In this document: in pieces, positions 1 through 64,000 of the stretch | Layout: every line of letters starts with the position of its first letter | How positions within the stretch are numbered: the first letter of the stretch is position 1 | IMG/VR virus record: IMGVR_UViG_3300008262_000231 | Span: 13,248-77,247 of that record | Strand: one strand, 5' to 3' | Length of the DNA stretch: 64,000 nucleotides | Source of the DNA: a virus | Program-made: the position numbers and the translations under genes | Notes under the pieces: generated by a model | What the model was told of the DNA's origin: nothing | Database searches by the model: none | Seen by the model: the letters and a program-made list of their open reading frames with translations, nothing else

Positions 1-2
1 CC

Positions 3-440
3 ATATTAAGAAATGTCGGGAGATACACAGACAAATTGAGAAATAATGCTGGGGGTTTCTATAATCATTTTTTATATTTTGATCAATTTACCCCAGAATT
101 AAATTCTCCCGAAGGGGAAATAAAAAAATCTATTCTTACCTCTTTTGTTTCTTTATCTAATCTAAAGAAAGAAATGTTAGAAGCTGGGCTTTCGCAGTTT
201 GGATCTGGGTGGGTTTGGCTGATATCGGATTCTTCTGGAAACCTTTATATAAAGACAACTCCAAATCAGGATAATCCCTTAATGGAAGAATCCTTTAATG
301 ATAGAATTTTATTGGGTATAGATGTTTGGGAACATGCTTATTACCTTAAACATAAAGCTGACAGAAAATCTTACCTTAAAGAGGTTTTTAAGGTTATAGA
401 TTGGAACAAAGTAAATTCTAGATTTTTATCTTTTAATTAG
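3..440 (+). CDS. Fe/Mn superoxide dismutase, 5'-truncated by window edge
   Basis: Converts superoxide to oxygen and hydrogen peroxide using Fe or Mn. The frame is open from base 3, so the gene starts outside the window. The visible part covers the end of the N-terminal helical domain (LRNNAGGFYNH) and the whole C-terminal domain: GSGWVWLI, a TPNQDNPLM segment and the signature DVWEHAYYLKHKADR, ending DWNKVNSRF. Three of the four metal ligands are present: His (codon 66-68), Asp (321-323) and His (333-335). The first ligand His would lie upstream. The gene converges on the 437-724 gene with a 4-base overlap. SOD is uncommon in phages; it could counter oxidative damage during infection. Which metal is used cannot be told from this fragment. 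Family assignment is firm. Confidence 0.93.
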   Translation: MLRNVGRYTDKLRNNAGGFYNHFLYFDQFTPELNSPEGEIKKSILTSFVSLSNLKKEMLEAGLSQFGSGWVWLISDSSGNLYIKTTPNQDNPLMEESFNDRILLGIDVWEHAYYLKHKADRKSYLKEVFKVIDWNKVNSRFLSFN

Positions 441-724
441 AAAGGTTTTCCCTGGCTAAACCCATAGAATACACCTGGGGTTAACGAAGATCCTGTAGCC
501 AAAAGTGTTAAATTGAAAACTGTAGGACTCGTTAAGTTTCCTAGAGAGATTGTTATTCTATTATTGTTTAGATCGTAATAGTCCAGAACCCTTGAATTTC
601 CTTGAGTGACCAATATAGTAGATATTGGAGCCATTATTGAAGAAGGACCAAAAGTAGCTCCCGTAGCTCCTGGAGCATAGTTAGTTGAAGGGTATAGAGG
701 AAATCCGTAGTTACCTTGTATCAT
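437..724 (-). CDS. small Gly/Thr-rich protein, possibly structural
   Basis: A 95-residue protein of unknown function. It has no charged core, is rich in G, T, S, P and N, and contains a GATGATFGPS stretch like the collagen-type turns seen in phage fibre proteins. The composition suggests an extended or beta-structured virion protein, but no family is recognised. A GATATATA motif lies 15 nt before the start codon, so it is probably expressed late as its own transcript, directly after the terminator of the gene upstream of it on the minus strand. There is no signal peptide or membrane segment. Confidence 0.7.
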   Translation of the reverse strand: MIQGNYGFPLYPSTNYAPGATGATFGPSSIMAPISTILVTQGNSRVLDYYDLNNNRITISLGNLTSPTVFNLTLLATGSSLTPGVFYGFSQGKPF

Positions 725-739
725 AATTCTTTTTTATTT

Positions 740-747
740 TATATATC
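740..747 (-). promoter_or_regulatory. putative late promoter motif GATATATA
   Basis: The minus-strand octamer GATATATA lies 15 nt before the 437-724 start codon. It directly follows the T-tract of the terminator at 748-773, so one transcript ends where the next begins. Confidence 0.65.
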
Positions 748-773
748 AAAAAAAACCCTGCTTTTGGCAGGGT
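748..773 (-). terminator. Rho-independent terminator after the 798-1202 gene
   Basis: A 7-bp perfect stem (ACCCTGC at 755-761 with GCAGGGT at 767-773) with a 5-nt loop is followed on the minus strand by an uninterrupted run of seven T. It ends the transcript covering 1224-1625 and 798-1202. Confidence 0.85.
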
Positions 774-797
774 CTATATAAATTAATTTTTTTTGGA

Positions 798-1202
798 TTA
801 TAGGAAACTACTAAATACGTTTCCTTTAGAAATATATCCAGAAAGATCTTCCAGAGGAACTTCTTTATCTTCTCCGGTCATTTTATAATCGCTATCCCAT
901 GTAGTAACATTGAAACTTAATGGAGAAATAGATTTATCTTTTTCTGTAATAATTCTAACAAATCCTCCGTTCCTAAGAGGCAAATGACACATGAAAAGCC
1001 CTGCATCTCCGATTTCTGCTGCATTTCCAGATTCTTCTGATTCGTTAGCTATTTCAATTAGACCCTGGATATCAGTATCTTCGAAGTCAATTGGACCTTT
1101 ATATCGATCAAAAGGCATCCATTGGAATACACCATCTTCCACTCTAACAGAAGATTCATTTAATCGGGATTCAAAATTCTCAAATAATTTTATATGTTTC
1201 AT
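798..1202 (-). CDS. protein with capsid-targeting-like N-terminal tag, function unknown
   Basis: A 134-residue protein. Its first 16 residues (MKHIKLFENFESRLNE) fit the tag shared by many proteins here, with a predicted cleavage after LNE and before SS. The rest is acidic and mixed alpha/beta, with no recognised domain, signal peptide or membrane segment. The neighbouring gene (1224-1625) starts with the same seven residues, MKHIKLF, and lies 21 nt upstream, so the two are probably co-transcribed from the GATATATA motif at 1649. By analogy with T4 internal proteins it may be a minor head cargo protein. The role of the mature part is unknown. Confidence 0.8.
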   Translation of the reverse strand: MKHIKLFENFESRLNESSVRVEDGVFQWMPFDRYKGPIDFEDTDIQGLIEIANESEESGNAAEIGDAGLFMCHLPLRNGGFVRIITEKDKSISPLSFNVTTWDSDYKMTGEDKEVPLEDLSGYISKGNVFSSFL

Positions 1203-1223
1203 TTTATTTAGTTAAGTTTATAT

Positions 1224-1625
1224 TTATAATATTGATTTTATTGCTGATTCTAAAGATTTTGCTTTTAGGTCCATAGTTACTGTACTTGAAAATCCCTTTG
1301 GAGTTTTATCCGATCCGTATTCCACTGCTCCTACGTATGCAATATTTTTCTTCGGATCTATATCCACTAAGAGTTTTCTGTATTTTACCCAAGCATTTAA
1401 GGAATCAGTAGAAGAGTATATGGAAGTTCTGTAATAATATGACCCAGAAGGACTATCCAATTGCCATGTACTTCCTCCGCCACCTAATTCTCCTTTTGTT
1501 TTATGTTGCCATTTAAAATCTTTTTTAACCAGGTTATATTTAGTTAAAATAGGATAAATGTCCTTCGGCAAAGAAGAAATAGTTTCAGCATCCTCGTAAG
1601 CTTCAAATAATTTTATGTGTTTCAT
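1224..1625 (-). CDS. protein with capsid-targeting-like N-terminal tag, function unknown
   Basis: A 133-residue protein starting MKHIKLFEAYEDAE, almost the same leader as the 798-1202 gene downstream. The leader is a less perfect tag: the likely cleavage Glu is in DAE instead of LNE. The body contains a GELGGGGSTW loop and several Tyr/Ser-rich strands, with no recognised family. It is the first gene of a two-gene minus-strand unit with a late-type promoter motif 23 nt before its start. The shared leader on different bodies argues that the leader is a transferable targeting element. Confidence 0.78.
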   Translation of the reverse strand: MKHIKLFEAYEDAETISSLPKDIYPILTKYNLVKKDFKWQHKTKGELGGGGSTWQLDSPSGSYYYRTSIYSSTDSLNAWVKYRKLLVDIDPKKNIAYVGAVEYGSDKTPKGFSSTVTMDLKAKSLESAIKSIL

Positions 1626-1648
1626 AGAATAATTCCCATTTAATGAAT

Positions 1649-1656
1649 TATATATC
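1649..1656 (-). promoter_or_regulatory. putative late promoter motif GATATATA
   Basis: GATATATA on the minus strand, 23 nt upstream of the ATG of 1224-1625; it probably drives the two-gene unit 1625 to 798. Confidence 0.65.
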
Positions 1657-1681
1657 TAACTTATTTATCTTTTTTTAGTAT

Positions 1682-2434
1682 TTAGGTAGAAACTATAGGA
1701 ATTAATACATCTTCTACAAATTTTTTCATATCCTCTACGGAAATGTTGTCTAAATTATCTATTTCCGAATGACATTTACCTAGCATATTAACGTCAAGGA
1801 ATCCATTTTCGTTTTCCAATAAAGATTCTTCCTGAGATAAAGGGAGAGGGTTAATGACGGTAGTATCTATACCCATCGAGATTAACGGAAGGCAATCGTT
1901 TCCTGGGGTTCTCATAGAAGGAGGGTTAAATATGGATTTTATTCTTTCGAAAAGAACACCAGGATAATTTCCTATAAAGAAATTAGTACCCCCTTTTCCG
2001 GTAAGCTCTAAATTTAAAACCCATTCTATTTCCCCAAATTTACCTTCTAGAATCTGTTCTCCTAATCTTCTAGCTCCTATGAATCCAACCTCTTCCCCTT
2101 CCGTGATAACTACATTCACCTCAGGAAATATTGATTTTAAATATATTGCGTTTATAACAGATGCAGAATTATCATTAGCATTATCTGAATTAGGATTTAC
2201 TATGTCATGATGTGCTATGACCATTCTTTTGCTATCCCCTCTTAATATAATATTGAATCCCTTACAATTGAATTTTTCTATTAGAAATTCGTCTATCTCA
2301 TATGGAATTTCATTTTCTTCTAAAAGGCCTATGATAAATTTTATTCTGGGAGTCATCTCATTACCATTCATATATGCAGGACCTTTATTTCTAGCCTTGC
2401 AAAAATCTGATATGGAATTTAGAATATCTCTCAT
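1682..2434 (-). CDS. M28-family zinc metallopeptidase (aminopeptidase-like)
   Basis: A 250-residue predicted two-zinc exopeptidase. M28 signatures occur in order: MVIAHHDIV (His75/His76, Asp77), a SDNANDNSA segment holding the bridging Asp (residues 83-91), TEGEEVGFIGARRL with the catalytic and ligand Glu pair (E114/E115), NLELTGKGG, NDCLPLISMGI (Asp180) and CHSEIDNLDN with the final His (H222). There is no signal peptide and no tag, so it probably acts in the infected cell's cytoplasm. No GATATATA motif precedes it. A TATATTTG box resembling the Bacteroidota -7 element sits 5 nt before the ATG, suggesting early expression by host polymerase. Possible roles are peptide recycling or processing of a specific substrate, which the sequence does not settle. 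Confidence 0.88.
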   Translation of the reverse strand: MRDILNSISDFCKARNKGPAYMNGNEMTPRIKFIIGLLEENEIPYEIDEFLIEKFNCKGFNIILRGDSKRMVIAHHDIVNPNSDNANDNSASVINAIYLKSIFPEVNVVITEGEEVGFIGARRLGEQILEGKFGEIEWVLNLELTGKGGTNFFIGNYPGVLFERIKSIFNPPSMRTPGNDCLPLISMGIDTTVINPLPLSQEESLLENENGFLDVNMLGKCHSEIDNLDNISVEDMKKFVEDVLIPIVST

Positions 2435-2439
2435 TTAAT

Positions 2440-2447
2440 CAAATATA
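2440..2447 (-). promoter_or_regulatory. possible host-type (Bacteroidota) -7 promoter box
   Basis: TATATTTG on the minus strand matches TAnnTTTG exactly, 5 nt before the M28 peptidase start. No clear -33 TTTG is seen, so this is tentative. The mRNA would be almost leaderless. Confidence 0.35.
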
Positions 2448-2482
2448 AGAAAAACCTCGTCTTAAAAAAATATTAAATTTTT

Positions 2483-2490
2483 GATATATA
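2483..2490 (+). promoter_or_regulatory. putative late promoter motif GATATATA
   Basis: GATATATA lies 22 nt before the ATG at 2513, at the head of the plus-strand run 2513-4219. Confidence 0.6.
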
Positions 2491-2512
2491 CTTTAACTAA
2501 TTATAAATAACC

Positions 2513-2788
2513 ATGAAAGATTTTTTTATCAAAATGTTATCTTCGGACGGAAAAATTTCGTCTAAGAGATTTTCAGCCTTTTTCACTCTAGTGAATATAA
2601 TAATACTTACTTACATTGCTACTTTTTTATCTAAAGAACACCAAACCCCAGAATTTATGTTTGATGCTTTAGCTCTTATTGCAGGAGGAGGATTAGGACT
2701 AACTGTAATAGAAAAAATATTTAGCAAAAAAGAAGATACTAAAAAACAAAATCAAGAGGAAACCCCAGATGAAGAACCAATCCAATAA
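2513..2788 (+). CDS. holin-like small membrane protein
   Basis: A 91-residue protein with two predicted membrane helices (about residues 22-42, FSAFFTLVNIIILTYIATFL, and 47-68 around ALIAGGGLGLTVIEKIF) and a charged, Glu/Lys-rich C-terminal tail. This layout and the N-terminal SSDGKISSKR motif are typical of small phage holin-like proteins that permeabilise the inner membrane. Its start is set by the GATATATA motif 22 nt upstream. Its end overlaps the next gene by 20 nt, implying translational coupling. A second holin-type protein of another family lies at 17146-17313. Whether this one is a holin, an antiholin or a different membrane protein cannot be decided here. Confidence 0.72.
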   Translation: MKDFFIKMLSSDGKISSKRFSAFFTLVNIIILTYIATFLSKEHQTPEFMFDALALIAGGGLGLTVIEKIFSKKEDTKKQNQEETPDEEPIQ

Positions 2789-3023
2789 GATTCTAAAATT
2801 AGACGAGTATATGATGCAAGAAGGATCTTGCATGAGCGAAAAAGCAAAAGCTCTATTAAGAGAAGCCTGCGAGGCTTGTTTAATTAAAGAAGCAGAGGAA
2901 TACGAAAACGATCCCCACGAATCTCATACTTATGAAGGGTATATGAATGAATGTGCTTCTTATCTTAGAGAAATGATGGGGAATAAGGGATACTCTTCTT
3001 TACATAAGTACTATAAGAGATAA
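2769..3023 (+). CDS. small acidic protein with tag-like N-terminus
   Basis: An 84-residue protein beginning MKNQSNKILKLDEYMMQE followed by GSC. This resembles the shared tag (basic start, KLDEYM, then MQE before G), although the hydrophobic position is Met. The remainder is helical and acidic with several Cys residues (CMSEK, ACEACL, NECASYL). No family is recognised. The gene overlaps the holin-like gene by 20 nt and lies 8 nt before the metalloprotease gene, forming a three-gene unit. Confidence 0.72.
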   Translation: MKNQSNKILKLDEYMMQEGSCMSEKAKALLREACEACLIKEAEEYENDPHESHTYEGYMNECASYLREMMGNKGYSSLHKYYKR

Positions 3024-3031
3024 AATTTTCT

Positions 3032-4219
3032 ATGAAAAATTTAAAGTATTTCAAATTTTTCGAAAAAGAGATTTATCTTAAAGAATCTATAGAAATAAAA
3101 AATATCCTGGATAATTCTTTTTCCGTAAAAGATTACAAATCTAAATCTTGCGATGTAAAGTATACCGAGCCAGGAGCTAAAACCTATTGGAATGTAAATG
3201 ACCCAGATGAATTTTCCAAAAAACTACAGATAGACCAAAAAATAGATTTAGTAAAAAAAAGAATAGATCCTATTTTTAAAAGAACGAAAGAATATTATAT
3301 TAAATATACCGCAAGCCCTTATTTTACAGAAAAAATAGGGGAAAAATCAAAAAAACAAGGTAGAAAATGGGGTCCAGCTAATAAAGTTTCTTTAGATAAA
3401 TTTATAAATTCTATCTATTATCTTACTTGTCCCCCTAATGATGCCTCCTCGGTTCCAGATGGAGTTTTAGGATGGGTATCCCCGATAGTATGGGACAAAA
3501 AAACAGGAAAAGATATACCTGCTTATAATATTATAAATATAAACATATACGAATTAACAAATAATTTCTCTGAAAAAGAAATGTCGGATACATTAGTCCA
3601 TGAAATGAGACATTGTATAGATTTTTATTTCACTAACCAGGGGTTAGATATAGTTCCGGGGGTTGATGATTATTCTGTATTGCTTGAACTGATAAGAAGT
3701 GTATACAATAGAAATTTAACCCCGCAGGAGAATAAATTTTTATCTAATTACTATGGAGGTGCGAGAAATTTCCAAAAAGAAAAATACCTTTCCGACGAAT
3801 TAGAAAATTCTGCAAGATATCAAGGATTAAAATTCCTTATGGGGGTTGACGATTTCGGAACTTTTGAAAATTTTATTTCCCTTTTGAAGAAAAATTTGAC
3901 GGCAGAGCAAAAAATGTGGGATAAAAAAACTTTAACCTGGGAAAAAGTAAAAGATCTTAAATTAGAGTTTACCGAAGACGAAAAATTAAAATTCCCAATA
4001 GATCCTGTAGATAAGGTATTTTGGTACTATAATAAAAAAGAAATTGAAAAAGCTTTTAAAGGAGGTGATTTTTTATTTGCCCATCTTATTAGTAACTTCC
4101 AAGAAAAAAATACAAATCAGAATGAGGCTATAATAAATCTAAAGAAATTATATAATCACTCTTTAGAATTTGCTAAAAATGATTCCGGTAAAAACGGAAA
4201 AGATGAACAAATCGCTTAA
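3032..4219 (+). CDS. tagged HExxH zinc metalloprotease-like protein
   Basis: A 395-residue protein. The N-terminus MKNLKYFKFFEKEIYLKE followed by SIE fits the capsid-targeting-like tag. The zincin signature is TLVHEMRHCIDFYF: His190-Glu191-x-x-His194, with a downstream acidic segment YLSDELENSARYQG (about residues 252-265) that could give the third zinc ligand (Glu256 or Glu258). There is no signal peptide. It is the last gene of the 2513-4219 unit. A protease carried in the head and injected could process host or phage proteins at the start of infection, or cut peptide links in the envelope. Both are inferences. The substrate is unknown, and only the motif supports the peptidase call. Confidence 0.75.
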   Translation: MKNLKYFKFFEKEIYLKESIEIKNILDNSFSVKDYKSKSCDVKYTEPGAKTYWNVNDPDEFSKKLQIDQKIDLVKKRIDPIFKRTKEYYIKYTASPYFTEKIGEKSKKQGRKWGPANKVSLDKFINSIYYLTCPPNDASSVPDGVLGWVSPIVWDKKTGKDIPAYNIININIYELTNNFSEKEMSDTLVHEMRHCIDFYFTNQGLDIVPGVDDYSVLLELIRSVYNRNLTPQENKFLSNYYGGARNFQKEKYLSDELENSARYQGLKFLMGVDDFGTFENFISLLKKNLTAEQKMWDKKTLTWEKVKDLKLEFTEDEKLKFPIDPVDKVFWYYNKKEIEKAFKGGDFLFAHLISNFQEKNTNQNEAIINLKKLYNHSLEFAKNDSGKNGKDEQIA

Positions 4220-4241
4220 AAGGGTAGATTTCTCTACCCTT
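4220..4241. terminator. hairpin between convergent genes
   Basis: A perfect 9-bp stem, AAGGGTAGA (4220-4228) with TCTACCCTT (4233-4241), and a 4-nt loop lies between the convergent ends of 3032-4219 and 4234-4380. The right arm includes the stop codon of the minus gene. The T-tract is short on both strands, so termination may be weak. Confidence 0.5.
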
Positions 4242-4380
4242 GTCCTGAATACAATTTTTTGTAATTTTTAGATCCTTTAAGCTTAGAGTATTTAGTCTTA
4301 GCATGAATGCCAGGTCTTTTTCTCTTTGATCTTTTTACGAACTGTCTTACAGTATTCGTTGATGTTTTTTTAGCTGCCAT
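4234..4380 (-). CDS. small basic conserved phage protein
   Basis: A 48-residue, very basic protein (MAAKKTSTNTVRQF..., ending SKNYKKLYSGQG). The pattern RKRPGIHAKTKYSKLKGSKNYKK...GQG resembles short Lys/Arg-rich proteins that recur in myoviruses of marine and environmental bacteria; this is from memory of the family, and the function is not known. The ATG at 4378-4380 has a GATATATA motif 25 nt upstream. The composition suggests nucleic-acid binding. It is independent of the RNA ligase gene upstream, which ends about 50 nt before its start. Confidence 0.8.
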   Translation of the reverse strand: MAAKKTSTNTVRQFVKRSKRKRPGIHAKTKYSKLKGSKNYKKLYSGQG

Positions 4381-4405
4381 TTTTCTTTCTTTTATAATTC
4401 AAAAT

Positions 4406-4413
4406 TATATATC
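4406..4413 (-). promoter_or_regulatory. putative late promoter motif GATATATA
   Basis: GATATATA on the minus strand, 25 nt before the start of the 48-residue basic protein. It supports that short gene being real. Confidence 0.65.
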
Positions 4414-4431
4414 AAAAGAAAAATGAAAATT

Positions 4432-5472
4432 TTAGATTTCTTCTTTGAAAGGTTTTGACCATTTAGGTCTTATTAATTTCCATATAATTTGATCCGGGGT
4501 TCTTTCGTCTAAGAGGTTAAAAAGAATCCCGGGGTTTTTCTCTTTTTTTATTTCTTCTGCGTATATTCTTCTTTCCGAATTTCCCAATTTCTTTTTAATT
4601 AAATAAATTCTTTCCTCGGATTCTTCTAGAACATCCTGGAATTTCTCTCTTAGATCATTTTCTGTTTTCTTAACCCAGCCATAAAATTCATCGGGTACTT
4701 TATCCAATATCTCATCTAGAGGTAAATTGTCTTTTAGTTTTTCCCATATATCCACATTAGATACATTAGTTATTATCTTATGTAATCTACAGTATTCTTC
4801 AAATTTAACTTTTACCCTATATCCATTAGAAAACCTTAGAACATACCCTTCTCTGGAAGGATCATTTTCTTTTACCAGATCCGATATAGATTTTTTATTT
4901 GTCCACTTTTTTACCAATTCAAAACCTATACCCTTTATGGATTTTTCCAATTCAGAATAAAGAATCTCTTTAGAAGATTTTGTCTCTATTGCTCCTAGGA
5001 GAACCAATCTCTCATCTTTCCCGTAATCTATAACTATCCGATTTTCCGGGTATATCACTTCAAATAGGTATGTAATTCCTTCTTCTAATGTAAAATAATT
5101 GGATTCTTTTAGTATTTCCCATCCTACTTTGGACTGATCCGATGTAAAAGATCCTCTAGAAGCAAACACTGGATTTCCGTTATACCAAAAGAATATGCCT
5201 AAAGATCCATCCATTTTTTCGAATGCTTCAAAAGGTAAATCCGGAATCTTTTCCTCTACCTCAGAAAAATTAAAGAATTTTTTAAATGGTCTTGCAACTA
5301 CTTCCCCTTTGGAATTTAAAACTAATCCTCTACAGGAAAGAGTTTCTTCGGTCCAATTTTTTTCGTATTGTGTTTTCTGAGAATAGTTATAGATTGTAAG
5401 ATCCAGAGATGGATGAACCTGAGATATCAGCCATCCTTCTTCTACTAATCCATCTAATTTATCTTTGTTCAT
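4432..5472 (-). CDS. T4 Rnl1-type RNA ligase
   Basis: A 346-residue ATP-dependent RNA ligase that joins 5'-phosphate and 3'-hydroxyl RNA ends. Nucleotidyltransferase motifs are in order: CRGLVLN (Arg48), motif I EKMDGSLG with the AMP-accepting Lys86, motif III-like YLFEVIYPENRIVIDY (about 135-150), motif IV EGYVLRF (208-214) and motif V RVKVKF (Lys221, Lys223). The length is close to T4 Rnl1. In T4 the enzyme repairs host-cleaved tRNA; a similar anti-restriction role is plausible but not shown here. It overlaps the upstream gene by 14 nt. The pair lacks the GATATATA motif and has a host-type -7 box instead, consistent with early expression. Confidence 0.92.
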   Translation of the reverse strand: MNKDKLDGLVEEGWLISQVHPSLDLTIYNYSQKTQYEKNWTEETLSCRGLVLNSKGEVVARPFKKFFNFSEVEEKIPDLPFEAFEKMDGSLGIFFWYNGNPVFASRGSFTSDQSKVGWEILKESNYFTLEEGITYLFEVIYPENRIVIDYGKDERLVLLGAIETKSSKEILYSELEKSIKGIGFELVKKWTNKKSISDLVKENDPSREGYVLRFSNGYRVKVKFEEYCRLHKIITNVSNVDIWEKLKDNLPLDEILDKVPDEFYGWVKKTENDLREKFQDVLEESEERIYLIKKKLGNSERRIYAEEIKKEKNPGILFNLLDERTPDQIIWKLIRPKWSKPFKEEI

Positions 5473-5917
5473 TTCTCTTTTTTGCCGAATTTAATTTGTA
5501 TATTTCGTATAGATCCATTTCATCTCCATCACACTGTGAAATTGATTCATCCCACACATCATAGTCAAAAGCTTCGATAAGTCCCCGTTTTAGGAGTGAT
5601 ATTCTCTTCTGTTCGTATTCTACGTGGGATTCTCTTAATTTTTCTATTCTTTTATGGTATACTTTCCATCTAGGTCTTGACCATTCTTCCACCGAATCAT
5701 TTCCCAGATAAGGTTTTTCTTTTCTGTAAGATTCCACCTCTTTATCAAATAGCCTAAATTCCTCATTAGACATTTCCCAGTAAGGACTCGGTCTAAAATC
5801 TCCATTCTGTATTTGGTGCCAAACAAGAGGATACCCAGATCCCTTTGGAGCTTTTGTTAAAGGAGTATTTACCCTAACTCCCCTTTTCCACCAATTAAAA
5901 ACGTCAAATTTCCCCAT
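5459..5917 (-). CDS. hypothetical protein, coupled to RNA ligase
   Basis: A 152-residue, Trp-rich and charged protein (MGKFDVFNWWKRG..., with YWEM, EEWSRPRWKVYHKR). The family is not recognised. The ATG at 5915-5917 is preferred over an upstream TTG because it follows a TATATTTG box by 6 nt. Its 3' end overlaps the RNA ligase gene by 14 nt, so the two are probably translated from one early mRNA and could be functionally linked. The second half looks helical (KRIEKLRESHVEYEQKR). There is no membrane segment or signal peptide. Confidence 0.75.
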   Translation of the reverse strand: MGKFDVFNWWKRGVRVNTPLTKAPKGSGYPLVWHQIQNGDFRPSPYWEMSNEEFRLFDKEVESYRKEKPYLGNDSVEEWSRPRWKVYHKRIEKLRESHVEYEQKRISLLKRGLIEAFDYDVWDESISQCDGDEMDLYEIYKLNSAKKRNEQR

Positions 5918-5923
5918 ACGGTA

Positions 5924-5931
5924 CAAATATA
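5924..5931 (-). promoter_or_regulatory. possible host-type -7 promoter box
   Basis: TATATTTG on the minus strand, identical to the box before the M28 peptidase, 6 nt before the ATG at 5917. It would drive the 5459-5917 plus RNA ligase pair. No convincing -33 element is seen. Confidence 0.35.
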
Positions 5932-5954
5932 AGGATTAAATAAGAAAATAAAAA

Positions 5955-6377
5955 TTATTTTATGGGACCTCCGGTAACCCATGCATCGCAGGTTCTTTTA
6001 GCAGCACATTTGAATTTTAGAAATCTACAATATCCTAGATCCCCAGCTTCCACAACATCCATAGGATCTTCTGAACCCTCGTCATCTCCTATTCCTTTTG
6101 CTATACAATTTAAAGTCTTTTTAGATATATCGAAAGCTGCACAGTTTCCACAAAGAGCATTTTTAGCTTCTTTAACGGTATCTAATTTCCATTCTTCGGC
6201 TTTTTCATCCCAGAACTTTTTATTCGGTTGACTTGGATCTAATGGTCCATATCCGAATTCATCTATGGCTTTTTGTCTATTTTTTAGGTTTAGCTTTATA
6301 TCCTGGGTAGCAGGGGGACAAGATTTAGCTTCGTTTATGATTTCTATGTAATCGTTAAATCCCTGTATTTTTTTCAT
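5955..6377 (-). CDS. tagged cysteine-rich protein, possible metal or Fe-S binder
   Basis: A 140-residue protein with tag MKKIQGFNDYIEIINE, then AKS: a textbook (I)NE site before A. Seven cysteines are present (C20, C76, C79, C91, C117, C124, C130). The last six form a compact C-terminal cluster: ALCGNCAAFD, NCIAKG, GYCRFLKFKCAAKRTCDAWVTGGP. The spacing recalls small metal- or iron-sulfur-binding proteins such as HiPIP-like phage proteins, but cofactor type is inference. It overlaps the upstream 6355-6681 gene by 23 nt. If it is head cargo, it would be a metal-binding protein packaged with DNA. Confidence 0.78.
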   Translation of the reverse strand: MKKIQGFNDYIEIINEAKSCPPATQDIKLNLKNRQKAIDEFGYGPLDPSQPNKKFWDEKAEEWKLDTVKEAKNALCGNCAAFDISKKTLNCIAKGIGDDEGSEDPMDVVEAGDLGYCRFLKFKCAAKRTCDAWVTGGPIK

Positions 6378-6681
6378 TTTGTATTTTCTTTATTCTTATT
6401 TTTACTTGTTTTTCTATTTCTAATATGTAGGAAAGATCTTCTTCTATCTTAGTTTCTATTACCCATCCTAGAACTGGAAGAATTCTAGATATATTGGTTT
6501 TCATAACTAGTGATAAATGATTCCCCTCCGATATCTTATAGTATTTAAATCCTTTTATTTTCGTTATCTCGGAAAAAAATTTATCCAATTGATCTATGAA
6601 TCTCGTATCTTCTATAACAAGACCAGGAAAACCTTCTTCTAAAAAAGAAGAGTATTTGGTGTTAAATTCTTCTCTTTGCAC
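6355..6681 (-). CDS. conserved phage protein of unknown function
   Basis: A 108-residue protein starting with GTG; no in-frame ATG exists before residue 60, so GTG is needed. The N-terminus MQREEFNTKYSSFLEEGFPG looks like the small T4-like phage family with the pattern EEFNxKYxxFLEEGxxGL, whose function I do not know. It contains FLEEG, which loosely resembles a tag cleavage site, but the basic/aromatic start is not typical. It overlaps the cysteine-rich protein gene by 23 nt. A GATAAATA variant lies only a few bases before the GTG. Confidence 0.72.
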   Translation of the reverse strand: MQREEFNTKYSSFLEEGFPGLVIEDTRFIDQLDKFFSEITKIKGFKYYKISEGNHLSLVMKTNISRILPVLGWVIETKIEEDLSYILEIEKQVKIRIKKIQNEKNTGI

Positions 6682-6700
6682 AAACTATTTATCTTTTTTA

Positions 6701-6708
6701 GATATATA
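6701..6708 (+). promoter_or_regulatory. putative late promoter motif GATATATA
   Basis: GATATATA on the plus strand, only 4 nt before the GTG at 6713. If it is a -10 element, the mRNA would be essentially leaderless. Confidence 0.55.
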
Positions 6709-6712
6709 AAAT

Positions 6713-7255
6713 GTGAAAGTACCTCAAAGATACCTAAGTAAAAATCCCGGAGTAATGAAAAAGGAGATTAAAGAACACGGGAAGAAAAAAGATTCGGATT
6801 CTTCTGCCTATAAAGAATGGGATGCGGATTACGAGAGCGGTAAAGCTAAAAAGGGAAAAAAAGTTAAAACCACGGTAAGCAAATACACTAAAAAATATAA
6901 AGAAATGTACGGAGAAAGTAGCACACATTCTAAGCTAAATAAGATATTAGACTACGACTCTTTTTCTTCTGATCTTAGCGAGGGGAAAAGAAAATATAGT
7001 GTAAGCACCAAAGGATCCCCAGCAGATAAAGCTCTTAGAAAAAAATCGAAAAGATCAGGATTTCCTTTAGGAATATTAAAAGAGGTTTTCAGACGCGGGA
7101 AGGCCGCATGGAAGACCGGACACGTTCCCGGTACGACCCCGGACCAGTGGGCTCACGCACGAGTAAATTCATTTATAACAGGGGGTAAAACCACCAAAAT
7201 GCAGGATAAGGCTCTATATAAACAAGCCAAAAAAGCAAAAGCTGCTAAAAAATAA
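6713..7255 (+). CDS. basic DUF5824-like protein with internal tag-like segment
   Basis: A 180-residue, Lys-rich protein. Residues 1-70 are very basic. A tag-like segment follows (about 75-91, LNKILDYDSFSSDLSE then GKR). The C-terminal part (about 100-165) has the pattern KALRKKSKRSGFPLG... FRRGKAAW...GTTPDQWAHARVNSF, which matches a conserved phage domain I recognise as DUF5824-like. The start is GTG; the overlapping ATG two bases earlier is out of frame. An internal tag would let a prohead protease split the protein in two. Alternatively the segment is coincidental. The function is unknown; the basic character suggests DNA or RNA contact. Confidence 0.8.
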   Translation: MKVPQRYLSKNPGVMKKEIKEHGKKKDSDSSAYKEWDADYESGKAKKGKKVKTTVSKYTKKYKEMYGESSTHSKLNKILDYDSFSSDLSEGKRKYSVSTKGSPADKALRKKSKRSGFPLGILKEVFRRGKAAWKTGHVPGTTPDQWAHARVNSFITGGKTTKMQDKALYKQAKKAKAAKK

Positions 7256-7256
7256 T

Positions 7257-7814
7257 CTATTTATCTTTTTTAATTTTCTCGTGAGAGTCTGGAAGAATAT
7301 TGAACCCGTATTTTTTACCTAATATTATCAACAAAGGGGTAATCGGGATAGGGATAGGTATACCTTGTATTGCTATTAGAGGAATGACTTTAAGAAGATC
7401 TATAGATTGATATTTTAATAACTTTTTCTCATCATCTGTAACCTTTTCTCCCATTACCATTTTTTGGAGTATTCCTGCAGCCTCTTTAGTTTCTTTAGAT
7501 TCCCTATTTACCCCTTGCCTAATTTCTTTTACGAGATCCGATCCTTTCTTCAAAGCTTTCTGAGCGTAATCGTAAACTTTACTCTCAAAGATAAACTCTT
7601 CGAATCTTTTTATCTTATTTTCTGAAAGTTTTTGGTTTCCCTGGTGGGCTAAAGATCTTTGAGCCAATTGGGAGGTGTGTGTTTGTAACTCCTCGTGAGA
7701 ATGGTATTTCTCCTCGGAGAACTCCCCACATTTCGAACACTCCCCGTTTTTCTTGTCTAATTTAGTTCCACAGTCCCTGCAGTGGGTTCTAGTATTTCTT
7801 TCGGTCTTTTTCAA
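7257..7814 (-). CDS. zinc-ribbon, internal tag and LETM1-like domain protein
   Basis: A 185-residue protein. Residues 12-31 form a zinc ribbon (CRDCG...CSKCG). Residues about 66-78 (NKIKRFEEFIFE followed by SKV) match the tag and its cleavage site. From about residue 85 to the end is a LETM1-like region: KETKEAAGILQKM, TDDEKKLLKYQSIDLLKVIP, a Pro/Ile-rich hydrophobic stretch (GIPIPIPITPLLIILG), then YGFNILPDS. LETM1 domains in eukaryotes are linked to mitochondrial ion homeostasis; here it may bind or insert in membranes. The start is TTG at 7812-7814, one base after the upstream gene's stop, because no in-frame ATG precedes the ribbon. It is probably co-transcribed with 7816-9450. Confidence 0.78.
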   Translation of the reverse strand: MKKTERNTRTHCRDCGTKLDKKNGECSKCGEFSEEKYHSHEELQTHTSQLAQRSLAHQGNQKLSENKIKRFEEFIFESKVYDYAQKALKKGSDLVKEIRQGVNRESKETKEAAGILQKMVMGEKVTDDEKKLLKYQSIDLLKVIPLIAIQGIPIPIPITPLLIILGKKYGFNILPDSHEKIKKDK

Positions 7815-7815
7815 T

Positions 7816-9450
7816 CTATTTTGCTGCTATTAAAGCATCCAATTTTCCGATATTTTCTCCTTTATATTCTATTGCCAAAAGAAGTTTTTTGTATTGAGGT
7901 TCTGGTATATTGAATGTTTTTCCTTTTTTCTTCAGCTCTACAATATCCTCCATTTCTTTAATTATAGAAAGAGTAGTGGATTTTATTTCCTCTATATCTT
8001 TTTTAGTGTAATCCCCTTCTACAACATAATCAAATACTTCCCATGCAGCAACTGTGAAAATACCACTGAGTTTAAATTCTTTAAGAAAATCTGAAGTTGG
8101 AATTCCTCTTTCTTCTTTAACGATAAAAGAAACAATACCCGAAACTTGATCCCATTGTTCCGGCGTAACTACTCCACTGAATATACCATTTTTAATTTCT
8201 ATTAAACTTCTTACCAACGAGTTTGGAGTTAGATTTTTACTCTCCCTATAGAATTTTTCCAGAGAAAGCTTTATAGTAACCTCTTCGTCGAATTTATCTA
8301 TTATATCCTGTATCATTGCCGCTGGATATTCTAATTGCTTCAAAAATGCTGCATAGTTTATTCCGCTTTTTTGAAAGTCTCTATCGCTTCCTGAATTAGT
8401 TTTCCATGCACAGTTTTTAACAACCCCATCTTTTTTAATGGTTACGCCCAAAAGGTATTTTTTATTGGCTTTAGGAAGATTTCCATTTATGATATTTAGC
8501 TGAATAGAACCATCCCCGTAACTCCAGAAAGTAGAATCGTTATTAATACAGAAATTGGTATCCCCTGAAACTGCTCTTTGAGCTTCTGGAGTCCTAGCTG
8601 ACATCGCAAGATATTTATTTCTATTGTAAAAGATTCCAGCTCTAAGTCCTAGATCTAATATCTTTTGTGTATACTCATCTAGTCCTTTATCCCAGTTATC
8701 TACTAAATCAGAAGAATCCCTTACCAGAGTTTTGAATGCAACTTTAGGATCCTTAAATTGGGGGTATACCATTAAGTTGTCAGGAGTGTCCGAATATTTT
8801 TTACCTGTTGCTCTTTTCCATTCATTAAAAGGATATAGTGTTACTTTATTCCCGTTTTCGTCTTTTCCTTCTTTGGGTTTTAATTTATCCAAAGCTAAAG
8901 CAACCAACTCAAGTTCTTTCAATAATTTTTTGTCGGATTCATCTTTAGAAGCCGATACTTTTCTAAATTCCTCCTTCATTCTGCCTATGAATTCATCATA
9001 GAGTTTTTTAAGTTTTCTTTTAGATTGTATAGCTCTAAGATCGTCTCCTAGAACTTCATAAGAAGGTCTTTCGTCTTCTTTCGAAGGTATTATTCTAGCA
9101 TAAGCATCTACAGTCTTAAGAGGAAGCTCATTTAGATTTGCTTTTAAAGCTACTAGCATGTCATAAATACCGGTAGGATTTCCCTCCGAGTCTTTAGATT
9201 CTATTTCTTCCCAGTCAGCTCCATCTATAACATAGAATTTAGTAAGTGGGTAAACCCACCCTGGGGTCTTTTCTGATAGCTTAAGTATTTTTTGAAATTT
9301 AGGATCTCTCCATACACTCTTTTTGATCTCCTCCGGAATCTCGTTTACGTTCTTTTTTTGTTTTTCTGCATAGTCTTTAATGAGAAGTTTTTTCGCATCA
9401 GCTATATTTTCTAGTATTAAAGATGATTTTTGTAGTTCGTAGAAGTCCAT
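7816..9450 (-). CDS. large tagged protein, function unknown
   Basis: A 544-residue protein with a tag-like leader MDFYELQKSSLILE followed by NIA. The body is largely helical and charged. A conserved-looking central region (about residues 285-345) contains ARTPEAQRAVSGDTNFCINN followed by STFWSYGDGSIQLNI and a KKYLLGVTIKKDG strand, reading like an enzymatic or binding beta-domain, but I cannot name a family. There is no membrane segment. It is the first gene of the minus-strand unit that includes the LETM1-like protein, read from the palindromic promoter at 9464-9484. By its leader it may be a major cargo protein of the head. Confidence 0.75.
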   Translation of the reverse strand: MDFYELQKSSLILENIADAKKLLIKDYAEKQKKNVNEIPEEIKKSVWRDPKFQKILKLSEKTPGWVYPLTKFYVIDGADWEEIESKDSEGNPTGIYDMLVALKANLNELPLKTVDAYARIIPSKEDERPSYEVLGDDLRAIQSKRKLKKLYDEFIGRMKEEFRKVSASKDESDKKLLKELELVALALDKLKPKEGKDENGNKVTLYPFNEWKRATGKKYSDTPDNLMVYPQFKDPKVAFKTLVRDSSDLVDNWDKGLDEYTQKILDLGLRAGIFYNRNKYLAMSARTPEAQRAVSGDTNFCINNDSTFWSYGDGSIQLNIINGNLPKANKKYLLGVTIKKDGVVKNCAWKTNSGSDRDFQKSGINYAAFLKQLEYPAAMIQDIIDKFDEEVTIKLSLEKFYRESKNLTPNSLVRSLIEIKNGIFSGVVTPEQWDQVSGIVSFIVKEERGIPTSDFLKEFKLSGIFTVAAWEVFDYVVEGDYTKKDIEEIKSTTLSIIKEMEDIVELKKKGKTFNIPEPQYKKLLLAIEYKGENIGKLDALIAAK

Positions 9451-9463
9451 TTTTACTAAATTA

Positions 9464-9484
9464 TTTTTTGATATATATCAAAAA
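9464..9484. promoter_or_regulatory. palindromic bidirectional late promoter
   Basis: The segment centred on TTGATATATATCAA contains GATATATA on both strands (plus 9470-9477, minus 9479-9472). It lies exactly 21 nt from the ATG of 9499-9780 on one side and 21 nt from the ATG of 7816-9450 on the other, flanked by T-rich and A-rich runs. Confidence 0.72.
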
Positions 9485-9498
9485 TAAAATCTAAGAAT

Positions 9499-9780
9499 AT
9501 GAAAATTTACAGCTCAATAAATGAGTTTTTGGCAAATTCACCAAAACCGGGAATTAAACCGGCCGAGGTAAAGCCGGGGCCGGGGGAAAAAACTAAATAC
9601 CCATCTCCTATAAGAAGGGATAAGCCTTCAGTTAAGCCGGATACTAAAGCAGGAATAGAAACTATATTGCCAACTGCTACCGAAGAAGAGTTAATCGCAA
9701 AACTAATTAGCAATCTAAGATCTAATAAAGGAGAAATAGAAGTTAATTTATCAGCTATAAAAAATAGATACAAAAAATAA
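9499..9780 (+). CDS. small Pro/Lys-rich protein with tag-like start
   Basis: A 93-residue protein. It begins MKIYSSINEFLANSPKPG, which shares the K-I-x-x-x-I-N-E-F pattern of the tagged set, though no clear (L/I)xE-S/A site follows. Residues 15-50 are a Pro/Lys-rich linker (KPGIKPAEVKPGPGEKTKYP, then SPIRRDKPSVKP). The C-terminal 35 residues form a helical domain (TEEELIAKLISNL). The SPIRRDKPSVKP block resembles a small protein seen in other T4-like phages, function unknown to me. Promoter motif 21 nt upstream; 9791 follows 10 nt downstream. Confidence 0.75.
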   Translation: MKIYSSINEFLANSPKPGIKPAEVKPGPGEKTKYPSPIRRDKPSVKPDTKAGIETILPTATEEELIAKLISNLRSNKGEIEVNLSAIKNRYKK

Positions 9781-9790
9781 TATAAAAGGC

Positions 9791-11563
9791 ATGATTAAGA
9801 ATTTTCACGATTATTTAAATGAAGCTTCCCTAAGAAATCACCCAGCATTACCTGGAGGTAAAGAAGGAACTGATTCATATAGAAAAGAAACCGAAATATA
9901 TTCCAAAGAACAAGTAAGGGAGATAGAAAGAAGATATGGTCCAGATATGGGACGTCTACCTTCTATAGCTGCTGAAGTTCAAAGAATGCAAATGGGTCAC
10001 GAAAGAGATCTAGAGATACTAGCGGAGAAAGCTATTAGATTCTTATATGGAAGAATTATAGAAGATGTGACTTTAGATGTTAAATTTCCAGATCCAAATG
10101 AGATCAAAAAAATGATGCAAGATGTTCCTAGTAAATCTCCTAAAGAAGTACCAGAAATACCGGAATTCCAAGAACTAAAATCTAAAGAGATTATATCAGA
10201 AATCCAAAAAAGGAAAATAATCAATAATATCATGCAGGGAGAAGCGGTAAATTCTAAGAAAGCTTTGAATCTACCCGAGGTTAAACAGGGCCTTGTTAAA
10301 ATAATGGGTCAAGAAAAAGCTGATGAATACATAAGACTTCTAAATAAACTCACTGATATAGCTCAATCTTTCTATTGGATTGTTCCTGTAGAAGTACAAG
10401 AAATGATGTGGCAGACCAATAAAGGAGGAATGTCAGGAGCTGTAAAAGTAGATTGGGAGAATAAAGAGAAAAAAGACGAGGACTTAGCAAAAGATATCCT
10501 AGATGATATCGAAAAAAATGGAGCCGAGGATTTACCTAAAGAAGTTGAAGATCTTTTCTATGAAACCCAACCGACCATACATGCAAGGGGACAAGATTTT
10601 GCTATGCTCATTCACGAAACTGTAAAAGGTGTCTATGAATTAATTGGAGCTATTGCAATTCCTGAAGATGAGGAGACAGCAAAAACAGTTCTTATGAATA
10701 CGGATTCATTAGCAGATGAGATCGAGGACATTAGAAATGGTCCTAAAATGGCCGCTGATATCAGAAATTACTTGAACACATTTACAGAGATCAAGAATGA
10801 CGAGATTCCTAATCTAAGAGAACATGTAATGGGAGCTTTATTTACTTACCCTGCTCCTGAATTTAATGATATTATACTTTCCATACTATCCAATTCTGAC
10901 AAATATAGAGGAACTATACAGGAAATAATCGATGATGTAATCTCTCAAGTAAGAGAATTCGAAGCAGGAGAAGCTTTGGACGGAAACGGAATAGATAACG
11001 ACGACAATTATAATCCACAAGGAAAAACTTCAGCTCCAGAGAATACAGATTATTCCACTTTAGATGCATCCCAATTAAAAGATATTCTAAATACGATAGA
11101 TTATTCTAGCCTTTCTAAAGAAGATCTAGAGAGTTTATTGGATGCTGCTGTGAAATTCGAGTATTACGAAGAAGCTAGATCTATACATACCTACATAAAA
11201 GATCACCTAAAAGAATCTGAATTTGCAGACAGGGTTTGGGAAAAAATCCACGAGCGTGGAGGGTATCCGTCAAATCCTGATCTTTCTCGAGTTAATGAAT
11301 CCGAATCTTTCAATGATCTATATAAAGGAACTACTTTAACTATAGATGTAATAGATGGAAGAACTAGGAGTAAAAAAGGAACTATAAAGACTAGAATAAA
11401 TGAAATGGTTCTAGAAGGTAACTCTTATTTTCTGAAATGCTCAGGAGATGTTAATATAGTTTACGATAAAGACACGAAGGAATTTGTAGAAGGATATAAA
11501 CCTCAATACCTAGTTTATTCTGTAGATGAATCAAATTCGCAAATTTTGGATTTTTTAAAATAA
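9791..11563 (+). CDS. large tagged virion-type protein, function unknown
   Basis: A 590-residue acidic, mostly helical protein with one of the cleanest tags: MIKNFHDYLNE then ASL. A central region (about residues 260-290) contains QPTIHARGQDFAMLIHETVK followed by GVYELIGA, which looks conserved and reminds me of a protein in other large phages, but no enzymatic motif can be assigned; HETVK is not a zincin motif. A linker rich in D, N and G (about 395-415) separates a C-terminal helical repeat-like region (DYSTLDASQLKDILNTIDYS) and a small beta domain at the end (TIDVIDGRTRSKKGTIKTRI). It lies in one transcription unit with 9499-9780. Candidate abundant internal head protein. Confidence 0.78.
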   Translation: MIKNFHDYLNEASLRNHPALPGGKEGTDSYRKETEIYSKEQVREIERRYGPDMGRLPSIAAEVQRMQMGHERDLEILAEKAIRFLYGRIIEDVTLDVKFPDPNEIKKMMQDVPSKSPKEVPEIPEFQELKSKEIISEIQKRKIINNIMQGEAVNSKKALNLPEVKQGLVKIMGQEKADEYIRLLNKLTDIAQSFYWIVPVEVQEMMWQTNKGGMSGAVKVDWENKEKKDEDLAKDILDDIEKNGAEDLPKEVEDLFYETQPTIHARGQDFAMLIHETVKGVYELIGAIAIPEDEETAKTVLMNTDSLADEIEDIRNGPKMAADIRNYLNTFTEIKNDEIPNLREHVMGALFTYPAPEFNDIILSILSNSDKYRGTIQEIIDDVISQVREFEAGEALDGNGIDNDDNYNPQGKTSAPENTDYSTLDASQLKDILNTIDYSSLSKEDLESLLDAAVKFEYYEEARSIHTYIKDHLKESEFADRVWEKIHERGGYPSNPDLSRVNESESFNDLYKGTTLTIDVIDGRTRSKKGTIKTRINEMVLEGNSYFLKCSGDVNIVYDKDTKEFVEGYKPQYLVYSVDESNSQILDFLK

Positions 11564-11587
11564 TCCAGAAAAACCGAAAAACAAGAA

Positions 11588-11595
11588 GATATATA
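11588..11595 (+). promoter_or_regulatory. putative late promoter motif GATATATA
   Basis: GATATATA 23 nt before the ATG at 11619, the first OmpA-domain gene. Confidence 0.65.
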
Positions 11596-11618
11596 AATCA
11601 TTAAATTAAAAAAAGAAC

Positions 11619-12878
11619 ATGAAAACAAGACCAGTATTTGAAAGTTACGAAGAATTCGTATATGCAATCAAAAATGCCATTTATGAAGCCGAAACAGGAG
11701 AAGGAAGCATAGATGCTTTAAATAAACTTCTAGGCGGAGGATTAAAGATGGCAAACACAGATTTAAAAAATCTTAAAATAATTGTAGATGGTATGAACAC
11801 CATGATGACTACAGCAGCGGCTGAGGAATTTAAAGAATGGGCTCAGAATATATCCGATTATTTTAGTAAAGGGGAGGAAGGAGTAAAGCCTTCTACAGGA
11901 AATGTTGCTTTAGTAAATACCCTTGATTCGTTCGATTGGCTTGTTAACGGTACAGTTAGGGTTAAAGGAGAACCTAGAATGAATGATACCGGTAATGGAG
12001 GTCTTTACGGTACTGGATTTAGAGAAGACGATACTTCGATAAATACCCCTATATCTGATATTCTTAGAGGTATATTTGCTTACAATTTGCAAGTTCTTTC
12101 TGAAATAGTAGATAAAGCAAAATCTTCAGGTAAAGAAAAAACATGGAAACAATCCAATGGGGGTAAAAAAGGAACAGGAAAATTTGAAGGATTTTCTCCT
12201 TTTCTGTCGATAGATGAGAATTCTCTAAAAGGGGATATAATTCAAGTAGTTCCGTATACAGGTGCCGTAGGAGGTAAATCCGCTTACGAGTATGGATTTA
12301 TTTTCCCCGTATACACAGTATATAAAATATCTAAAGGATCGGGAAAAGCTTTAGGGACTGAAACTTACGAAGAAGTAATTAAACCAGCTGGAAATTCCGA
12401 AGAAATTATCGATAAACCTTACAATTCTTCGGGAGTAGATTTCTTTGCAGAAAATGCGGTAGTAATAGGAAAAGACGGAATTGCAGCTCTAAAATCTATT
12501 ATTTCTGAGTTTAACTCTATAACAACGATTAAAGTTAACGGGGGAGCATCTAGTAAACCAACTTCTAGAGCTGGAGGAAACGAGCAACTCGCTAAAGATA
12601 GACAAGCAGCAGGAATTAAAGCTTTACAGGATTTACAAAAAGCAGGAGTTGAGCAGTTGAAAGGAACTAAAATTGAAGCTGGAGAAGCTAAAGTTCAAGA
12701 TGCAGCAGAGGAAAGCGATCCTAAAAACCAACAAGTATCTTTTATTATCTCCGGTAACATTAAAACAGTAACGGGAACGGATAACAAAGAGACAATAATC
12801 CGAACAGTTAATAATTTAAAAGCTGACAGATTACAACTTAGACAGTATAACATTTATTTGGTATTTAATATAGCTTAA
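11619..12878 (+). CDS. tagged OmpA-domain protein, copy 1
   Basis: A 419-residue protein. The leader begins MKTRPVFESYEEFVYAIKNA and continues to IYE before AET, fitting the tag. Residues about 280-380 form an OmpA/MotB-like C-terminal domain: ITTIKVNGGAS, the helix GGNEQLAKDRQAAGIKALQ and the closing NQQVSFIISG, aligning with the NxxLSxxRAxAV and NRRVEL blocks of peptidoglycan-binding OmpA domains. The middle is beta-rich and Gly-rich with no family call. A phage protein carrying a peptidoglycan-binding fold and a head-targeting leader could anchor other ejected proteins at the cell wall; this is inference. Paralogous to 13574-14968, with an identical MKTRPVFES start. Confidence 0.82.
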   Translation: MKTRPVFESYEEFVYAIKNAIYEAETGEGSIDALNKLLGGGLKMANTDLKNLKIIVDGMNTMMTTAAAEEFKEWAQNISDYFSKGEEGVKPSTGNVALVNTLDSFDWLVNGTVRVKGEPRMNDTGNGGLYGTGFREDDTSINTPISDILRGIFAYNLQVLSEIVDKAKSSGKEKTWKQSNGGKKGTGKFEGFSPFLSIDENSLKGDIIQVVPYTGAVGGKSAYEYGFIFPVYTVYKISKGSGKALGTETYEEVIKPAGNSEEIIDKPYNSSGVDFFAENAVVIGKDGIAALKSIISEFNSITTIKVNGGASSKPTSRAGGNEQLAKDRQAAGIKALQDLQKAGVEQLKGTKIEAGEAKVQDAAEESDPKNQQVSFIISGNIKTVTGTDNKETIIRTVNNLKADRLQLRQYNIYLVFNIA

Positions 12879-12894
12879 TAATTTTTAAAACTAA

Positions 12895-12930
12895 AAAAAA
12901 GCCTGAGAATCTTGATTCCCAGGCTTTTTT
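12895..12930. terminator. bidirectional Rho-independent terminator
   Basis: The 11-bp arms AAAAAAGCCTG (12895-12905) and CAGGCTTTTTT (12920-12930) bracket a GAATC...ATTC inner pairing. A and T runs on both sides serve the convergent genes ending at 12878 and 12945. Confidence 0.88.
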
Positions 12931-12944
12931 ATTGGATTTTATTT

Positions 12945-13433
12945 TTAGTTATTTTCGATATATTCAGAAATTTTATTGCTTTCTTCCATGATACCTTCTC
13001 GAGTAATATTATTATCTACGATAAATCCGTATCTGATAAGCCCACCGTATTGTTCTGTAGCAACTGCTGAGAAATCGACATAGTATTTTTTAATTGTGGT
13101 TTCTCCGAAGTAAGGACTATTAAAAAGGTATGTCTTATATTCTGAAACTAATCTTTTTGCTTGATCTATTTCATTTTCTTTCAAATTGACCATTCCCCCT
13201 TTTTTAGATCCGTAGCAGATTGGATAACCTGCTTCTTCCTGTGAAGTTGCTCTTGCTGCGAAGTTATTTGTGGTATCCTCTATCATTCCTGGAAATTGGG
13301 ATAACATTTCTGATGTTAATGTCTTTTGAAATAAATCAATATCAAATCCTTTATCTGGATCTTCTACCCCTTTTGTTTGTGCATTAATTGATGTCCCTAA
13401 TGCTAACGCTAAAACTAAAACTAACTTTTTCAT
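12945..13433 (-). CDS. secreted/periplasmic protein with signal peptide, copy 1
   Basis: A 162-residue protein with a clear signal peptide: MKKLVLVLALALGTSINAQ, cut before TKG. The NAQ end is common in Flavobacteriia secreted proteins. The mature part has no recognised family. Features shared with its paralogue (15056-15532) include VEDPDKGFD, DLFQKTL, NFAARA, ENEIDQAKRLV, KKYYVDFSAVATEQYGGLIR and IVDNN. The conserved KKYY...YGGLIRYGFIVDN block suggests one compact alpha/beta fold. It has no GATATATA motif; instead CATATTTG (near TAnnTTTG) lies 37 nt upstream, as in the paralogue. It may act in the host periplasm during infection, for instance in exclusion or envelope modification. The gene could have come from a host. 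Confidence 0.82.
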   Translation of the reverse strand: MKKLVLVLALALGTSINAQTKGVEDPDKGFDIDLFQKTLTSEMLSQFPGMIEDTTNNFAARATSQEEAGYPICYGSKKGGMVNLKENEIDQAKRLVSEYKTYLFNSPYFGETTIKKYYVDFSAVATEQYGGLIRYGFIVDNNITREGIMEESNKISEYIENN

Positions 13434-13470
13434 GGCTCTTAAAAATTAAATTAATAAATTGTTTATAGAT

Positions 13471-13478
13471 CAAATATG
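13471..13478 (-). promoter_or_regulatory. possible host-type -7 box, conserved in duplicate
   Basis: CATATTTG on the minus strand (7 of 8 to TAnnTTTG) is 37 nt before the start. The same box at the same distance precedes the paralogue at 15532. Confidence 0.4.
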
Positions 13479-13533
13479 GGATATTATCTTGTAAGAAAAA
13501 AATAAAAAGATCCAAAAAAATAAAAAAAAGAAA

Positions 13534-13541
13534 GATATATA
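13534..13541 (+). promoter_or_regulatory. putative late promoter motif GATATATA
   Basis: GATATATA 32 nt before the ATG at 13574; the longest leader of the set. Confidence 0.62.
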
Positions 13542-13573
13542 ATTCAATTAATTTAAAAATTTAAAATAAAAAT

Positions 13574-14968
13574 ATGAAAACAAGACCAGTATTTGAAAGC
13601 TTTAATGATTTTGTTATTAGCTTATATAACAAAATAAATGAAGCAGAATCCAACCTAGGAAACGTAGATGCACTAAATGAATTGATAGGCGGAAAGATAA
13701 AAGATTTTTATGGGGGAAGTACGAATGCCCAATCTTCTAGAGACGTACTATCATACTTAATTTCGGGAGATGGAGAAACTTCCGTGGGACTAAATGGAAT
13801 GGTAACTGAAGCTTCTGGTAAAAGAATAGTAGCAAACGCCCAATCGATATCTTCATACCTTTCTAACAAAAAGACTGTATTTGGCCTTAATACAGATAAA
13901 AGCGCAGGTGATGATGGTGAATCTCTAATTATATCGCAAAAGCCTTTAAGCAAGTCTGGACAGGAAATGAATAGGATATATTCAGGAACAATTAAGGTTT
14001 CAGGTAATCCAGAAACCCAAGACGGAAAAACTTGGACCATAAATACTAACGAAAAAACTGTTCCTTTATCTGGCCTTTTGACTTCTATTTTTGAATATAA
14101 TTTATACGTATATTCTAGTTTTTTAAATTCTACTGCGGCAAAACAAACAAGAAAAGGGGAGGAATCATTAGATTCGGATACTCAAGTAAAAAAATTCCAA
14201 AATTTATTTAGATCCGAGGTACAGGATAAATTACTACAGCTAGACGAAAACACGCTAAGCACTGATGTTAAACAAGTAGTCGAAGCTGATTATAATTTAC
14301 TATTAGAAACGGGTAAAGCCAGCAGTGATCTAGGCGCGACTATGTCAGATCTAGACGGATCTTATCAAGCTTTAATAGCTGGATACTATATAGATGAATT
14401 TTTACCTAACCGAGGAGGATTATTAAGTCTTGAATATCTAAAAGAGATTGCTCCTCCTACAAATAAGGGAACTGAGGTAAAAGGAAAGGTATTTACTTCG
14501 CAGGGAACAAACTTCTTTGGAGAGAATAAGGTTGTAATAAGCGAAGATGGAAAAGCATCTATAGCAGGAATTATCTCTAGATTTAATTCCATATCTGAGA
14601 TAGTTGTTAACGGGGGAGCATCTAATAAAAACACTGCAAGAGAAGGAGGGAATGAAAAACTTGCAGCAGATAGGAGAGATGCAGGAATAGCACTTTTAAA
14701 AGAATTAAAAACAACAGCAAAGGTAGAACAGCTCTTAAATGCTACGATTACTCCAGGAACAGCAAAAGTTCAATCTGATTACGAACCTTCTGATGCCGAG
14801 AATCAGCAGGTAACTTTCGTAATCACTGGGGTTGAGAAAGGAAATCCTGCACAAACGGATAAGCCTGTCGTAATAGAAAAAGCATCAGAAAAAAATGCAG
14901 ATCAAGCTATTATTACTAGAGTAGTTATAGGAATAGGAATAGATGACTATGGTAAAATGACTGAATAA
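13574..14968 (+). CDS. tagged OmpA-domain protein, copy 2
   Basis: A 464-residue paralogue of 11619-12878. The leader begins MKTRPVFESFNDFVISLYNK and continues to INE before AES, a canonical site. The OmpA-like domain spans about residues 320-425: ISEIVVNGGAS, GGNEKLAADRRDAGIALLK, then NQQVTFVITG. The middle is longer than in copy 1, with an insertion of about 45 residues, and has diverged, while the leader and the OmpA core stay close. That pattern is expected if targeting and wall binding are the constrained functions. A terminator hairpin follows at 14994. Confidence 0.82.
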   Translation: MKTRPVFESFNDFVISLYNKINEAESNLGNVDALNELIGGKIKDFYGGSTNAQSSRDVLSYLISGDGETSVGLNGMVTEASGKRIVANAQSISSYLSNKKTVFGLNTDKSAGDDGESLIISQKPLSKSGQEMNRIYSGTIKVSGNPETQDGKTWTINTNEKTVPLSGLLTSIFEYNLYVYSSFLNSTAAKQTRKGEESLDSDTQVKKFQNLFRSEVQDKLLQLDENTLSTDVKQVVEADYNLLLETGKASSDLGATMSDLDGSYQALIAGYYIDEFLPNRGGLLSLEYLKEIAPPTNKGTEVKGKVFTSQGTNFFGENKVVISEDGKASIAGIISRFNSISEIVVNGGASNKNTAREGGNEKLAADRRDAGIALLKELKTTAKVEQLLNATITPGTAKVQSDYEPSDAENQQVTFVITGVEKGNPAQTDKPVVIEKASEKNADQAIITRVVIGIGIDDYGKMTE

Positions 14969-14993
14969 TTAAAAATAATCTAAAATAAAAAAT

Positions 14994-15027
14994 AAAAAAC
15001 CTAGGAATTTTAATTCCTAGGTTTTTT
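14994..15027. terminator. bidirectional Rho-independent terminator
   Basis: A near-perfect inverted repeat of 16-base arms centred on CCTAGGAATT/AATTCCTAGG with A and T runs on both sides, between convergent genes ending at 14968 and 15056. Confidence 0.9.
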
Positions 15028-15055
15028 GTGAAATAAAAAATTTAGATTGTATGAT

Positions 15056-15532
15056 TTAATCTTTTGGGTATGTTACATTATTACATACCGATTCTCTTAC
15101 AAAATTATTATCTACTATCATTCCGTATCTAATGAGACCCCCGTATTGTTTAGTAGCTACTGCTGCAAATTCTACGTAGTATTTTTTAAGAGCTTCTTCT
15201 CCCCCTAAATATTTATCATTAAGAAGTTCCTGTTTATATTCCAATACTAATCTCTTAGCTTGATCTATTTCATTCTCTTCCGTATTAACCATTCCTACCT
15301 TTCTGGTTACAAAACAAGGAATATAATTAGCTTCCTTTTGATTCCTAGCTCTAGCTGCGAAATTTATCGTAGTATCTTCTGACATCCAGTCGAATTGAAC
15401 CCCCATCTCTTCTATTAAGGTTTTCTGGAAAAGATCAAAATCAAATCCTTTATCCGGATTTTCTACCCCTTTTGTTTGTGCATTAACTAAAGTACCTAAT
15501 GCTAATGATAAAACTAAAACTAAATTTTTCAT
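15056..15532 (-). CDS. secreted/periplasmic protein with signal peptide, copy 2
   Basis: A 158-residue paralogue of 12945-13433. The signal peptide is MKNLVLVLSLALGTLVNAQ, cut before TKG. Shared blocks include VENPDKGFDFDLFQKTL, NFAARA, NEIDQAKRLV, KKYYVEFAAVATKQYGGLIR and IVDNN. The C-terminus differs (VCNNVTYPKD against the acidic tail of copy 1). Two Cys residues are present in the mature region, which could pair in the periplasm. It has the same upstream block and CATATTTG box 37 nt before the ATG. Keeping both copies with intact signal peptides suggests selection for dosage or for two related targets. Confidence 0.82.
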   Translation of the reverse strand: MKNLVLVLSLALGTLVNAQTKGVENPDKGFDFDLFQKTLIEEMGVQFDWMSEDTTINFAARARNQKEANYIPCFVTRKVGMVNTEENEIDQAKRLVLEYKQELLNDKYLGGEEALKKYYVEFAAVATKQYGGLIRYGMIVDNNFVRESVCNNVTYPKD

Positions 15533-15569
15533 GGCTCTTAAAAATTAAATTAATAAATTGTTTATAAAT

Positions 15570-15577
15570 CAAATATG
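15570..15577 (-). promoter_or_regulatory. possible host-type -7 box, conserved in duplicate
   Basis: CATATTTG on the minus strand at the same 37-nt distance from the start codon as in the paralogous gene, inside a block that is nearly identical in both copies. Confidence 0.4.
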
Positions 15578-15646
15578 GGATTCTTTCTCGTAATAAAAAA
15601 ATAATCGCAAAAAGAAACTAAAAAAAATAAAACCATATAAAAATCA

Positions 15647-17101
15647 ATGAGTAAAGTAAAAAAGAAAGAATTCATACCCAAAGTGGATACATCCACTCTC
15701 AATGAAGATCAAAAGTCGGCTTTCGATTCTCTTGTAGATTTTATAACGGATCTTAATGACGATTCTATATATGTTCTAAAGGGATGGGCAGGAACGGGAA
15801 AAACTTACACGATAAGTCTTCTTGTTAGATACGTTTTAGATGTCATACAACCAACTCGTCTCTGGTACAAAGTTGGTGTTACAGGACCAACAAATAAGTC
15901 AGTACGCGTAATAAGAAAAGCAACTGGCATATCTAGTTCAAGAGTTCAGTTTCAAACTGTTCATAAAATATTAGGACTTTCGGAAAAGATCACTTCAGAT
16001 GGTCAGCAGATCTTTGTTAACGATGGAGATTTTAAACCCCAGATAAGAACTCTAAAGCTTCTTATCGTCGACGAGGTATCTATGCTTAACGACGATCTTT
16101 TTGAAGAACTCCTTAAATATAGGGATAAGACTAAGATCATTTTTATGGGGGATCCTGCTCAAATCCCACCAGTTGGAAGACCTGATTGCATTCCATTTAG
16201 AGATGAGCTTCTAGATGGTTATAGGATAAAAACCCTAAATCTCAGACAGATAATGAGACAAAAAGAAGGGAATCCTATAATAGAATCTTCGGTAAAAATA
16301 AGAAAGAATATTACCAATTCTAATTCTGGTATTTCACCTAGCAATAAACTAAATCAGATTGGGGAAGGAATCGAATTTATAAATCTTAATTCCCCTGAAT
16401 CTAGATCTTCTTTTAGAACAATTCTAGAAAAGTATTATAAAACCGATAGATTTTCTAAAGATTCTGAGTATTGCAAAGTTATAGGATGGAGAAATAAGAC
16501 TATCTCTTCTATGAATGATTTAGTCCGAAAAGTCATATATGGAGATGAAGCTCTTTCTTCTAAGATACTGGTAGGGGAAAAACTTATAGCAAACTCTCCT
16601 ATCCTAGAAAAAGACACAATAATATTTAATACGAATGATGAATTTTCGGTGGAATCTTTTGATGTAGAATCCGAGGATTTAAGGTTTAAAGTATCAGATC
16701 ACCCAGACGATGATCCATATCCAATAACTCTAAAACACTACGAAGCACTAGTTTCTTATCTGGACGAAGATGATGATCTAGTAAAGAGAAGAATTAAAAT
16801 CCTACATGAAGATAGCGAATCGGATTTTAAGAAGCTGGCAAATATATTAAAGCTAAGAGCTATAAGTAAAAAAGGAAAAGATAAAAGCTGGTTAGTTTAT
16901 TATAACTTTCTAAGGAGATACGCAGATGTTATTTATGCTTATTCTATAACTTCACATAAAGCACAGGGAAGTACCTACGACACCGTATTTTTATTGGAAG
17001 ATGATATTGATGTTAATTATAATGTGGTAGAAAGAAATCGTATAAAATACACATCGTATACAAGATCTAGCAGAAAACTGTATGTGATTAAAAGATTTTA
17101 G
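15647..17101 (+). CDS. dda: Dda-like SF1 DNA helicase
   Basis: A 484-residue helicase of the Dda/RecD-like SF1B group, a 5'-3' DNA motor that in T4 helps start replication and clears proteins from DNA. Motifs: Walker A GWAGTGKT (residues 46-53, Lys52), motif Ia VTGPTNKSVRV (78-88), Walker B LIVDEVSML (139-147), motif III GDPAQIPPVG (168-177), motif IV region LRQIMRQKEG, motif V ITSHKAQGSTYD and motif VI YTSYTRSSRKLY near the C-terminus. The length is close to T4 Dda (439) with a modest insert before motif V. No late motif is present, in line with early or middle expression. It stands alone between the duplicated module and a holin-like gene. Confidence 0.93.
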   Translation: MSKVKKKEFIPKVDTSTLNEDQKSAFDSLVDFITDLNDDSIYVLKGWAGTGKTYTISLLVRYVLDVIQPTRLWYKVGVTGPTNKSVRVIRKATGISSSRVQFQTVHKILGLSEKITSDGQQIFVNDGDFKPQIRTLKLLIVDEVSMLNDDLFEELLKYRDKTKIIFMGDPAQIPPVGRPDCIPFRDELLDGYRIKTLNLRQIMRQKEGNPIIESSVKIRKNITNSNSGISPSNKLNQIGEGIEFINLNSPESRSSFRTILEKYYKTDRFSKDSEYCKVIGWRNKTISSMNDLVRKVIYGDEALSSKILVGEKLIANSPILEKDTIIFNTNDEFSVESFDVESEDLRFKVSDHPDDDPYPITLKHYEALVSYLDEDDDLVKRRIKILHEDSESDFKKLANILKLRAISKKGKDKSWLVYYNFLRRYADVIYAYSITSHKAQGSTYDTVFLLEDDIDVNYNVVERNRIKYTSYTRSSRKLYVIKRF

Positions 17102-17109
17102 AAAAAATG

Positions 17110-17117
17110 GATATATA
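17110..17117 (+). promoter_or_regulatory. putative late promoter motif GATATATA
   Basis: GATATATA 28 nt before the ATG of the 55-residue holin-like gene and just after the helicase stop. Confidence 0.62.
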
Positions 17118-17145
17118 ATTCATATTAACCATAAAAAAATAAATT

Positions 17146-17313
17146 ATGACAAGAGAACAAATTTTAGGAATTGCTAGACATGCATTAACCTTCATTGGAG
17201 GTATTCTAGTAACTAAAGGTCTTTTTGACGAATCTACTTGGGCTGAACTTTCTGGTTCTGCTATCACTTTAGCTGGTCTTATTTGGTCAGTTATTGCTAA
17301 AAAAGAGAAGTAA
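17146..17313 (+). CDS. small holin-like protein (Pam3 gp28-type)
   Basis: A 55-residue protein: MTREQILGIARHALTFIGGI..., ending SVIAKKEK. The pattern RHxLTxIGGxLVxKG, then a hydrophobic GSAITLAGLIWSVIAKK helix, matches the small holin-like family typified by Pam3 gp28, from memory of that family. There are two short membrane segments (about 11-25 and 38-51). In phage lysis such proteins make holes for endolysin release. It has its own late-type promoter motif and its own terminator at 17320-17352, so it is a single-gene unit. Whether it or 2513-2788 is the working holin is open. Confidence 0.82.
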   Translation: MTREQILGIARHALTFIGGILVTKGLFDESTWAELSGSAITLAGLIWSVIAKKEK

Positions 17314-17319
17314 TTTTTT

Positions 17320-17352
17320 AAATCCCTCGGCTAAATCAACCGAGGGATTTTT
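17320..17352 (+). terminator. Rho-independent terminator
   Basis: Perfect 11-bp stem AAATCCCTCGG (17320-17330) with CCGAGGGATTT (17340-17350), loop of 9 nt and a T-tract. It ends the holin-like transcript 2 nt before the next promoter motif. Confidence 0.9.
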
Positions 17353-17354
17353 GT

Positions 17355-17362
17355 GATATATA
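17355..17362 (+). promoter_or_regulatory. putative late promoter motif GATATATA
   Basis: GATATATA directly after the terminator, only 5 nt before the ATG at 17368; it predicts a leaderless or near-leaderless mRNA. Confidence 0.55.
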
Positions 17363-17367
17363 GAAAT

Positions 17368-18021
17368 ATGATTTATTCTTTTTCCCTATTTGAATCTATT
17401 AAAAACGGATCTAGCCTATTAGATAAAGCTAGTCCGGATTTTGTACCCCATGAAATTTTTCATAAATACAGTTGGGTAAAACCAGAAGAATCTGAATGGT
17501 ACTATTCAATAAAAAGAAATTCACCTATAGAAATACCAAGATCTAGAAAATTCTATGATACACTGGATGACGAATTAAGAGAAGGAGTAGAAATACTTCA
17601 CAGAAAGGGAATACCAACTACACCTTCTTGTTCTGGACACTTCAATCCTGATTCTTTTTATTCTAAAATACACAAATCTCTTTGTTCAGAAGAAACCGAT
17701 ATAAGAGAAAGGGGAATAAGGCTAAAAGATCCAGAAACAAATAAATCACACATTTACAAAGATCCTAATTATAGAATACCTTGGGACCAAAAATCTTTTC
17801 TTGAAATATCAAGAGAACACGGAAAGAAAGGGATAATAGGAATTATGGATCCTTTAGGAGAAATCCAGAGGTGTTTAATGGAATCACCAGGTAAAGATTG
17901 TCAGATAACAAGGAACGGAAATCTTACTTTTTTCATAACATCACCTAAAGATAAAAAATCCCTGGATTCTTCTTGGGAATACTTCAATAGTTCCATTAAA
18001 AAGTTTTTTAACGGGCTGTAA
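17368..18021 (+). CDS. tag-like leader plus unknown domain; probable N-terminal half of a split lysin
   Basis: A 217-residue reading frame. The ATG at 17368 is chosen over the GTG at 17353, which overlaps the promoter motif. The leader MIYSFSLFESIKNG resembles the tag but lacks a clear xxE site. A distinctive block, LHRKGIPTTPSCSGHF (about residues 76-91), recalls the TxSSCSGR segment of TYW3-like proteins, though this is weak. The frame ends SSIKKFFNGL. Adding one base in the GGG at 18013-18015 would continue it as NGAVKAKGYKWFED into the next frame, giving one protein of about 408 residues with a wall-hydrolase C-terminus. So this is either a frameshifted gene, a programmed frameshift site or a sequence error. 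Confidence 0.7.
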   Translation: MIYSFSLFESIKNGSSLLDKASPDFVPHEIFHKYSWVKPEESEWYYSIKRNSPIEIPRSRKFYDTLDDELREGVEILHRKGIPTTPSCSGHFNPDSFYSKIHKSLCSEETDIRERGIRLKDPETNKSHIYKDPNYRIPWDQKSFLEISREHGKKGIIGIMDPLGEIQRCLMESPGKDCQITRNGNLTFFITSPKDKKSLDSSWEYFNSSIKKFFNGL

Positions 18022-18593
18022 AAGCTAAAGGGTATAAATGGTTTGAAGACGCTTCGAATAAAACCTATGACGTTAATATCGTCGGAGTTAGGAATACCTC
18101 TCCTGCGGTTTATAAGAAAGTAACTAATGTATTTGATGACCATTTGACTATATCTTTTAAGGATGAAAGCGGAAACTGGCAATTTTATTGTTGGAATGGT
18201 ACATGCGATCCCGGAAAGAAAGGAGTTCAAGAATTCCACAATAAAAAAGGGGTTGCTAGATTAGTTCCTGGACAATATAGGGGAGTTTGGATGGTAGATA
18301 AACACCAGGGAAAATACGAAGCCCTTTGTCAAAGAAATGGTAATGTTACAGTTTGGAGAGATGCTAATAGAGATTTAGTTTTCGAAGAAAATGTAACCGA
18401 TACCGGAATGTTCGGAATTAATATACACAAAGCCGGTCAAGATTCCACATGGGTAGAAAATTGGTCTGAAGGGTGTCAGGTTTTTAAAAGAGTAAAAGAT
18501 TTCGATGCTTTTATGTCTATCTGTAAAAAAGCAGCAAAGATACACGGAAACAAATTTAGTTATACCCTCCTAGAGTCTACTGATATAAAATAA
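18012..18593 (+). CDS. peptidoglycan hydrolase/YkuD-like domain, no start codon of its own
   Basis: The frame opens at 18012 after a TAA at 18009 and reads AVKAKGYKWFEDASNKTYDV, then NIVGVRN. This is the usual N-terminal part of a phage family I recognise by pattern, continuing with FDDHLTISFKD, TDPG-like TCDPGKKGVQEF, VARLVPGQYRG, FGINIHKAG and WSEGCQVF. The His (NIHKAG) and Cys (SEGC) resemble the HGT/SxGC active site of L,D-transpeptidase (YkuD) folds. No ATG or GTG exists before the domain core. The first possible start (TTG at 18144) would delete the conserved N-terminus, so the segment most likely belongs to the 17368 gene by a -1 shift. Role: cell-wall cleavage. Exact chemistry is uncertain. 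Confidence 0.68.
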   Translation, partial: RAVKAKGYKWFEDASNKTYDVNIVGVRNTSPAVYKKVTNVFDDHLTISFKDESGNWQFYCWNGTCDPGKKGVQEFHNKKGVARLVPGQYRGVWMVDKHQGKYEALCQRNGNVTVWRDANRDLVFEENVTDTGMFGINIHKAGQDSTWVENWSEGCQVFKRVKDFDAFMSICKKAAKIHGNKFSYTLLESTDIK

Positions 18594-18598
18594 TTAAA

Positions 18599-20113
18599 AT
18601 GAGAAGAGTAAAAGATTATAATACTTTTTTAAATGAAAATTTAGGAGATCAGCAGGCGGTTAAAAGCATGAAAAAGATTTTAAGCGGGGGTGATAGAAAT
18701 GCAAAAGTTAAAACTGCGGACGAAATAAAAAGTCAATTCGGCGATGAAGGAGCAGTATGGGCAGACGAATGGGGTTGGGTCGAAGATAAAAACGGATACG
18801 TAGGAAAAGATCCTATTTTTTCTGGAGAAGTACTATTAAAGGAAATCGACGAAGACGGAGATGTTACTAGATATTACGAAGTTCTAACCGGAACAAATAA
18901 AGGTCTTTCGGGAACCTTTTCGTGGGAAGGGGGAGCAAATAAATACCCTGCATATTCGGATATTACTGGAAAAAGCTGGTCAGACGTATTAGGTCCAGAT
19001 GAGGAATTTTTGAAAGGATTTAAAAGTGTAGGACACAGATGGAGAACTCCATTCTCCGAAATTGAAGGGATAGAAATAAAAAAAGTAAAAGAAAACGGGG
19101 TTTGCGAGATCGAATACGCGGATATTTTTCAATTTTATGGAAACGTAAGGGTTTATTATTCTGGATCCTCTGGAGGATCAGAATGGGAAAATACCTGTTA
19201 TTCATACGAAGTAAAGGATGGTCCAAATAAAGGACTAAAAGGGAAAGGATTTCAAATAATGAACAGCGATTACATTTCTGGACTTTCTGGGGTTTATAAA
19301 CCTTTTTCTAATGGGGATTCAACTCTTAGTTCTATCGAATTTCCAGCTATAGATCCATCAGATAAAGGAGCATTTGAAGATAAAATTGTATCTAATACTG
19401 TTAATCCGGGAGTAGGCATAAATCCAAACCAGATGATATTTTTCAATACATCATCTCTATCTTCAATAAAAGGACCGACTAAAGAAATATGTGAAGCCCT
19501 TTACGGAATAGATAAAGCTTATGATGCAACTAAAGCCTACAATACACTAAAAGGAAAAGGACAAAATATCATATTCGGAAAATTGGAAAGAAGTAAACTT
19601 TCAGGAAGTACAATTTACGGTATCCAAGGAAAATCAATAGTTATGTTTACAGGAAAATGGTTTTTAGAACTTGATGGGGTAGAAACTTCGGAATGTTACG
19701 TTTCCCACTATCAAGGAAATCCTTTAGTATTATACACTGTTAAATGCCAAAATAAAGATAAACCCTCTTTTGATAACAAGGGAGTAGGAGTATATGGTAA
19801 TAATTTCTTTTCTGGATATATTTATGATGGCCCGTTGAACCCATCAGTTCACATAAGAGGAGAATGGTATTACGATTTCAAATTGAAGCAAGTAGGAATA
19901 TTATATGCTTATAAAGTATCAGATAAGAAACCTATAGGATCAATTATGAATATGACCAGCGTAGAATTAGAAATTAAAAAAATTGATTTTACAGACCCTA
20001 GAAATAAATCCGGAATAGTTAAAGATTATACAAGTCTTCCACAACCTATGAAATTGCCCGATATAGATCTTAAAAAATTTGATTGGAAAAATTTATCTAA
20101 TCCTAAAAAATAA
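18599..20113 (+). CDS. large tagged protein, function unknown
   Basis: A 504-residue protein with a textbook tag MRRVKDYNTFLNE followed by NLG. The body is beta-rich and aromatic. It has a possible repeated unit: VLTGTNKGLSGTFSWEGG and VKDGPNKGLKGKGFQ share the GxNKGLxG pattern, about 110 residues apart. No catalytic motif, signal peptide or membrane segment is seen. It starts 5 nt after the lysin frame and 13 nt before the 20127 gene, so these are probably one unit. Candidate packaged protein. Confidence 0.76.
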   Translation: MRRVKDYNTFLNENLGDQQAVKSMKKILSGGDRNAKVKTADEIKSQFGDEGAVWADEWGWVEDKNGYVGKDPIFSGEVLLKEIDEDGDVTRYYEVLTGTNKGLSGTFSWEGGANKYPAYSDITGKSWSDVLGPDEEFLKGFKSVGHRWRTPFSEIEGIEIKKVKENGVCEIEYADIFQFYGNVRVYYSGSSGGSEWENTCYSYEVKDGPNKGLKGKGFQIMNSDYISGLSGVYKPFSNGDSTLSSIEFPAIDPSDKGAFEDKIVSNTVNPGVGINPNQMIFFNTSSLSSIKGPTKEICEALYGIDKAYDATKAYNTLKGKGQNIIFGKLERSKLSGSTIYGIQGKSIVMFTGKWFLELDGVETSECYVSHYQGNPLVLYTVKCQNKDKPSFDNKGVGVYGNNFFSGYIYDGPLNPSVHIRGEWYYDFKLKQVGILYAYKVSDKKPIGSIMNMTSVELEIKKIDFTDPRNKSGIVKDYTSLPQPMKLPDIDLKKFDWKNLSNPKK

Positions 20114-20126
20114 AATTTTAATTGAT

Positions 20127-20945
20127 ATGAAAAAAATAAAACTATTTGAAAATTACTCAAACGAGAACTACGAAAATGAATTAGTAGATTTCTTATATGA
20201 AAGACTAGAAAAAAGATATTCAAATGGATATTTTCCTATTTACGAAGATGATGAAGAAGAGATTAATCTTACTAGCGGAGAAAGAGCTGCTATGTCAAGA
20301 GATAATCAAGTTATATCTAGACCACAATTAGCAGCACTATACCTAAAAGCTTTAGGAAGAGCAGAAGGAGAAGATGGAGCTTATCTTGTTATGATAGATG
20401 GAATAAAAGATTTCGGAGAATTTGATCCAAATACAAGAGCTTTCATGATAACAAATCCAGCTCTAGCAGATGCTATAGGTCTTGAATCTACCGGTACAAT
20501 CTCTAGAACTGTAAATAAATTCGTAAATCTTATAGACGGTGTAGGGGAAACTAGGGGAGAAATTCTATACCCTAAAGTTGTTAAAGCTTTTGAAGTATTT
20601 TCTACGATGAATCCAGTACAAATCTCTAATTTAGCAGGAGATTGTATACAAAATGCTAATGAATATACGGTTAATAGGGATAAAGCTATTTCATCTAGAG
20701 ATTCATCTGCCAAAAGAAGAGAAGAGATATTAAAAAAAGAAGATTTAATAGGACAAAGAGTTTATTCCTTGATAAATGATCTTAAAAGAAATGATTTATT
20801 TAAATATGAAGGGAAAGCTCAAAGAATGGCTATCGGTAAGATATCTAGAGAGATTCAAGAAACTGAGGATAAAGTTAAAGAATATTATAAAAAATATTTA
20901 ATAGCTAGAAAAATTTTCAATTCTTCAAATTTTTATGATGAATAA
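20127..20945 (+). CDS. tagged helical protein, function unknown
   Basis: A 272-residue protein. The start at 20127 is chosen because it opens with MKKIKLFENYSNENYENE, which matches the tag family; the longer frame from 20079 overlaps the previous gene. The rest is mainly helical: ALYLKALGRAEG, a central NLAGDCIQNANEYT region and a strongly charged coiled-coil-like end (REIQETEDKVKEYYKKYL). No family is recognised. Its C-terminus overlaps the convergent membrane-protein gene by 13 nt, and a terminator hairpin begins 29 nt after its stop. Confidence 0.75.
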   Translation: MKKIKLFENYSNENYENELVDFLYERLEKRYSNGYFPIYEDDEEEINLTSGERAAMSRDNQVISRPQLAALYLKALGRAEGEDGAYLVMIDGIKDFGEFDPNTRAFMITNPALADAIGLESTGTISRTVNKFVNLIDGVGETRGEILYPKVVKAFEVFSTMNPVQISNLAGDCIQNANEYTVNRDKAISSRDSSAKRREEILKKEDLIGQRVYSLINDLKRNDLFKYEGKAQRMAIGKISREIQETEDKVKEYYKKYLIARKIFNSSNFYDE

Positions 20946-21400
20946 AAATTAAAAACAAAGTAAAAAAGATTATAAAAAATCACCATAGAAAATAAAAATT
21001 TATGGTGATTTTTTATTTTATGGAAGAATTTATTTTTCTTAATTAGATTCACTGAATCCAAAAATATATAATCCCTATCTACATCAGTAACATATGGTGA
21101 ATCTTCCGTAAATTCCCCAACCCCATTTCTATCTAATTCCTCCTGCATAAATATCTCATCCACTAGACAATAATCTAGAATTTCTAATCTTAACTTATTT
21201 TTTCTATACATTTCATAAGAAAGAATAATACCCAGTAAAGAGGAAATAAAATAAGTTCCGATGAAAATTTCTATAGCGGTAGAAAGAATTAAATTTGCCA
21301 AAATAAATTTTAGGATAGATCCCTCAGGAATACGAATCAAACCAAATAATTTTCCTGTTATTTTATTGGAATTTAATTTTTGTATATAATAATTTTCCAT
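20933..21400 (-). CDS. predicted membrane protein, function unknown
   Basis: A 155-residue frame from ATG at 21398-21400 (a longer frame from 21511 reaches into the next gene's start region). Two hydrophobic segments near residues 28-65 (ILKFILANLILSTAIEIFIG, then YFISSLLGIILSYEMY) form a probable helical hairpin. The soluble part is acidic (DEIFMQEELDRNGVGEF), and a third hydrophobic segment lies at the C-terminus (FLFSMVIFYNLFYFVFNF). The last third is encoded across the perfect terminator hairpin at 20974-21014. Transcripts of this gene might therefore stop inside it, or the C-terminal segment is not functional. No family is recognised. Confidence 0.55.
   Translation of the reverse strand: MENYYIQKLNSNKITGKLFGLIRIPEGSILKFILANLILSTAIEIFIGTYFISSLLGIILSYEMYRKNKLRLEILDYCLVDEIFMQEELDRNGVGEFTEDSPYVTDVDRDYIFLDSVNLIKKNKFFHKIKNHHKFLFSMVIFYNLFYFVFNFYSS
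20974..21014 (+). terminator. Rho-independent terminator inside an opposing gene
   Basis: Perfect 14-bp stem AAAAAATCACCATA (20974-20987) with TATGGTGATTTTTT (21001-21014), loop 13 nt. It serves the plus-strand gene ending at 20945 and lies within the 3' end of the minus-strand membrane-protein frame. Confidence 0.82.
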
Positions 21401-21472
21401 CTTTTTATTTTTTATAGTGTAAATATTAAAAATGTATCCTAATAATTGTGCCAAAATAAAAATATATAAAAT

Positions 21473-21871
21473 ATGAATATGAATATAAATCGAATTCTGA
21501 AACTTGGACATATAGAAGCTTGTATCACTTGGGGAAATGTGATAAATGTTTATTGGGATGATATAGAAAAAGCTATTGAGAAAGAATATGGAAAAGGATG
21601 GAGACTTCCTACCTTAGAAGAACTCCTGTACATAAGAAATTTGGAAACCGATTTGGGTATTCTATTAGAATTTGATCTAGACGATGATTATTGGACTTCT
21701 ACCCCAGGAACCCCTGAATATATACCGGATCGTAATGAGTTTGGTGTAGACCTTAGATGGTTTTACCAGGTGAGAATGGAACACGAGAACCCAAGGAATA
21801 TAGATTACTCTAGAGGATTTCTTTGCCATGTAGATTACTATGGAAATATACTTCCGGTTAGAGATATATAA
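21473..21871 (+). CDS. DUF1566/Lcl-type domain protein
   Basis: A 132-residue protein. The core GKGWRLPTLEELLYIRN followed by DDDYWTSTPG, then FLCHVDYY near the end, matches the DUF1566 / Fibrobacter major paralogue (Lcl C-terminal) module, common in Bacteroidota surface proteins: WRLPTxEEL, then YWTSt, then an LCxVxxx end. The module is often linked to lectin-like or adhesive folds. There is no signal peptide; an alternative start is ATG 21479. An AATATATA variant of the promoter motif lies just upstream. Two more copies of the module follow after the wall-hydrolase gene at 21885. The role is unknown. Confidence 0.75.
   Translation: MNMNINRILKLGHIEACITWGNVINVYWDDIEKAIEKEYGKGWRLPTLEELLYIRNLETDLGILLEFDLDDDYWTSTPGTPEYIPDRNEFGVDLRWFYQVRMEHENPRNIDYSRGFLCHVDYYGNILPVRDI
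21863..21870 (+). promoter_or_regulatory. putative late promoter motif GATATATA
   Basis: GATATATA overlapping the stop codon region of 21473-21871, 14 nt before the ATG at 21885. Confidence 0.6.
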
Positions 21872-21884
21872 AATAAAAAATTAA

Positions 21885-22676
21885 ATGAAAAATCTAAAAA
21901 AATTCAACGATCTAGTTCAAGAAGGATTTTTTGATCATGAGGTATTGGGTACTTTCGGGAATGTTATTAAAGATACTATGTCTTCTTCGGTAAATACCGA
22001 TAGTATAGAAAACGAAACAGAATTAGAGGGGTTACCCGAGCCAGGAGGTTCTTTCTCAAATTCTCCCGCAGGAAAAGGAATGCCTTTAGATTCTAATGCT
22101 ACTTTATCTGCTGAGCAATATGATTCATACGGATCTAAGGTAGGAATATCCGACAAATCGGATAATGCTAAACTAGAACAGCCATCATCCGGACCAGTTG
22201 GAAATATTGTAAATTCAGCATATGCTAATTTGAATGTTCCTACTAGAGGAATTCCCGGAACAGGAAGAGGAAATCTCGGATGCGGAGCAGGAACTTCTTT
22301 AATGTTCTACCGAGCTACCGGATATTCTTTAGCAGGAAATACTAAAGTTTGCCTAAGTACTCAGACTATATACGACGAGTTAGAAGCAAAAAGCAAAGAA
22401 CCGATGTCTGCTTGGAAAAAAATAGACAACTGGAGAACTAATTATAAACCGGGAGATATTATAGTTACGCGAAGGGGAGGAAGAGCTGGACACGTAGGAA
22501 TAGTTGTTAATGATGGAAATATAATATCTAATTCTTCTTCTGGATTTGCAGGAGATAAAAGTGGCCAGATAGAGCAGAACTACACCATAAAATCCTGGGA
22601 AAGTGTAGCAAAAAGAAATCCTTCTAAAACCGCAATATTCAGATACCAAGGCCCTTATAAGAATAACTGGTCTTAA
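21885..22676 (+). CDS. tagged NlpC/P60- or CHAP-like peptidoglycan hydrolase
   Basis: A 263-residue predicted wall-cleaving Cys hydrolase. The leader MKNLKKFNDLVQE followed by GFF fits the tag. Residues 25-105 are a low-complexity Ser/Asn/Gly linker. The catalytic domain follows: RGNLGCGAGTSLMFYRATGY with the nucleophile Cys133, then YKPGDIIVTRRGGRAGHVGIV with His203 and a polar residue downstream. This Cys...PGDIIV...GHVGIV layout is typical of the NlpC/P60-CHAP superfamily, which cuts peptide stems or the amide to muramic acid. It has its own promoter motif 14 nt upstream, and its stop shares a base with the next start (TAATG). If packaged, it could open the wall from inside on entry. Confidence 0.85.
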   Translation: MKNLKKFNDLVQEGFFDHEVLGTFGNVIKDTMSSSVNTDSIENETELEGLPEPGGSFSNSPAGKGMPLDSNATLSAEQYDSYGSKVGISDKSDNAKLEQPSSGPVGNIVNSAYANLNVPTRGIPGTGRGNLGCGAGTSLMFYRATGYSLAGNTKVCLSTQTIYDELEAKSKEPMSAWKKIDNWRTNYKPGDIIVTRRGGRAGHVGIVVNDGNIISNSSSGFAGDKSGQIEQNYTIKSWESVAKRNPSKTAIFRYQGPYKNNWS

Positions 22677-22921
22677 TGAAAAGATTTATAGCAGGAAGAG
22701 TAGAGGTTCATCTCGGATATAATTTCGAGGAAATGGATAAGCAGGATGCTATAGAAAAATGTAAAGAGTTAGGTCCTGAATGGAGATTGCCAAATAAGAA
22801 GGAAATCAATTATATTTGCTGGGATCTAGCTTATGGAGGTTCTTCTGATTTTTGGACATCTACCGGAACCCTGGGAGGAATAGTTAATCGAAGAGGAGGA
22901 TACTTTAATGAACCCTCATAA
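22676..22921 (+). CDS. DUF1566/Lcl-type module, first of an in-frame pair
   Basis: An 81-residue frame coupled to the hydrolase gene through a TAATG overlap. It contains the module start GPEWRLPNKKEINYI and SDFWTSTG, but ends soon after (RGGYFNEPS) without the usual LCxVR-like end. The TAA at 22919-22921 is followed directly by an in-frame ATG of a second module, so the two frames would form one 179-residue protein if the stop were read through or mutated. It could be a short independent protein, a decaying gene or a readthrough pair. Confidence 0.65.
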   Translation: MKRFIAGRVEVHLGYNFEEMDKQDAIEKCKELGPEWRLPNKKEINYICWDLAYGGSSDFWTSTGTLGGIVNRRGGYFNEPS

Positions 22922-23215
22922 ATGGAAATCCCTGAAGATTCTAAAGATGGAAAATGGAAAGATTTTAACGAATTAGCGGAAAAAGAAGGATTTAGATTAC
23001 CTACTTTAAAAGAGCTTCGGTATTTGTATTCATTGAAAAAAGATCTTGAAATTGGATCTTTTCCTGGTAGTTGGTTTTGGTCCTCTGAAGTCATGAAACT
23101 AAACGTATATTCTTCTGGATCTAAATATTACTTTAAGGATTTTAGGGGAGGAATAGAAGATTGGGAATATGGAAATAGTCCCCATGCTCTTCTCATAAGA
23201 GTTTACGATAAATAA
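22922..23215 (+). CDS. DUF1566/Lcl-type module, second of an in-frame pair
   Basis: A 97-residue frame starting MEIPEDSKDGKWKDFNE, immediately after the TAA of the previous frame and in the same phase. Module features: EGFRLPTLKELRYLYS, then GSWFWSSEV, and an end HALLIRVYDK matching the typical L-x-R-V close. This module looks complete. A GGAGGA about 20 nt before the ATG is too distant to be a convincing ribosome site, so translation may rely on coupling or on readthrough from the frame ahead. A terminator follows. Confidence 0.68.
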   Translation: MEIPEDSKDGKWKDFNELAEKEGFRLPTLKELRYLYSLKKDLEIGSFPGSWFWSSEVMKLNVYSSGSKYYFKDFRGGIEDWEYGNSPHALLIRVYDK

Positions 23216-23221
23216 CCACAC

Positions 23222-23252
23222 AAAAAAACCAGAATCCTTTGGATCCTGGTTT
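23222..23252 (-). terminator. Rho-independent terminator for the methyltransferase
   Basis: Stem of 12-base arms with one mismatch (23226-23237 and 23241-23252), 3-nt loop and seven T on the minus strand. It is weaker on plus for 22922-23215. Confidence 0.82.
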
Positions 23253-23273
23253 ATCTTAAATTTATTTAATATA

Positions 23274-24281
23274 TTATTTTAATTTCTTTCTTAAAATAAC
23301 TCCCGCTTGATAAGAAGGAACAGGAACACCTGGATACATTTTAGGGTAAGTTCTCATGAATAGTGTTTCCGGAATGTGTCTGTGCATATAAAGACCGTAA
23401 TATTCCATATCTGGATTATTCTTAAGTACTTCGTCCATAATCATAGAAGATAGTAAATAAGGCTTTTTATTCTGAATCATGTCCTTGATCAAAGTAACGA
23501 AGTATCCACCTGGCTTTAAAAATTCAATACCTTGGGTGTACATACCATTAACAAGATCCCAATATTCGCTTCCTTTAGTTAGACCGATATTATTTGGATG
23601 CTCATAATCGAAAGTTTTATCATTTAAAGTTCCATCTGCATTTTTAGCCATTCCTCTTTGTGGAGCATCTGAAGATTTTCCACTTAATTTAGGGTATGGA
23701 GTACCGTTAACAATTAGAGATAATTGTCCTCTTTTAATTCCTGAACTCTCTAGATTTTCTGTGGTATTTCTAGCATCTCCCTGAACTAGCTTAGCAGTAA
23801 CATCAGTTCTTTCTACCTGAGCTGCAATGTTGTTATAAGCAATCTGTGGATACTCTAGCTCAACTCCGATTGAATTTCTACCGTTATTATATGCTTCAAC
23901 TAAAGTCGTCCCTGTACCACACGTAGGATCAAATACCCAATCCCCTGGTTCTGTTAGATTCTGGATTGCCCATCTGTACCCTTGCCAGTGTCCTGGACAT
24001 AGGTGTTTATCCTCTTGTTTAGGATAATACTTATATCTTGCAGATTGAGAATAGTATTTATCTCTTTGTGTATCATAGATTTCACCTAAGAAGTTTTGGG
24101 TGTAATCTGTAGTGTGATAGTCAGAAGGCAATTCCATTCTTACCAAAAGTTCTTCCGTAGGAGTTATATCGTTTCTATAAACGCTTTTATCCTTAGGATC
24201 TTTTTTGATCTTTTCTACAGGAGCTGGAGCTTCTTTAGGTTTAGTTTTGTCCTCGAAAGGGACTTGTTTCATTTCAATCAT
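23274..24281 (-). CDS. DNA methyltransferase (N4/N6 amino type)
   Basis: A 335-residue SAM-dependent methyltransferase. The SAM-binding motif I is WVFDPTCGTGTT (residues 115-126), followed by motif II-like SIGVELEYPQIAYNNI. The catalytic motif IV is LIVNGTPYPKLSG (189-201): the usual (S/D)PPY is replaced by a TPY core, which may shift or weaken activity. The order I before IV fits gamma-type enzymes. A Pro/Lys-rich N-terminal tail (about residues 6-35) precedes the domain. No restriction enzyme gene is adjacent, so it is a solitary enzyme, probably protecting phage DNA or regulating it. The recognition site cannot be read from the sequence. It lacks the late motif. Confidence 0.86.
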   Translation of the reverse strand: MIEMKQVPFEDKTKPKEAPAPVEKIKKDPKDKSVYRNDITPTEELLVRMELPSDYHTTDYTQNFLGEIYDTQRDKYYSQSARYKYYPKQEDKHLCPGHWQGYRWAIQNLTEPGDWVFDPTCGTGTTLVEAYNNGRNSIGVELEYPQIAYNNIAAQVERTDVTAKLVQGDARNTTENLESSGIKRGQLSLIVNGTPYPKLSGKSSDAPQRGMAKNADGTLNDKTFDYEHPNNIGLTKGSEYWDLVNGMYTQGIEFLKPGGYFVTLIKDMIQNKKPYLLSSMIMDEVLKNNPDMEYYGLYMHRHIPETLFMRTYPKMYPGVPVPSYQAGVILRKKLK

Positions 24282-24342
24282 TTTTTCAATTTTGATAATT
24301 ATATAATGATTTTTATAGACTATTTGTTTCTAAAAATTTCGG

Positions 24343-24350
24343 GATATATA
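24343..24350 (+). promoter_or_regulatory. putative late promoter motif GATATATA
   Basis: GATATATA 18 nt before the ATG at 24369. It supports 24369 as the true start against a longer open frame from 24096. Confidence 0.65.
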
Positions 24351-24368
24351 ATAAAAAATTACCTATTA

Positions 24369-25442
24369 ATGACAAATTTGGAAAGTTTTTCGGGGTGGAG
24401 CTTAAATGAGGGACTATTCTTCTCTGATTTTAAGTGGGTATCTGCACCGAAAAATCTAACTTCTACCCAAAAATCTTCGATAGAGGGAAAAATGTCAATA
24501 TTCGGTTCTGATATTATAGACACTGTAAATTTTTCATATACAAGCAGATACTGGGAATCCCTGAAGAAAAGACTAGGAGAAAATAAGATCCAATTTAAAT
24601 ACGGAAATTCTTCTGCTATTCCTAAGCAATGGATATACTGGAGTGAAAAAGTCATATATTCAGATCAAAGACCTTTATTATCTAAGAATTCATCAGGACA
24701 GAAAGTCATAGCTTATTATCCATTATCTTATAATGGAGCTGTTCTTGATAAATTTTGGGTGATTGCGATATGGAAAGGGGAAGATGGAAAAAAATATCTA
24801 AGAGAAATGACTCTTAAGGACTTCCTAACTAAGTCAACTAAAGATATTATAGACAAAGATTTTTTATCCACTTCAGCGGTAAAAACCGACGTAGCTAAAC
24901 AAAATAAAATAAATAAAAAAGATTATTGGACTTTAATTACAATAATAGCCTGTGAGAATTTTCCAGATCAAAAACAGGGAATGGCAGATGTTGCACAGTC
25001 CATATACAATAGGTACCACGTCAGTGGAAAGCCTTACGGTAAAACTATATCTGAAATCATATTAGCTAAATCCCAATACGAACCGGTTACTAAGGGACTA
25101 AAAAAAGGAGCAGACTGGAAAAATATAAATGATAAGACTAAAGCTATATCAGTGTATATGAAGACAATTGGGGTTGATATTAAGAATGCAACTAAAGCTA
25201 TAGAATCAGCCATATCAGCTCAGTCCAACAAAACGTATATGGATAATGCAAGGTCCCACGTAAAAACAAGAACCGAGTTTCTAGCAAATCCCCCTTCTGC
25301 TTATTCAGCAGTTAGTCCGGTAGAAAGACCAGAAAAAAATAAAAACAATTCTTTTTTCTGGAATTATGCAGGGAAAAAGACCTATTATGCCAAAAATGAT
25401 TTTTCGGCAAAACCTATACCACCAGAAGTCAAAAGTGTTTAA
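24369..25442 (+). CDS. tagged SleB-like cell wall hydrolase
   Basis: A 357-residue protein. The start at 24369 gives the leader MTNLESFSGWSLNE before GLF, matching the tag, and follows the promoter motif; the open frame upstream overlaps the divergent methyltransferase gene. Residues 25-180 are an unassigned domain. Residues about 187-290 match the SleB/CwlJ (hydrolase_2) family: WTLITIIACENFPDQKQGMA, DVAQSIYNRYHVSG, KTISEIILAKSQYEPV, with Glu196 as likely catalytic acid. SleB enzymes are lytic-transglycosylase-like and cut glycan strands, complementing the peptide-cutting enzyme at 21885. The C-terminal tail is Lys-rich. If packaged, it adds a second wall-cutting activity to the entry kit. 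Confidence 0.85.
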   Translation: MTNLESFSGWSLNEGLFFSDFKWVSAPKNLTSTQKSSIEGKMSIFGSDIIDTVNFSYTSRYWESLKKRLGENKIQFKYGNSSAIPKQWIYWSEKVIYSDQRPLLSKNSSGQKVIAYYPLSYNGAVLDKFWVIAIWKGEDGKKYLREMTLKDFLTKSTKDIIDKDFLSTSAVKTDVAKQNKINKKDYWTLITIIACENFPDQKQGMADVAQSIYNRYHVSGKPYGKTISEIILAKSQYEPVTKGLKKGADWKNINDKTKAISVYMKTIGVDIKNATKAIESAISAQSNKTYMDNARSHVKTRTEFLANPPSAYSAVSPVERPEKNKNNSFFWNYAGKKTYYAKNDFSAKPIPPEVKSV

Positions 25443-25443
25443 A

Positions 25444-25451
25444 GATATATA
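25444..25451 (+). promoter_or_regulatory. putative late promoter motif GATATATA
   Basis: GATATATA 14 nt before the ATG at 25466 and 1 nt after the stop of the SleB-like gene. Confidence 0.62.
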
Positions 25452-25465
25452 GATAAAAAAGTATA

Positions 25466-25906
25466 ATGTCAAGAATATACGATTACGGATCTTTTTCGAA
25501 TAATAAATCTAAATTTTCAGATTCCAGAAACAAATTTGGGTTTGAGATGTCTTTTGTTGATATAGATATAACAGGTAAGCCCAAAGAATTTAGGGATATA
25601 AACGACGTTAAAGTTTTCATAGAGTATTCTACTGAGGTACTTTCTAACAAGAGAGGTTTAGAGGGAGTTAATTTTTCGGTAGACTCCATAGAACTTATTA
25701 TGAAAGTAGAGACTTCTACCGGTAAAGTGGATGAAATTGATTTTGATCTTATACCAGGAAAAACTATAGATTACGGACAGGTAAAATATACGGTAAACGA
25801 TTTTCCAATACCGTCATATCCCGAGAGAATAGAAATAAATATGAATGGATTTACCGATCCTACCAGATTTGATGTTATGGTTTATTTTGGAACTAATTAT
25901 TCATGA
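25466..25906 (+). CDS. beta-rich protein with partial tag
   Basis: A 146-residue protein. The start MSRIYDYGSFSNNKSKFSD resembles the DYxxF portion of the tag but has no (L/I)xE site. The body is predicted as beta strands with alternating hydrophobic residues (VKVFIEYSTEVL, SIELIMKVETSTG, RFDVMVYFGTNYS), suggesting a small jelly-roll or Ig-like fold. Its stop overlaps the next start as ATGA, so the two are translationally coupled. Function unknown. Confidence 0.72.
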   Translation: MSRIYDYGSFSNNKSKFSDSRNKFGFEMSFVDIDITGKPKEFRDINDVKVFIEYSTEVLSNKRGLEGVNFSVDSIELIMKVETSTGKVDEIDFDLIPGKTIDYGQVKYTVNDFPIPSYPERIEINMNGFTDPTRFDVMVYFGTNYS

Positions 25907-26871
25907 GAGAAATATTAAATTACGACGGCTTTAATTCTTTAAACGAATCTAAAAAATATGAAAATTTAAGATCCGTTAAAAAGACATGGGGAGGAGAATA
26001 TATCCTAGATGTTGACGATTACCAAAAAACTGGATCTAAACCATTAAAAGGGTCTATTCTGGTAGGTAAAGATAGCGGAAAAGCTGTTGCTCTTACATAT
26101 CTTAATTCCGACGGAAGTGAAGCTAAATACCTTTGGGTTCCCTATTTTGGAGCATTCATAAATAGAAATATTAGGGGCGGAATAAGTTCAATTAAAATAA
26201 CTCCATATAAAAACTGGTTATCCCAGCCGGAGAACGAATCTAAATTGGAACAATTCTTAGATGGGTATGAAGAATCTATAGAGAAGGAAAAGACCGAGAA
26301 GGAAAAGACCGTAAGCCTACAAGCTCAAAAAGATCTGGATCTTATATTAGATATGTACGGGATAAACTCAGGAATAAAAAAATTCGATAAGGGGGATAGA
26401 GAAAACGAATGGAGAGCTCTATTAGAAAATGGTTTTGTTGTTATGATAAAAAAGAGATCTTCTGAAGATCTTGTGGGAGAATTTAGAATATACCCTAAAA
26501 ACGACTCGGATGTTCCTTATATAGAAATAAACACCGAAAAAAATAGCGAAGGATTCAACTTCAGAAGACCCGGTGAGTACATAGTACAAAGAAGAATAGG
26601 AATGACCGAACTAAAAGAAGATCCAGTTGCTTCTTACCTATTTAAAAATATAACGGGTCTACAAGAATACCAAGACGAAAAGTCTTTATTAGATTACTTC
26701 GAATCCATAATTAAATCGGAGGATACTTCATACCAAATGTCAGATGATTCCAGATCTTACAGAAGGGGACAAGCTCAAAGAAAGGAAATAGATCTTGTTT
26801 CCAAATTACTTGAAGATTTCTTAACCTCTAAAAAAATAGAAGAAATCTACTCCAAAAACAGAAAAAAATAG
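25903..26871 (+). CDS. tagged protein, function unknown
   Basis: A 322-residue protein with a textbook tag MREILNYDGFNSLNE before SKK. Residues 28-110 form a beta domain (GGEYILDVDDY, SILVGKDSGKAVALTYLN). A charged linker at about 125-138 contains EKEKTEKEKT, encoded by an exact 15-bp tandem duplication at 26281-26310. The second half is mixed alpha/beta (EFRIYPKNDSDVPYIEINTE) with a helical C-terminus. No family is recognised. It is the last clearly tagged gene before the baseplate block. Confidence 0.76.
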   Translation: MREILNYDGFNSLNESKKYENLRSVKKTWGGEYILDVDDYQKTGSKPLKGSILVGKDSGKAVALTYLNSDGSEAKYLWVPYFGAFINRNIRGGISSIKITPYKNWLSQPENESKLEQFLDGYEESIEKEKTEKEKTVSLQAQKDLDLILDMYGINSGIKKFDKGDRENEWRALLENGFVVMIKKRSSEDLVGEFRIYPKNDSDVPYIEINTEKNSEGFNFRRPGEYIVQRRIGMTELKEDPVASYLFKNITGLQEYQDEKSLLDYFESIIKSEDTSYQMSDDSRSYRRGQAQRKEIDLVSKLLEDFLTSKKIEEIYSKNRKK

Positions 26872-26904
26872 AAACTTTTCTTTTTTATTTTTCTATTATC
26901 TTAG

Positions 26905-27186
26905 ATGAAAATTGATGATTCTTTTGTCCTTAATAAAGGAGAAACCCTAATATTGAAGAAAAAGGGTGGATTTAGTTATTTGGAATTTACCAGAAGAAAT
27001 GAAAAACATCTTAGCGATATTATAGAATTGGAATATAAAAATTCCAGATCTAAGAAAAAAGATCCTTCGGTTTGGATAATAGAAAAAGATTTCATCAACA
27101 GAATTTCTTATGAGATTAATACCTGTGGATTTGAATTTCATGAGATTAAAAAAGTAGAAAAACCAAATAAAAAAGAATCAAAATGA
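26905..27186 (+). CDS. hypothetical protein
   Basis: A 93-residue basic protein (MKIDDSFVLNKGETLILKKK). It looks like a small alpha/beta fold: KGGFSYLEFTRR, SVWIIEKDFINRISYEIN, then FEFHEIKKVEK. No known family, tag, membrane segment or signal peptide. It lies 6 nt before 27193, suggesting a shared transcript of small genes leading to the baseplate operon. Confidence 0.65.
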   Translation: MKIDDSFVLNKGETLILKKKGGFSYLEFTRRNEKHLSDIIELEYKNSRSKKKDPSVWIIEKDFINRISYEINTCGFEFHEIKKVEKPNKKESK

Positions 27187-27192
27187 TTCATA

Positions 27193-27828
27193 ATGAGAAA
27201 ATTAATTTCTTTATTCAAAACGAAAAAACAATCCTCAAAAATGGAAACTAAGGAGAAAAATTTAGAAGATTTAAAATTAAAATATCAGGGAATGATATTT
27301 GAGTGGATTAAAGGTGATCTTACGGGATCCTCTAATGTATTTAAAGAGGTCAAACAAACAGGAGAAAATTTCTTTATAGAATTTATAGAAGGGGGAAGGA
27401 TAAATGAGGATCTAGTAGAAGAATACACCCTTTACTATCCGGCACCGGTAAATCCTCCAGCACAAATTCATTCTACCCCTGAAAAATCTTCTACCGTTAC
27501 TTCTATAGTTTACGGTGAATCCCCTAACAATTCCTCTAACCCGGATTCCCCTATCTATAATCTTTTAAGAAAACAAAAAAAGAATATGGTAGAGGTTTCA
27601 ATTAAAATTGAATTGAATCTACCATCAAAAGAACTTTATGGTGTTCTTTCTTCTTCTTTTGAAGATGCAGAGAACGAAATTATAAAATTTGTAATTGACG
27701 GGGTTGATATAGAGGACATTAAAAAATCTTTATCCGAATCAATAAAAAGAAATTACTATTCTCCTAGCTCTTCGGTAGAAAAAAATTCTACAAAAAGGAT
27801 AAATAAGGAAAAAGATATTAATGAATAA
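27193..27828 (+). CDS. conserved T4-like phage protein, function unknown
   Basis: A 211-residue protein. The C-terminal half holds the pattern IYNLLRKQKKNMVEVSIKIE, LNLPSKELYGVLSSSFEDAE, EIIKFVIDGVDIEDIKKSL, which I recognise as a conserved region in other T4-like phages without a known function. The middle is a Pro/Ser-rich linker (PAPVNPPAQIHSTPEKSS). The N-terminus is Lys-rich. It overlaps the NUDIX gene by 8 nt. Confidence 0.75.
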   Translation: MRKLISLFKTKKQSSKMETKEKNLEDLKLKYQGMIFEWIKGDLTGSSNVFKEVKQTGENFFIEFIEGGRINEDLVEEYTLYYPAPVNPPAQIHSTPEKSSTVTSIVYGESPNNSSNPDSPIYNLLRKQKKNMVEVSIKIELNLPSKELYGVLSSSFEDAENEIIKFVIDGVDIEDIKKSLSESIKRNYYSPSSSVEKNSTKRINKEKDINE

Positions 27829-28405
27829 AGAAGAAAAATTACTTTACTCCTCCAAAAGATTTGACGTTGTCGATGCAGGGGAAAATACAGGGGTAAGAAC
27901 CAAATGGGATTCTGTTTTAATACTTCCTTTTACATCCGATGATAGAGGACTTCCCCTGATGCTAGGAGTTCTAAATGAAAGAAATTTATTCAGGAGCGGA
28001 GGGTATGCTTTATCCATAATATCAGGAAGTCCTGAAGATGAAGATCCTAATACTCTATCTACTGCTCAAAGAGAACTTCTAGAAGAAACTGGGTTTGACG
28101 TAAAAGAAGAAGAGAGGTGGTATTTTATAGGAACTTTAACTGGAAGTAAATTTGTAGATTCAATACATCCCTGTTTTGCAGTAGATATAACTGGTATTGA
28201 GCCAGGAGAGCCTAAAACAGATGGGTCTGAACAAGAAAAACTTTCTAAATTCACGTTAGTTCCTGCTAATGATGTTATATCTATAGAAGATCCTTTTGTA
28301 TCGGCTTTGTTCCTTAGAATTTTTAAATACGTAGTAGGAATGGACATATATAATAGAGAAGATTCCATATTTTCCAAGAAAAAAGAAATAAACACAGAAA
28401 TTTGA
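27821..28405 (+). CDS. NUDIX hydrolase-like protein
   Basis: A 194-residue protein of the NUDIX fold, which hydrolyses nucleoside diphosphates linked to another group. The box region is GSPEDEDPNTLSTAQRELLE followed by ETGF (residues 69-92). The REL-x-EE-x-G core (Arg84, Glu85, Glu88, Glu89, Gly91) is intact, but the first Glu of the consensus (eight residues before Arg) is Pro. Other acidic residues nearby may substitute. N-terminal strands (VLILPFTSDDRGLPLMLGVL) fit the fold. A phage NUDIX could clear ADP-ribose, NAD-type or capped-RNA compounds; the substrate cannot be read from the sequence. It sits in a row of small conserved phage genes overlapping by a few bases. Confidence 0.85.
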   Translation: MNKEEKLLYSSKRFDVVDAGENTGVRTKWDSVLILPFTSDDRGLPLMLGVLNERNLFRSGGYALSIISGSPEDEDPNTLSTAQRELLEETGFDVKEEERWYFIGTLTGSKFVDSIHPCFAVDITGIEPGEPKTDGSEQEKLSKFTLVPANDVISIEDPFVSALFLRIFKYVVGMDIYNREDSIFSKKKEINTEI

Positions 28406-28409
28406 TAAA

Positions 28410-28703
28410 ATGAATAGAGCACAAAGGAGAAAAATGCTTAAAGATGCAGGTTTATTAGGGAAACAGGCAGAGAAAAACGGAATTAAAATAGATAAAAGAG
28501 AATTAAATTCCCTTATAAAATCAGGAGAAGATAAAAGAAGATCTGATCTCCAAAGAATAAAAAATAAAAGTATATCAGAAGGGAAAGGTGAAAAAAATAC
28601 TTCCGAGGAATATATACAATTCGTTACATACCCAACAGATTCTTATAGCGGATTAGCTAATTTTTTAAGTAATCCTGATTGGGAAGATACTGGGAACGAT
28701 TAA
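28410..28703 (+). CDS. small basic conserved protein
   Basis: A 97-residue protein. The N-terminal half is a Lys/Arg-rich helix (MNRAQRRKMLKDAGLLGKQA, DKRRSDLQRIKNK). The C-terminal half is polar with FVTYPTDSYSGLANFLSNP. No known domain. Its stop shares its last base with the start of the next gene (TAATG). The position before the baseplate hub genes and the composition suggest a virion-assembly or nucleic-acid-contact role, which is a guess. Confidence 0.68.
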   Translation: MNRAQRRKMLKDAGLLGKQAEKNGIKIDKRELNSLIKSGEDKRRSDLQRIKNKSISEGKGEKNTSEEYIQFVTYPTDSYSGLANFLSNPDWEDTGND

Positions 28704-29047
28704 TGGAAGCTATCATGTCGGAAACTAAGAACTTGGTTTTTTATATCTCTAAATACAGTCCCAAGGAATCTAAAAAAAGAATAGAGGATCTTTTAGATCT
28801 CTATATAGTAGATATTTCTAAAATAATAAAAGATCTAGGATACGACACCAAAAATTTATCTCTTCAATCTGAATTTATATTGAATTATTCAATTCACAAA
28901 AAAATTATTCATGGAATATATAATAGTAAATGCGAGGGTATTCTCATTTGCTACCGGGGTAATTCACCAGATTTTGTCGATAATTTAATATCATTTGTCG
29001 AAGAATTACAAGAGCCTATAGAATACTCCTTTAATTTTATAAATTAA
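28703..29047 (+). CDS. hypothetical alpha/beta protein
   Basis: A 114-residue protein. The ATG at 28703 is preferred over an upstream TTG because it overlaps the previous stop (TAATG); ATG 28715 (MSETKN) is another choice. NLVFYISKYSPKESKKRIED looks like the first strand and helix of a thioredoxin-type fold, but the Cys pair is missing (SPKES), so redox activity is unlikely. The rest is KIIHGIYNSKCEGILICYRG. I cannot name a family. It is followed 12 nt later by a large baseplate protein. Confidence 0.62.
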   Translation: MEAIMSETKNLVFYISKYSPKESKKRIEDLLDLYIVDISKIIKDLGYDTKNLSLQSEFILNYSIHKKIIHGIYNSKCEGILICYRGNSPDFVDNLISFVEELQEPIEYSFNFIN

Positions 29048-29059
29048 AATTAAGGATTT

Positions 29060-30970
29060 ATGTATTACTATGAAGGAAATGATCCGAGTAACGGAACCAC
29101 AGCAGGTGAATTCATTGTAGGATCTCCGCAAGTTCAGCAAGTTCTTGCGGACAGAGCTGGATCTATTGTCAATAGATATAGTAATATAGGAGCAGATAAT
29201 CCGGCAAAAACATACCCATTACCCCGTTCATTATTTTATGATGTTGCAAAGCTGGATCCAAATGTCAAGGAAGCTGAGAAATATGGACTTTTTATGTTCT
29301 ATTCGTTTGGCTCAGGAGAAGGAAATGCATATTTGGATCAATATTATCTTTCAGAAAGATCCGAATATAATAGAAAAATATCAACCCCAGAGTCAAAAAA
29401 TCCCACTGCTTATCAGCTGGTAAGAGACACCGCAGGGTATAGCCCTTTACTTCTGGCCAGCGGTGATACTATTCCAGGAAGTAGTGCGATTAAAGGAGGG
29501 GTTCATGCTCCTTATTATTGGAAAGATTTTATCTATTGTAAATATTACGGAACTATACCAAATAACAGACTGATAACACTAAGAAGATTTTCTTCCCCTG
29601 TATTAGATAATTTTTCCGTACCCAAAGGTTTACAGACCCCGGAAAATATAAAGAAGGGAGTTGGAATGCCAGTTGCTCAGGCAATTACTTGGTTCGGGGG
29701 AAAAAGCGGAAACACGTTAAATAGTTTAATAGGATTTAGCTCGGGTCTAACGTGGACCAGCAAAAACATAAGCGAAGAAAGAATTCAGCAAGCCTTCGGA
29801 GATGGTCTTTTGAATTCTGCTGCTTTCGAGACTCTCCAGAATTTAGCATCCAGTTTTTCAGGTGAAGGAGATCCTAAAGGAGATTTTAGCCAAGATAAAA
29901 AAGATGCAGCTGATGCTATTGCAAATGCTCTTAGCCCGGAGGGAGATGAATTGACTAGAAGTAAATATTTTAGATCTTTCTACGATGTGGCAAAAGGAAG
30001 TGATGCAGGGAGATTGGGGCTTCTAAGTGAAAGAATCTGGGTCCCCGTAGACGTAATAAAAGAAACCCAGATAAGAGATTTTGGACTCTCATTTACATGG
30101 GGTGATTTAGTTCTTAAATTTTCGTACGACTTAACATCGGTTGGAGAGATTAACAGTAAGGCTGCATTATTTGACATAATGGGAAATCTTCTCTCTATAG
30201 GAACAAATTACGGTAACTTCTTAGTACCTTACATAAAATATGAATCTGAATATTCTGCTTTAACCTTTCCCGGGGGAGACGAAGGAGCTAAATTGTATTT
30301 TACCGATCCAGAGCGTTTTGTTATTGAAAATATAAGTAAGATGTTTGTCCAGGATAAGCCTTCGGGAAAAGTTATCGGGAATACTACCATAGATCAAGGG
30401 TCATTAGACACTTTTAACCAGGACATTAAAAATTTGCAGAAATCAATAACCGACGGAACCGCTATAGATACTGCGGTTGCTCAAAGAGTATTTAAAGGGA
30501 TAAAATCCCAATTAGCAGAAAAAGCATCAGAAAAATGGCAAGCCCCATTATCTTTGTATACAGGAGCTCCTATAGGAGAATGGCATGTTGTTATAGGAAA
30601 TCCATATAATCCTATAGCAATGATAGGAAATCTAATTTGCACTGACATCACAGTTAATTTCGGCGATGCCTTAGGCCCAGATGATTTCCCAACAACTCTC
30701 GAAGCATCGATAACTCTAGCACATGGAAGACCTAGGGAAAGAGGGGAAATAGAAAGTATATTTAATCAGGGTGATGGAAGGCTATATCAAACTGTACAAA
30801 GTACTTCTTCCAATGCTCAGACCTATAATACCATTGTCGATATTAACGGTAATGTACTTACTAACGAGAATCTTAATAATCTCTGGGGATCGGATGATAA
30901 CGGAGGAGTTGTAGGAAGTAATGCCCCTGTCACTACCGGAAATATTTTTGATCAAGATGTAAATGTTTAA
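29060..30970 (+). CDS. baseplate/tail structural protein
   Basis: A 636-residue virion protein heading the baseplate block. Blocks that look structural and conserved: YGTIPNNRLITLRRFSSPVL (about 172-191), PVAQAITWFGGKSGNTLNSL (about 210-229), and near the C-terminus GEWHVVIGNPYNPIAMIGNL followed by LGPDDFPTTLEASITLAHGR and PRERGEIESIFNQGDGRLYQ. The GNPxxPI...LGPDDFPTxL...RPRxxxxIExxFNxGxGR pattern is seen in phage baseplate-hub or tube-initiator proteins of large myoviruses, as I recall. No enzymatic motif. The precise T4 counterpart (gp48 or gp54) is not certain. Confidence 0.75.
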   Translation: MYYYEGNDPSNGTTAGEFIVGSPQVQQVLADRAGSIVNRYSNIGADNPAKTYPLPRSLFYDVAKLDPNVKEAEKYGLFMFYSFGSGEGNAYLDQYYLSERSEYNRKISTPESKNPTAYQLVRDTAGYSPLLLASGDTIPGSSAIKGGVHAPYYWKDFIYCKYYGTIPNNRLITLRRFSSPVLDNFSVPKGLQTPENIKKGVGMPVAQAITWFGGKSGNTLNSLIGFSSGLTWTSKNISEERIQQAFGDGLLNSAAFETLQNLASSFSGEGDPKGDFSQDKKDAADAIANALSPEGDELTRSKYFRSFYDVAKGSDAGRLGLLSERIWVPVDVIKETQIRDFGLSFTWGDLVLKFSYDLTSVGEINSKAALFDIMGNLLSIGTNYGNFLVPYIKYESEYSALTFPGGDEGAKLYFTDPERFVIENISKMFVQDKPSGKVIGNTTIDQGSLDTFNQDIKNLQKSITDGTAIDTAVAQRVFKGIKSQLAEKASEKWQAPLSLYTGAPIGEWHVVIGNPYNPIAMIGNLICTDITVNFGDALGPDDFPTTLEASITLAHGRPRERGEIESIFNQGDGRLYQTVQSTSSNAQTYNTIVDINGNVLTNENLNNLWGSDDNGGVVGSNAPVTTGNIFDQDVNV

Positions 30971-30981
30971 TTTTTTAGGAT

Positions 30982-31566
30982 ATGTTAAATATAGATACTT
31001 TATCAGTAAATAAAAGGGTATTCAATCCCGATCTAGAACAACAAGCAAAATCTTTCGGAATATGGGATTTGACACAGTCCTCTGTAAATTACCAAATCGG
31101 ATTCTTAAACTCTAGAAAGATATTCACTGTTACCTCAGATTTAACCATGAGGCCAGATCTTATTTCTCTCTATCAAACAGGGGATTCACAGTATTGTGGA
31201 TCCATAATGAAAATTAATAATATATCTAATCCTTTTTCTATAGAAGAAGGAAGAAAATTATTTATACTCAGTCCTGAAATGATAAGGAGAACTTACGACA
31301 AGAAAAAAGAAGAAATATCTTCCCAATCGACATCTAAAGAAAATAAACCATTGGACGATCTGAAGAAAGCTCAGGAAGATAAAATGTTTAAAGTTAGTCC
31401 AGGAAGAAAAAATTTCTTGGATAAAAATGTAAAAAATAAGCCAGCATTGATACTTCCTCCTAACGTAGCACAGCCGGGAGACCGAAAATTCGTAAGAAAA
31501 GGAGATGTTTTCACTTTTGCCCCAGATGCAGGAAAAGGGGGATTTAATAAGCCATTAAAGAAATAA
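30982..31566 (+). CDS. gp53-like baseplate wedge protein with LysM-like region
   Basis: A 194-residue protein. Residues about 50-90 read TVTSDLTMRPDLISLYQTGD, then CGSIMKINNISNPFSIEEGR, KLFI. This is the pattern of T4 gp53-type wedge proteins, which contain a LysM-like fold (RPDLISxxxYG...KxNxISNPFSIxxGxxL). The C-terminal third is a charged, Pro/Lys-rich linker (KVSPGRKNFLDKNVKNKPAL). It is directly upstream of the hub protein with 1 nt between them. The sequence agrees with a role in joining wedges at the baseplate. Confidence 0.78.
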   Translation: MLNIDTLSVNKRVFNPDLEQQAKSFGIWDLTQSSVNYQIGFLNSRKIFTVTSDLTMRPDLISLYQTGDSQYCGSIMKINNISNPFSIEEGRKLFILSPEMIRRTYDKKKEEISSQSTSKENKPLDDLKKAQEDKMFKVSPGRKNFLDKNVKNKPALILPPNVAQPGDRKFVRKGDVFTFAPDAGKGGFNKPLKK

Positions 31567-31567
31567 A

Positions 31568-33085
31568 GTGAAGGAAACTAAAATAAATCAGATATCTCTG
31601 AATAATATAAAATTAGATCAGCAATTTTTAGTTTCAGAAGGTAATGACCCGAATGATAAAAAAACTAACGCTGGTCAAAGAACTGGGGTAGAAACTCCCT
31701 TTATAACTATAAATGCTTATCCGGTTAACCAGTACTTAACTTCTTTTAATCTAGATCTTAATGGGTTTTTACCGGTATTGAATTTTTCTTTCTTTAGTGG
31801 AAATGACACTTTTATCTCGATAAATTACCCTAAGGACGGGGATGTAGTTTCCCTCTATATTTCTTCTCCCGAGGGATATTATAAGCCAATAAGAATGGAC
31901 TTTAATATTTTGAATGTTAAAAGTAGCGTTTCCAGCAGGTATTCAGAAAGCGGAAGAGCTCCGGATCCTGATGGTAATCAACTAAGATTCTCTATCATGG
32001 CTGAATGCAGAATACCTTCTCTTTATACCCCGGTAATAAAGTCTTTTAGAAATAAAAGTTCATACCAAACTCTTCTTGAAGTTTCCCAGGATTTAGATCT
32101 AGGATTTTCTACTAATGAATCCTCTACCGAAGATCAAATGACTTGGATATGCCCAAATTATTCATATTATGATTTTATTCAAGAGGTATGTTTAAGATCC
32201 TATAAAGATGATGAATATAGTTTTTTTGATTGCTGGATAGATCCGTATTATAATTTAAATTTTATAAATCTGGGATCCCAATTTTCATACGAAGGAATCA
32301 TACAGGAAGAAGTTGTATATGCAGAAGCATACTACTCCAATGATAATTACAAGCCAGATGCTAGCCTAAGTGGAAGTTTTTCTCCTACTATAAAAAAATC
32401 ATATCTTGTACTTAAAAATATATCAGATAAGGATACCTATCCTTTTTCGATAAACGGATATACTTTAATTTCTAATGCAGGTACTAACGTCAATAAAACA
32501 GGTTATATAGTTAATATTGGGTTTTATGATGAAAATTTAGAGGAGGATTCCCCAGAAAATAAGTATATCAATTATGATATAGAATCCCTAACAGGATCAG
32601 ATATATTTAGTGGAAAAATACTCCAAAAAGGTAGGGGTAGAGATGATGAATATAAAAGAGAGAAAAGAAGAGAATGGCTAGGTATATTAAATACTAAAGA
32701 CGAAACCGGGGGAGTTCATATAAATTATTTACATTCAAAATACCAGAATTTAATAAATTATAACGACTGTACTAAATTTTCTCTTAAAGTAGAATTGGAT
32801 GGATATTTTCCGGGGTACTATAAAGGACAAATTATTCCCGTTATGATAGAAGTAGCAAAATCCAGTCTAAGAGGAGAAAATACAGGGAATACCCCGCCAG
32901 GGGAAAAAAATACTTCAGGGGATAGAAAAATAGATAATTTTCTATCGGGTAATTACGTAGTTATGGGTATAGAAATATCATGGAGTAATCAAGGGTTTAA
33001 ACAAATACTTTATCTTTCTAAAAGAAACTGGGTAGTTAACAGAGCAGGAAATCTTCCTAAAGCATACCCTTTCGTTTTGGAATAA
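31568..33085 (+). CDS. baseplate hub protein (gp27-like)
   Basis: A 505-residue protein. GTG at 31568 is used because no in-frame ATG exists for about 110 residues and the previous stop is 1 nt away. Key blocks: PFITINAYPVNQYLTSFNLD, LEVSQDLDLGFSTNESSTED, QMTWICPNYSYYDFIQEVCL, SFFDCWIDPYYNLNFINLGS. The pattern D-x-GFxTN...DxMTW...FIxxVxxRxY...SFFDxWID...NLNFxNL is typical of phage hub/late-control-type proteins that form the ring holding the spike. The C-terminus contains KVELDGYFPGYYKGQIIPVM. It functions with the spike protein at 35567. Confidence 0.82.
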   Translation: MKETKINQISLNNIKLDQQFLVSEGNDPNDKKTNAGQRTGVETPFITINAYPVNQYLTSFNLDLNGFLPVLNFSFFSGNDTFISINYPKDGDVVSLYISSPEGYYKPIRMDFNILNVKSSVSSRYSESGRAPDPDGNQLRFSIMAECRIPSLYTPVIKSFRNKSSYQTLLEVSQDLDLGFSTNESSTEDQMTWICPNYSYYDFIQEVCLRSYKDDEYSFFDCWIDPYYNLNFINLGSQFSYEGIIQEEVVYAEAYYSNDNYKPDASLSGSFSPTIKKSYLVLKNISDKDTYPFSINGYTLISNAGTNVNKTGYIVNIGFYDENLEEDSPENKYINYDIESLTGSDIFSGKILQKGRGRDDEYKREKRREWLGILNTKDETGGVHINYLHSKYQNLINYNDCTKFSLKVELDGYFPGYYKGQIIPVMIEVAKSSLRGENTGNTPPGEKNTSGDRKIDNFLSGNYVVMGIEISWSNQGFKQILYLSKRNWVVNRAGNLPKAYPFVLE

Positions 33086-33116
33086 ATCCGATTTCGGATA
33101 AATAGAATAAAAGACT

Positions 33117-35567
33117 ATGAGTTTCGGGTTTGCAGGCGCTACGGATAGAGATAGATATAGGTTTTTAAGTGGATTTAAGCTTAATGACCAGGGAAAAAAT
33201 GAAGACCCTACGTATCTAGGATTCTCTATAGATTTTGATTTTGGTGTACTAGGAATAGATCAAGAATACGGAATTCCAATAAGTCCACTATTTAAAGAAG
33301 GAAGCTATTATAACGATACGAATTTAAATATATTCGGTCAATATGATTACGAGGGAAGAGGAAAAACCCCAAAAGATGTTCTTTTTTATTCTGCCCAAAC
33401 CTATCTAGAGAATAGGGAAGTTGCGGTGACTAATAATGATTTTCCGGAAGCCGGGGGAAAAAGATCCCAAATGATTAAGCAATTTAAAATCCTTCTTAGG
33501 GATATAACTAAAAATCAACCCTGGTTTTTTCAATCTTTAGAAGGAGCAGATTCCTTATATAAGGTTGCAAGAGGAGGATATCAGGATGAAGATAAAGAAT
33601 CTGATTTTAATGCATCAAGATCAGCAACTATAACAATAAGCACTTTAGAATCATTAAATCTTAGAATTACTGCATTAGCGGACCTTTACAATCACGCTAC
33701 CTTCGATTTCATAAATATGAGAGAAACTATTCCTAAAAATCTTAGGAGATTTAGGATGTATATTTATGTTACCGATTTAAGAAATTTCTTTAAGACCAAT
33801 CGTCTTATAAATTCTTCTACTACATTAACAACGATAGCAAATACAGCTAACCTTATAGGATCTGGAATAAATCCCGGGAATAGTTTATCGGGAAGTACAT
33901 TGGATAGTACCGGTAATTTTCCGGACGACACTGGTGCCCAAGGAGGAGCTTTCGGTAATGTTGTTGGTGATATAGCTAGATCCGAAGGTCTTACTAATCA
34001 GCAGGACCAATCCGGGATTAAACCTATAATCCTAATAGAATGTAGTAATTGTGAATTTGATTTTAATGAGACATCTCCTATATCCGCTAATATTAATGCG
34101 GGAACAGATTCTGGGGACCCACTAGGACAAAGTTTTAAAATACACGTAGGGAGAGTAAGAATAAGAAGTCAATATCCTAATATAAGAATGGATAAAAATC
34201 CTCTGATTATTTCCGATGATGTCTTCACTAACAAAAGCTCAGTTCAGAAGTATCAGGGAGATCCTTCGGGAAGAACTGTTCTAGGTGTAGAAATACCTAA
34301 TGGTCCAGCTGCAGATCTTTTAGAACAGGGAGCAAATCTGGGAACTAATTTTGTAGGTAATACGGTGAATAATCTTTACGATAGAGGGGTTCAGTTAGTA
34401 GCAAATGAACTCAGCGGAGCAGATCAGTTATTACTTGGGAACATCTATTCTTTTAATCCCTCCGAAGTTATGAAAGCTTTATCTGGGGATTTTTCAAACG
34501 TGGGTCTGAATTTTAACGAAAATTTAGGATTAGATTTTTCAAATCCCCTCTCAGGAGCATCTTCTGCTATTAAAAACGGATTACCAAATCCTCAAACGAT
34601 GGGACAAGGTGGGCCTCCCCAGAATAACTATTCCCCCGGGGATCTAGGAGGAGAGGGAATAGATTCTTATACAGGAGTACCGGGACAAGATCTAGGTGTT
34701 ACCCCTCCAGGGTCTCCAACAATAGGAAGAGTCTATCCCATATTAAAACCGGAAGATTCATATCCTACTGTTCCTGGATCAGATCTAGGAGTTCCGGGGA
34801 GAGCTTACAAAGGGCCAGAAGGTGATGCTTATTCTACTGTTCCTGGATCTGATTTAGGTGTTCCCCAAAGAGCTTATCCGAACCCTTCAGGGGATGCATA
34901 TCTTAATGTACCCGGATCTGATTTAGGTGTTCCCCAGAGGGTTTACCCGGATCCTTCCGGAGATGTATACGATAATGTACCGGGATCCGATTTAGGTGTT
35001 CCTGACAGAGTTTATCCACAGGTAACTGATGATTTCTATCCAGATGTTCCTGGAGTTGATCTAGGAGCTCCTGATAGGGTTTATCCTCAGATTAACGATG
35101 ATGTTTATCTAAAAGTTCCGGGACAGGATTTAGGAGTTCCCGATAGAGCATATCCTATAGTAAACGATGATGCATACCCAGACGTTCCGGGATCGGATCT
35201 TGGTTTACCTGGAAGGAGATACGAAGGAGTTAATGAAAATGTTTATTCCGGTGCTTCTACAGAATCCAATCAATTAAAATCCCCGGAAAGAATCTATACG
35301 GAAGAACCAATTAAGAAAGTAAATTTGAGGGAGGATGTATATGAGGATACAAATAAAAATTTAACAGAATTTTCGTCCAAACCTGCTCCGGTTTATCCTA
35401 AAGGAGATACTAAGTATTTTAGAGGGACTTTAGGAGATTTATATCCTCCAACACAAGAAGATTTTAATCCGGATGAGCCAGGAAATCTAGGAAACTTAAA
35501 AGTAGAAGGATCATATAATATAAGTCTAGGAGGTAAAAACCCAGATCGTACCAAATTTAATTCTTAA
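33117..35567 (+). CDS. virion protein with 23-residue tandem repeats
   Basis: An 816-residue structural protein. Residues 1-260 resemble a globular tail/baseplate domain (FGFAGATDRDRYRFLSGFKL..., LRRFRMYIYVTDLRNFF) and include an IECSNCEFDFNETSPISANI block seen in hub-associated proteins. From about residue 515 to 710 is a repeat region, each unit matching Y-x-x-VPGSDLGVP-x-R-x-YP-x(4)-D-x; seven regular units of 23 residues plus a degenerate leading unit. The C-terminal 110 residues are acidic. The repeats look like an extended, flexible arm. It overlaps the spike gene by one base (TAATG). A GATAAATA variant lies near 33097. Confidence 0.8.
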   Translation: MSFGFAGATDRDRYRFLSGFKLNDQGKNEDPTYLGFSIDFDFGVLGIDQEYGIPISPLFKEGSYYNDTNLNIFGQYDYEGRGKTPKDVLFYSAQTYLENREVAVTNNDFPEAGGKRSQMIKQFKILLRDITKNQPWFFQSLEGADSLYKVARGGYQDEDKESDFNASRSATITISTLESLNLRITALADLYNHATFDFINMRETIPKNLRRFRMYIYVTDLRNFFKTNRLINSSTTLTTIANTANLIGSGINPGNSLSGSTLDSTGNFPDDTGAQGGAFGNVVGDIARSEGLTNQQDQSGIKPIILIECSNCEFDFNETSPISANINAGTDSGDPLGQSFKIHVGRVRIRSQYPNIRMDKNPLIISDDVFTNKSSVQKYQGDPSGRTVLGVEIPNGPAADLLEQGANLGTNFVGNTVNNLYDRGVQLVANELSGADQLLLGNIYSFNPSEVMKALSGDFSNVGLNFNENLGLDFSNPLSGASSAIKNGLPNPQTMGQGGPPQNNYSPGDLGGEGIDSYTGVPGQDLGVTPPGSPTIGRVYPILKPEDSYPTVPGSDLGVPGRAYKGPEGDAYSTVPGSDLGVPQRAYPNPSGDAYLNVPGSDLGVPQRVYPDPSGDVYDNVPGSDLGVPDRVYPQVTDDFYPDVPGVDLGAPDRVYPQINDDVYLKVPGQDLGVPDRAYPIVNDDAYPDVPGSDLGLPGRRYEGVNENVYSGASTESNQLKSPERIYTEEPIKKVNLREDVYEDTNKNLTEFSSKPAPVYPKGDTKYFRGTLGDLYPPTQEDFNPDEPGNLGNLKVEGSYNISLGGKNPDRTKFNS
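34761..35243 (+). repeat. seven tandem 69-bp coding repeats
   Basis: Units start at 34761, 34830, 34899, 34968, 35037, 35106 and 35175. Each encodes a 23-residue unit around VPGSDLGVP-x-R-x-YP. DNA identity is moderate with drifted third positions, so the array is old and kept by selection on protein. Confidence 0.9.
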
Positions 35568-36247
35568 TGCCATCTAATAAGTCATATTTAGGAGTTGTAG
35601 TCGATATAGCAGATCCTTTAAAACAAGGAAGAGCCAGAGTTAGGGTTTTTGGGATATTTGACGGTATTCCAGTTGAAGATTTACCCTGGGCAGAACCGGG
35701 AACCGCATGCGAGTACTTCGGAGGAGGCGGAGGCGGAGGAGCAGTTAGCGTTCCCCGGGTAGGAGCCGTAGTTTATTGTTCTTTCGAGGGGGAAAATTAT
35801 TATAAATTGTATTTTGATACGATAAAAGAATTTTGTCCTGAGCTTGTCGAGGAGATGAAAGAAGAAAATTCTTATGAGGGATTTCATTCTATAATATATG
35901 ATACCGAAGCTGAGCCTGGAGCTTTAAAACTATTTTATAGTCGAAAAAAAGGTTTAGTATTTGAATTAGGAGATTCTAAAGTCCAATTAGATACTCAGAA
36001 TGGAGGAGAGCTTAGAGTAGTTATAAAAATGGGAGATGACGAGATAAGAATGGAAAATAAAAAAGTTATAATAAATTCCAATAATATAGAATTAGGAGAA
36101 GCTGCCGTCGAAAAAATAATAAAGGGAAGTACCTTTCTTACCCTCTTCAATTCTCACACCCACCCTACCCCCGTGGGACCTTCAGGAACTCCTATACCAA
36201 CTATGGTCGATAATATACACTTAAGTCAGATATCAAAAACTAAATAA
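35567..36247 (+). CDS. baseplate spike protein (gp5-like OB fold, no lysozyme)
   Basis: A 226-residue central spike. The N-terminal OB-fold reads SYLGVVVDIADPLKQGRARV, RVFGIFDGIPVEDLPWAEPG, then VGAVVYCSFEGENYYKLYF. The middle contains beta strands typical of the spike helix (VQLDTQNGGELRVVIKMGDD, IRMENKKVIINSNNIELG). The C-terminus SHTHPTPVGPSGTPIPTM is a common tip element in phage spikes. Unlike T4 gp5 (575 residues), no lysozyme domain is present, so this spike punctures the outer membrane but brings no wall-cutting activity. A run of eight Gly codons (about 50-57) sits in the OB-fold loop. It follows the repeat protein with a one-base overlap. Confidence 0.86.
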   Translation: MPSNKSYLGVVVDIADPLKQGRARVRVFGIFDGIPVEDLPWAEPGTACEYFGGGGGGGAVSVPRVGAVVYCSFEGENYYKLYFDTIKEFCPELVEEMKEENSYEGFHSIIYDTEAEPGALKLFYSRKKGLVFELGDSKVQLDTQNGGELRVVIKMGDDEIRMENKKVIINSNNIELGEAAVEKIIKGSTFLTLFNSHTHPTPVGPSGTPIPTMVDNIHLSQISKTK

Positions 36248-36248
36248 T

Positions 36249-37679
36249 ATGCCAGCTAACTGGGGAGGGTTCATAAAAGATTTATCTAGCTATCTTTCTG
36301 ATAAAAAAGAAAAAACTTCTCAGGAGACCGCTGACAAAATAATAGATTTATATATAGAAGCTCTTGGAAATAAAGCACAACCTCTCCCTGGAACATCTCT
36401 ATTCAATCCCAATGATCCTAAAGTTTTATCCGGAAAGGTAGCTCTAAAACAGGCTTTTGGTAAAGCCATGGAAATGCTACAAAAGGATCCAGATCAACAA
36501 AAATTAACTTTTGATAAAAAGAAGAAAGATACGAATTTTGTGGATCCTGAAAATCTTGAAAATATACAAAAAATTCCTCCTTCCCCTTCATCTTCCGGAG
36601 AATCCATTGAATTTCCAGAAATTGACGAAAAATATCTAGACGAGATTATAAATAATTCCACCGAAATTTTTGTTATAAAACAAAAAGACGGTAAAAAATC
36701 AAATAAGGTATTTGATTATAAGACAAAAGTAGATCTAGCAGCTTATAATGGATACGGAATACCCCTTTCTTTATTTGGAAATACCATAAGCGAAGTTATA
36801 TCTACTCTTTCTTCTTATGGATATTTACCGGGATTGCTTAAGTTAATTTCTTATAGGAATCCTGGATATGATCTAGTTCCGTATATAAACATAAAAGGGG
36901 TAAATACCAGCCACGGGGAACTAATAAAGTATTTTATCGACATGTACGGAAGAGGTGGTCCATATAGACAAATCGGAGATGCTTATAAAAGCGTAACGGG
37001 AGCAGCAGAAGAGAATTTAACTCCTACTATACAATCCGAACTTGGAATTATTATAAAACTTTATAGCGAATTTGGATTAAAGAAATGGGCAGAGATAGCT
37101 AAACCTTATATAGAAAAAACAGCTAAGGATAAAGCTATAGAAGAAATAAAAAAATCTGAAAATTTAAAAGAGGGAGAAAAAATAGAGGGATCCGAAACCA
37201 TATTGGATAAATCTATAGATCAGATATCTTCCTTTCTTTCAATAAGCCCTGAAAAAGATCCATATATGATTATGGGAAATGCCCTTGTTCTATTCTGGAC
37301 GACTATAGGAGTATCTTCCCCTACACTATTTACCGGTCCTTTAGGGGTTCCCCCCTCCACAATAACAGTTCCTAATACATATCAGATAGTTTTTCCGGGG
37401 ATTCCCTTTACAGTAGCAAAGGGACTAAAAATAGCTTTCAATGTTGGTGCAAATCCTAAATTTATACCAGATATCCCATTTGATCTTTTTCAGAAAAATA
37501 AAGAATTAGCAATGAATAAAATAGAAGAGATAGGAAAATTATCTTCTAAGGCAACAGCTTCTGCTTTAGCTTCTGTTTTTGCAGGACACCTATTAACTGT
37601 TAAATTTTTATATTTTGGACAGATCCCATCAGCTCCGAGCCCTATACCTGCACCTTCTTTCGTTTATGCAGTTTATTAA
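36249..37679 (+). CDS. virion protein with Gly/Pro-rich hydrophobic C-terminus
   Basis: A 476-residue protein next to the spike gene (1 nt apart). It is mainly helical with acidic and Lys-rich linkers (KKDTNFVDPENLENIQKIPP, SPSSSGES). Around residue 165-230 it is rich in G, Y and L (NGYGIPLSLFGNTISEVIST). Residues 340-476 are hydrophobic (ALVLFWTTIGVSSPTLFTGP, KGLKIAFNVGANPKFIPDIP, ASALASVFAGHLL), hinting at a membrane-interacting or buried region. No recognised family. The position suggests a baseplate or tail-tube associated protein that might contact the inner membrane during DNA delivery. Confidence 0.68.
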   Translation: MPANWGGFIKDLSSYLSDKKEKTSQETADKIIDLYIEALGNKAQPLPGTSLFNPNDPKVLSGKVALKQAFGKAMEMLQKDPDQQKLTFDKKKKDTNFVDPENLENIQKIPPSPSSSGESIEFPEIDEKYLDEIINNSTEIFVIKQKDGKKSNKVFDYKTKVDLAAYNGYGIPLSLFGNTISEVISTLSSYGYLPGLLKLISYRNPGYDLVPYINIKGVNTSHGELIKYFIDMYGRGGPYRQIGDAYKSVTGAAEENLTPTIQSELGIIIKLYSEFGLKKWAEIAKPYIEKTAKDKAIEEIKKSENLKEGEKIEGSETILDKSIDQISSFLSISPEKDPYMIMGNALVLFWTTIGVSSPTLFTGPLGVPPSTITVPNTYQIVFPGIPFTVAKGLKIAFNVGANPKFIPDIPFDLFQKNKELAMNKIEEIGKLSSKATASALASVFAGHLLTVKFLYFGQIPSAPSPIPAPSFVYAVY

Positions 37680-37690
37680 TTTTTTTCGAA

Positions 37691-37698
37691 GATATATA
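37691..37698 (+). promoter_or_regulatory. putative late promoter motif GATATATA
   Basis: GATATATA 5 nt before the ATG at 37704; a short-leader case. Confidence 0.55.
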
Positions 37699-37703
37699 GT
37701 TAA

Positions 37704-39107
37704 ATGACCGAAAGAAATCATATAGATAAACTTAATGCACTTTCATCTTCTGTAATAGGATTCGAATTTGAATTCTATACAAATATGTTGAAAGGAGAAG
37801 CTGCCGAGTCAATAGGTAAAGAAATAAAGAAAAAGGTTCAGGTTTCGGAAAAATACCATTCCGATCTAAAAGTTACCTCATCTTTATTTAAATTAGAGCC
37901 CGATTATTCCGGAGGAAATAAAATGGTGGAACTCATAACAGGACCAATGGAATATTCCGAAGCTATCCCTGTTATGATAAAAATCCTAAACTGGATAGAA
38001 AAAAATGGATGGACCGATGATAGGTGCGCATTTCAATTTTCTTTAAGTTTCGATAAATTCAGAAGAGAGATAAAAGACAGAATAGAAAATTTGGATAAAC
38101 TTAAATTTATTCTAGGGATAGATGAAAATTTCATTTATTCTAAATTTGGAAATAGATCGAATAACGTATATGCAAATACGGTAAAAAGAGTAGTTCCGGT
38201 TAATAGATTTTCTATGTTAGAAAACATCACTTACATAGATCCTAAATTATTTAAAGTACCCGATGAAAAATACTACGGAGTAAATTTCACTAAACTTAAA
38301 GATGGATATTTAGAATTTAGGTATCTTGGAAATAGAGATTATCAAAGAAAAGTCAAAGAGATAAGAGAAGTTATAGATTATGTTATCCTTTATCTTTATG
38401 ACATTCTGAGTCATAGAACGAATGGATACACTAAAGAAGATTTAGCTAAGCTTAAAGAAATGATGAAGGACTATAGCAAAGTTGTAAGATGCTATAGTAA
38501 TCCTGAATTGTTCTTTATGAATTTTCCGGATTTTCACGTTTTTGTTGATCTTAAAGGGCTTGACGAAAATATAAAAACCTATTTTCCGATGATAAAAGAC
38601 AAGATATTCGAACTCATTGTCGATGGAAATGTTAGATCTTGTTATTTTAATTATGACACTACAAACGGAAGGTATCAGGTTAAAGAAGCAAGAATAAGAG
38701 ATTTTATGAAGATTAAAGATATGGATTTAATCTCTTGTGATATTAAAGGAGGGGCTTTAGAAAATTGTAATCTTTTTACCTGTGACATAAAAAAATCAAG
38801 AGTAGAAAACTGTAATGTTGCTAATGGATGTAAAATAAGTTCTTCCAAAGTTAATGATAGTGTAATAGAATTTTCTAACGAATTAACAAATTGCTTTGTT
38901 GATTGCAAAGGTAAAAACGTTAACTGTAAAATGGTCGGCGGAGTTCTTAGAGATGGGAATGTTGGGGAATATGCAGAAATAAGTAAAGATACTATAAAAG
39001 TTAAAGGGTTTAATGATCTCAGAAACCAAAGGTTTGTTACTGATAGTAGACTGAAGGATTTAAATTTCGATTACAAAAGATCCAAATTCGGAAACCTAAA
39101 TTATTAA
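37704..39107 (+). CDS. amidoligase-like protein with C-terminal beta-helix
   Basis: A 467-residue protein of two parts. The N-terminal about 300 residues look like a phage/bacterial amidoligase (glutamate-cysteine-ligase-like fold): VIGFEFEFYTN (17-27), MVELITGPMEYSEAIPVMIK, a W-rich CAFQFSLSFDKF, and GYLEFRYLGNRDY. These match the GxExEx, ELxTxP, and ExR blocks of that group. Residues about 338-405 form a pentapeptide-like right-handed beta-helix (DMDLISCDIKGGALENCNLF, TCDIKKSRVENCNVANGCKI) with many Cys. An enzyme joining an amino group to a carboxylate is unusual inside a baseplate gene block. It may modify a virion or host protein. Activity is inference. Confidence 0.72.
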   Translation: MTERNHIDKLNALSSSVIGFEFEFYTNMLKGEAAESIGKEIKKKVQVSEKYHSDLKVTSSLFKLEPDYSGGNKMVELITGPMEYSEAIPVMIKILNWIEKNGWTDDRCAFQFSLSFDKFRREIKDRIENLDKLKFILGIDENFIYSKFGNRSNNVYANTVKRVVPVNRFSMLENITYIDPKLFKVPDEKYYGVNFTKLKDGYLEFRYLGNRDYQRKVKEIREVIDYVILYLYDILSHRTNGYTKEDLAKLKEMMKDYSKVVRCYSNPELFFMNFPDFHVFVDLKGLDENIKTYFPMIKDKIFELIVDGNVRSCYFNYDTTNGRYQVKEARIRDFMKIKDMDLISCDIKGGALENCNLFTCDIKKSRVENCNVANGCKISSSKVNDSVIEFSNELTNCFVDCKGKNVNCKMVGGVLRDGNVGEYAEISKDTIKVKGFNDLRNQRFVTDSRLKDLNFDYKRSKFGNLNY

Positions 39108-39110
39108 AAA

Positions 39111-39797
39111 ATGACTCTAGACGAACTAGTACAAGAAATAGAAGATTCCATATCTTTTAGCTGTTCTCTTCCCTATAATTTAAATAGGCAAGAGACTGAA
39201 AGAATTATAAAAAGAGCTAGAGCTTGGTTTTATGATAATTATCAATATGCAGTAGAAGAAAGAATAATTGTTCTTGCAAATCAATTATTTAATCATCCTG
39301 AATTTAGAAAAACCAGACAGATAAAACTTCCAGATTCCATAGTAACAGTTTATGACGTTAGGGAAGTTGGGGGAGCAGGTATTTCGGGTAACCCAGATAG
39401 GGATTTTAGTGATTCTAAATTGTTAGGATCCGAATTATTACTTTCTCCTTTTATCGGAGATAACTTGGTTTATAGAACGGTAATGTATTCTTATTTCGAT
39501 TTGGCAAAAGCACAATTAGCTCAAGGATTTGGATCCGGGGGTAGCGATGTTGCTGTTAGATGTTTCGTTGCCATAAACGACGAGTATCTATACGATGATG
39601 AATTATTTGTTAGATACTGTATAGGAAAATGTAAATCCGCTTTAGGGACTATGTTAGGTGTTTTTTCTTATACCCTTCCGGGAGGAGTTCAAGTTAATGC
39701 AGGAGACATCAAAGCAAATGGAGAAGCAGAAGTTCAAGAAGTTATGGAAATGATAAATGGAGAAAATACAGCTTCTTACTTCCTTCAATGGTCTTAA
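39111..39797 (+). CDS. virion protein of unknown function (neck or baseplate)
   Basis: A 228-residue protein. The start MTLDELVQEIEDSISFSC leads into LNRQETERIIKRARAWFYDN and an extended beta region (RKTRQIKLPDSIVTVYDVRE, SELLLSPFIGDNLVYRTVMY). It looks like the conserved proteins placed before gp25 and gp6 in other phage baseplate clusters, though I cannot name the equivalent. The C-terminus EVMEMINGENTASYFLQW is amphipathic. It lies 3 nt after the amidoligase stop. Confidence 0.68.
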   Translation: MTLDELVQEIEDSISFSCSLPYNLNRQETERIIKRARAWFYDNYQYAVEERIIVLANQLFNHPEFRKTRQIKLPDSIVTVYDVREVGGAGISGNPDRDFSDSKLLGSELLLSPFIGDNLVYRTVMYSYFDLAKAQLAQGFGSGGSDVAVRCFVAINDEYLYDDELFVRYCIGKCKSALGTMLGVFSYTLPGGVQVNAGDIKANGEAEVQEVMEMINGENTASYFLQWS

Positions 39798-39829
39798 AAT
39801 AATATACTTTTTTTGGATTTTTTTTCTCG

Positions 39830-39837
39830 GATATATA
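39830..39837 (+). promoter_or_regulatory. putative late promoter motif GATATATA
   Basis: GATATATA 17 nt before the ATG at 39855, the correct start of the gp25-like gene. Confidence 0.65.
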
Positions 39838-39854
39838 AAAAAATAAAAAAATTT

Positions 39855-40229
39855 ATGCTGAGAGAAATCTATAATAGAGACCCCGAAGATCCTAACTATA
39901 AAGAGGATCAGTTGGAGGTTACGGATCCTTTAGAAGCTTGCTTAGGTAAAATAAAAATGATGATATTTACCAGAAAGGGAGAAGTATTAGGAGATCCTTC
40001 TTTTGGATTAGATCTGGAATCTCTTATTTATGATATGAATTTATCGGAAACATCAATAAGAAAAGAAGTACAGAATAATATAAAAGCATATATACCGGAA
40101 TTTGAATCATTAGGGGGAACTTACCAGCTTAAATTCTATTTAGGAACTAATAGAGATATAGCAACTCTAGATTTTAGATTTAATTCCAATTCAGGTTTAA
40201 GTCCTATTGTTACATTGTTAATAACATAA
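39855..40229 (+). CDS. baseplate wedge protein gp25-like
   Basis: A 124-residue protein, similar in length to T4 gp25 (132). The start ATG at 39855 gives MLREIYNRDPEDPNY; a TTG at 39813 lies before the promoter motif. It contains the gp25 pattern KMMIFTRKGEVLGDPSFGLD, LESLIYDMNLSE and an IVTLLIT C-terminus. T4 gp25 joins wedge subunits and forms the sheath-initiating part of the baseplate. The gp6-like gene follows 2 nt later, as in many contractile-tail clusters. Confidence 0.86.
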   Translation: MLREIYNRDPEDPNYKEDQLEVTDPLEACLGKIKMMIFTRKGEVLGDPSFGLDLESLIYDMNLSETSIRKEVQNNIKAYIPEFESLGGTYQLKFYLGTNRDIATLDFRFNSNSGLSPIVTLLIT

Positions 40230-40231
40230 AA

Positions 40232-41968
40232 ATGAATATTTATCAGAAAAATAACATATTAATATCAGGTCTTTTATCTAGTACCTATAATTTCATCAGT
40301 AAAACCTATTCCCAAAGTAAAAACCTTTTTACTGTGGCTTCCGCTTGGGGACAAATTATGTTCGTTTTTCAGAACATATCTCAGCTTATACTTTATTTCA
40401 TAGAAGATTCCATAACAGAATTAAATATGGAACAAGCTACCCGGGATTATTCAGTAAGAAGTCTTGCGAGAATATCCGGATACGATCCTAAGAGGACAAC
40501 AACTTCTCAGGGGGAAGTTATCGTATCGTGGAATTCTTCTAATAGCCAAGCAGGAGGAGGTTCTGTTATCATTCCCAGAAATACCCAGATAAGAAATCAG
40601 CAAAATGGACAAATTTATACTCTAATTATTCCTTCCGATAGAATTACTATTCCGCTTTCTTCCCAATCCCAGCCACAAACATTTAAAGTGGTACAGGGTA
40701 ATTTTGAATCCACTAACTTTACTTCTACGGGAGCAGCTTTATTGAGTTTTAATGTTCCTTCCGTAAGCGGACAAAATATAGATCATTTTTATGTTGATGT
40801 ATTTGTCAACGAAGAGAAATGGAGAAGGTATGATTCTTTATATGATATCCCGCTTAACGCAAAAGGATTTATTGTTAAAAGTGGGATTTCTAATGGTATC
40901 GATGTTTATTTTGGGAATTCTTTCTTTGGGCAAATTCCTCAAGCCGGATCTAGGGTTAGAATCGAATACCTTAGTAATCTAGGAATAAAGGGAAATGTTT
41001 ATTCAACCCAAAATAATCCTTTAACCTGGAAATTTTCTACCTCAGGGACTGATCTATATGGCGCATCTCTAGACCTAAATCAATATTTAAATATAGTAAA
41101 TTCTTTAGATCCTGATTTTGGGACTGATGCAGACGCCACATCTCTAATAAGAATAGTTGCTCCTAAAACCAGTAGAGCTTTTGTCTTTGCAAATGCAGAA
41201 AGCTACGAAATATTTCTAAATAAACTTGGAATATTTTCACAGATACAAGCATACTCTACTTTTGGCGACGATGATAGTAATGATAATTTAGATGACGATA
41301 ACGTTGTATACATTTATTTAGTTCCTGATATAACTCTAAATATAGCATCGAATCAAGATTATTTTAGTGTTCCGGTTCAGAATTTTATAGTTACCCAAGC
41401 CCAAAAAACTAGAATATTGAATCTAATAGAGGATTCTGGTTCTATGATAGCAACCACTGTGGTTCAAATAGTAGATCCAGTAGTTAAAAGATTTATTATG
41501 AATATAACTATAAGTATATTTGAAGGGTTTGATCCGAATACGATAAAACAGGAGATAAGAAATAAAATATCGGAGTATATGTTAAACCTCAAAAGGAGAG
41601 ATAAAATACCTAGATCAGACATGATTGCTATAGTAGAATCTGTTTCCGGAGTAGATTCTGTTTATGTTGAATTTATATCAGAAGAGGATCAGGAAAGCTT
41701 AAAGGATTTACAGAAAACCGCAGGACCTGATGTAACTGTAAACTATCAATCTTCTTCTATAGATTCTTTCGGAGACATAATAATAGGTAAAAATCAATTA
41801 GTAATTTTTAGAGGGGGTTGGTCTGATTTAGATGGAAATAATTATACAGTTAGCCCAGTTGGTGGAAGCCTAGGACCTATAAATATAACAATAGAGGGAT
41901 TACCGGTTTTGGTTAATTTCAACAATCAATTGAATTCAAAAACTAGACAATCCATAATTAATAGCTAA
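40232..41968 (+). CDS. baseplate wedge protein gp6/J-like
   Basis: A 578-residue baseplate J-family protein. N-terminus: YSVRSLARISGYDPKRTTTS, then the typical QGEVIVSW strand; middle: beta-rich domain with GLRIGIDVYFGNSFFG-like GISNGIDVYFGNSFFGQIPQ; C-terminal alpha/beta unit around residues 420-490 (NITISIFEGFDPNTIKQEIR, NKISEYMLNLKRRDKIPRSD, MIAIVESVSGVDSVYVEF), diagnostic for the J/gp6 family. It forms the wedge ring that expands during contraction. Preceded by gp25 and followed by small and large wedge proteins. Confidence 0.87.
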   Translation: MNIYQKNNILISGLLSSTYNFISKTYSQSKNLFTVASAWGQIMFVFQNISQLILYFIEDSITELNMEQATRDYSVRSLARISGYDPKRTTTSQGEVIVSWNSSNSQAGGGSVIIPRNTQIRNQQNGQIYTLIIPSDRITIPLSSQSQPQTFKVVQGNFESTNFTSTGAALLSFNVPSVSGQNIDHFYVDVFVNEEKWRRYDSLYDIPLNAKGFIVKSGISNGIDVYFGNSFFGQIPQAGSRVRIEYLSNLGIKGNVYSTQNNPLTWKFSTSGTDLYGASLDLNQYLNIVNSLDPDFGTDADATSLIRIVAPKTSRAFVFANAESYEIFLNKLGIFSQIQAYSTFGDDDSNDNLDDDNVVYIYLVPDITLNIASNQDYFSVPVQNFIVTQAQKTRILNLIEDSGSMIATTVVQIVDPVVKRFIMNITISIFEGFDPNTIKQEIRNKISEYMLNLKRRDKIPRSDMIAIVESVSGVDSVYVEFISEEDQESLKDLQKTAGPDVTVNYQSSSIDSFGDIIIGKNQLVIFRGGWSDLDGNNYTVSPVGGSLGPINITIEGLPVLVNFNNQLNSKTRQSIINS

Positions 41969-41969
41969 A

Positions 41970-42512
41970 ATGGAAGATAAAAATCAAAAATTTTCTCCAT
42001 TTTTTCCGGGAGATGAATTAAGAGTAAATTATACTCCTTTTGGGGCTAAATACCCGACATCAAATACAACTTTCTATGAATCTAAGGATCAATACGAAAC
42101 TTCTCAACTAGCAGAAGAAAGATCTCTCAATATAGGATGCTCGGGATATAGATCCTCTATAATAAATTCTAATGGGGATCTTAAATTTTTTCCTTGCAAT
42201 ACTTCTTCGGAATACATTTCTATTATGAAAGAAATGACCCCGGTGGATGAGGAAAGAAGGTATTATGATTTTGATCAGAGAAATAATATATTCGATGTGA
42301 TGTATAGCAGCAATGATACTGCTTATTCGGGATTTGATTATAAAGATAAAATATTGAAAAAAACTTTATCCAAAGTCTTATTTAGAGATCCTGTTAAATC
42401 AAATATCTTATCATATTTCGAGAAAGGATTTTTTGCTTTAGTTGAAACCACTAAGCAAATAAAAAATTATTTTAATTATACGGTACCAAAAAATAACAGA
42501 AGAGTTTTTTAA
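41970..42512 (+). CDS. small baseplate-associated protein
   Basis: A 180-residue protein. Beta and loop rich: PGDELRVNYTPFGAKYP, CSGYRSSIINSNGDLKFFPC, then a helical C-terminus (KKTLSKVLFRDPVKSNILSY). It is tightly packed between the gp6-like and gp7-like genes (1-2 nt gaps), so it very probably encodes a wedge accessory subunit. No known family match can be given from the sequence. Confidence 0.7.
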   Translation: MEDKNQKFSPFFPGDELRVNYTPFGAKYPTSNTTFYESKDQYETSQLAEERSLNIGCSGYRSSIINSNGDLKFFPCNTSSEYISIMKEMTPVDEERRYYDFDQRNNIFDVMYSSNDTAYSGFDYKDKILKKTLSKVLFRDPVKSNILSYFEKGFFALVETTKQIKNYFNYTVPKNNRRVF

Positions 42513-42514
42513 AA

Positions 42515-45500
42515 ATGGCGGATTTAAAACTTAGATTTTTTAATAAGAGGGGGAATCCCTTAAATTTCGAATATATCGGACCGACTGGACCTAGTCCTTT
42601 AGATTCAAGATTTTTATACAAAACGAATTCTTCTTATTCCTCTAACGGAGACGTTACTTTCCAACAATCGGGATCAGATTATATTTTCCAGTTCAATTTC
42701 TCTGACGTTAATTTTTTCGATATCACTGAAATAGCGAATGAGATTGATTATTGTATAGATAGAGGATCTGAAATTTACCTAAATGGTAGAGTTTTAGGGG
42801 GAAAAGAATTCAAAGGTAAAATTTCTTCTTGTGTGATTACCCTTAATGGAATTATTATAACGATACCGGTAAATAATTTCATAGGACAAAATATAATTAG
42901 TTTAAGTAATACCATATCTTTTACTGTGTCCTATAAAAATAGACCAGGAGGATATTTTACGGGAAATATCTATTTTGATCCCGTTTCTGCAGGACTATAC
43001 GAGAATGAACAGATATTTATAACCCAACAGATAATAGGTCCTTCGGGAGGAATTGATTACAGTTATCCTAGAACTTTGGCTACTGGTGCTACTTCAGGAA
43101 AATGGAGAACCAGATGGTACAATAATGCATACGGGAGTATAGACGTAACTGAAATATTATTTACATATAAGATATTAGACGAATTAGAAGGTGGAGAAGG
43201 ATACCCTTTAATAGTTTCTTATCCCAATATAGTCTATAATGATGTAATAGCTTCTTCCTCGGATTATTATTCTAATGGTTCTTTGAATTGTCCTTCTTTC
43301 ACAAGTAGTGAATCTGAAGCTCTTTCCGTGAATGTGGCATTGAACGGCCCGGAAATATCAGAAGAAGTATACGAAAGAAAACTTATAATAGAAGATATAA
43401 GTGCAGGACCAACTGGTGATAATGTCACAAAGATCCTTGAAGTTAATTTTTATGGACAAATAATAGCAGAAGACGAGAGACTAAAGGTATTAGCAAATAA
43501 CTTAGGTAGATCTTTTAACAATGAGGATTCTATAATCTTAAGAAATCATGATCCCAAAGAGCCTCTTCCTAATTACGAAGAAATAAACGAAAAGAGAAAA
43601 GAGCTATTGTTAGCGGGAGAAGACATATTCCCGTATATAGGTAGTTATAAAGGACTTATAAATGCTCTTAAATTTTTTGGATATCAGGATCTACGAATAA
43701 AAGAATATTGGTTGAATCTGGATTTTTCCGAAGAAGATGATCTAACTTCTCCTTTAACAAAAAATCAAATCGTATTAAATGAGATAAAAAACCAGAGATC
43801 CCAATCGGGATCCCAATCTTATCAGATAAAAGACGTTTTAGATAATCCAAATTCTGGAAAGTATAGAATGGAACAAACATATGGCCCTGATTCTGAAGGG
43901 AATTATGTTCTTGATATATCATCACAAAATACTTTAGTTCCTAGTAATACCTATAAGAAAACATCTCTTTTTGGACTTTATTACGATTTAAATAAAGTAA
44001 CTTCAGAAACTGATGAGTTTGGGTATCCTGTAGTCGTAGACTCATTCCAATTTACCCAAGAAGAAGTTCTAATAAAATTATTTGGATTAAAACGAAAATT
44101 AAAAAAAGATTATTTACCTCTAAATGCAAGAATAATAGATATAACAGGGGAAGGAATTTATTTTTCCGTTGTTAATACCAAAGCTTGGGTAGATAAGGTA
44201 GATATAAACGTAATAAGATCTGGATCTGAATTTAATTTTAGACTAAATCCGGATCTAGCTTACATAGAGGATTTAAGAAATTTTAATATAAAACCAGATG
44301 CCCTTCCTATACAAACCCCTAGTTCATATTACGATACTTATGATATATCAGTAAACGTATTAGGAGGAACCGGAAGTGCCCTTTATTTTACAGGTTTTCC
44401 TGATTTGGGAATAACTGGACCTTCGGGTCCAAATCTTCCTTTAAATGTAGTCGTAGGGAAATCGTATAACTTTAGTCTTTCCACTGAAGGATTTACTTTT
44501 TATATAACAGAATCTCCTAGCTTTACCCAACAAGACCCATTAGGATTGATAGGAAATGGAGCAACCTCAGGATCTTCTCTTATGTCTTGGTATATAAATC
44601 CTCAGCAGACAACTCCAGTATATTACTATTGCCCAGAAAATCCTAATATAAACGGAACTATTAATATTTTACCTCCTGATGTATCGGATTTAGGTAATAT
44701 AATAAATCCATTAGATTTTCAACAAAACTATAATTCAGTCCAAAATGAGAGTTTAATAAATTCAATAAATCAATTTTATGAGCTTAAGCAAGAAGGAAAA
44801 ATACAGCTTTTAGGAGATGGTAAATACGATCCACCTTCTTACGTGGATCCTTCTACTAATTTGCCATACAAAGTTCCAATAGGAACTCCTCTCGTTTTAG
44901 AACTAGAGGTTGATAGATGGACCTGGGAAGAAATGAATTTTTCCTGGAGCGGAATAAATCTTCCGTCATTTAAAGTGGGGGATTTAGTAGAAATAAAACC
45001 GCAGACAGCTTCTTTAACAGCAGGATTAACTGGGGGAACTATAGGATCAGTTACTATAAATTTTCAAGGTCTAGGGTATACATCAGTTCCTCTCGTAACT
45101 ATAACCGGGGGAGGTGGAGCAGGAGCAGTATTAATCCCAGTAATAACCGGTTCTAAAGTGACTTCTGTTACTATATTTTCCTCAGGATCTGGATATACGT
45201 CAAGCCCTACTTTAACTATAGGTTCTCCTTCTGGTGATTCCGGGACTGTTGTTAACGTTAATTACAATAACGGAACTTATGATGTTTTATTAGATTCCAA
45301 TGGATTAATTTACACCTTTGAAGCTTTTGAATTGTCTTCCTCTTCTCAGACCTATAATTTGATGAACTGGAAAAATATAGATTTTTCTAATGATCTTGAA
45401 ATAGAATGGATAATAAATAAAGATGCAACCCAGGATGGATCCCCTTATAATTTTGAATTTAGAGGTTCTATAATTGACTTTAATAAGTTAGCCCACTTTA

Positions 45501-46945
45501 TCCCATTCACAGGGGATTTTAATGTAACCTGTAACGTCTACGACGGATTTAACAACAAATCTACTAAGATAAAAAACAAGAATCTAACTGTTCAGCCTAA
45601 AAAAATAAAATTGGAATCCTGGGCAAATGAAGAAGCAAGTTCTTGGACAAGATATAGAGAAGTTGAATACTATTTATGGGATAATATTTATCGGGGATGG
45701 GACGAATATGAATCCATATGGGAATATCCAGCAGAAGGTAAAAGCGAGAAAAAAATGACCAATCTAATTTCTAAAGAAATTTTAGATTTTGCATTTTACG
45801 GAAATAAAGCAGAGGAAGGACAGGATGTATACGTTAAAGTTAAAACAGACCCAGTAGGTGCTACAGGGGAAATAAGACTAGCTCAATCCTTTTTAAATAT
45901 TACTGAAATATATTCTTTAGAGGTAACTCCTACCCAATACGGGTATGTTAGAATATCTTTTCCTTCTCCGCATGGACTAAATACAGGAGACTATATTTAC
46001 ATCTCTAATAGTATACCTGAACTTGCTGGAAGTTGGGAAATTACGGTCATATCATCTACTATAATCCGAATAAATACCGTTTTAGAATCTACCTGGTCAG
46101 GGGTAATACCCTCGGTTTCCCCGAATAGATTACAGGTGTCTTCTATTTTATATCCATCCCAACAGATTACAGGAAGCGGATTTGTTTCTGTTAACGTGGG
46201 GGGAGTTACTATAGGATCTACCCCATCAGGACAAAGTCTATACAATACCACTAATTATTTAGTCTCTTCTATAAATAATTTAACCACATATCCCGATTAT
46301 TTTGCATATTGTAGCGATCCTACTACTAATCCTACTTCTATAATAATACACGCTTCGGATGATCTCGGGAGAACACAAAATGGAATTCCAATGGTTGTTA
46401 CGACCTCTGGACTTATATCTACATCTTATTACGATCCTACATTAGAGAATGGATTAAGTCCTTTAGAAACCTATGAGTATTGGAGTGAATCTAGTGAAAA
46501 ATACCCTAACGAAAATTTAAAATTTTGGGGAACTAAAAGGATAAATTGGGATATATTCTATAACAATACTTGGGAAGATGGATATGCTCATTCTTGGTTA
46601 GATTTTGAATTTAATAATGACTGGCTAGGAGGATTTGAATTACATAATTTAAGTGTGGGGGATTTAATATCCGTAAGTTCTGGAATATTAACTCCCCCCG
46701 ATACTAATAATTATAATTCTTCTATCTACAGCTTAGGATTTTATGGGATAACCGGATCTACTATACAGGAGATAGCAAATGAGCTAAATGGGAATTCTAA
46801 TTCTCATATAGGAAATTATGATTATAGACCGATACCAAATGATACCGGATCTTTTAATAGTGATTCTCCACCGATTAATGTGGGAATACAGAGTTTTTCA
46901 CCTTCTGCATCCCCTTATCCGGCTCCTCCTTCTGTCCCTGTATAG
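42515..46945 (+). CDS. giant baseplate wedge protein (gp7-like position)
   Basis: A 1476-residue structural protein. An N-terminal beta region holds collagen-like turns (GPTGPSP). Residues about 350-405 (KRKELLLAGEDIFPYIGSYK, GLINALKFFGYQDLRIKEYW) form a helical module common to phage wedge or tail proteins. Around residues 840-910 two related beta units occur: GLGYTSVPLVTITGGGGAGA and GSGYTSSPTLTIGSPSGDSG. The rest contains Ig-like beta domains and repeated ATG/SGP loops. By size and position after gp6 it is the likely counterpart of T4 gp7 (1032 residues), with extra modules. No enzymatic motif. Confidence 0.74.
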   Translation: MADLKLRFFNKRGNPLNFEYIGPTGPSPLDSRFLYKTNSSYSSNGDVTFQQSGSDYIFQFNFSDVNFFDITEIANEIDYCIDRGSEIYLNGRVLGGKEFKGKISSCVITLNGIIITIPVNNFIGQNIISLSNTISFTVSYKNRPGGYFTGNIYFDPVSAGLYENEQIFITQQIIGPSGGIDYSYPRTLATGATSGKWRTRWYNNAYGSIDVTEILFTYKILDELEGGEGYPLIVSYPNIVYNDVIASSSDYYSNGSLNCPSFTSSESEALSVNVALNGPEISEEVYERKLIIEDISAGPTGDNVTKILEVNFYGQIIAEDERLKVLANNLGRSFNNEDSIILRNHDPKEPLPNYEEINEKRKELLLAGEDIFPYIGSYKGLINALKFFGYQDLRIKEYWLNLDFSEEDDLTSPLTKNQIVLNEIKNQRSQSGSQSYQIKDVLDNPNSGKYRMEQTYGPDSEGNYVLDISSQNTLVPSNTYKKTSLFGLYYDLNKVTSETDEFGYPVVVDSFQFTQEEVLIKLFGLKRKLKKDYLPLNARIIDITGEGIYFSVVNTKAWVDKVDINVIRSGSEFNFRLNPDLAYIEDLRNFNIKPDALPIQTPSSYYDTYDISVNVLGGTGSALYFTGFPDLGITGPSGPNLPLNVVVGKSYNFSLSTEGFTFYITESPSFTQQDPLGLIGNGATSGSSLMSWYINPQQTTPVYYYCPENPNINGTINILPPDVSDLGNIINPLDFQQNYNSVQNESLINSINQFYELKQEGKIQLLGDGKYDPPSYVDPSTNLPYKVPIGTPLVLELEVDRWTWEEMNFSWSGINLPSFKVGDLVEIKPQTASLTAGLTGGTIGSVTINFQGLGYTSVPLVTITGGGGAGAVLIPVITGSKVTSVTIFSSGSGYTSSPTLTIGSPSGDSGTVVNVNYNNGTYDVLLDSNGLIYTFEAFELSSSSQTYNLMNWKNIDFSNDLEIEWIINKDATQDGSPYNFEFRGSIIDFNKLAHFIPFTGDFNVTCNVYDGFNNKSTKIKNKNLTVQPKKIKLESWANEEASSWTRYREVEYYLWDNIYRGWDEYESIWEYPAEGKSEKKMTNLISKEILDFAFYGNKAEEGQDVYVKVKTDPVGATGEIRLAQSFLNITEIYSLEVTPTQYGYVRISFPSPHGLNTGDYIYISNSIPELAGSWEITVISSTIIRINTVLESTWSGVIPSVSPNRLQVSSILYPSQQITGSGFVSVNVGGVTIGSTPSGQSLYNTTNYLVSSINNLTTYPDYFAYCSDPTTNPTSIIIHASDDLGRTQNGIPMVVTTSGLISTSYYDPTLENGLSPLETYEYWSESSEKYPNENLKFWGTKRINWDIFYNNTWEDGYAHSWLDFEFNNDWLGGFELHNLSVGDLISVSSGILTPPDTNNYNSSIYSLGFYGITGSTIQEIANELNGNSNSHIGNYDYRPIPNDTGSFNSDSPPINVGIQSFSPSASPYPAPPSVPV

Positions 46946-46971
46946 ATTAGGATTTGACCTTTTTTTGAAAG

Positions 46972-46979
46972 GATATATA
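46972..46979 (+). promoter_or_regulatory. putative late promoter motif GATATATA
   Basis: GATATATA 16 nt before the ATG at 46996, starting the large fibre gene. Confidence 0.65.
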
Positions 46980-46995
46980 ATAATAAAAAGAATTA

Positions 46996-49900
46996 ATGCC
47001 GGGAAGTAGTATTTATATAAATCAGATAGATTTAGATTCGAATTTTTTTGTTTGGGCAACTGGGCAAGACGTAAGAAAATTTAATGGAACAGCATGGGAA
47101 TATTACGATAGCTCAAATTCCGCAGTTCCTAGTGGATCCCCTTATTATTTGGATACAAGATCTATATCCATCGACAACAAAGGAATATTGTGGGGGGGAA
47201 TAGCACAGATATCCAATGGGATTTCTCCAGCCAATAGTGAGGATGTATCTTTTTATTCTCAAAGAACCTCGAGTTTTAATGGATCTGTAAATTCTACTGC
47301 CGTTCAGTCTGACGGAAAAATATTAATGGGAGGAATTTTTACTTCTTTTAATGGAAACACTAGAAATAGATTGGTAAGACTTAATTCCGATGGAACTGAG
47401 GATACTTCTTTCTATACTAATCTGGGAACAGGTTTTTCTTCTGGTGTTACTAGTATTTCCCTACAATCGGATGGAAAAATACTGGTAGGAGGAAATTTTA
47501 TTTCTTTTAACGGAAACACTAGAAATAGATTGGTAAGACTTAATTCCGATGGAACTGAGGATACTTCTTTCTATACTAATTTAACAAGTGTAGGTACGGG
47601 TACAGCGTTTACCGGTATAATAACAGTAACAAGAGAACAGACGGATGGCAAAATTATTATAGGAGGATTTTTTAGCTCTTTTAACGGAAATACAAGGGAA
47701 AGACTAATTAGATTGAATCCATCGGGGATAGAGGATTCAACATTTTATTCAAACTTGTCCCTTTACGGATTTGGATTTAATGGGGGGGTTTATGGAGTAT
47801 CTATACAAAATGATGGAAAAATTATAGTTACGGGGTCTTTTTCTTTTTATAATTCATATCCTAGAACTGGAATAGTTAGATTAAATAGTGATGGATTAGA
47901 GGATACCCAATTTTATACTAATTTAATAAGCACGGGGGATAATTCGGGACTTCAGAATGGAGTACCTCTTATTAGCAGGACACAATCAGACGGTAAAATA
48001 ATAGTAGGAGGATCATTTACCGATTTTAATGATAACGGAGGATACAATAGAAATAGAATACTGAGATTAAATTCTGACGGGACTGAAGATTCTTCTTTCT
48101 ACATACCAATAAGTCCAGGATTTGATCTTCCGGGGGATATTTATACTATAGAAATACAAACTGATGGAAAAATTTTAATAGGAGGGGATTTTACTACTTT
48201 TGCCGGAAATACTAGAAATTATAGCATAAGATTAAATTCTAGTACAACAACTCCGGGTACTCCTTTGATATTTAATCTGGATACTTCTGAAGTTACGGTA
48301 GGAAAATCCTGGAAATCTGATGATATATCAACTTTCGATAATCTTTTATATGAAACTTCATTGGTATATTCTTCTCCTTTCGGGAGCGAGGTTTTAGCCT
48401 ACATAACTCCTTTGAATGGTATAGGATCTACTGGAGCTACTGCATATACAAGAATAAATGGGGTTACGGGAGGAAGATTATTTTTCTATGACAAGAATAT
48501 AGAAAAATGGAATGAAACCCTTTCTGGATACACTTGGCCTCATATATTTCAAATTAAAGCTAAAGGGTATAAAGGTAAAGAATATAAATATTTTCTAGGA
48601 ACAACGGAAGGACTTTGGGTAATACCGCCGGGACTTCTTAGTAAACTTTCTTTAAATGATGGAGGCGAAATAGTTAGTCAGGCAAGAGTCTATAATACTA
48701 GTACTAGTGGGATAATATCTAATAATATCTACACTATAGATTTTGACGAGAACGGGAATCTATGGATAGGAACAGATTTAGGATTATCTTTTTTCGACGG
48801 AAGAAAATTTTGGAATTATTACACCTCTGGTCCAGTTACTTATGTAAAATCGAGAGAAAATGGGCATGTTTTTTATTCCATAGGGGATGGAGAATTATCT
48901 CAGGGAACAGGACTTTATCACTTCAACGGAACTACCCACACAAATATAAATTCTTCTAATTCAGATCTTCCTAATAATAATATACTTGAGATAGAATTAA
49001 TTCAGAATGGAACTAAACAAGGAGACGTAACTTTACACGAGAATTCTTTATGGATATTGTCTTTGAATGATCTTTCTTCTTTTGTTTACGATCTTCCACA
49101 TGTCTATGCTTCTTCTAAGTCTGAAGGAGCAACTGGGTGGAATTTTACATATAGAGTTCCTATAGGAGGAACCGGAGAGACTGGAGCTCCTCCTATTCCC
49201 AAAATTAATAAATACACCTGGAATTACCCTGAATGGCAGACTTACGATAGCGAATTTGTTGCTTCGGATCTTCCAGGATTAGATCCTAGAAATCTTTTTC
49301 TTACCGTTCCACTTAATGATATAGCAGACGGAAAAGCAGGGGAGCAATATTATTGGAGTAATTCTCCTATTACTAGTTACGACGAAAAAGTTTTAGGAGA
49401 AAGAATAGGGGAATCTTTATGGGATTCCCAGATAACTTTAGGAGGGTCTGGTGACATTAAGATTACCTGTTCTACCTCTTTAGAAACTGATCTAGGAATT
49501 AAATACCTGATAGGAGGGTATATCTCTGGTGATTCTGAAGCCACTTTTGGATACTATAATGATCTAACCCCAGCTACTATAAATAATCTAAATCCTACTA
49601 TAGGAGCTTCAGGTGGAACGGCTGGTTCCTCTAGTTTTTACGGGGAAATGGGATTTGTTGTTTGCTATGACTATTCGGGGTCTGTAGATACCATACTTCC
49701 ATTTAGAGGATATAGAACAAGAATAGATTCCTTAGATCCTAGCCCTGATGATAATACTTTTTCCGTATCTGGATCTTACGATTGGTTTATGGAATCTGGA
49801 CCTTGGGTTTGGCATTCTTGGGAAGGAGCTAATTCTTTTTCAGGAAACGGGGTTACCGGGTCACCTTACGGAGCTACAAACTTAAATTATCCTGGATTAA

Positions 49901-52029
49901 CATCGGGTAACTACAATTGGATATACGACCCTTTATCCCCCACATCTTCACCAATACTATCTAGTTCTTGGACTTATAATTCAGGGGCTACGGGAAATAT
50001 ATCTTCTGGAGAGTTTGACCTGTCTTACTCATTATCTAATGATTTTCCGTATGTCAATGGAATTTATATTTCTTATTTTGACGATTTGTCATCGGATCAA
50101 ACCTCGATATTAGATTCTTTACTTACCTCTAACGTTTTAAGTATATCAGTTTCCCCAGATGCTTTATACACCATAACATCTATATCGGCGATAACCGGAG
50201 GATTGTTTATAGGTCTTAGCTACCAATATGGAAACCCCGGGGTATTTCCTTTTTCAACCGGAAATAGTGTAAACCTAGATTTTTACGAATGGACAAACTA
50301 TACATATCCATTAGTTAAAAATTTAAATTCATTTCCTGGGAATCCGGAAGGGTATTCCTATGGAGTATTTACTGCAGAAATACAAAGGGATCTAGGTAAT
50401 AAATTTTCTTTTACAGGGATTACCGGAGACTATAATTCAGGTATAAATTCATCATATAGAGTTACAAGATTTAGAAATTTCCCGGTTAAGAATTTAAATA
50501 TCCTTACAGGTAATCAAGAAGTTCCTCTTACATCTGTCCAATTAACAAATTACCATACTCACCTATTAATAGAATCCAATGTTTCTGGTAATTTTGCAGA
50601 TTTATCCACTCTTAAAAACGAATGGAATCGATCAAATGATAATTATCTTGTCGATTCTTATCTATCTGATCCTGCATATACCGGATTACTTTCTTACGTT
50701 AAACTAAATAATTTAGATTACTCCCTTCAATCCAATTATAATTCAAACACCCCTGGATCTAGTGGATGGAGAAGAGTAGGATCCGAAATAAATTCTTTGG
50801 ATCTTGGAGAATCTGTTGTTATAACCGGGTCTGCAACAGGGGGATTCTATTTTTCTGGAAATTATTTATCCCCTACGGGATCTTCAAATTCTCCTTTCTA
50901 TATTTCCATAACTAGTAATCCTGTAGGATCTACTGGATTCTATTTAACCTCATTCGGAAATACTGGAAATAAAATAGGGGTAACTAAAGACGAATCTAAC
51001 TATTACATAACTACTGTGGTTGGATCCTCTGGATCTTATTTTGGGAAAAATTTTATAGCTGAATCCGGAAATACCTATTTTTTAACAGCAAAACTAACGG
51101 AACAAACTGTATGCCGAAGTATTTTCTACCCATCTGTAACAGGATCTAATTCTACATTGGATTTAAAGACCACACTAAAGCTTCCTAACCATCAATTTGT
51201 TATACATTATGAAAATTATGATGATCCATATACGGTTAAATTATTAAAAACTGATGAGGATTCTAGAGTGACTAATACTGTAACAATAGGAGGATTTAAT
51301 GGGGATCTTACTGTATGTAATGATATGGAATCTAATATATTCTTTTCTGGGTTTAATTCTTTAGGGTTAACCTCTTCAGCATATGTCGATTTTGGATATG
51401 TTGATATTGGATATTTTGTCTATACGGCCACCGGATTTGTTTATCTTGCCAAACAATATAAACCTAACTTGGGCATAAATGAGGGAGAGATAATATCCAG
51501 ACCTGGATCGGATCCTTGGACTTGGAGTGATTCTCACGTAAAAGGGGAAGGATCTTTTGAAGTTCCCCTCCTGTCTACAGTTATCTTTAATAATTATTCT
51601 TCTGAAATATACGGTAAAAATACAAATAAATGGGTTTTATCTAATGCTATTACTGGAGAAGAAATATTAAATATAAAATATTCTCCTTATTTTATTTATA
51701 CTTTCACCGAAGAAGGAGAATACACTATTTATAATGAGGTTCTGGATTCTGAAGGAAATGTATACGCAACTACAGGAAATGGATTCATAAGAGTGCTAGA
51801 TCACAAAAAGATGAGAATCCCAGGAAGAAAATCCGCACCTATAAATTCTTCTAATTACGGGGTAGATCAACCTTTTGACGATAGGACTTACCAAGGACAA
51901 AAATTACGAAAAGATTTAGAAAAACAGCAGATAGAGATAGAGAGAAATAATAAACCTAAATTTACCCCTGCTATAGTTATACCTGATAATCCAGATTCTA
52001 CTTACAAAAAAATAAATTTGGAATCGTGA
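46996..52029 (+). CDS. giant tail fibre with delta-60 propeller repeats
   Basis: A 1677-residue predicted fibre. Residues about 90-425 carry delta-60-type beta-propeller repeats: QSDGKILMGGIFTSFNGNTR, NRLVRLNSDGTEDTSFYTNL and variants, spaced about 53 residues. Residues about 585-680 have regulator-propeller-like repeats (GNLWIGTDLGLSFFDGRKFW). Later regions are beta-rich with GATG and SGP loops. Near the C-terminus a PKD-like domain (KYSPYFIYTFTEEGEYTIYN, EVLDSEGNVYAT) is followed by a basic end. Propellers on a phage fibre suggest binding to host surface glycans or proteins. Alternatively it could be a baseplate-attached long fibre shaft. Confidence 0.8.
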   Translation: MPGSSIYINQIDLDSNFFVWATGQDVRKFNGTAWEYYDSSNSAVPSGSPYYLDTRSISIDNKGILWGGIAQISNGISPANSEDVSFYSQRTSSFNGSVNSTAVQSDGKILMGGIFTSFNGNTRNRLVRLNSDGTEDTSFYTNLGTGFSSGVTSISLQSDGKILVGGNFISFNGNTRNRLVRLNSDGTEDTSFYTNLTSVGTGTAFTGIITVTREQTDGKIIIGGFFSSFNGNTRERLIRLNPSGIEDSTFYSNLSLYGFGFNGGVYGVSIQNDGKIIVTGSFSFYNSYPRTGIVRLNSDGLEDTQFYTNLISTGDNSGLQNGVPLISRTQSDGKIIVGGSFTDFNDNGGYNRNRILRLNSDGTEDSSFYIPISPGFDLPGDIYTIEIQTDGKILIGGDFTTFAGNTRNYSIRLNSSTTTPGTPLIFNLDTSEVTVGKSWKSDDISTFDNLLYETSLVYSSPFGSEVLAYITPLNGIGSTGATAYTRINGVTGGRLFFYDKNIEKWNETLSGYTWPHIFQIKAKGYKGKEYKYFLGTTEGLWVIPPGLLSKLSLNDGGEIVSQARVYNTSTSGIISNNIYTIDFDENGNLWIGTDLGLSFFDGRKFWNYYTSGPVTYVKSRENGHVFYSIGDGELSQGTGLYHFNGTTHTNINSSNSDLPNNNILEIELIQNGTKQGDVTLHENSLWILSLNDLSSFVYDLPHVYASSKSEGATGWNFTYRVPIGGTGETGAPPIPKINKYTWNYPEWQTYDSEFVASDLPGLDPRNLFLTVPLNDIADGKAGEQYYWSNSPITSYDEKVLGERIGESLWDSQITLGGSGDIKITCSTSLETDLGIKYLIGGYISGDSEATFGYYNDLTPATINNLNPTIGASGGTAGSSSFYGEMGFVVCYDYSGSVDTILPFRGYRTRIDSLDPSPDDNTFSVSGSYDWFMESGPWVWHSWEGANSFSGNGVTGSPYGATNLNYPGLTSGNYNWIYDPLSPTSSPILSSSWTYNSGATGNISSGEFDLSYSLSNDFPYVNGIYISYFDDLSSDQTSILDSLLTSNVLSISVSPDALYTITSISAITGGLFIGLSYQYGNPGVFPFSTGNSVNLDFYEWTNYTYPLVKNLNSFPGNPEGYSYGVFTAEIQRDLGNKFSFTGITGDYNSGINSSYRVTRFRNFPVKNLNILTGNQEVPLTSVQLTNYHTHLLIESNVSGNFADLSTLKNEWNRSNDNYLVDSYLSDPAYTGLLSYVKLNNLDYSLQSNYNSNTPGSSGWRRVGSEINSLDLGESVVITGSATGGFYFSGNYLSPTGSSNSPFYISITSNPVGSTGFYLTSFGNTGNKIGVTKDESNYYITTVVGSSGSYFGKNFIAESGNTYFLTAKLTEQTVCRSIFYPSVTGSNSTLDLKTTLKLPNHQFVIHYENYDDPYTVKLLKTDEDSRVTNTVTIGGFNGDLTVCNDMESNIFFSGFNSLGLTSSAYVDFGYVDIGYFVYTATGFVYLAKQYKPNLGINEGEIISRPGSDPWTWSDSHVKGEGSFEVPLLSTVIFNNYSSEIYGKNTNKWVLSNAITGEEILNIKYSPYFIYTFTEEGEYTIYNEVLDSEGNVYATTGNGFIRVLDHKKMRIPGRKSAPINSSNYGVDQPFDDRTYQGQKLRKDLEKQQIEIERNNKPKFTPAIVIPDNPDSTYKKINLES
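47353..47580 (+). repeat. 69-bp identical direct repeats within the propeller
   Basis: 47353-47421 and 47512-47580 are identical over 69 bases, 159 bp (53 codons) apart, whereas neighbouring propeller blades have diverged. This indicates a recent duplication or gene conversion between blades. Confidence 0.85.
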
Positions 52030-52093
52030 AATTTTACCTCTATTTTTTTCTAGAATAAATAACCAATTTGGATTTTTAACTATTTAAAAAAAC

Positions 52094-52101
52094 GATATAT
52101 A
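52094..52101 (+). promoter_or_regulatory. putative late promoter motif GATATATA
   Basis: GATATATA 22 nt before the ATG at 52124, following a 94-nt intergenic stretch. Confidence 0.65.
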
Positions 52102-52123
52102 AAAATAAAAAATAAAACAAAAA

Positions 52124-53035
52124 ATGGCTTCAACTGTAAACATTACTGAAATTCTAGGATCAGATTCCATATCGGGATCTAGGATTACTATTAATTCTAA
52201 TTTTTTAATTCTTCAAAACTGGATAAATGGATACGTTCAAGTTTTCGGAGTAGATACCACTAACGGTATATTGGATCTAACAACAGCATCCACCGGAAAG
52301 GTTATGGCGAAAATAGGAAGATTTGATTCCCTCTCTTTGCCTGCTTCCGGAACTGCTCTTACGTCTTTTGATTCGATCGGGGGAGCTTCTTTTGTTTCTG
52401 TTTCATCCACAAATGTTACAATATCAGGAGCTCTAACTGCTAACGGATCAATAACACTAGGAACAGGATCAACATTCGTATCAGGAGGAACTTCTAGCTT
52501 TAATGGATCATTAAGTGCAAATGGAGCTTTTTATCTAGGAACCCAAGGACACGTAATAAGTCAAAATACTACCGTTGCTACCGGATTAACCGCAGGTACA
52601 CCATTTCCTTCTACCGCTCTAGGAGGTGGAGGGTATCAAACTCCTAATTCTGCTTCTCCTTATGCAATAACAGGATTAGAAGATGTTATATTTGCAGATT
52701 GCGGTCCTACTGGATTCTTTATTAAAGTTGTAGACGGAACTTCTCCTGTAGGAGGAACTTTACCTAATTTACCACAGGGAACAAGAGTAACTATAGTAAA
52801 TACTAATCCAGCGACAGGATACATCTGGACAGGACTTACCGGCTCTACTACATATTATACCGGATTTAATACGGATTCTTCTTACGGAGGGTATTCTTCT
52901 TCTGGTATTGTAATTCCTCAGAGCAAATCATACAGATCTTCCGTTACTCTTCAATGGGAGCCTAGGGTAGGACAGGGGCAAGCCACAATGAATGGATCTT
53001 GGGTAGTTATAGGTTCTAGTAACGTTACAGTATAA
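52124..53035 (+). CDS. short tail-fibre-like protein
   Basis: A 303-residue beta-structured protein. N-terminal attachment-like region (TVNITEILGSDSISGSRITI), then regular short strands of Ser/Thr/Gly (LTANGSITLGTGSTFVSGGT, SSFNGSLSANGAFYLGTQGH), typical of trimeric fibre shafts. The C-terminal domain contains LPNLPQGTRVTIVNTNPATG and VTLQWEPRVGQG, a tip-like fold. No chaperone or hydrolase domain. First gene of a fibre unit with the next three genes, 18 and 4 nt apart. Confidence 0.76.
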   Translation: MASTVNITEILGSDSISGSRITINSNFLILQNWINGYVQVFGVDTTNGILDLTTASTGKVMAKIGRFDSLSLPASGTALTSFDSIGGASFVSVSSTNVTISGALTANGSITLGTGSTFVSGGTSSFNGSLSANGAFYLGTQGHVISQNTTVATGLTAGTPFPSTALGGGGYQTPNSASPYAITGLEDVIFADCGPTGFFIKVVDGTSPVGGTLPNLPQGTRVTIVNTNPATGYIWTGLTGSTTYYTGFNTDSSYGGYSSSGIVIPQSKSYRSSVTLQWEPRVGQGQATMNGSWVVIGSSNVTV

Positions 53036-53053
53036 TATTTATAATTTTAACAG

Positions 53054-55255
53054 ATGGCAAAAACACCTTTTATTAGGCCGCTGCAAGTTCAAGGAGGTAC
53101 TTTTTATACCTTTACTTCTTCTTCAGAGGATTTAGCTTTTACGTTTAATAACGATACAAATAAATTTACATTCTCAAAATTTGCCCTGTTAAATATACCT
53201 AATATAGATAACAGCTCTTCTTCGGATACGAATTATATTAGATTAAATGGTCCAGATGGAGCATTTTTAGATTGGGCAAATAATACCCAAAAGATAATAA
53301 CTGGAAATTCCAATATAGATTTTTCTCAAAGTTTCCAAAGCTATTGTTTAAATTTAGAATCTATAATAATAAGTGACGATAATTACGATCCTACTAAAAA
53401 ACAAAATGTATCGGAAAGAGTATTTTTTAAATGGCTTAAAGAAATAGGAGCTATGAGATTTAGGCCAGCAAGCTCGAGCGAGGTTGCTTCTACCCTAAAC
53501 CAAAATACAGTTACTATAGTTAATGATCTTCCGGTAACCCAGAAAAGATATGTAGAAGGAGATAACGCTGCAGGAACTACAGGATCCTATGGTATGACTG
53601 GATCTACTTACAATAAAGTTGTTCAGTATGTTGGATCTTTGGATATAGTAAATTCAGTAACGAATAATAACAATTCTTATTCCGAAGTATATGTTTATGT
53701 TCCTACATCAGCGGGAAATACCCCTACTGTTTTATTCAAAAATGTTGTAGATTCCAATTACTATCCAGACTATCAATGGACAAATAGCCCATTAAATCCT
53801 CTTAATGACGAATACCTATACGGAAGAAATTATACAGAAATAAATCCCAGTGGAATTACTAGTCTTGCTATATATGATGACGATGTTTTAGGATCCCCTA
53901 CTGCTTCTTATATCGACACAGGTCTATCGACTACCCCGATATCAGGAAATTGGTACTCGCCAAGAGATACTGCAAATACTTATTTTACGGATTCTCTTTT
54001 TACAGATCCTTCTAATTACGTACTTACTAAAAGTGCGAATTCAAATTCTCTTACTTACGTTAGAAGTAAATTAGATTCTATAGGTATAGATTTTGATCCT
54101 AATTCATACAAAGCTATAGTAGATGATACTTCTATATCAACACTTGATGAGTACAATTCTACCCCTATAGCTTCTGATTTTGAATTCAATGCAGCTTTAA
54201 TCTATTATGATGTCTACGATCCTGCAAATCCTACCGATAGAGCAACTAATCTATATGGGGTTTTGTTTTTGGATGAAGTTAATTCATCTTCAGGGGATAT
54301 ATTCATACCAAGAACCAAAAAATACAAACCAAATCCTGTAACAGGACTAAATGGAAATTCCTACGGATTCAAGATAAACATAAAATTTGATACTGATATA
54401 GATCAAACCGGAATAGAGCAGGCAATAAATGATTATTCCCCTTTCTCCCTTTCTATGTTTATGGATGCTATGAATGTACTTCAGGATTCTAGCTCTACCC
54501 TTAATAGATCTTCTTCTCAATTTATAGATCTTTCCAATAGGGTTACTAACTTAGAAAATATAGCTTTAACTACGGAAACCTCTGTTAATTTCAATGCAAG
54601 AATAGCAGCAATAGAACAATCTTTAGCTGCAAATCAAGCTTTATTTAATAATACACAATCTATATTAAATCTCATAAATCAAAATTATGATTTAACTAGA
54701 TCTATACTTAATAATGAAACGAGCGTTGAGGTTTCATATAACTTAAATACAATAAATCAGGGATTAGGTATAAATGTAGACAGATCTGTAGAAAATTTAG
54801 TAACTATAAATAATTCTAGCCAGGATTTTAATATAGGCGTAAATAAAGGATATGGTATTTTAACCCAGACCGGACAGAATACTATAGAATTACTAAATTT
54901 TTCAAATTACTTTAAGCACATAAATAATGGGATAGATATAAATCTGACAGGAGACATGACTATCAGATTAGACGATACCAATGTTAAATGGAAAAATGGA
55001 CAAAGATTTAGAATTTCATTCGGAGACAAGGTATACCCACAGTCTTCTATAATAACTATAGTAACAGACTCACAAGGTCTTTACCCCCTAAGCTCTCCTT
55101 CTGGAGGAATATACTCAACAACGATAGTAGTATTAGATGATACTATTTTTTCTGAATGGGGTTATAAACCAGTATTCGATATAGTTTGTATAGACGATCA
55201 GAATTTAATATTCCAAGTTGATGCAATAGGAAAAAGTTTGACAGATAATCAATAA
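53054..55255 (+). CDS. large virion protein with coiled-coil, likely fibre component
   Basis: A 733-residue protein. N-terminal segment (RPLQVQGGTFYTFTSSSEDL) is seen at the start of several large tail-fibre-associated proteins. Residues about 470-570 are a helical/coiled-coil region (LNRSSSQFIDLSNRVTNLEN, RIAAIEQSLAANQALFNNTQ, SILNLINQNYDLTRSILNNE). The C-terminal 130 residues form a beta domain (DMTIRLDDTNVKWKNGQRFR, ISFGDKVYPQSS). No enzymatic motif. Likely part of the fibre or whisker-like structure encoded with its neighbours. Confidence 0.72.
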   Translation: MAKTPFIRPLQVQGGTFYTFTSSSEDLAFTFNNDTNKFTFSKFALLNIPNIDNSSSSDTNYIRLNGPDGAFLDWANNTQKIITGNSNIDFSQSFQSYCLNLESIIISDDNYDPTKKQNVSERVFFKWLKEIGAMRFRPASSSEVASTLNQNTVTIVNDLPVTQKRYVEGDNAAGTTGSYGMTGSTYNKVVQYVGSLDIVNSVTNNNNSYSEVYVYVPTSAGNTPTVLFKNVVDSNYYPDYQWTNSPLNPLNDEYLYGRNYTEINPSGITSLAIYDDDVLGSPTASYIDTGLSTTPISGNWYSPRDTANTYFTDSLFTDPSNYVLTKSANSNSLTYVRSKLDSIGIDFDPNSYKAIVDDTSISTLDEYNSTPIASDFEFNAALIYYDVYDPANPTDRATNLYGVLFLDEVNSSSGDIFIPRTKKYKPNPVTGLNGNSYGFKINIKFDTDIDQTGIEQAINDYSPFSLSMFMDAMNVLQDSSSTLNRSSSQFIDLSNRVTNLENIALTTETSVNFNARIAAIEQSLAANQALFNNTQSILNLINQNYDLTRSILNNETSVEVSYNLNTINQGLGINVDRSVENLVTINNSSQDFNIGVNKGYGILTQTGQNTIELLNFSNYFKHINNGIDINLTGDMTIRLDDTNVKWKNGQRFRISFGDKVYPQSSIITIVTDSQGLYPLSSPSGGIYSTTIVVLDDTIFSEWGYKPVFDIVCIDDQNLIFQVDAIGKSLTDNQ

Positions 55256-55259
55256 AAAA

Positions 55260-58200
55260 ATGGCAGGTACAAATAATAGTATAAGTTCTTTAATAGCTCA
55301 ATTTCTAAGACTCCAATCTAATTCTTTGGAGATAATAAATGGATTAAACGAGGTAGCAACGTCTACAAATGAATCTGTTACTATACAAATATTAGACGAA
55401 AATGGGTTACCCAAAACAGTTAATATCCCTTCTTATGGGTATATGAGCGGGGAAATCCAAAGATTGAATAATAATGTAAAATCCTTAGCTGGATTAGAAG
55501 AAAATTCTGCAACAGTAAGAAATTCAGATGGAACATATTCACAGGTCTATAAATCTAAAACATTAAAAGAACCTTCAAGTCCTTCCGAACTTCAAATACC
55601 TAGTTCTTTTAAGGTAAAAGATAATTGGTTCTTTGAAAGCTTTCTAAGCCCTCTTTTATATGTTAGCATAGATGTTACTGGAAAAATTCCCGAAAATTCT
55701 GATAGGATAGTAGTTAAAAGAATTATAGCAAATACCCAAACGGAATCTGAGAAAAATTTCTTTGATCTTAACCTTAAAGGTAAAAATGATATAAGTCATG
55801 ACGGGTTTATATCGGCTTTAGAAGGATATGGGATTTCCTATTTTACTGATGAAGATGTCGTAAGCCTCCCTCTAAAAACTATAAGATACGTAGGAAATTT
55901 TGGGGTTCTTAATTTTATAGACGATGTCGTAAATCAGACAGATTCACAAGGTAACTCATTCCAGGTTACAGTTAGAAATTATAAGCTGACTTCTTTAAAT
56001 TATACCGATACTACAAGTTCTGTTACTAACGGGGAGACTTTAAAAAACGGTGATACCCTATCAACTCCGGACGGAACAAAATATAAAATTACCTCAGTGA
56101 ACATATCCGATTCTACGGTACAATTAGAAAGAGTATCCGGATTTCAACCGGTTTTATTAGGTAGTAATTCTCTTGCAATAGCAATGGCAGATTTTGGAAA
56201 TAGATTTGCTGATGTAAACATAGGAAATGACGAAAGACAAGGAATATTTTTCAAAAGTATTGACGATGATTTTAATATCGTTGCAGCAACCTGGTCTACG
56301 GGGGTTACTTTTTGGTCTAGTGAATTAGAAACAACTACAACCGACGGTAGCGTAGTTGATCTTTCAACTTATTATAAAGATAGTGTTTCTGATTTCGGGA
56401 AGCTTTTTATAGGACTCGCTAAAGAAAATACGGTTACCGCTATTGATGGATTGGTTCCTAATATACCAACCATTACCCAGGATTCTTTCAAAGTAGTTCA
56501 AATAAATAAACAGATAACAGATTCTACCTCTGTAAAAAATATTGACGACAAATTAAAACTTAAGACGTCAATAAAGAGCGAAATAGATTCCATAGATCAA
56601 GCTCTTCAACAAACTAAATTACAGATAAATAATTTAAATTCAGGAAGATCCGGAGGGGGATCTTCTTTCTCGACTTTCACGGATCAAAAATCTTCTTTAG
56701 AAAATAATTTAAAATCCTTAACTGAAGAAAGATCTAATAAATCTGAGCTTTATGCTTCTTTAGTTAGCGAGGTATCTACTTTAACTAAAGATGTTCCCCA
56801 GCTTTTAGAAAAGCCAAAATACAGGGTTAGAGGGTTTTGGCCTATACCAGATCCTAAAGTAAGTGGAACCACAAAACAGGAAGTTATCCAATTTGTAGTC
56901 AGATATAGATATCTTTCGGATTCCGGAGCTTCTCAACCTTCCGATCAGATAGAATATACAGACAAAGACGGTCTTAAAAAGAATGCTGCTTTTTCCAACT
57001 GGGTAGAATATAAAACTCCAGAAAGAAAAAAAGTATACGATTCATCAAAAGGAATTTATGTTTGGTCTACAGAGGACCCTTCTAATGCAAATTCGGTAAA
57101 TATAAACCAATTAGATATACCAATAACAAAAGGGGAAAAGGTTGAAATACAGATAGCTTCTATTTCTGAAGCAGGATGGCCTCAGAATCCTTTAACCTCT
57201 GATTTTTCTCCTTCTGTTACCATATCATTTCCTGACAGTCTTAATGTTAATGGTGCTTCGGATACCTTATTAAAAAATAATGAGGATTCTGCAGTAGTTA
57301 AAGTTCAACAAAATTTAAATTCTCAAGGTTTACCTCAGCATTTATCTGAACAATTTACTGATGGATCAGTTACATATTATCACAATGCATCTAATATAGC
57401 AAGCGGGTTTTATACCACTAGTGGATCAGTTTTAAGTTTATTTGAAAAGATAACGGATCTTCAAAATCAGATAGAAGTTCTTAAATCGCAGATCACTAAT
57501 ACTAAAGGAGTTCTAGAAGTTTATATCGTAGATTCTTCTAACCAAAAAATTAAAGTTACCAAAGGCTCTTTAGTTAGCTTAAATGCTGGATTTTATGACG
57601 GGATATTCAGTAATCCTTTAGGAACAGATGCCGGAAAAATTGCTTCTGTTACTTATAATATTCAACTTTATAATTCTCAAACTACTGCAGTTGAATTGGC
57701 TTCTATAATACCTGGAGGACTAGGAGTTAAATCACCTAATGTTATCTCTTCATCATCTCCTGTTGGTTATAATGATAATTTAAGATATGGGCAATGTCCT
57801 ATTTCTATAAGTTCTTTAACCTCTTCCCAGGTAGAGGACAATACATATTTTAGACAGGTTTCTCCTTTTGCTTCTTCTGGATCCTATTCCCAATTTCTTT
57901 ATCCTAGATATAGAAATGTTGGATTGAACGAAATACTCTATTGTGCAGTGGATAATAATGTATCTACTAATACTCCTGTCGGGGATAGTCCTTCTGCTCC
58001 GGTTATACCTGGAGCATTTACTTCTCTGTATAATCCGACATATTCTTACGACGGGTCTACGCAAATCAATTTTAGTATTTCCGGAACATATCCGCAGAAC
58101 GGAACTATTCTTACCCCTTACGATCCTACGGTTACTCCTTCTTCTGCAGCAGGAGCTACTTCTTCCGGTGTTTGGGCAGGATCGTTTTCTGGTACAACCG

Positions 58201-58862
58201 GGGGAACCCCAGATGGAGGTGGTAATGTATCTGAATTTTGTATCTCTACTAGCCATCCTTATCTGATAGAAATAGGAAATGCATATAGCTATACAACATA
58301 TGGAGAATTGGTAAAACCTTATTCGGCAGACACCAAAGTATATCCTCCTTTTAGGCATACCCAAACTTTTTGGGGAGATACTTCTCTTTCTAATTCTTCG
58401 GTTCAGCAGGGATATAGAGATCCTATTACATTTGCTTCAGGACCAACAGCAGATAGAGAAGATAGAATGTATTCGGATAAACTAGGATTTTCGGCAAACG
58501 ATGAATATCTAATAGGAAAATTTTCTTGCGGAGCTTATTTATTTTTAAGCCCTGTGGATTCTTCTTTCTTACAGGTTCCCGGTAGAAGCGCATTATCTAC
58601 CATATATCTAGATAGCGGAGAATCCAATTCTATAAATGTTCCTTTGGTTTTCCAATTTAGAGCAGTAGATAAATTAGGATATGTCGGAGGTTTTAGAAAA
58701 TCAGGAAATCTTTCTAATATAACATACACTAAAAAATTAGGAATAGATATCCAAATTAAAAACGATGATGTTTTTTCTTTTGATGTCCAAGTTACAGGTT
58801 CATATAAAAATGAAACCCTAGTAGCTCCTAATTTTAATAGTGCATTAGTTAGTAGATCTTAA
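55260..58862 (+). CDS. giant fibre-like virion protein with coiled-coils
   Basis: A 1200-residue structural protein. An N-terminal helical part (SSLIAQFLRLQSNSLEIING) leads to beta domains. Residues about 440-500 are coiled-coil (KSEIDSIDQALQQTKLQINN, SSLENNLKSLTEERSNKSEL), residues about 520-660 have a fibronectin-like domain (KYRVRGFWPIPDPKVSG, EVIQFVVRYRYLSDSGASQP, VEIQIASISEAGWPQNP), and residues 720-760 another coiled coil (LFEKITDLQNQIEVLKSQIT). The last third is beta-rich with YSDKLGFSANDEYLIGKFSC and a final strand domain. Starts 4 nt after the previous gene. Predicted long fibre or baseplate-tail connector. Confidence 0.74.
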   Translation: MAGTNNSISSLIAQFLRLQSNSLEIINGLNEVATSTNESVTIQILDENGLPKTVNIPSYGYMSGEIQRLNNNVKSLAGLEENSATVRNSDGTYSQVYKSKTLKEPSSPSELQIPSSFKVKDNWFFESFLSPLLYVSIDVTGKIPENSDRIVVKRIIANTQTESEKNFFDLNLKGKNDISHDGFISALEGYGISYFTDEDVVSLPLKTIRYVGNFGVLNFIDDVVNQTDSQGNSFQVTVRNYKLTSLNYTDTTSSVTNGETLKNGDTLSTPDGTKYKITSVNISDSTVQLERVSGFQPVLLGSNSLAIAMADFGNRFADVNIGNDERQGIFFKSIDDDFNIVAATWSTGVTFWSSELETTTTDGSVVDLSTYYKDSVSDFGKLFIGLAKENTVTAIDGLVPNIPTITQDSFKVVQINKQITDSTSVKNIDDKLKLKTSIKSEIDSIDQALQQTKLQINNLNSGRSGGGSSFSTFTDQKSSLENNLKSLTEERSNKSELYASLVSEVSTLTKDVPQLLEKPKYRVRGFWPIPDPKVSGTTKQEVIQFVVRYRYLSDSGASQPSDQIEYTDKDGLKKNAAFSNWVEYKTPERKKVYDSSKGIYVWSTEDPSNANSVNINQLDIPITKGEKVEIQIASISEAGWPQNPLTSDFSPSVTISFPDSLNVNGASDTLLKNNEDSAVVKVQQNLNSQGLPQHLSEQFTDGSVTYYHNASNIASGFYTTSGSVLSLFEKITDLQNQIEVLKSQITNTKGVLEVYIVDSSNQKIKVTKGSLVSLNAGFYDGIFSNPLGTDAGKIASVTYNIQLYNSQTTAVELASIIPGGLGVKSPNVISSSSPVGYNDNLRYGQCPISISSLTSSQVEDNTYFRQVSPFASSGSYSQFLYPRYRNVGLNEILYCAVDNNVSTNTPVGDSPSAPVIPGAFTSLYNPTYSYDGSTQINFSISGTYPQNGTILTPYDPTVTPSSAAGATSSGVWAGSFSGTTGGTPDGGGNVSEFCISTSHPYLIEIGNAYSYTTYGELVKPYSADTKVYPPFRHTQTFWGDTSLSNSSVQQGYRDPITFASGPTADREDRMYSDKLGFSANDEYLIGKFSCGAYLFLSPVDSSFLQVPGRSALSTIYLDSGESNSINVPLVFQFRAVDKLGYVGGFRKSGNLSNITYTKKLGIDIQIKNDDVFSFDVQVTGSYKNETLVAPNFNSALVSRS

Positions 58863-58877
58863 ATATAAAATATTAAA

Positions 58878-61800
58878 ATGGCAGGAAAATCAGGACCAAA
58901 ATTATTTGATTATAATTCATCATTTTCTGTTCTCAGAACAAATCCAAAGATAACTGGGAATTTAAAAATAACGGTAGATTCTAATGGATCTGTTTCTTTT
59001 AATTCTTTTTCTGCTAATACTACATTAAGCTCAAAAGAGTATAAGAAATTTAATATAACGGGAAAAAATTCTTTTAATGTAGACGTATATAATTTTTTTA
59101 AGCAGGGTCAAACACCTATCGAATCTATATTCCAAGTAGCAAAAAAAACAAACGGGGAAACAAAAACCTCTACTAATTATACAGGACAATATGATTTCTT
59201 TTATGGAAGCGGAGCTTCTCTTTTTATAGATCCTAACTACCCTGAAGCTTTTAGTTATCTTTCTCCCCTTTGGTTAAAAGATCAATTACCTGATTTTTTT
59301 GTTATATTTAAAGTTCCAGGACCTTTAAATTATTCTTATACAGAAAATCAAACTACTATAAACGGTGGAACTTTTTATAAAGTTATAGCAGATTATGATA
59401 GCTCATACATAAATCCGAATACTAATCTTCCTGATTATAAAATAAAATACGGAAAGGATCCTTTAGGTAATGATGTTTATTATACGGGGGGAAGTATATT
59501 TGAAGGTAATTTATCTTATAACTCATATACGCCTTTCGAAGGGAGTGGAAAAGTTGTAATTTTTGATGAACTTTATAATCTGGGAAAAGTTGATGACGTT
59601 GAAACTACTTTTAAGGACAAGATACTTACAAATTCTACAGTTATCAAAACTTTCGATCTTAGAGAAAATACTTTAATAGGAACCTACATAAGATCTATAA
59701 TCAATAACAATAATTTCTCAAAATCCCCTATAGATATAAATTGGTCTCCTAATGGATATTCTTATTGGAATGGGGTTGATATAAAGAATGGTGTTTTTAC
59801 CTCTAAAGGTGAAATACTATATGATTACTTAAGATCTTCTGATTCTGATTCTATGATAGATCTGGAAGATTATGTCACTTCTGGATTTTCTAGAAATGGT
59901 ATAATTTGCCCAAATCTATTAAATCTAGAATTTTTATTCGATGACGAGGATTCTGATCTTTATACGATAAATAGGTATTTCGGAATGTATGTTTCCCGAA
60001 ATGATATAGGATCTCTCAGAAGTAATGGAAATTTTTTCTATGAATTTAAGGATCTTCCGGGAAATGAGAATCTACCAAAACCCTCTAGAAATAATGTGGG
60101 ATATTATTACAACACAGAAAGTAATAAAATAGGAGCTACCTCCGGAATTAAATTCTTTTATGAGAATGGATCTGGATTTATCCCTGGATCTAATGATGTT
60201 AATCTGTATGATCCTAATAAATTATTTTATTTAACCGATAAGAATGAAAATTTCTATAGTCTTAAAAGATCTGAGAATTATGATATTAATGGTGTAAATT
60301 CCCCGGATTTCTTTGGTCCTTATGATTACAACACTCTTTCTTTTGGAGGAACCGGCTCTCTGGGAGCCACTTCAGGGTCTCTTTCCTTGCAGGATACTAA
60401 AATAGATCTTTTAGATTTTACCGGGGTCGGTAAAAAAATAGCTTCTGTTAAAGCATCTAAACCGGAAGATGCAGGAAGATCCTATATAGATATAGAATTT
60501 TTAAAACCTTATGATTTACCTTCTACTTTAACTTTTAAAATATTTTGGCCAAATGGATCCCAAAAAGAAGGGTCTAGAAAATATGATATCGTAGAATCTA
60601 AAGACCTATCTTCTATATTTCCTTGGCTAAAAGGAGCATATTATTCATCAGGGGATTCTTATTATTTTAATGCCTATTTAGGGGACGTTAGCGACATTTC
60701 TGGGGCCTTTGCTAATGTATTAGATGACTTGAATGTTACTAGCTGGGACACCGGATCTAATGAAGGTTACACCACAATCAGACTTAAGAACACGGGTACT
60801 TATGGAAATTCTTCTTTCTCTGTGAGTATTTTTGATGACTATTTAAATTTTAAATCATCTTATAAAAAAGAATGGAATAATACTGATCCATATTCTACTG
60901 GGGATATTGTTTTATATCTGGATAAATATTACCAGGCTAATAGCTCTATACCTTCTCCCTTAGTAGGAAATTTCAATAGTCCTCCCTTAGATTCTTTTTC
61001 CTGGGATTTCTATTATACTTTCTCCCAATCAGATTATATTAAAATAAAAGGAATTGATGCTGTATCTAATCAAAATTTTAATTTTATAGGAGGAACTAAA
61101 ACTAAAAATAATAGATTGGTTTTTGAAAGCAGATATTCGAATCAGGTTCAAGTAGGAGATTTTATACAGACCCTTAGCGGATTTAATGAAATAAAGGGGG
61201 TAACCAAATACATAGATTCCCCTGTAGTAGATTCAAATACAAAAAAAGTTATTTCTTTCGATGGGCTTTTGACTAAACTAGTAGTTGAATTCGAGGATGA
61301 TTACGCAAGAGTAGATCTAGGATCTGATGAATCTTTTAATACTTATTCTACTCCGGATTTAAAGGTAGGAGTTTTTACATTTTTCGACTTTAAAGAATTT
61401 GATTTTGATTTCTTTACATCTTCTTATTCCTACAATCCTTTCCCTGAAACTTATAAATATTACGGGATAAAGCCGAATACGGATGGGTCCATAGAAGATG
61501 GAATACCTTATTTCGTTAAACAGGGGGAAATAATCTATAATTCTAATATTTTTGGTACGGGATCTCTTTTTTATGGGGTTACGGGCATAACATCCTATTC
61601 GGAATACAACCCAAATCCTAATTTTCCTGTAGTTGTATTTCCTGCACAGTATTCTAATGTTGAATACAATAGTACGTCAGTTACTTATCCTAATATCGGA
61701 TATGAAACAAATTTAGATACATTTAATGGATTTATAGGAATACAGAAATTAAATCCGGGATCTCCTTCCACTACAGATACAAAAGAGCAAATATTTTCTT

Positions 61801-64000
61801 TTGGGAAATTGGAAACCGAATATGAATATCTTTTAGAAAATTATAATCCAAGATTATCCAATTATTCCAGAATAGTTCCTTTTGTGAATAAATGGGCTTA
61901 TTCTTCAGGAACTGATGCTAGAGGAAATTCTTATAGATTAAATTCTACACCTGCTTTTTCCCCCACTAATTTTTCCCCTTCTGTAGATAGAAACAGAAGA
62001 GATCCTAAGTATCTTACCCATGAATGGTTTTTATTGGAATCTCCTCCTTCTAAATTTCCTATAGAATATATGGGGGATCAGAATAACTATTTGCCTTATC
62101 CTATAGATTTATCTAGTGCTAAAGATGCGGACCCTAATTCTGGAAATTACAATTATTTATCTTCTTATTTTACAGTAGAACCCAAAGATTATCCTATTGT
62201 CTTTTCCGATTCTAGGAATTACACTAAAGAATTATTTACCCCTTTAATTTATAATAAAGCATCCCAGTATTACGAAACTCTTTTCAGGGGGGTTAAAATA
62301 TCAATAAAGAAGAGATCTGATATATCCGGAAATGATCCAGAGGATAAAAATAGATATGTACTCGGATATAAGGGATTTGAGGATTATAAATTCTCCGCTG
62401 TTTTAAGAGCTATCCCTGAGGGTTCTTCAGTAATCCAATCCCCGGTAAAATATGAAATTATAGAAAATGTTTCCCAGAAATTTATAGTTTTTATTTGTGA
62501 TGTTGTAATTAAAGACCAAAAAGCTTTTAATCTGGGGTACACAGGGGGAACGGGATCGACCCCGGTTTTAGACTATACCCTATTGTATACTCTTTCAGAT
62601 AAAGAAAAAATAACTTTTCCTCTAGTAGATGGGAAAAAATTTAATTCTATAGATGATATAAAATTAAGTGTAGGACTAGATCTTTCTCTATCCTCGGGAA
62701 GTTTAGTGAATACGATAGATCCTAGCGGATTTATTTATTCAATACCAAATCCAGAATATAATACTGATTTAAGAGAAGAAATTACTAAAACATTTTCTGC
62801 AAATACACCGGGAGCTACTTCCTCTCCTGGAGCTAGTGGTCCTTTAAGCTTTTACGTTCCAAGTATATCTACTGGTCTTAATTATCCCTGGCCAATAGGA
62901 GTAAATTCGAATTCTATAGAATTTGGAAAAATAACGGCTTCTCCGGATTACACTTTTAATATACCATACTCTTTTGTTAGCCCTGCAACTGTACCAGTAG
63001 GTCCATCGTCAATATACAAGGATCAACCTGTTTTCCAGGTAGAAGGAGGATCTAATTACTATGATGCTATAATGAATAGAATATCGGTAGGATACATATT
63101 CGGGGAATTACAGAAAAGATCTTCTTATATAAAATATAAAACATACTCATGGGATTCTAATTCATCTTCGACCAAAGTATCCTCAGATTCTTTTGAAATT
63201 GAATTCGAAAGACCGGATCTATTATTAAAACCACAAGGATCTATTGTCTTACCTTTATATAATGGACCTAAAACATTAGGATCCAATGATCCTACGGCAT
63301 ATACTTTCGAAACCGATCGAAGTCCTAATCTATCTTCTAGCCTTATTAGATATTCGGGAAAATATGATCCAATATTTAGAAAAATATTACATTTCGATAA
63401 GGATAAATCCGATACGATATCAGGAGATACCTCTATAGATCTTTCTTTTAGAAATTGTAATTTCGCACCACATAAATATTATTTTGGAATATCTAGAAAT
63501 CTATGTTTTACGAAAGTTGATCTAGGTTCTAATATATTATCATTGAGTGCTAATCTTCCCCAAGGTAGCGTTTATCCTTTAGTTGGCCAAACCCCTATAT
63601 CCAGAAAAGATTTTAATGTTTTTTCTTCTTCTTGGGATCCCGGATATTATGAGAGATTTACTTTACCTGAAACTTCGGTTAAAGTTGCGGGAACAAGATC
63701 AATGGAGGAGTATAAAACATTTATGGGATCTAAGATAATGAAAACTCCTTATGAGATTTATGTTAATAACTATACAGTTTTAGAGATTTCTAGAACTTCT
63801 GGGGATAATTCTGTTTCTACTATAAACGAAAAATTAAATTCTTACATAAAAGATATTCAGAATATAGATAATGCTAATTCGGGAACTGGGATAGGATTCG
63901 GGGGAACCTATTTATCCGGAGTAGATCTTCCTTCTTTAAATCAAAATCTATTTTCTAATGTGGAAGTATTTTACCAGTATTTACCAGATACAAATAAAAT
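58878..64000 (+). CDS. very large virion protein, 3'-truncated by window end
   Basis: The frame is open from ATG 58878 (MAGKSGPKLFDYNSSFSVLR) to the last base, giving at least 1707 residues with no stop. It starts 15 nt after the previous gene, so it continues the fibre unit. The N-terminus NPKITGNLKITVDSNGSVSF, then KKFNITGKNSFNVDVYNFFK, looks structural. The rest is rich in N, S, Y, D and beta strands (PDFFVIFKVPGPLNYSY, VGYYYNTESNKIGATSGIKF). No catalytic motif is visible. By size and position, a long tail fibre or tape-like fibre scaffold is most likely. Confidence 0.8.
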   Translation, partial: MAGKSGPKLFDYNSSFSVLRTNPKITGNLKITVDSNGSVSFNSFSANTTLSSKEYKKFNITGKNSFNVDVYNFFKQGQTPIESIFQVAKKTNGETKTSTNYTGQYDFFYGSGASLFIDPNYPEAFSYLSPLWLKDQLPDFFVIFKVPGPLNYSYTENQTTINGGTFYKVIADYDSSYINPNTNLPDYKIKYGKDPLGNDVYYTGGSIFEGNLSYNSYTPFEGSGKVVIFDELYNLGKVDDVETTFKDKILTNSTVIKTFDLRENTLIGTYIRSIINNNNFSKSPIDINWSPNGYSYWNGVDIKNGVFTSKGEILYDYLRSSDSDSMIDLEDYVTSGFSRNGIICPNLLNLEFLFDDEDSDLYTINRYFGMYVSRNDIGSLRSNGNFFYEFKDLPGNENLPKPSRNNVGYYYNTESNKIGATSGIKFFYENGSGFIPGSNDVNLYDPNKLFYLTDKNENFYSLKRSENYDINGVNSPDFFGPYDYNTLSFGGTGSLGATSGSLSLQDTKIDLLDFTGVGKKIASVKASKPEDAGRSYIDIEFLKPYDLPSTLTFKIFWPNGSQKEGSRKYDIVESKDLSSIFPWLKGAYYSSGDSYYFNAYLGDVSDISGAFANVLDDLNVTSWDTGSNEGYTTIRLKNTGTYGNSSFSVSIFDDYLNFKSSYKKEWNNTDPYSTGDIVLYLDKYYQANSSIPSPLVGNFNSPPLDSFSWDFYYTFSQSDYIKIKGIDAVSNQNFNFIGGTKTKNNRLVFESRYSNQVQVGDFIQTLSGFNEIKGVTKYIDSPVVDSNTKKVISFDGLLTKLVVEFEDDYARVDLGSDESFNTYSTPDLKVGVFTFFDFKEFDFDFFTSSYSYNPFPETYKYYGIKPNTDGSIEDGIPYFVKQGEIIYNSNIFGTGSLFYGVTGITSYSEYNPNPNFPVVVFPAQYSNVEYNSTSVTYPNIGYETNLDTFNGFIGIQKLNPGSPSTTDTKEQIFSFGKLETEYEYLLENYNPRLSNYSRIVPFVNKWAYSSGTDARGNSYRLNSTPAFSPTNFSPSVDRNRRDPKYLTHEWFLLESPPSKFPIEYMGDQNNYLPYPIDLSSAKDADPNSGNYNYLSSYFTVEPKDYPIVFSDSRNYTKELFTPLIYNKASQYYETLFRGVKISIKKRSDISGNDPEDKNRYVLGYKGFEDYKFSAVLRAIPEGSSVIQSPVKYEIIENVSQKFIVFICDVVIKDQKAFNLGYTGGTGSTPVLDYTLLYTLSDKEKITFPLVDGKKFNSIDDIKLSVGLDLSLSSGSLVNTIDPSGFIYSIPNPEYNTDLREEITKTFSANTPGATSSPGASGPLSFYVPSISTGLNYPWPIGVNSNSIEFGKITASPDYTFNIPYSFVSPATVPVGPSSIYKDQPVFQVEGGSNYYDAIMNRISVGYIFGELQKRSSYIKYKTYSWDSNSSSTKVSSDSFEIEFERPDLLLKPQGSIVLPLYNGPKTLGSNDPTAYTFETDRSPNLSSSLIRYSGKYDPIFRKILHFDKDKSDTISGDTSIDLSFRNCNFAPHKYYFGISRNLCFTKVDLGSNILSLSANLPQGSVYPLVGQTPISRKDFNVFSSSWDPGYYERFTLPETSVKVAGTRSMEEYKTFMGSKIMKTPYEIYVNNYTVLEISRTSGDNSVSTINEKLNSYIKDIQNIDNANSGTGIGFGGTYLSGVDLPSLNQNLFSNVEVFYQYLPDTNK

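What the first reader, a model, noticed from the sequence alone, without database searches (positions are those of the whole stretch)
11588..15577. Duplicated module pairs a tagged OmpA-domain protein with a secreted protein
Two copies keep promoter, terminator, convergent gene order and an upstream block with CATATTTG. In the OmpA proteins the leader and the peptidoglycan-binding core are conserved while the middle has diverged; in the secreted proteins signal peptide and YGGLIRYG block are conserved. The retained linkage suggests that the wall-binding protein and the periplasmic protein act together, perhaps during entry or in shielding the infected cell.
Basis: partly seen in the sequence, partly recalled or inferred. 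Interest (0 to 1): 0.62.

Follow-up and report, generated by a model that had tools for sequence, protein, structure and literature searches.

The report
Paired virion-delivered and secreted phage proteins
Some very large T4-like phages of Bacteroidota-type bacteria carry a two-gene unit: one protein appears to be packed in the virus head and delivered into the next cell, the other is exported by the infected cell; the two always occur together and vary together, which suggests that they recognise each other, perhaps to shut out rival phages.

Summary
Two tandem copies of one unit lie at 11588-15577: box GATATATA, gene A (OmpA-like C-terminal domain, non-Sec leader), two-way hairpin terminator, convergent gene B (signal peptide) with its own (T/C)ATATTTG box. 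I found the unit in six phage records, nine A genes in all; every A has a convergent B, a hairpin and both boxes. Other relatives lack both genes at the home site; none has one alone. In one record the unit sits elsewhere. A and B subtypes travel together, and B genes within a genome share promoters, usually signal peptides too, in front of diverged bodies.

The leader of A fits a T4-type capsid-targeting propeptide: genome-wide leader class, [ILVM]xE|[ASG] sites, gp21-type protease and gp23-type capsid in relatives. The OmpA-like fold is well supported; peptidoglycan binding is not shown (the diaminopimelate-binding Asp is Ser in 8 of 9, the Arg is kept).

Most likely A arrives with the virion and B is exported by the infected cell, so they meet on infection, possibly as a superinfection-exclusion pair working like T4 Spackle and gp5. 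The pairing is well supported; the function is inferred.

The parts
11588..11595 (+). GATATATA box (virion-gene type promoter element) of A1
   Evidence: 31 nt before the A1 start; same box before A2 and before all nine A genes in six records, and before tail-fibre and head genes
11619..12878 (+). A1: 419 aa, capsid-targeting-like leader, variable middle, OmpA-like C-terminal domain
   Evidence: ORF; homology to A2; OmpA-like fold of the family
11619..11687 (+). leader of A1 (residues 1-23, possible cleavage IYE|A)
   Evidence: leader class enriched genome-wide; cleavage-like sites in all nine A proteins
12432..12752 (+). OmpA-like domain of A1 (approximate)
   Evidence: alignment with A2 and relatives, profile match to OmpA structures
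12895..12930 (.). two-way hairpin terminator between A1 and B1
   Evidence: 16-pair stem; an equivalent hairpin lies between A and B in all nine pairs
12945..13433 (-). B1: 162 aa secreted protein, type I
   Evidence: ORF, signal peptide INA|Q and hydrophobic core
13471..13478 (-). CATATTTG box of B1, close to the Bacteroidota sigma-A -7 box TAnnTTTG
   Evidence: (T/C)ATATTTG before all nine B genes, 43-45 nt in the three closest records; consensus from PMC9723704
13534..13541 (+). GATATATA box of A2
   Evidence: 40 nt before the A2 start
13574..14968 (+). A2: 464 aa, same architecture as A1
13574..13642 (+). leader of A2 (residues 1-23, possible cleavage INE|A)
14498..14836 (+). OmpA-like domain of A2 (about residues 309-421, model pLDDT mostly 70-85 by 10-residue block)
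   Evidence: AlphaFold model, Foldseek hits to OmpA/MotB domains
14994..15027 (.). two-way hairpin terminator between A2 and B2
   Evidence: 15-pair stem, conserved
15056..15532 (-). B2: 158 aa secreted protein, type I
15570..15577 (-). CATATTTG box of B2
   Evidence: 45 nt upstream of the B2 start

Best explanation
The unit is a cognate pair. A is made from the virion-gene promoter class, carries a T4-type capsid-targeting propeptide, is packaged in the head, trimmed by the prohead protease and ejected into the next cell, where its OmpA-like domain acts at or near the cell envelope. B is made by the infected cell from a host-type promoter and exported through its signal peptide to the periplasm. 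In the producing cell the inner membrane would keep A (cytoplasm, then virion) and B (periplasm) apart, so they meet only when A arrives with an incoming virion. The most likely purpose is that B neutralises the A of a second phage of the same type: superinfection exclusion with self-recognition, working like T4 Spackle against gp5. Tandem duplication, diversified bodies and matched A and B subtypes would follow from competition between related phages. Shown: architecture, pairing, co-segregation, fold, signal peptides, leader class, the matching protease and capsid genes in relatives. Inferred: packaging and ejection, timing, contact between A and B, exclusion. My rough odds: pairing as a unit 0.95, A packaged 0.8, B periplasmic 0.9, A and B interact 0.65, exclusion 0.4.
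For: Unit: nine of nine A genes in six records have a convergent B, a hairpin, GATATATA before A and (T/C)ATATTTG before B. Home site: five records with both genes, six with neither; in G009 the pair sits elsewhere. Subtypes: clear type I A (G000 x2, G001, G004 first) with type I B, clear type II A (G002 second, G004 second, G007, G009) with type II B. Leader: 44 of 210 proteins carry the leader motif, against a shuffle mean of 10 and maximum of 21; the tighter spacing aromatic-x-x-aromatic-[ILVMA]-x-E is in 15, against 1.2 expected and a shuffle maximum of 4. Cleavage-like [ILVM]xE|[ASG] within 35 residues in all nine A. Peptidase_S77 over the curated cut-off in all six relatives larger than 170 kb and a Gp23 capsid protein (2e-41). 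T4 capsid-targeting propeptides are 10-19 residues, with targeting at residues 4 and 7 and processing at 8 and 10 (PMC9026906); T-even internal proteins share only this sequence (PMC3012670). Fold: 29 Foldseek hits at E<=0.001, those listed being OmpA, MotB and related envelope domains; OmpA over Pfam's cut-off in G004's second A (1.8e-7). All nine B have a hydrophobic signal sequence; no A has one. A bacterial protein (L013) fuses a type I and a type II B domain, as expected if B confers protection that a host could capture. Precedent: Spackle is an early periplasmic T4 protein that binds and blocks the virion's gp5 lysozyme (PMC7677548).
Against: No experiment shows A in virions, B in the periplasm, or contact between them. 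T4 internal proteins are described as ejected into the cytoplasm, where a periplasmic B could not reach them. The A leader is longer than most leaders of the class, and its cleavage site lies about 10 residues beyond the T4 position. No protease gene lies in the window's own 98.7-kb fragment. The early timing of B rests only on a host-like -7 box, which is not enriched before genes overall. The B model is poor (mean pLDDT 53) with no fold match. One pair (G002 first) cannot be placed firmly in either A group. Only six phage records carry the unit.
Confidence: 0.4

Rival explanations
1. A and B cooperate in one infection: A is delivered with the virion and sits in the envelope near the entry point, B is exported soon after and joins it, to stabilise or reseal the wall or to shield the infected cell. 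This is.
For: Both could reach the periplasm; strict linkage and co-segregation fit a complex as well as an inhibitor pair; the fold is that of peptidoglycan-associated domains.
Against: The diaminopimelate-contacting Asp is missing in 8 of 9 A proteins; A and B bodies diversify rapidly and B bodies are swapped behind constant 5' ends, which is more typical of recognition conflicts than of a housekeeping task.
Confidence: 0.25
2. A is a packaged anti-defence or host-takeover protein acting in the cytoplasm (like T4 IPI or Alt), with the OmpA-like fold reused; B is a separate periplasmic accessory protein carried along in the same cassette.
For: T4 internal proteins are diverse with only the targeting sequence conserved (PMC3012670) and many act in the cytoplasm (PMC9026906); the window genome has many proteins with such leaders.
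Against: Mere neighbours would be expected to separate sometimes; here nine of nine stay paired, one pair has moved as a unit, and the A subtype tracks the B subtype.
Confidence: 0.2
3. A is a structural head-core or assembly protein and B a secreted protein released for use outside the cell; the pairing reflects shared descent of a small clade.
For: The GATATATA box precedes virion genes; the records with the pair at the home site are related.
Against: The pair is accessory: six relatives lack it at the site, and G009 carries it elsewhere; the A middle regions are 12-32% identical between copies in one genome, unusual for a head-core protein.
Confidence: 0.1

Closest known systems
T4 internal proteins IPI, IPII, IPIII and Alt with capsid-targeting sequences
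   Same: N-terminal propeptide with aromatic residues and an [ILV]xE cleavage-like site, diverse bodies behind a conserved leader, lineage with gp21-type protease and gp23-type capsid
   Different: A is 412-494 aa with an OmpA-like domain and slightly acidic; the T4 internal proteins IPI-III are small and described as basic; no T4 internal protein is known to me with a paired secreted partner
T4 Spackle (gp61.3) and its target gp5 lysozyme
   Same: Small exported phage protein made in the infected cell, facing a virion-borne protein that acts in the envelope (PMC7677548)
   Different: No sequence relation was tested or seen; gp5 is a tail enzyme, not a head-packaged OmpA-like protein, and as far as I know the two are not organised as a convergent, duplicated pair
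OmpA-like peptidoglycan-associated domains (PF00691; OmpA, MotB, TagL, FopA)
   Same: Fold and N..L...R signature; one relative passes Pfam's cut-off; closest sequence match is the FopA1 domain (2e-8)
   Different: The TD motif is replaced by GxAS, Asp to Ser in 8 of 9; no membrane anchor and no signal peptide, a capsid-targeting-like leader instead
Ejection proteins of giant phages such as phiKZ and SPN3US
   Same: Large load of head-packaged proteins cleaved after glutamate by a T4-like prohead protease (PMC5694885)
   Different: SPN3US propeptides are mostly above 100 residues and cleaved at AxE; those here are about 20-35 residues with [ILVM]xE

Membership tests
T4-type capsid-targeted internal proteins | short N-terminal propeptide with targeting aromatics and cleavage after Glu | tested here: met
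   leader class 44/210 against 10 in shuffles; T4 spacing 15 against 1.2; cleavage-like sites in all nine A. In A the site is displaced by about 10 residues, so the match is to the class, not exact; cleavage itself is not shown
T4-type capsid-targeted internal proteins | gp21-type prohead protease and gp23-type capsid in the lineage | tested here: met
   Peptidase_S77 in six relatives, Gp23; the protease is not in the window's own fragment, its Gp23 is
T4-type capsid-targeted internal proteins | presence in the virion head and ejection into the host | not testable with these tools
   needs virion proteomics
OmpA-like domain (PF00691) | OmpA-like alpha/beta fold | tested here: met
   AlphaFold core pLDDT mostly 70-85 by block, Foldseek 29 hits at E<=0.001; G004's second A over the Pfam cut-off; window proteins themselves below detection
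OmpA-like domain (PF00691) | Asp and Arg that bind diaminopimelate (D271 and R286 of A. baumannii OmpA) | tested here: not met
   Arg invariant, Asp is Ser in 8 of 9; residue roles from PMC6572160
Superinfection exclusion pair (works like Spackle and gp5) | exported protein made by the infected cell | tested here: inconclusive
   signal peptide in nine of nine B and host-type -7 box fit; actual export and timing not measured
Superinfection exclusion pair (works like Spackle and gp5) | binds a virion protein and blocks a second infection | not testable with these tools
   needs binding and plaque assays; only co-segregation is shown

The most novel reading that the evidence does not exclude
A self/non-self recognition system of huge phages: diversified head-delivered OmpA-like proteins matched by diversified periplasmic immunity proteins, exchanged as cassettes behind constant promoters and signal peptides, and captured by a bacterium as a two-domain protein (type I plus type II B) that could protect it against phages carrying either A type.
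Probability: 0.3. Interest if true: 0.82.

Novelty: new variant of a known kind. Interest (0 to 1): 0.6.

Why it matters
If right, it links two separately known ideas, head-packaged injected proteins and periplasmic exclusion proteins, into one mobile, subtype-matched pair in some of the largest phages, whose many packaged proteins have no known roles. It gives a direct, testable prediction (B of one subtype blocks only phages with the matching A) and a possible new source of envelope-level phage resistance in Bacteroidota.

Tried and rejected
Pfam and PHROGs on all A and B proteins: nothing for B, OmpA only in relatives. Protein search of annotated phage genomes with five A or B queries: no match. 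B structure: low confidence and no fold match, so not used. Homology between B types I and II: not detectable by profile comparison, so I do not claim it. Search of 395 Bacteroidota genomes for B: only the known MAG, plus one marginal hit with stops, discarded. Sigma-70 promoter scan: no more sites than in shuffles, uninformative here. Codon-level selection: synonymous sites are near saturation between copies (pS 0.63-0.74), so no positive-selection claim is made; what can be said is that B bodies are under purifying selection (pN 0.23 against pS 0.74 in the window). Nuclear-import tag of phage-nucleus jumbo phages as an alternative for the leader: not pursued, since the capsid, protease and gp32 point to a T4-like lineage.

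Full report
What is there. The window is part of a 98.7-kb virus record. Between 11588 and 15577 lie two copies of the same arrangement: gene A rightward, a hairpin, gene B leftward. All four frames are open. A1 and A2 are 34% identical, B1 and B2 69%. The hairpins are 16- and 15-pair stems followed by T runs.

What kind of phage. The record has gp32-like, gp5-like and helicase genes of T4 type and a Gp23 capsid gene. Its nearest relatives include records of 348, 290, 250 and 482 kb and uncultured phage genomes of 635 and 642 kb. So the window is a fragment of a large, probably very large, T4-like phage. A Bacteroidota host is inferred from the relatives found (Flavobacterium, Prevotella and Bacteroides phages), the TAnnTTTG-type boxes and the Bacteroidota B homologue; it is not shown.

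The unit in relatives. Searches of viral contigs and of the records behind them gave six phage records with A: the window record G000 (two A), G001 (one), G002 (two), G004 (two), G007 (one) and G009 (one). Reading the neighbourhoods shows that every A has a convergent small gene with a signal peptide beside it. All nine intergenic regions fold into a strong hairpin (-16 to -29 kcal/mol). All nine A genes have GATATATA upstream and all nine B genes have (T/C)ATATTTG upstream; in the three closest records, where distances were measured, these lie 31-40 nt before A and 43-45 nt before B. The home site is directly downstream of a leader-bearing gene (590 aa in the window). Five records have the pair there, and six (G005, G006, G008, G009 and the two 635-642-kb genomes) have neither gene there. 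G009 has the pair at another place with different flanks. So the pair is accessory, mobile as a unit, and was never seen split in a phage. This is a small set of related records, and most are fragments.

Subtypes. The A tree has two supported groups (100/99 each): the window A1, A2, G001 and G004 first, and G004 second, G007, G009 and G002 second; G002 first is a long branch that cannot be placed firmly. The first group is paired with B type I and the second with B type II. Types I and II of B are not detectably related by profile. In G004 both kinds sit in tandem.

Cassette-like 5' ends. Within G004 the two B genes are about 98% identical from -80 to +60 and unrelated after that; in the first 25 codons pS is 0.05, in the rest 0.70. 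In G002 the 60 nt before the start are identical while the genes are not. In the window the first 25 codons have pS 0.17 and the rest 0.74. Recombination or gene conversion that keeps promoter and export signal while bodies differ explains this best.

The leader of A. Many proteins of these phages begin with short leaders such as MKNLKKFSDFINEA or MIKNFHDYLNEA. The motif is in 44 of 210 proteins against 10 expected from shuffles (maximum 21 of 300). A tighter form with aromatic-x-x-aromatic-[ILVMA]-x-E occurs in 15 against 1.2. In T4 the capsid-targeting sequence of internal proteins is a 10-19-residue propeptide, with targeting at residues 4 and 7 and processing at 8 and 10, cleaved by gp21 (PMC9026906), and T-even internal proteins share little else (PMC3012670). 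A gp21-type protease is over Pfam's cut-off in all six relatives above 170 kb, and the capsid protein itself has LNE|S near residue 43. The A leaders belong to this class, with FxxF[IVL] followed later by a cleavage-like [ILVM]xE|[ASG], though more stretched than the T4 form. A has no signal peptide. I therefore read A as a head-packaged protein (inference, about 0.8).

The OmpA-like domain. Pfam does not find it in the window proteins, but the model of A2 matches OmpA, MotB and related domains, G004's second A passes Pfam's cut-off, and the family profile finds OmpA structures (best FopA1, 2e-8). The two residues of A. baumannii OmpA known to bind diaminopimelate are D271 and R286 (PMC6572160). 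The Arg is invariant here, the Asp is Ser in 8 of 9. FopA1 has a similar GxAS motif, so this is a natural variant of the fold. Wall binding is possible but not shown.

B. All nine have a hydrophobic signal sequence, most with an AQ-type cleavage site. The -7 box consensus of flavobacteria is TAnnTTTG (PMC9723704); seven of nine B boxes fit it and the two in the window differ at the first base. A Bacteroidota MAG carries a 279-aa protein (L013) whose N-terminal part is 59% identical to B1 and whose C-terminal part matches type II B (5e-9 and 9e-7), next to ordinary bacterial genes. No A was found in that genome.

How it most likely works. A made in the infected cell would stay in the cytoplasm and enter heads. 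B would be exported. They are then on opposite sides of the inner membrane, and contact needs A to arrive with a virion. Subtype matching makes contact likely. The simplest purpose is protection of an infected cell from a second phage of the same type, as T4 Spackle does by binding the virion's gp5 lysozyme (PMC7677548). Cooperation of A and B soon after entry is the main rival, and a cytoplasmic role of A with B as a passenger is the next. I rate these 0.40, 0.25 and 0.20.

Novelty. Packaged T4-type proteins and periplasmic exclusion proteins are both known. A duplicated, subtype-matched, convergent pair of the two, with an OmpA-like packaged protein and exchanged 5' cassettes, was not found in the annotated phage collection, and the few literature searches made did not turn one up. 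I call it a new variant of a known kind.

Noticed in passing
L005:1590-3175 (record coordinates, outside the window): The Gp23-type major capsid gene of this record is split into two frames near 2486-2492, with about 55 residues of the relative's protein unmatched; an assembly error or a real lesion. An intact full-length gene exists in a relative (L072).
   Followed up: partly
record G000:C1 12258-13022, 35132-35923 and 95893-98427 (the second is window 21885-22676; the others lie outside the window): A family of proteins with leaders like MK..KKF.DF[IV]NE[AGS]FF or FL is scattered in several clusters; they look like a large set of packaged head proteins of unknown function.
   Followed up: partly
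L013:48-3731: The bacterial B homologue lies between secreted proteins that share a repeated domain (MSENLNVSTFRNGDPIP...), suggesting a variable surface or secreted-protein locus in the MAG.
   Followed up: no
window 9791-11563: The 590-aa leader-bearing gene upstream of the pair is a widespread neighbour in huge phages (40% identical in a 635-kb genome) and marks a site where accessory cassettes differ between relatives.
   Followed up: partly
L058:5742-8262 and L059:3561-4109: Type II B proteins of two phages share nearly the same signal peptide as a type I B in the first phage, evidence of exchange of 5' ends between unrelated bodies.
   Followed up: yes
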